Assembly: GCA_016209865.1 (NCBI GenBank) | Contig: JACQVL010000124.1 | Location: 1-6,005 of the forward strand | Direction of reading: 5' to 3' | DNA: 6,005 nucleotides | Source: Candidatus Latescibacterota bacterium | GTDB taxonomy: Bacteria; JAAXHH01; JACQVL01 | Shown: positions 1 through 6,005 of the stretch, piece by piece | Layout: each line of letters opens with the position of its first letter | Position numbering within the stretch: position 1 is the first letter of the stretch | The notes under the pieces: generated by a model | The model's input: only the letters and a program-made list of their open reading frames with translations | Databases searched by the model: none | What the model was told of the DNA's origin: nothing | Position numbers and translations under genes: made by a program

Positions 1-378
1 ACGCTGAATCGGACGGTCCTGGGGGATGAGACCACGACCTACCGACATGTCTTGCGCCATGTCGCGGGCGCGGCGTATTTCGGGTATTTCGTCTGGACGC
101 AGCGCGTGCTCGACTGGGAGATCGTGCCCCCACCCGTCCCGGACCGTGAGAGTCTCAAGACGATCAACACGCTCGATGAACTCCGCACGCTGCTGCGGGA
201 CAGCACCCCCTACGCCCGCCGTTCGCTGGCCAGCCTGACGAACGACCATCTCGGCCCAGCGCAGCACCTGTCCAACTGGAACGCCCCGTATACGATCGAT
301 CAGATGCTCGAACACGCCATCGTCCACGTGTGGCGTCATCTGCGGCAGCTCGACCGGGCGGAACGGGCGAGATTGTAG
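1..378 (+). CDS. DinB-superfamily protein, 3' end (5' truncated by window)
   Basis: The frame is open from base 1 to the TAG at 376-378 and gives 125 residues. An internal TTG at 52 is not a convincing start, because upstream residues (TYRHVLRHVAGA) already match the family, so the gene probably begins outside the window. DinB/DfsB-type proteins are four-helix bundles that bind a divalent metal through three histidines; many are thiol transferases or have no known role. Visible here are a first-helix histidine (about residue 20 of the fragment) and a late HxxxH at residues 109 and 113 within EHAIVHVWRHLRQLDR, the usual spacing of the last two ligands. The middle (NWNAPYTIDQMLEH) also fits the family. 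No signal peptide or membrane segment is seen in this part. Its link to the downstream metabolic genes is unclear. The family call is fairly sure; the biochemical role is unknown. Confidence 0.75.
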   Translation, partial: TLNRTVLGDETTTYRHVLRHVAGAAYFGYFVWTQRVLDWEIVPPPVPDRESLKTINTLDELRTLLRDSTPYARRSLASLTNDHLGPAQHLSNWNAPYTIDQMLEHAIVHVWRHLRQLDRAERARL

Positions 379-381
379 AGC

Positions 382-518
382 ATTTTGGATTTTAGATTTT
401 GGATTAGGGAGAAAGAATGAAGAAGAAGTAGATGACGCTCTCATCATGCTGTTCCGTTCTTGCCGTTCATCATTTCTAATCGCGGTTGATCCAAAATCCA
501 AAATCTAAAATCCAAAAT
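382..518. repeat. Inverted-repeat element A: heptamer-built arms around a 91-nt spacer
   Basis: A perfect 23-bp inverted repeat has its left arm at 382-404 and its right arm at 496-518. Each arm is a tandem run of 7-bp units (ATTTTGG, ATTTTAG, ATTTTGG on the left; the complement on the right). The right side carries one more unit, starting at 489. The AT-rich arms contrast sharply with the GC-rich genes on both sides. Heptanucleotide arrays of this kind are known from cyanobacteria (STRR/LTRR-type) and are scattered in other repeat-rich genomes; that comparison is from memory. The spacer (405-488) shows only weak internal pairing and no gene. RNA from this region could form a long stem between the DinB-like gene and the saccharopine dehydrogenase-like gene. 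The element ends 16 nt before the next start codon. Confidence 0.85.
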
Positions 519-534
519 CGGCAGGGGGTTTCCT

Positions 535-1692
535 ATGAACGTCGCCGTCCTGGGGGCGGGGCGCATGGGGACGGTCATCGCCAAAGACCTGGCGGACAGC
601 CCGGACGTGTCGAATGTCATCGTCGGGGATGTCAGCCGGGCGGGGTTAGACCGGTGTGCCGCGTTCGTGCAGAGTCCGAAACTCTCGACGGCCGTCCTGG
701 ACGTCTCGGACCGGGGCGCCCTGATCGCGCTCATGACCCCCGTCGATGTCGTGGCCGGGGCGCTCCCGCACGCGGTGAGCTTTGGGGCGCTGGAGGCGGC
801 GATTGAGGCGAAGCGGTCGCTGGTCGACCTCACCGGCTCCGCGCCGGAACGCCGGCTGGCGCTCGACGAGCGAGCGAAAGAAGCGGGCATCACCATCCTC
901 CCCGGCTGCGGGGTCGCCCCCGGCCTGAGCAACATCCTGACGGGACACGGGGTCCGTCAGCTCGACCGGGCGGACGAGGCGGTCATCCTCGTCGGCGGGC
1001 TTCCACAACACCCCACTCCGCCGTTGGGCTACCGGATCGTCTTCTCGTTAGAGAGCGTCCTCGCATCCTACACGAAACCCGCCAAGATCATCCAAGACGG
1101 CCAGCTCGTCGAGGTTCCATCGCTCTCTGGACTTGAGCCGGTGGAGTTTGAAGGGATAGGCGTCTGCGAGGCGTTCTACACCGACGGCCTCGCCACGCTG
1201 ATGTTCACGATGCCGAAGCAGGGACTGCGGAATGTTGCTGAGAAGACAGTCCGCTATCCCGGCCATGCCGAACGGATCATCGCCCTGCGGGAGTGCGGAC
1301 TGCTCGGCACAGACCCGATCATGGTCGAGGGGACGGCTATCACGCCCCGGCGGTTCTTATCCGCCCTGCTGACCCCGGTGCTCGAATTAGGAGAGGACAA
1401 AGACCTGACGGTCATGCGCGTCACGGTCACCGGCACGAAAGACGGCGGGCGGGCGACGGTGTCCTACGAGATGGTCGATTACTATGACGACGCCCAGCGG
1501 ATCACGTCGATGGCCAAGACGACCGCCTACCCGTGCTCCATCGCCTGCCAGATGATCGCGCGAGGCGACCTGACGGCGGCCGGCGTCGTGCCCGTCGAGG
1601 AGGCGTTCACGCCGGACCTCTTCCATGCCCTCGCAGACGGCTTAGCGCGGCGTGGGGTGCAGGTCCGGGAGACGGTGACACGGGAGATATAA
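535..1692 (+). CDS. Saccharopine dehydrogenase-like NAD(P)-dependent oxidoreductase
   Basis: A 385-residue protein of the saccharopine dehydrogenase / carboxynorspermidine synthase-like family. The N-terminus is a Rossmann fold with GxGxxG as LGAGRMG (residues 6-12), followed by an acidic GDVS at the end of strand two (31-34). The segment LVDLTGSAPERRLALDERAKEAG and the PGCGVAPGLSN loop (123-133) are typical of the junction to the C-terminal catalytic/dimerisation domain, which fills the rest. The family oxidises or forms secondary amines of amino acids using NAD(P)H, or acts as a lysine dehydrogenase; the true substrate cannot be read from sequence. The ATG at 535 is supported by AGGGGG at 523-528. 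No signal peptide or membrane segment is seen, so it is probably cytoplasmic. It precedes a Gfo/Idh/MocA gene in the same direction, separated by repeat element B. Leu TTA codons occur five times and four precede a G. Confidence 0.85.
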   Translation: MNVAVLGAGRMGTVIAKDLADSPDVSNVIVGDVSRAGLDRCAAFVQSPKLSTAVLDVSDRGALIALMTPVDVVAGALPHAVSFGALEAAIEAKRSLVDLTGSAPERRLALDERAKEAGITILPGCGVAPGLSNILTGHGVRQLDRADEAVILVGGLPQHPTPPLGYRIVFSLESVLASYTKPAKIIQDGQLVEVPSLSGLEPVEFEGIGVCEAFYTDGLATLMFTMPKQGLRNVAEKTVRYPGHAERIIALRECGLLGTDPIMVEGTAITPRRFLSALLTPVLELGEDKDLTVMRVTVTGTKDGGRATVSYEMVDYYDDAQRITSMAKTTAYPCSIACQMIARGDLTAAGVVPVEEAFTPDLFHALADGLARRGVQVRETVTREI

Positions 1693-1693
1693 G

Positions 1694-1772
1694 GCAGAGG
1701 AGCAGAGGGGCAGGGGGGCGGAGGGGAAAAATCCTTTTCCCCCCTGCTCCTTCCGCTCCTCTGCCCCTCTGC
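1694..1772. repeat. Inverted-repeat element B: G/A-rich 8-bp repeats facing C/T-rich complement
   Basis: Directly after the stop of the saccharopine dehydrogenase-like gene, the + strand is almost pure purine (1694-1731) with an 8-bp period (GCAGAGGA, GCAGAGGG, GCAGGGGG, GCGGAGGG), then almost pure pyrimidine (1733-1772). The outer arms 1694-1708 and 1758-1772 pair at 14 of 15 positions. The centre is a perfect 8-bp stem, GGGGAAAA (1723-1730) with TTTTCCCC (1735-1742), around a 4-nt loop. RNA from either strand could form a long, very GC-rich hairpin, which may slow or end transcription although there is no U-tract. The element lies between two co-directional metabolic genes and ends 20 nt before the next ATG. 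Confidence 0.8.
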
Positions 1773-1792
1773 ATTCTTTACCAGGAGCCTCT

Positions 1793-2710
1793 ATGCTGAA
1801 GATCGGTCTGATCGACCTCGATTCCTCCCATCCGGTGAGCTGGCTGCCGAAGATCAATGCGTACGGGGATATGAGCGTCGTCGCGGCGTGGGATTCCGGG
1901 GTCGTGAACCCCCGGCATTACGCAGAAGAGTTCGCCCAGAAGCACGGCCTGACACTGACGGACACGGTCGAGGCGATGGTTCCGCTCGTCGACGCGGCGG
2001 TCATCACCGGGGTCGATTGGGACACTCACGTCGACCGGGCGGCGCCGTTCATCGAGGTGGGGAAGCCGGTGATGATCGACAAGCCGATCGCGGGCAAGTT
2101 GCGCGACCTCGACCGGCTGAAGGCGCTCCATCTCAAACACCCTGATGTCCTCATCATGGGCGGCTCCAGCCTCCGGTTCTGCTATGAGATGGCCGCGCTG
2201 CGCCACCAGCGGGCGGAACTGGGACAGATCTCCTGCGCGTTCGCCAGCGGGCCGAACGATTTCTTCAGCTATGGCATCCACACCGTCGAATTGTTCCAGG
2301 GGTTCTTCGGGCCGGGCGTGCGGTCGGTCCGCGCGCTCGGCGCGCACAGTGGCGGAGAACTGTTCCAGGCGACGTATCAAGACGGCCCGATCGTCACGTA
2401 CCAACTGCACGCGCCGGCGTCGGAATGGTTCTTCTGCGCCTCGACCTCGCAGGGGACGAAATCGTTGACGGTCGATAACAGCAAGCTGTACGACGCGCTG
2501 ATCGAGTGGTTCCACGCGATGCTCACCGAGCGGACGCTCCCCAACCCGCTCGACGACTCGCTCGAATCGATCAAAGTCCAGCTCGCCGCGCTGAAGGCTC
2601 GCCAGACCGGCCTCACGGTCTACCTGGATGACCTGGCTTACGATGAGGGGTTCGACGGGGCCGCGTACGCCGCTTCGTACCGGATTCAGAAATGGAAAGG
2701 GGCGTATTGA
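1793..2710 (+). CDS. Gfo/Idh/MocA-family oxidoreductase
   Basis: A 305-residue protein of the Gfo/Idh/MocA family, NAD(P)-dependent dehydrogenases of sugars, inositols and sugar acids. The N-terminal Rossmann domain ends in KPVMIDKPIAG (91-101), the counterpart of the family EKP motif, with Lys97 as the expected catalytic lysine and Asp in place of Glu. GIHTVE (161-166) gives His163, matching the conserved GxH of the active site. The first strand reads KIGLIDLDSSHP instead of the classical GxGxxG, so the dinucleotide loop is divergent; some family members lacking the glycine motif begin this way. It is shorter than the common 330-380 residues. The ATG at 1793 is backed by AGGAG at 1783-1787. 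No signal peptide is evident, so it is likely cytoplasmic. There are no Leu TTA codons, unlike its neighbours. The substrate is not predictable. Confidence 0.85.
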   Translation: MLKIGLIDLDSSHPVSWLPKINAYGDMSVVAAWDSGVVNPRHYAEEFAQKHGLTLTDTVEAMVPLVDAAVITGVDWDTHVDRAAPFIEVGKPVMIDKPIAGKLRDLDRLKALHLKHPDVLIMGGSSLRFCYEMAALRHQRAELGQISCAFASGPNDFFSYGIHTVELFQGFFGPGVRSVRALGAHSGGELFQATYQDGPIVTYQLHAPASEWFFCASTSQGTKSLTVDNSKLYDALIEWFHAMLTERTLPNPLDDSLESIKVQLAALKARQTGLTVYLDDLAYDEGFDGAAYAASYRIQKWKGAY

Positions 2711-2732
2711 GAAAGAAATCTGATAAATTCTC

Positions 2733-2760
2733 TTGACACGATTGCCAATATCGTTATATT
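2733..2760 (+). promoter_or_regulatory. Sigma-70-type promoter driving the csp leader
   Basis: A perfect -35 TTGACA (2733-2738) is followed after 16 bp by TATATT (2755-2760), one mismatch from the TATAAT consensus. Transcription would start near 2766-2768. It is the best promoter in the window and sits in an AT-rich stretch just after the Gfo/Idh/MocA stop. The spacer contains a 9-bp palindrome ATTGCCAAT (2741-2749) nested inside ACGAT/ATCGT (2738-2742 and 2750-2754), which could be an operator. Confidence 0.75.
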
Positions 2761-2766
2761 GAAGAA

Positions 2767-2899
2767 AAGCTCGCGTCTCTTCTGTGTTTATTAGGATGTT
2801 TGGCATCTGATAAAGATCAGCAAAGACGACCAGCTTCGCGTCTTTGCTTTTTTTTTGCCTGTGGTCGATGAGGCTTCTCTCAATCTTAAGGGAAAGTAG
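2767..2899 (+). promoter_or_regulatory. Structured 5' leader of the cold-shock gene; possible attenuator
   Basis: An untranslated leader of about 145 nt separates the inferred start from the csp ATG, in line with the long, structured leaders known for cold-shock mRNAs. Three things are visible. A perfect 5-bp stem with a 4-nt loop lies at 2807-2820 (CTGATAAAGATCAG). A perfect intrinsic terminator lies at 2819-2856. A 5' segment (2774-2784, CGTCTCTTCTG) can pair at 9 of 11 positions with 2818-2828, the terminator's 5' arm. Pairing of that kind would be mutually exclusive with the terminator. Between the T-tract and the ribosome-binding site no second promoter is apparent. Either csp expression depends on terminator readthrough, or the roughly 90-nt terminated RNA is a small RNA in its own right. 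Confidence 0.5.
2819..2856 (+). terminator. Perfect intrinsic terminator inside the csp leader
   Basis: The stem is perfect: AGCAAAGACG (2819-2828) with CGTCTTTGCT (2839-2848), a 10-nt loop (2829-2838) and an unbroken run of nine T (2848-2856). It lies downstream of the strong promoter and upstream of the csp start codon. It may stop readthrough from the Gfo/Idh/MocA gene, end a short leader RNA, or act as an attenuator. Confidence 0.85.
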
Positions 2900-2911
2900 G
2901 TGATTCAAAGA

Positions 2912-3112
2912 ATGGTTCGAGGAACTGTGAAATGGTTCAACGAGCGTAAGGGCTACGGCTTTATCTCGCGTGAAGATGGCGATGATGTGTTCGTGCATTT
3001 TTCTGCGATTCAGGGTTCTGGCTTTAAAACCCTGAACGAAGGCGACGAAGTCCTGTTCGAGGTTACGCAAGGTCCGAAAGGATCGCAGGCGGCAAACGTC
3101 ACCAAGCCGTAA
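2912..3112 (+). CDS. csp: Cold-shock domain protein (CspA family)
   Basis: A 66-residue single cold-shock domain, the standard length for bacterial Csp proteins. It begins [10 protein letters not shown] and carries RNP1 as KGYGFI (about residues 13-18) and RNP2 as VFVHF (about 26-30), the aromatic patches that bind single-stranded RNA or DNA. Csp proteins act as RNA chaperones and several are transcription antiterminators. I chose the ATG at 2912 because MxxGTVKWFN is the invariant family start and AGGTG (2898-2902) sits 9 nt upstream. A GTG at 2900, inside that Shine-Dalgarno, would add four unlikely residues. Codon use is visibly less GC-rich than in the neighbours, which fits a highly expressed gene or a different origin. 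It is flanked by terminators on both sides, so it is a monocistronic unit. Confidence 0.95.
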
Positions 3113-3137
3113 CGTCCGACGGGTCGTGAACCACATG

Positions 3138-3171
3138 AAAGGGCAGGGTGAGTGATCATCCTGCCCTTTTT
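3138..3171 (+). terminator. Intrinsic terminator after csp
   Basis: AAAGGGCAGG (3138-3147) pairs perfectly with CCTGCCCTTT (3160-3169). The stem can extend inward to 14 pairs with one G-U, closing on GTGA (3152-3155), a GNRA-type tetraloop. The T-run at 3167-3171 follows the stem. It closes the csp transcript 25 nt after the stop and isolates the UxaA-like gene downstream. The A-run opposite the T-run could allow some activity on the other strand. Confidence 0.9.
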
Positions 3172-3281
3172 GCGTTTCAGGGGTGATTGAGGAAAGATTT
3201 TCGTTGACCCGCACGAGAAAATGCATCAGTTTTCGACAGCGACTCGTCATCGATCCGAATTCATGAAAGGAGCATAGAGCT
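3172..3281 (+). promoter_or_regulatory. Upstream region of the UxaA-like gene; promoter not clearly resolved
   Basis: Because a strong terminator ends just before it, this 110-nt gap should hold the promoter of the UxaA-like gene. TTGACC (3204-3209) is a candidate -35, but I see no good -10 at the right distance. Two TTTTCG segments (3198-3203 and 3230-3235) flank a GAGAAAAT (3214-3221) that either could pair with, giving alternative hairpins. AAAGGAG at 3266-3272 is a clear ribosome-binding site 9 nt before the ATG. Confidence 0.35.
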
Positions 3282-4832
3282 ATGGCAGCTTATACACTCA
3301 CCGAGAAGGCGATCATCCTCCGGCACGGGGACGACGTGGCCGTCCTGAAGGAGGGGTTGGCCGAGGGAACGGAATTGCAGTTCAACGGGAAGACGATCCG
3401 GCTGCTGCAGGACATCCCGCAGGGCCACAAGGTGGCGCTCAACCCCGTGGCTCACGACCACCCGATCCGCAAATACGGCCAGGTCTTCGGGTTTGCGTCG
3501 GAGAACATCCCGGCCGGGGCGCACGTCCACACCCACAACGTCGCCATCCGGGACTTCGACCGGGACTACGCGTACGCGACGGAGGTGAAGCCGGTTGAGA
3601 CGTATCCCTCGGAGCAGATGCGCGATTTCATGGGCTACAAGCGGCTGGACGGCCGGGTGGGGACGCGCAACTACGTGCTCGTCGTCTCCACGGTCAACTG
3701 CTCCGCCGGGGTGTCGAATTACGTCGCCGAGCGGTTCAAGAACGGCGGCCTCCGGGACTACCCGAACGTGGACGGGGTGGTCGCCATCACCCATAAAGGG
3801 GGGTGCGGGACGAAGTGGGAGGGGGCGGACTTTCACATCCTCCAGCGGACGCTCGCCGGGTTCGCTCAGCACCCGAACGTCGCCGCCTACGTCGTGATCG
3901 GCTTAGGCTGCGAGGTCAACCAGGCGGTCAGCCTCGTCGAGAACTACCAGATGATCGAACTCTACGACCCGAAGCAGCGGCCGCCGGTGCTCCACATCCA
4001 GGAGAGCGGCGGGATCACGAAGACGGTTGAGGCCGGAGTGAATGCTGTGGCCTCCCTCCTGTCCCGCGCGAACGACGTGCGGCGGACGAAGCAGCCGATC
4101 TCCGAGATTCTGCTCGGCGCCAAATGCGGGGGGAGTGACGGCAACTCCGGCATCACCGCCAACCCGGCGCTGGGCGTGGCGGCGGACGAGCTGGTGCGGT
4201 ACGGTGGGACGGTCGTCATCGGAGAGACGACGGAGATGTACGGCGCGGAGCACCTGCTGACGCGGCGGGCGAGGAACGAAGCGGTCGGGAAAAAATTGGT
4301 CGAGCGCATCCGGTGGTGGGAGTGGTACACGAAGACGCTCGGCGCGGAGATCAACGCCAACCCGGCGCCGGGGAACATCGCGGGCGGCCTGACGAACATC
4401 TACGAAAAATCTCTGGGCGCGATCGCCAAAGGTGGGACGACTCCGCTCAACGCTGTCTACCAGTACGCCGAGCGGATGACCGAGCACGGGTTCGTCATCA
4501 TGGACACACCGGGGTTCGACCCGGTGACGATCACCGGCATGGTCGCCGGCGGGGCGAACGTCGTCGTGTTCACGACCGGACGCGGCTCCGTCTTTGGCTG
4601 CAAGCCGACCCCGTCGATCAAGGTGACGACCAACTCCCGCATCTACCATCACATGATCGAGGACATGGACTTCAACGCGGGGACGATCCTGGAAGGGGAG
4701 AGCGTGCGGGACGTCGGCCTGCGGCTGTTAGACGAGATCATCGAGGTGGCCTCCGGGAAAAAGACGAAGAGCGAACTCCACGGGATGGGAGATGAGGAGT
4801 TCTGCCCCTGGCCGGTCGGTCCGACGGTGTGA
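3282..4832 (+). CDS. uxaA: UxaA-family sugar-acid dehydratase (altronate/galactarate dehydratase-like)
   Basis: A 516-residue enzyme of the UxaA family, metal-dependent dehydratases that convert altronate, galactarate or related sugar acids to 2-keto-3-deoxy products. Residues 1-86 form the SAF domain, with IPQGHKVAL (45-53) and a metal-type AHVHTHN (80-86). A linker leads to the catalytic part: GYKRLDGRVGTRNYV (118-132), VNCSAG (138-143), GGCGTK (173-178), GLGCEVNQ (207-214), AKCGGSDGNSGITANP (280-295), NPAPGN (360-365), EKSLGAIAKGG (375-385) and TTGRGSVFG (431-439). The length lies between my recollection of E. coli UxaA (about 495) and GarD (about 523), and both domains are in one chain, so it looks complete. 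HVHTHN resembles UxaA more than GarD, but the substrate is not certain. No signal peptide is seen, so it is probably cytoplasmic. It ends 8 nt before inverted repeat C, convergent with the ABC gene. Confidence 0.9.
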   Translation: MAAYTLTEKAIILRHGDDVAVLKEGLAEGTELQFNGKTIRLLQDIPQGHKVALNPVAHDHPIRKYGQVFGFASENIPAGAHVHTHNVAIRDFDRDYAYATEVKPVETYPSEQMRDFMGYKRLDGRVGTRNYVLVVSTVNCSAGVSNYVAERFKNGGLRDYPNVDGVVAITHKGGCGTKWEGADFHILQRTLAGFAQHPNVAAYVVIGLGCEVNQAVSLVENYQMIELYDPKQRPPVLHIQESGGITKTVEAGVNAVASLLSRANDVRRTKQPISEILLGAKCGGSDGNSGITANPALGVAADELVRYGGTVVIGETTEMYGAEHLLTRRARNEAVGKKLVERIRWWEWYTKTLGAEINANPAPGNIAGGLTNIYEKSLGAIAKGGTTPLNAVYQYAERMTEHGFVIMDTPGFDPVTITGMVAGGANVVVFTTGRGSVFGCKPTPSIKVTTNSRIYHHMIEDMDFNAGTILEGESVRDVGLRLLDEIIEVASGKKTKSELHGMGDEEFCPWPVGPTV

Positions 4833-4868
4833 GAAGAGCGGTGATCGGTGGTCGGTTAAAACCAAAAT

Positions 4869-4893
4869 GGATTCCCGCTTTCGCGGGAATGAC
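4869..4893. repeat. ATTCCC-N8-GGGAAT hairpin repeat, copy 1
   Basis: ATTCCCGC (4871-4878) and GCGGGAAT (4883-4890) form a perfect 8-bp stem around a TTTC loop, within a 25-bp unit ending in GAC. The form ATTCCC-N8-GGGAAT is that of the neisserial dRS3 repeat, and closely similar units occur widely in unrelated genomes. A diverged copy in the same orientation lies at 5956-5987. Confidence 0.8.
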
Positions 4894-4905
4894 CCCGGAC
4901 TTCTC

Positions 4906-4933
4906 TCGTCACTCGTCACTTGTCACTCGTCAC
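4906..4933. repeat. Tandem heptamer array, four copies
   Basis: Four adjacent copies of TCGTCAC (third copy TTGTCAC) run from 4906 to 4933. Read on the minus strand the unit is GTGACGA, which contains TGA. Since 7 is not a multiple of 3, the array places TGA in all three minus-strand frames. The ABC gene stops at one of these. Confidence 0.9.
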
Positions 4934-5939
4934 TGTTTTTACCGACCACCGACCACCGATCACCCTCATACAAAAAGCACGCAGTCTCCTGTCGCGCTCC
5001 ATCGATCTTGTACAACGGCGGCGGCTGGATCGCGCACCCGTCCATCCGATGGGGACAACGCGGAGCGAACCGGCAGCCGGTCTGCGTGTGACTCTGCGCG
5101 TCTTCCTCAGAAGGCCACTCCACCTCCGTCTTCCATTTTTCTTTCGGGTCGGGCACCGGGATGGAGTTGATGAGCAACTGGACGTAGGGATGTTTCGGAT
5201 GCTCGATGACGACGACGGTCTCCCCGCGCTCGACCACGGAACCCTGGTAGAGGACGTGCATCGCATCGCTGATCTGGTACGCCGTGCTCAGGTCGTGCGT
5301 GATGTACAGGAACGAGACGTGCTGCTCATCCCGCAGGCGCACGATAATGTCTAAGATCATCGCCCGGAGCGATGCATCGACCATCGAGACCGGCTCGTCG
5401 GCCACGATCAGCCGGGGTTTTAGCAGGTACGCCCGGGCCATCATCAGCCTCTGGCGCTGGCCGCCGCTGAGCTGGTGCGGGTATTTCTCTAACACCTCCT
5501 CCCCTCGCATGCCGACGACCCGCAGCGCCTCCTCGATCAACTCCCGCGCGTCCGCTTTCGTGCCCGCCAGACGGAAGCGAGCGATGACGACCTCGAAGAC
5601 GCGCCGCACCCGGTAGAACGGGTTGTAGACCTCGTACGGGTCCTGGAACACCGCCTGCACCTTGCGCCGGTAGTCGAGACGGCGCGGGCCGGTCAGCCGG
5701 GCGATGTCCTGGCCTTTGTAGAGGATCTCCCCGGACGTGAGGGAAATGAAGCCTAAGATGGCGTTCGCTAAGGTCGTCTTCCCGCTTCCGCTCTCCCCGG
5801 CGATCGTCGTGATCGTGGCGGGTTGTTCGGGGATCGACAGACTGAAATCCTGCAACGCGACGACCGGCTCGCCGGAACGCCACATTCCGCTTCCGTAAAT
5901 TTTTGTTGCGTGGCGGATTTCTAAGAGAGGAGATCTCAT
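4923..5939 (-). CDS. Peptide/nickel-type (Opp/Dpp) ABC transporter ATP-binding protein
   Basis: A 338-residue ATPase subunit powering import of oligopeptides or similar small solutes at the inner face of the membrane. Visible are Walker A GESGSGKTT (48-56), Q-loop Gln99 in AVFQDPYEVYNP, signature LSGGQRQR (157-164), Walker B LIVADEP (177-183), D-loop SMVDAS (185-190) and H-loop His215. A C-terminal oligo_HPY extension follows, with the usual four cysteines (289, 295, 302, 321), which in mycobacterial relatives reportedly hold a 4Fe-4S cluster. The QDPY..NP form suggests the OppF/DppF side of the pair. I chose ATG at 5939 (MRSPLLEIRHATKIYG); a TTG at 5948 would add three residues. Neither has a strong Shine-Dalgarno. 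The family domain ends near residue 325; the last 13 residues and the stop are encoded by repeat sequence. Partner permease and binding-protein genes are not in the window. Confidence 0.92.
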   Translation of the reverse strand: MRSPLLEIRHATKIYGSGMWRSGEPVVALQDFSLSIPEQPATITTIAGESGSGKTTLANAILGFISLTSGEILYKGQDIARLTGPRRLDYRRKVQAVFQDPYEVYNPFYRVRRVFEVVIARFRLAGTKADARELIEEALRVVGMRGEEVLEKYPHQLSGGQRQRLMMARAYLLKPRLIVADEPVSMVDASLRAMILDIIVRLRDEQHVSFLYITHDLSTAYQISDAMHVLYQGSVVERGETVVVIEHPKHPYVQLLINSIPVPDPKEKWKTEVEWPSEEDAQSHTQTGCRFAPRCPHRMDGCAIQPPPLYKIDGARQETACFLYEGDRWSVVGKNSDE

Positions 5940-5955
5940 AAGGAGCAATCTACCC

Positions 5956-5987
5956 GGATTCCCACTCCCCGCTTTCGCGGGAATGAC
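5956..5987. repeat. ATTCCC...GGGAAT hairpin repeat, copy 2 with a 7-nt insertion
   Basis: This is the same unit and orientation as 4869-4893, but the space between ATTCCC (5958-5963) and GGGAAT (5979-5984) is 15 nt, not 8. The extra seven bases (ACTCCCC, 5964-5970) come before the shared GCTTTCGC core. CCCGC/GCGGG still pair around TTTC. It lies just upstream of the ABC gene start, so the gene is bracketed by direct copies. The remaining bases to the window end show no gene. Confidence 0.75.
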
Positions 5988-6005
5988 ACCCCCCTATCGT
6001 CCCCC

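Follow-up and report, generated by a model that had tools for sequence, protein, structure and literature searches.

A candidate transcription attenuator in the leader of a cold-shock protein gene from the Latescibacterota

INTRODUCTION

Both cold control and autoregulation by Csp proteins have been reported for the cspA gene of Escherichia coli. Proteins of the CspA family modulate intrinsic termination (PMC4347634; PMC9765468). E. coli CspA, CspC, CspE and CspD alter it at targets that include metY-rpsO, SgrS, tnaCAB, thiMD and gdx (Bae 2000; Morita 2022, PMC9765468), and a similar action is proposed for the locus analyzed here. In the E. coli Csp-termination literature we found no report that a csp gene has such a terminator in its own leader, and none of intrinsic terminators in csp leaders in the literature searched, mostly outside subscription journals. 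The Bacillus protein BsCspB binds the consensus d(GTCTTTG/C) (PMC7825780).

We have analyzed a stretch of 6005 bases (the window) from Candidatus Latescibacterota bacterium. It is one whole contig (G000:C74) of a 3.75-Mb draft genome that is ~83% complete. A sequence-only reading of the window had proposed that its csp gene is controlled by alternative folds of the leader. The features discussed are collected in Table 1.

RESULTS

The promoter, the terminator and the csp gene

The csp gene is flanked by genes for a Gfo/Idh/MocA-type oxidoreductase (stop codon at 2710) and an altronate/galactarate dehydratase. PF00313 spans residues 3–65 of its product (E = 2.4e-31), so that a single cold-shock domain covers the whole protein as in the CspA family, and it is the only stand-alone csp gene found in the ~83%-complete draft. 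Given its own downstream terminator, csp is probably transcribed as a single-gene unit.

Table 1. Features of the csp locus in the window
Feature	Position	Strand	Basis
Sigma-70-type promoter: TTGACA 2733–2738, 16-nt spacer, TATATT 2755–2760	2733–2760	+	11/12 match
5′ strand of the antiterminator, AAGCTCGCGTCT, where the transcript is predicted to begin	2767–2778	+	Minimum-energy fold; pairs with 2824–2836
Inner hairpin, inside the antiterminator	2782–2820	+	Predicted fold
Terminator 5′ arm AGCAAAGACG, common to terminator and antiterminator	2819–2828	+	Perfect stem with 2839–2848
Antiterminator 3′ side, arm and loop, AGACGACCAGCTT	2824–2836	+	Predicted fold
Terminator 3′ arm CGTCTTTGCT and T9 tract T2848–T2856	2839–2856	+	Hairpin −12.9 kcal/mol
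GTCTTTG, candidate Csp site in the terminator 3′ arm	2840–2846	+	Exact match to the published BsCspB consensus
Post-terminator leader, Shine-Dalgarno-like AGGTG 2896–2900	2857–2911	+	Conserved with L015
csp, 66 aa, single cold-shock domain	2912–3112 (ATG 2912)	+	Pfam CSD
Second intrinsic terminator, 3′ of csp	3138–3171	+	Fold of 3126–3175 = −26.3 kcal/mol, T5

The promoter and the terminator are beyond chance. A scan of the window finds no other promoter-like site, and no site with at least 11 of 12 matches arose when the 201-nt intergenic region was resampled 2000 times. The terminator stem (A2819–G2828 with C2839–T2848) has 10 perfect base pairs and a 10-nt loop (2829–2838), and a stem of nine with a tail of eight or nine T occurred in none of 3000 resamples. 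The hairpin was missed by the tool scan because this limits loops to 8 nt or fewer. The order of promoter, terminator and csp start codon is that of an attenuator. The sequence-only reading was thus right in describing a near-consensus promoter, a perfect 10-bp terminator with nine T and a csp gene with no second promoter found between terminator and gene. Its distance of about 90 nt holds when measured from the predicted transcript start (~2767) to the last T of the T-run. The first base of the stem lies 59 nt past the −10 element.

A search for a leader-peptide open reading frame in 2767–2911 gave just ATG TTT GGC ATC TGA, which is unconvincing, and leader-peptide attenuation was therefore rejected. 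No Rfam family matched the window at its gathering score. The SIB antitoxin RNA (RF00113) reached 24.4 bits (E = 0.16) against a gathering score of 56. The cspA thermoregulator (RF01766) reached 53.1 bits against 78, over 2858–3171, a segment that is mostly coding and starts past the terminator.

Elsewhere in the window there are several repeats. Imperfect palindromic intergenic repeats around CCCGCTTTCGCGGG occupy 4833–4970 and 5960–5990; their 21-mer TCCCGCTTTCGCGGGAATGAC has 62 exact copies in the genome and belongs to a REP/MITE-like family. An inverted repeat at 382–518 with arms TTTTGGATTTTAGATTTTGGATT, present in 46 genome copies at up to two mismatches, forms a second family. Between two genes, at 1684–1785, GC-rich GGCAGAGGAGCAGAGGGG units make up a long and imperfect palindrome, and the many microRNA-family matches found there were discarded as an artefact of this repeat.

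Predicted alternative folds of the leader

The predicted minimum-energy fold of 2767–2856 is an antiterminator, in which 2767–2771 pair with 2832–2836, 2773 with 2830, and 2774–2778 with 2824–2828. It is the preferred fold below about 60 °C, and the pairing of the 5′ strand with 2824–2836 is predicted up to 50 °C. The two folds compete in the calculation: taken as equilibrium values, transcription itself being a non-equilibrium process, the energies at 37 °C are −24.8 kcal/mol for the antiterminator and −22.6 kcal/mol for the terminator-constrained fold, a preference of ~2 kcal/mol that becomes ~3 kcal/mol at 10 °C, and the probability of the terminator climbs from 0.003 at 10–20 °C to 0.037 at 37 °C, reaching 0.38 at 60 °C. 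Folding at low and high temperature had been suggested in the sequence-only reading as a check; the antiterminator is indeed favored in the cold, and the shift over growth temperatures is small.

The echo of the terminator 3′ arm near the transcript start is present as described earlier, at 2769–2784. When the 5′ part of the leader is shuffled in the presence of the full hairpin, 2.3% of the shuffled sequences pair as much as the window (p = 0.023), but in the presence of the 5′ arm alone 49% do so (p = 0.49), a stricter test that the window fails; these p values, like the other shuffle values below, are nominal and come from several such tests. For this reason the window alone is suggestive of alternative folding and is not proof of it. 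The stability of the whole-leader fold is ordinary (z = −0.11).

Conservation within the phylum

The phylum is small, and our sample comprised 16 genomes. The order of promoter, terminator and csp is kept in families f1, f2 and f3 and before both csp paralogues, with the terminator 52–87 nt 5′ of the gene. TTGACA...TATATT/TATACT is kept among the aligned csp1 leaders. In leaders L015 and L016, from two other genera of the second family, the promoter, the GCAAAGAC...GTCTTTG terminator and parts of the post-terminator leader are all kept. GCAAAGAC is identical across the three genera, and the distance from T-run to ATG is 62–64 nt in all three leaders. L020, from the third family, has the promoter followed by a stronger hairpin with T9 and then csp. 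The second csp paralogue of the g3 species, with equivalents in g5, has a terminator at the same place, and the paralogue leaders have a conserved 5′ strand, TCTGTCTCCTGYGC, able to pair with the arm GCANGGATCAGA. The first csp copies of g3 have kept the promoter and lost the obvious terminator.

In L113 (p = 0.037), L125 (p = 0.020) and L126 (p = 0.005) the 5′ strand pairs with the terminator arm more than shuffled sequences do, and Fisher combination over eight leaders of the phylum gives p = 0.012. Taken singly, L015, L016 and L020 do not exceed their shuffles, and at 37 °C the terminator dominates at equilibrium in L015, L016, L020, L113 and L126. Neither L015 nor L016 conserves the inner hairpin. 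The exact 5′ echo of the window is absent from L015, its nearest homologue, and is kept in part (CGTCTTT) in L016. Loss of the echo had been named beforehand as counting against a switch, and since L015, L016 and L020 lack excess pairing and their terminator wins, it does so in part, as regards the exact sequence. The proposal of alternative leader folds nevertheless stands with moderate support, from the full-hairpin shuffles of the window and the combined value for the phylum; the test with the arm alone goes against it.

A helix that would join the 5′ end to the segment past the terminator is not significant either in the window (p = 0.86) or in the phylum combined (p = 0.40). In the paralogue leaders L114–L124 the 5′ strand GTCTCTGT is complementary also to post-terminator ACAGAGAC/ACAGGGAC, with G–U variation. 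This is a possible third helix, for which the shuffle test was null except, weakly, in L114.

A candidate Csp-binding heptamer

GTCTTTG lies at about −72 to −79 in 10 of the 15 csp1 leaders of the phylum, compared with none of 173 control regions. Seven related leaders without a terminator retain it at a similar distance from the start codon, and the g3 leaders look as if the Csp-like site had outlasted the terminator. In L008–L014, the seven leaders of the first csp copy in genus g3, the heptamer is placed inside a small hairpin, CACCG-TCTTTGY-CGGTG. It is absent from the csp leaders of the paralogue group and from all 92 csp leaders of other phyla. GTCTTT[GT] was rejected as a cross-phylum mark of csp leaders, as it is not enriched (1 of 92, against 7 of 173 controls). 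The 5′ strand of the window is pyrimidine-rich; that of the Nitrospirota leaders described below is GUUUUUG, or GUCUUUG in L198 and L200.

Recurrence in other phyla

The ordered layout of promoter (at least 9 of 12 matches), terminator and gene was found at 7 of 89 csp loci from many phyla, compared with a single case among 157 control genes (p = 0.004). Among the seven are loci deposited under the names Latescibacterota, Methylomirabilota and Nitrospirae. With the promoter ignored, a terminator is not commoner before csp (20 of 93) than before other genes (32 of 176), and terminator frequency alone was rejected as a mark of csp, the enrichment being seen solely for the ordered layout. Fisher combination of 5′-strand/arm pairing gives p = 7e-4 for seven leaders of other phyla and p = 8e-5 for all 15 leaders.

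The Nitrospirota csp leaders have in common AGTTTCAGAAGTTTTTG, followed by GGCCRCAAAGACTTTTAGCTTTGYGGCC-T6 and then TTCTGARRCTTTAG and AAGGAGGT. A sequence pattern taken from their 5′ part has matches in 27 of 198 genomes. Thirty pattern loci were retrieved, and csp lies directly downstream in 25 by automatic check and in L175 on inspection. A covariance model, R1, matches 22 of 61 sampled genomes, and 15 of the 18 divergent R1 loci checked precede csp. At L164 (G080:C1, near 297340) there is an element like that of the Nitrospirota csp leaders, with an intact terminator; csp was not found directly downstream.

In an alignment of 34 matches, the terminator together with the helix between GTTTCAGAA and post-terminator TTCTGARAC has 13 pairs changed on both sides (0 of 500 shuffles); this alignment was fitted to the tested structure, and an independent alignment made with MAFFT (A2) is in agreement. 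Pairing of AAGUUUUUG with CAAAGACUU, which comprises arm and loop, is possible in 88% of cells, compared with 45–67% when slid. Covariation of this antiterminator is weak because the segment barely varies: its score is reached by 9 of 500 shuffles, and there is one A–U to U–A flip, in three sequences. The terminator loop ACTT is conserved, though the terminator does not need it. The element is absent from Rfam, twelve csp loci having matched just a 5S rRNA and a tRNA. Conserved, covarying and outside Rfam, it is a candidate new RNA family that could be tested in a cultivable relative.

In the Nitrospirota element, as in the window, the 5′ strand is complementary to both arm and loop of the terminator and is followed by the terminator and csp, and the terminator 5′ arm with its next bases reads CAAAGAC in both. 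Unlike the window, the Nitrospirota element has a covarying helix from the 5′ end to the post-terminator region. R1 scores the window at 17.6 bits (E = 0.94, not significant) and has no matches in 15 genomes of its phylum, so the window leader was rejected as a member of the element. The two are analogous and homology is unproven, since R1 fails to detect the phylum of the window.

DISCUSSION

A proposed mechanism and its alternatives

Sequence comparison gives good support to attenuation in the csp leader, through the order kept in three families, the enrichment of the layout before csp and the covariation in Nitrospirota. On balance we lean towards a transcription attenuator under autogenous control by Csp, most likely with negative feedback. 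Polymerase would initiate at ~2767 on a leader of 145 nt, and in vivo would either stop at the intrinsic terminator, releasing an RNA of ~90 nt, or read through into csp. In the first outcome the terminator 5′ arm would pair with its own 3′ arm, and in the second with the pyrimidine-rich 5′ strand 2767–2778. We hypothesize that the input is most likely the Csp protein itself, as hinted at by the CspB-consensus heptamer in the terminator arm. Abundant free Csp would hold the 5′ strand, and possibly also GUCUUUG in the 3′ arm, and so shift the balance. Binding to the 5′ strand would favor termination and hence negative feedback, a sign that we infer from the earlier transcription of this strand. 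Once structured RNA titrates Csp away, e.g. following cold shock, the antiterminator would form and csp would be read. A second hypothetical input is temperature, hinted at by the calculated preference for the antiterminator in the cold, which is possible for any larger structure.

The terminator might instead be fixed and unregulated, lowering csp to a constant fraction, with the alternative fold incidental. The dominance of the terminator in the five homologous leaders, the lack of conservation of the exact echo and the ordinary global stability of the leader all speak for this. Yet a weaker promoter would suffice for such a purpose, while the layout persists from family to family and is found again in other phyla; the antiterminator test combined over 15 leaders and the retention of the unneeded Nitrospirota loop also argue against a fixed terminator, which we consider unlikely.

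If Csp acted instead on GUCUUUG of the 3′ arm the feedback would have the opposite sign, since the hairpin would be blocked and Csp would antiterminate its own gene. This is consistent with the exact BsCspB consensus, with its constant position in the 10 csp1 leaders that have it, including the seven that lack the terminator, and with the known antitermination by the CspA family (PMC4347634; PMC9765468). But the time between exposure of the 3′ arm and closure of the hairpin would be short, and the heptamer is missing from the paralogue group and from other phyla. It is also unusual for an abundant protein to be under positive feedback, and such an arrangement seems improbable.

Control of termination by an RNA thermometer alone, with no protein involved and with the antiterminator in the cold and the terminator in warmth, would fit the calculated climb in terminator probability, but the small change over growth temperatures, the tendency of energy extrapolation to favor any larger fold in the cold and the homologues in which the terminator already wins at 37 °C make it distinctly unlikely. 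Very unlikely is an independent small RNA (e.g. a Csp sponge) between promoter and terminator, with a csp promoter in 2857–2911: the 90-nt unit is self-contained and has the weak SIB_RNA match, but that match is below its gathering score, just one promoter was found in the window, the gap from terminator to csp is just 55 nt and relatives carry the unit before csp at narrow spacing.

For autogenous attenuation, the reading that we prefer, the recurrence of the layout across phyla suggests that an unrecognized RNA switch sets the amount of Csp protein. A tentative extension, possible rather than probable, is that such attenuators form a widespread class of autogenous switch in csp leaders of several phyla, with the GUYUUUG-like antiterminator strand as the Csp-binding site. 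The level of free Csp, and with it the load of misfolded RNA, would then directly set csp transcription.

Comparison with known systems

The E. coli cspA leader (RF01766), like the csp leader of the window, is long and structured. It works through refolding and translation and, unlike the window, uses no intrinsic terminator. Premature termination within or ahead of a csp gene is known from the 5′ regions of E. coli cspB and cspG, where it is Rho-dependent, in contrast to the hairpin and T-tract of the window (PMC7815308). Attenuators of the trp/TRAP and Bgl/Sac types likewise have mutually exclusive terminator and antiterminator with one common arm (PMC4347634). These respond to dedicated RNA-binding regulators, whereas the ligand proposed for the window would be encoded by the controlled gene itself. 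A terminator in a csp leader would provide a direct and testable link between the effect of Csp on termination and the control of its own gene.
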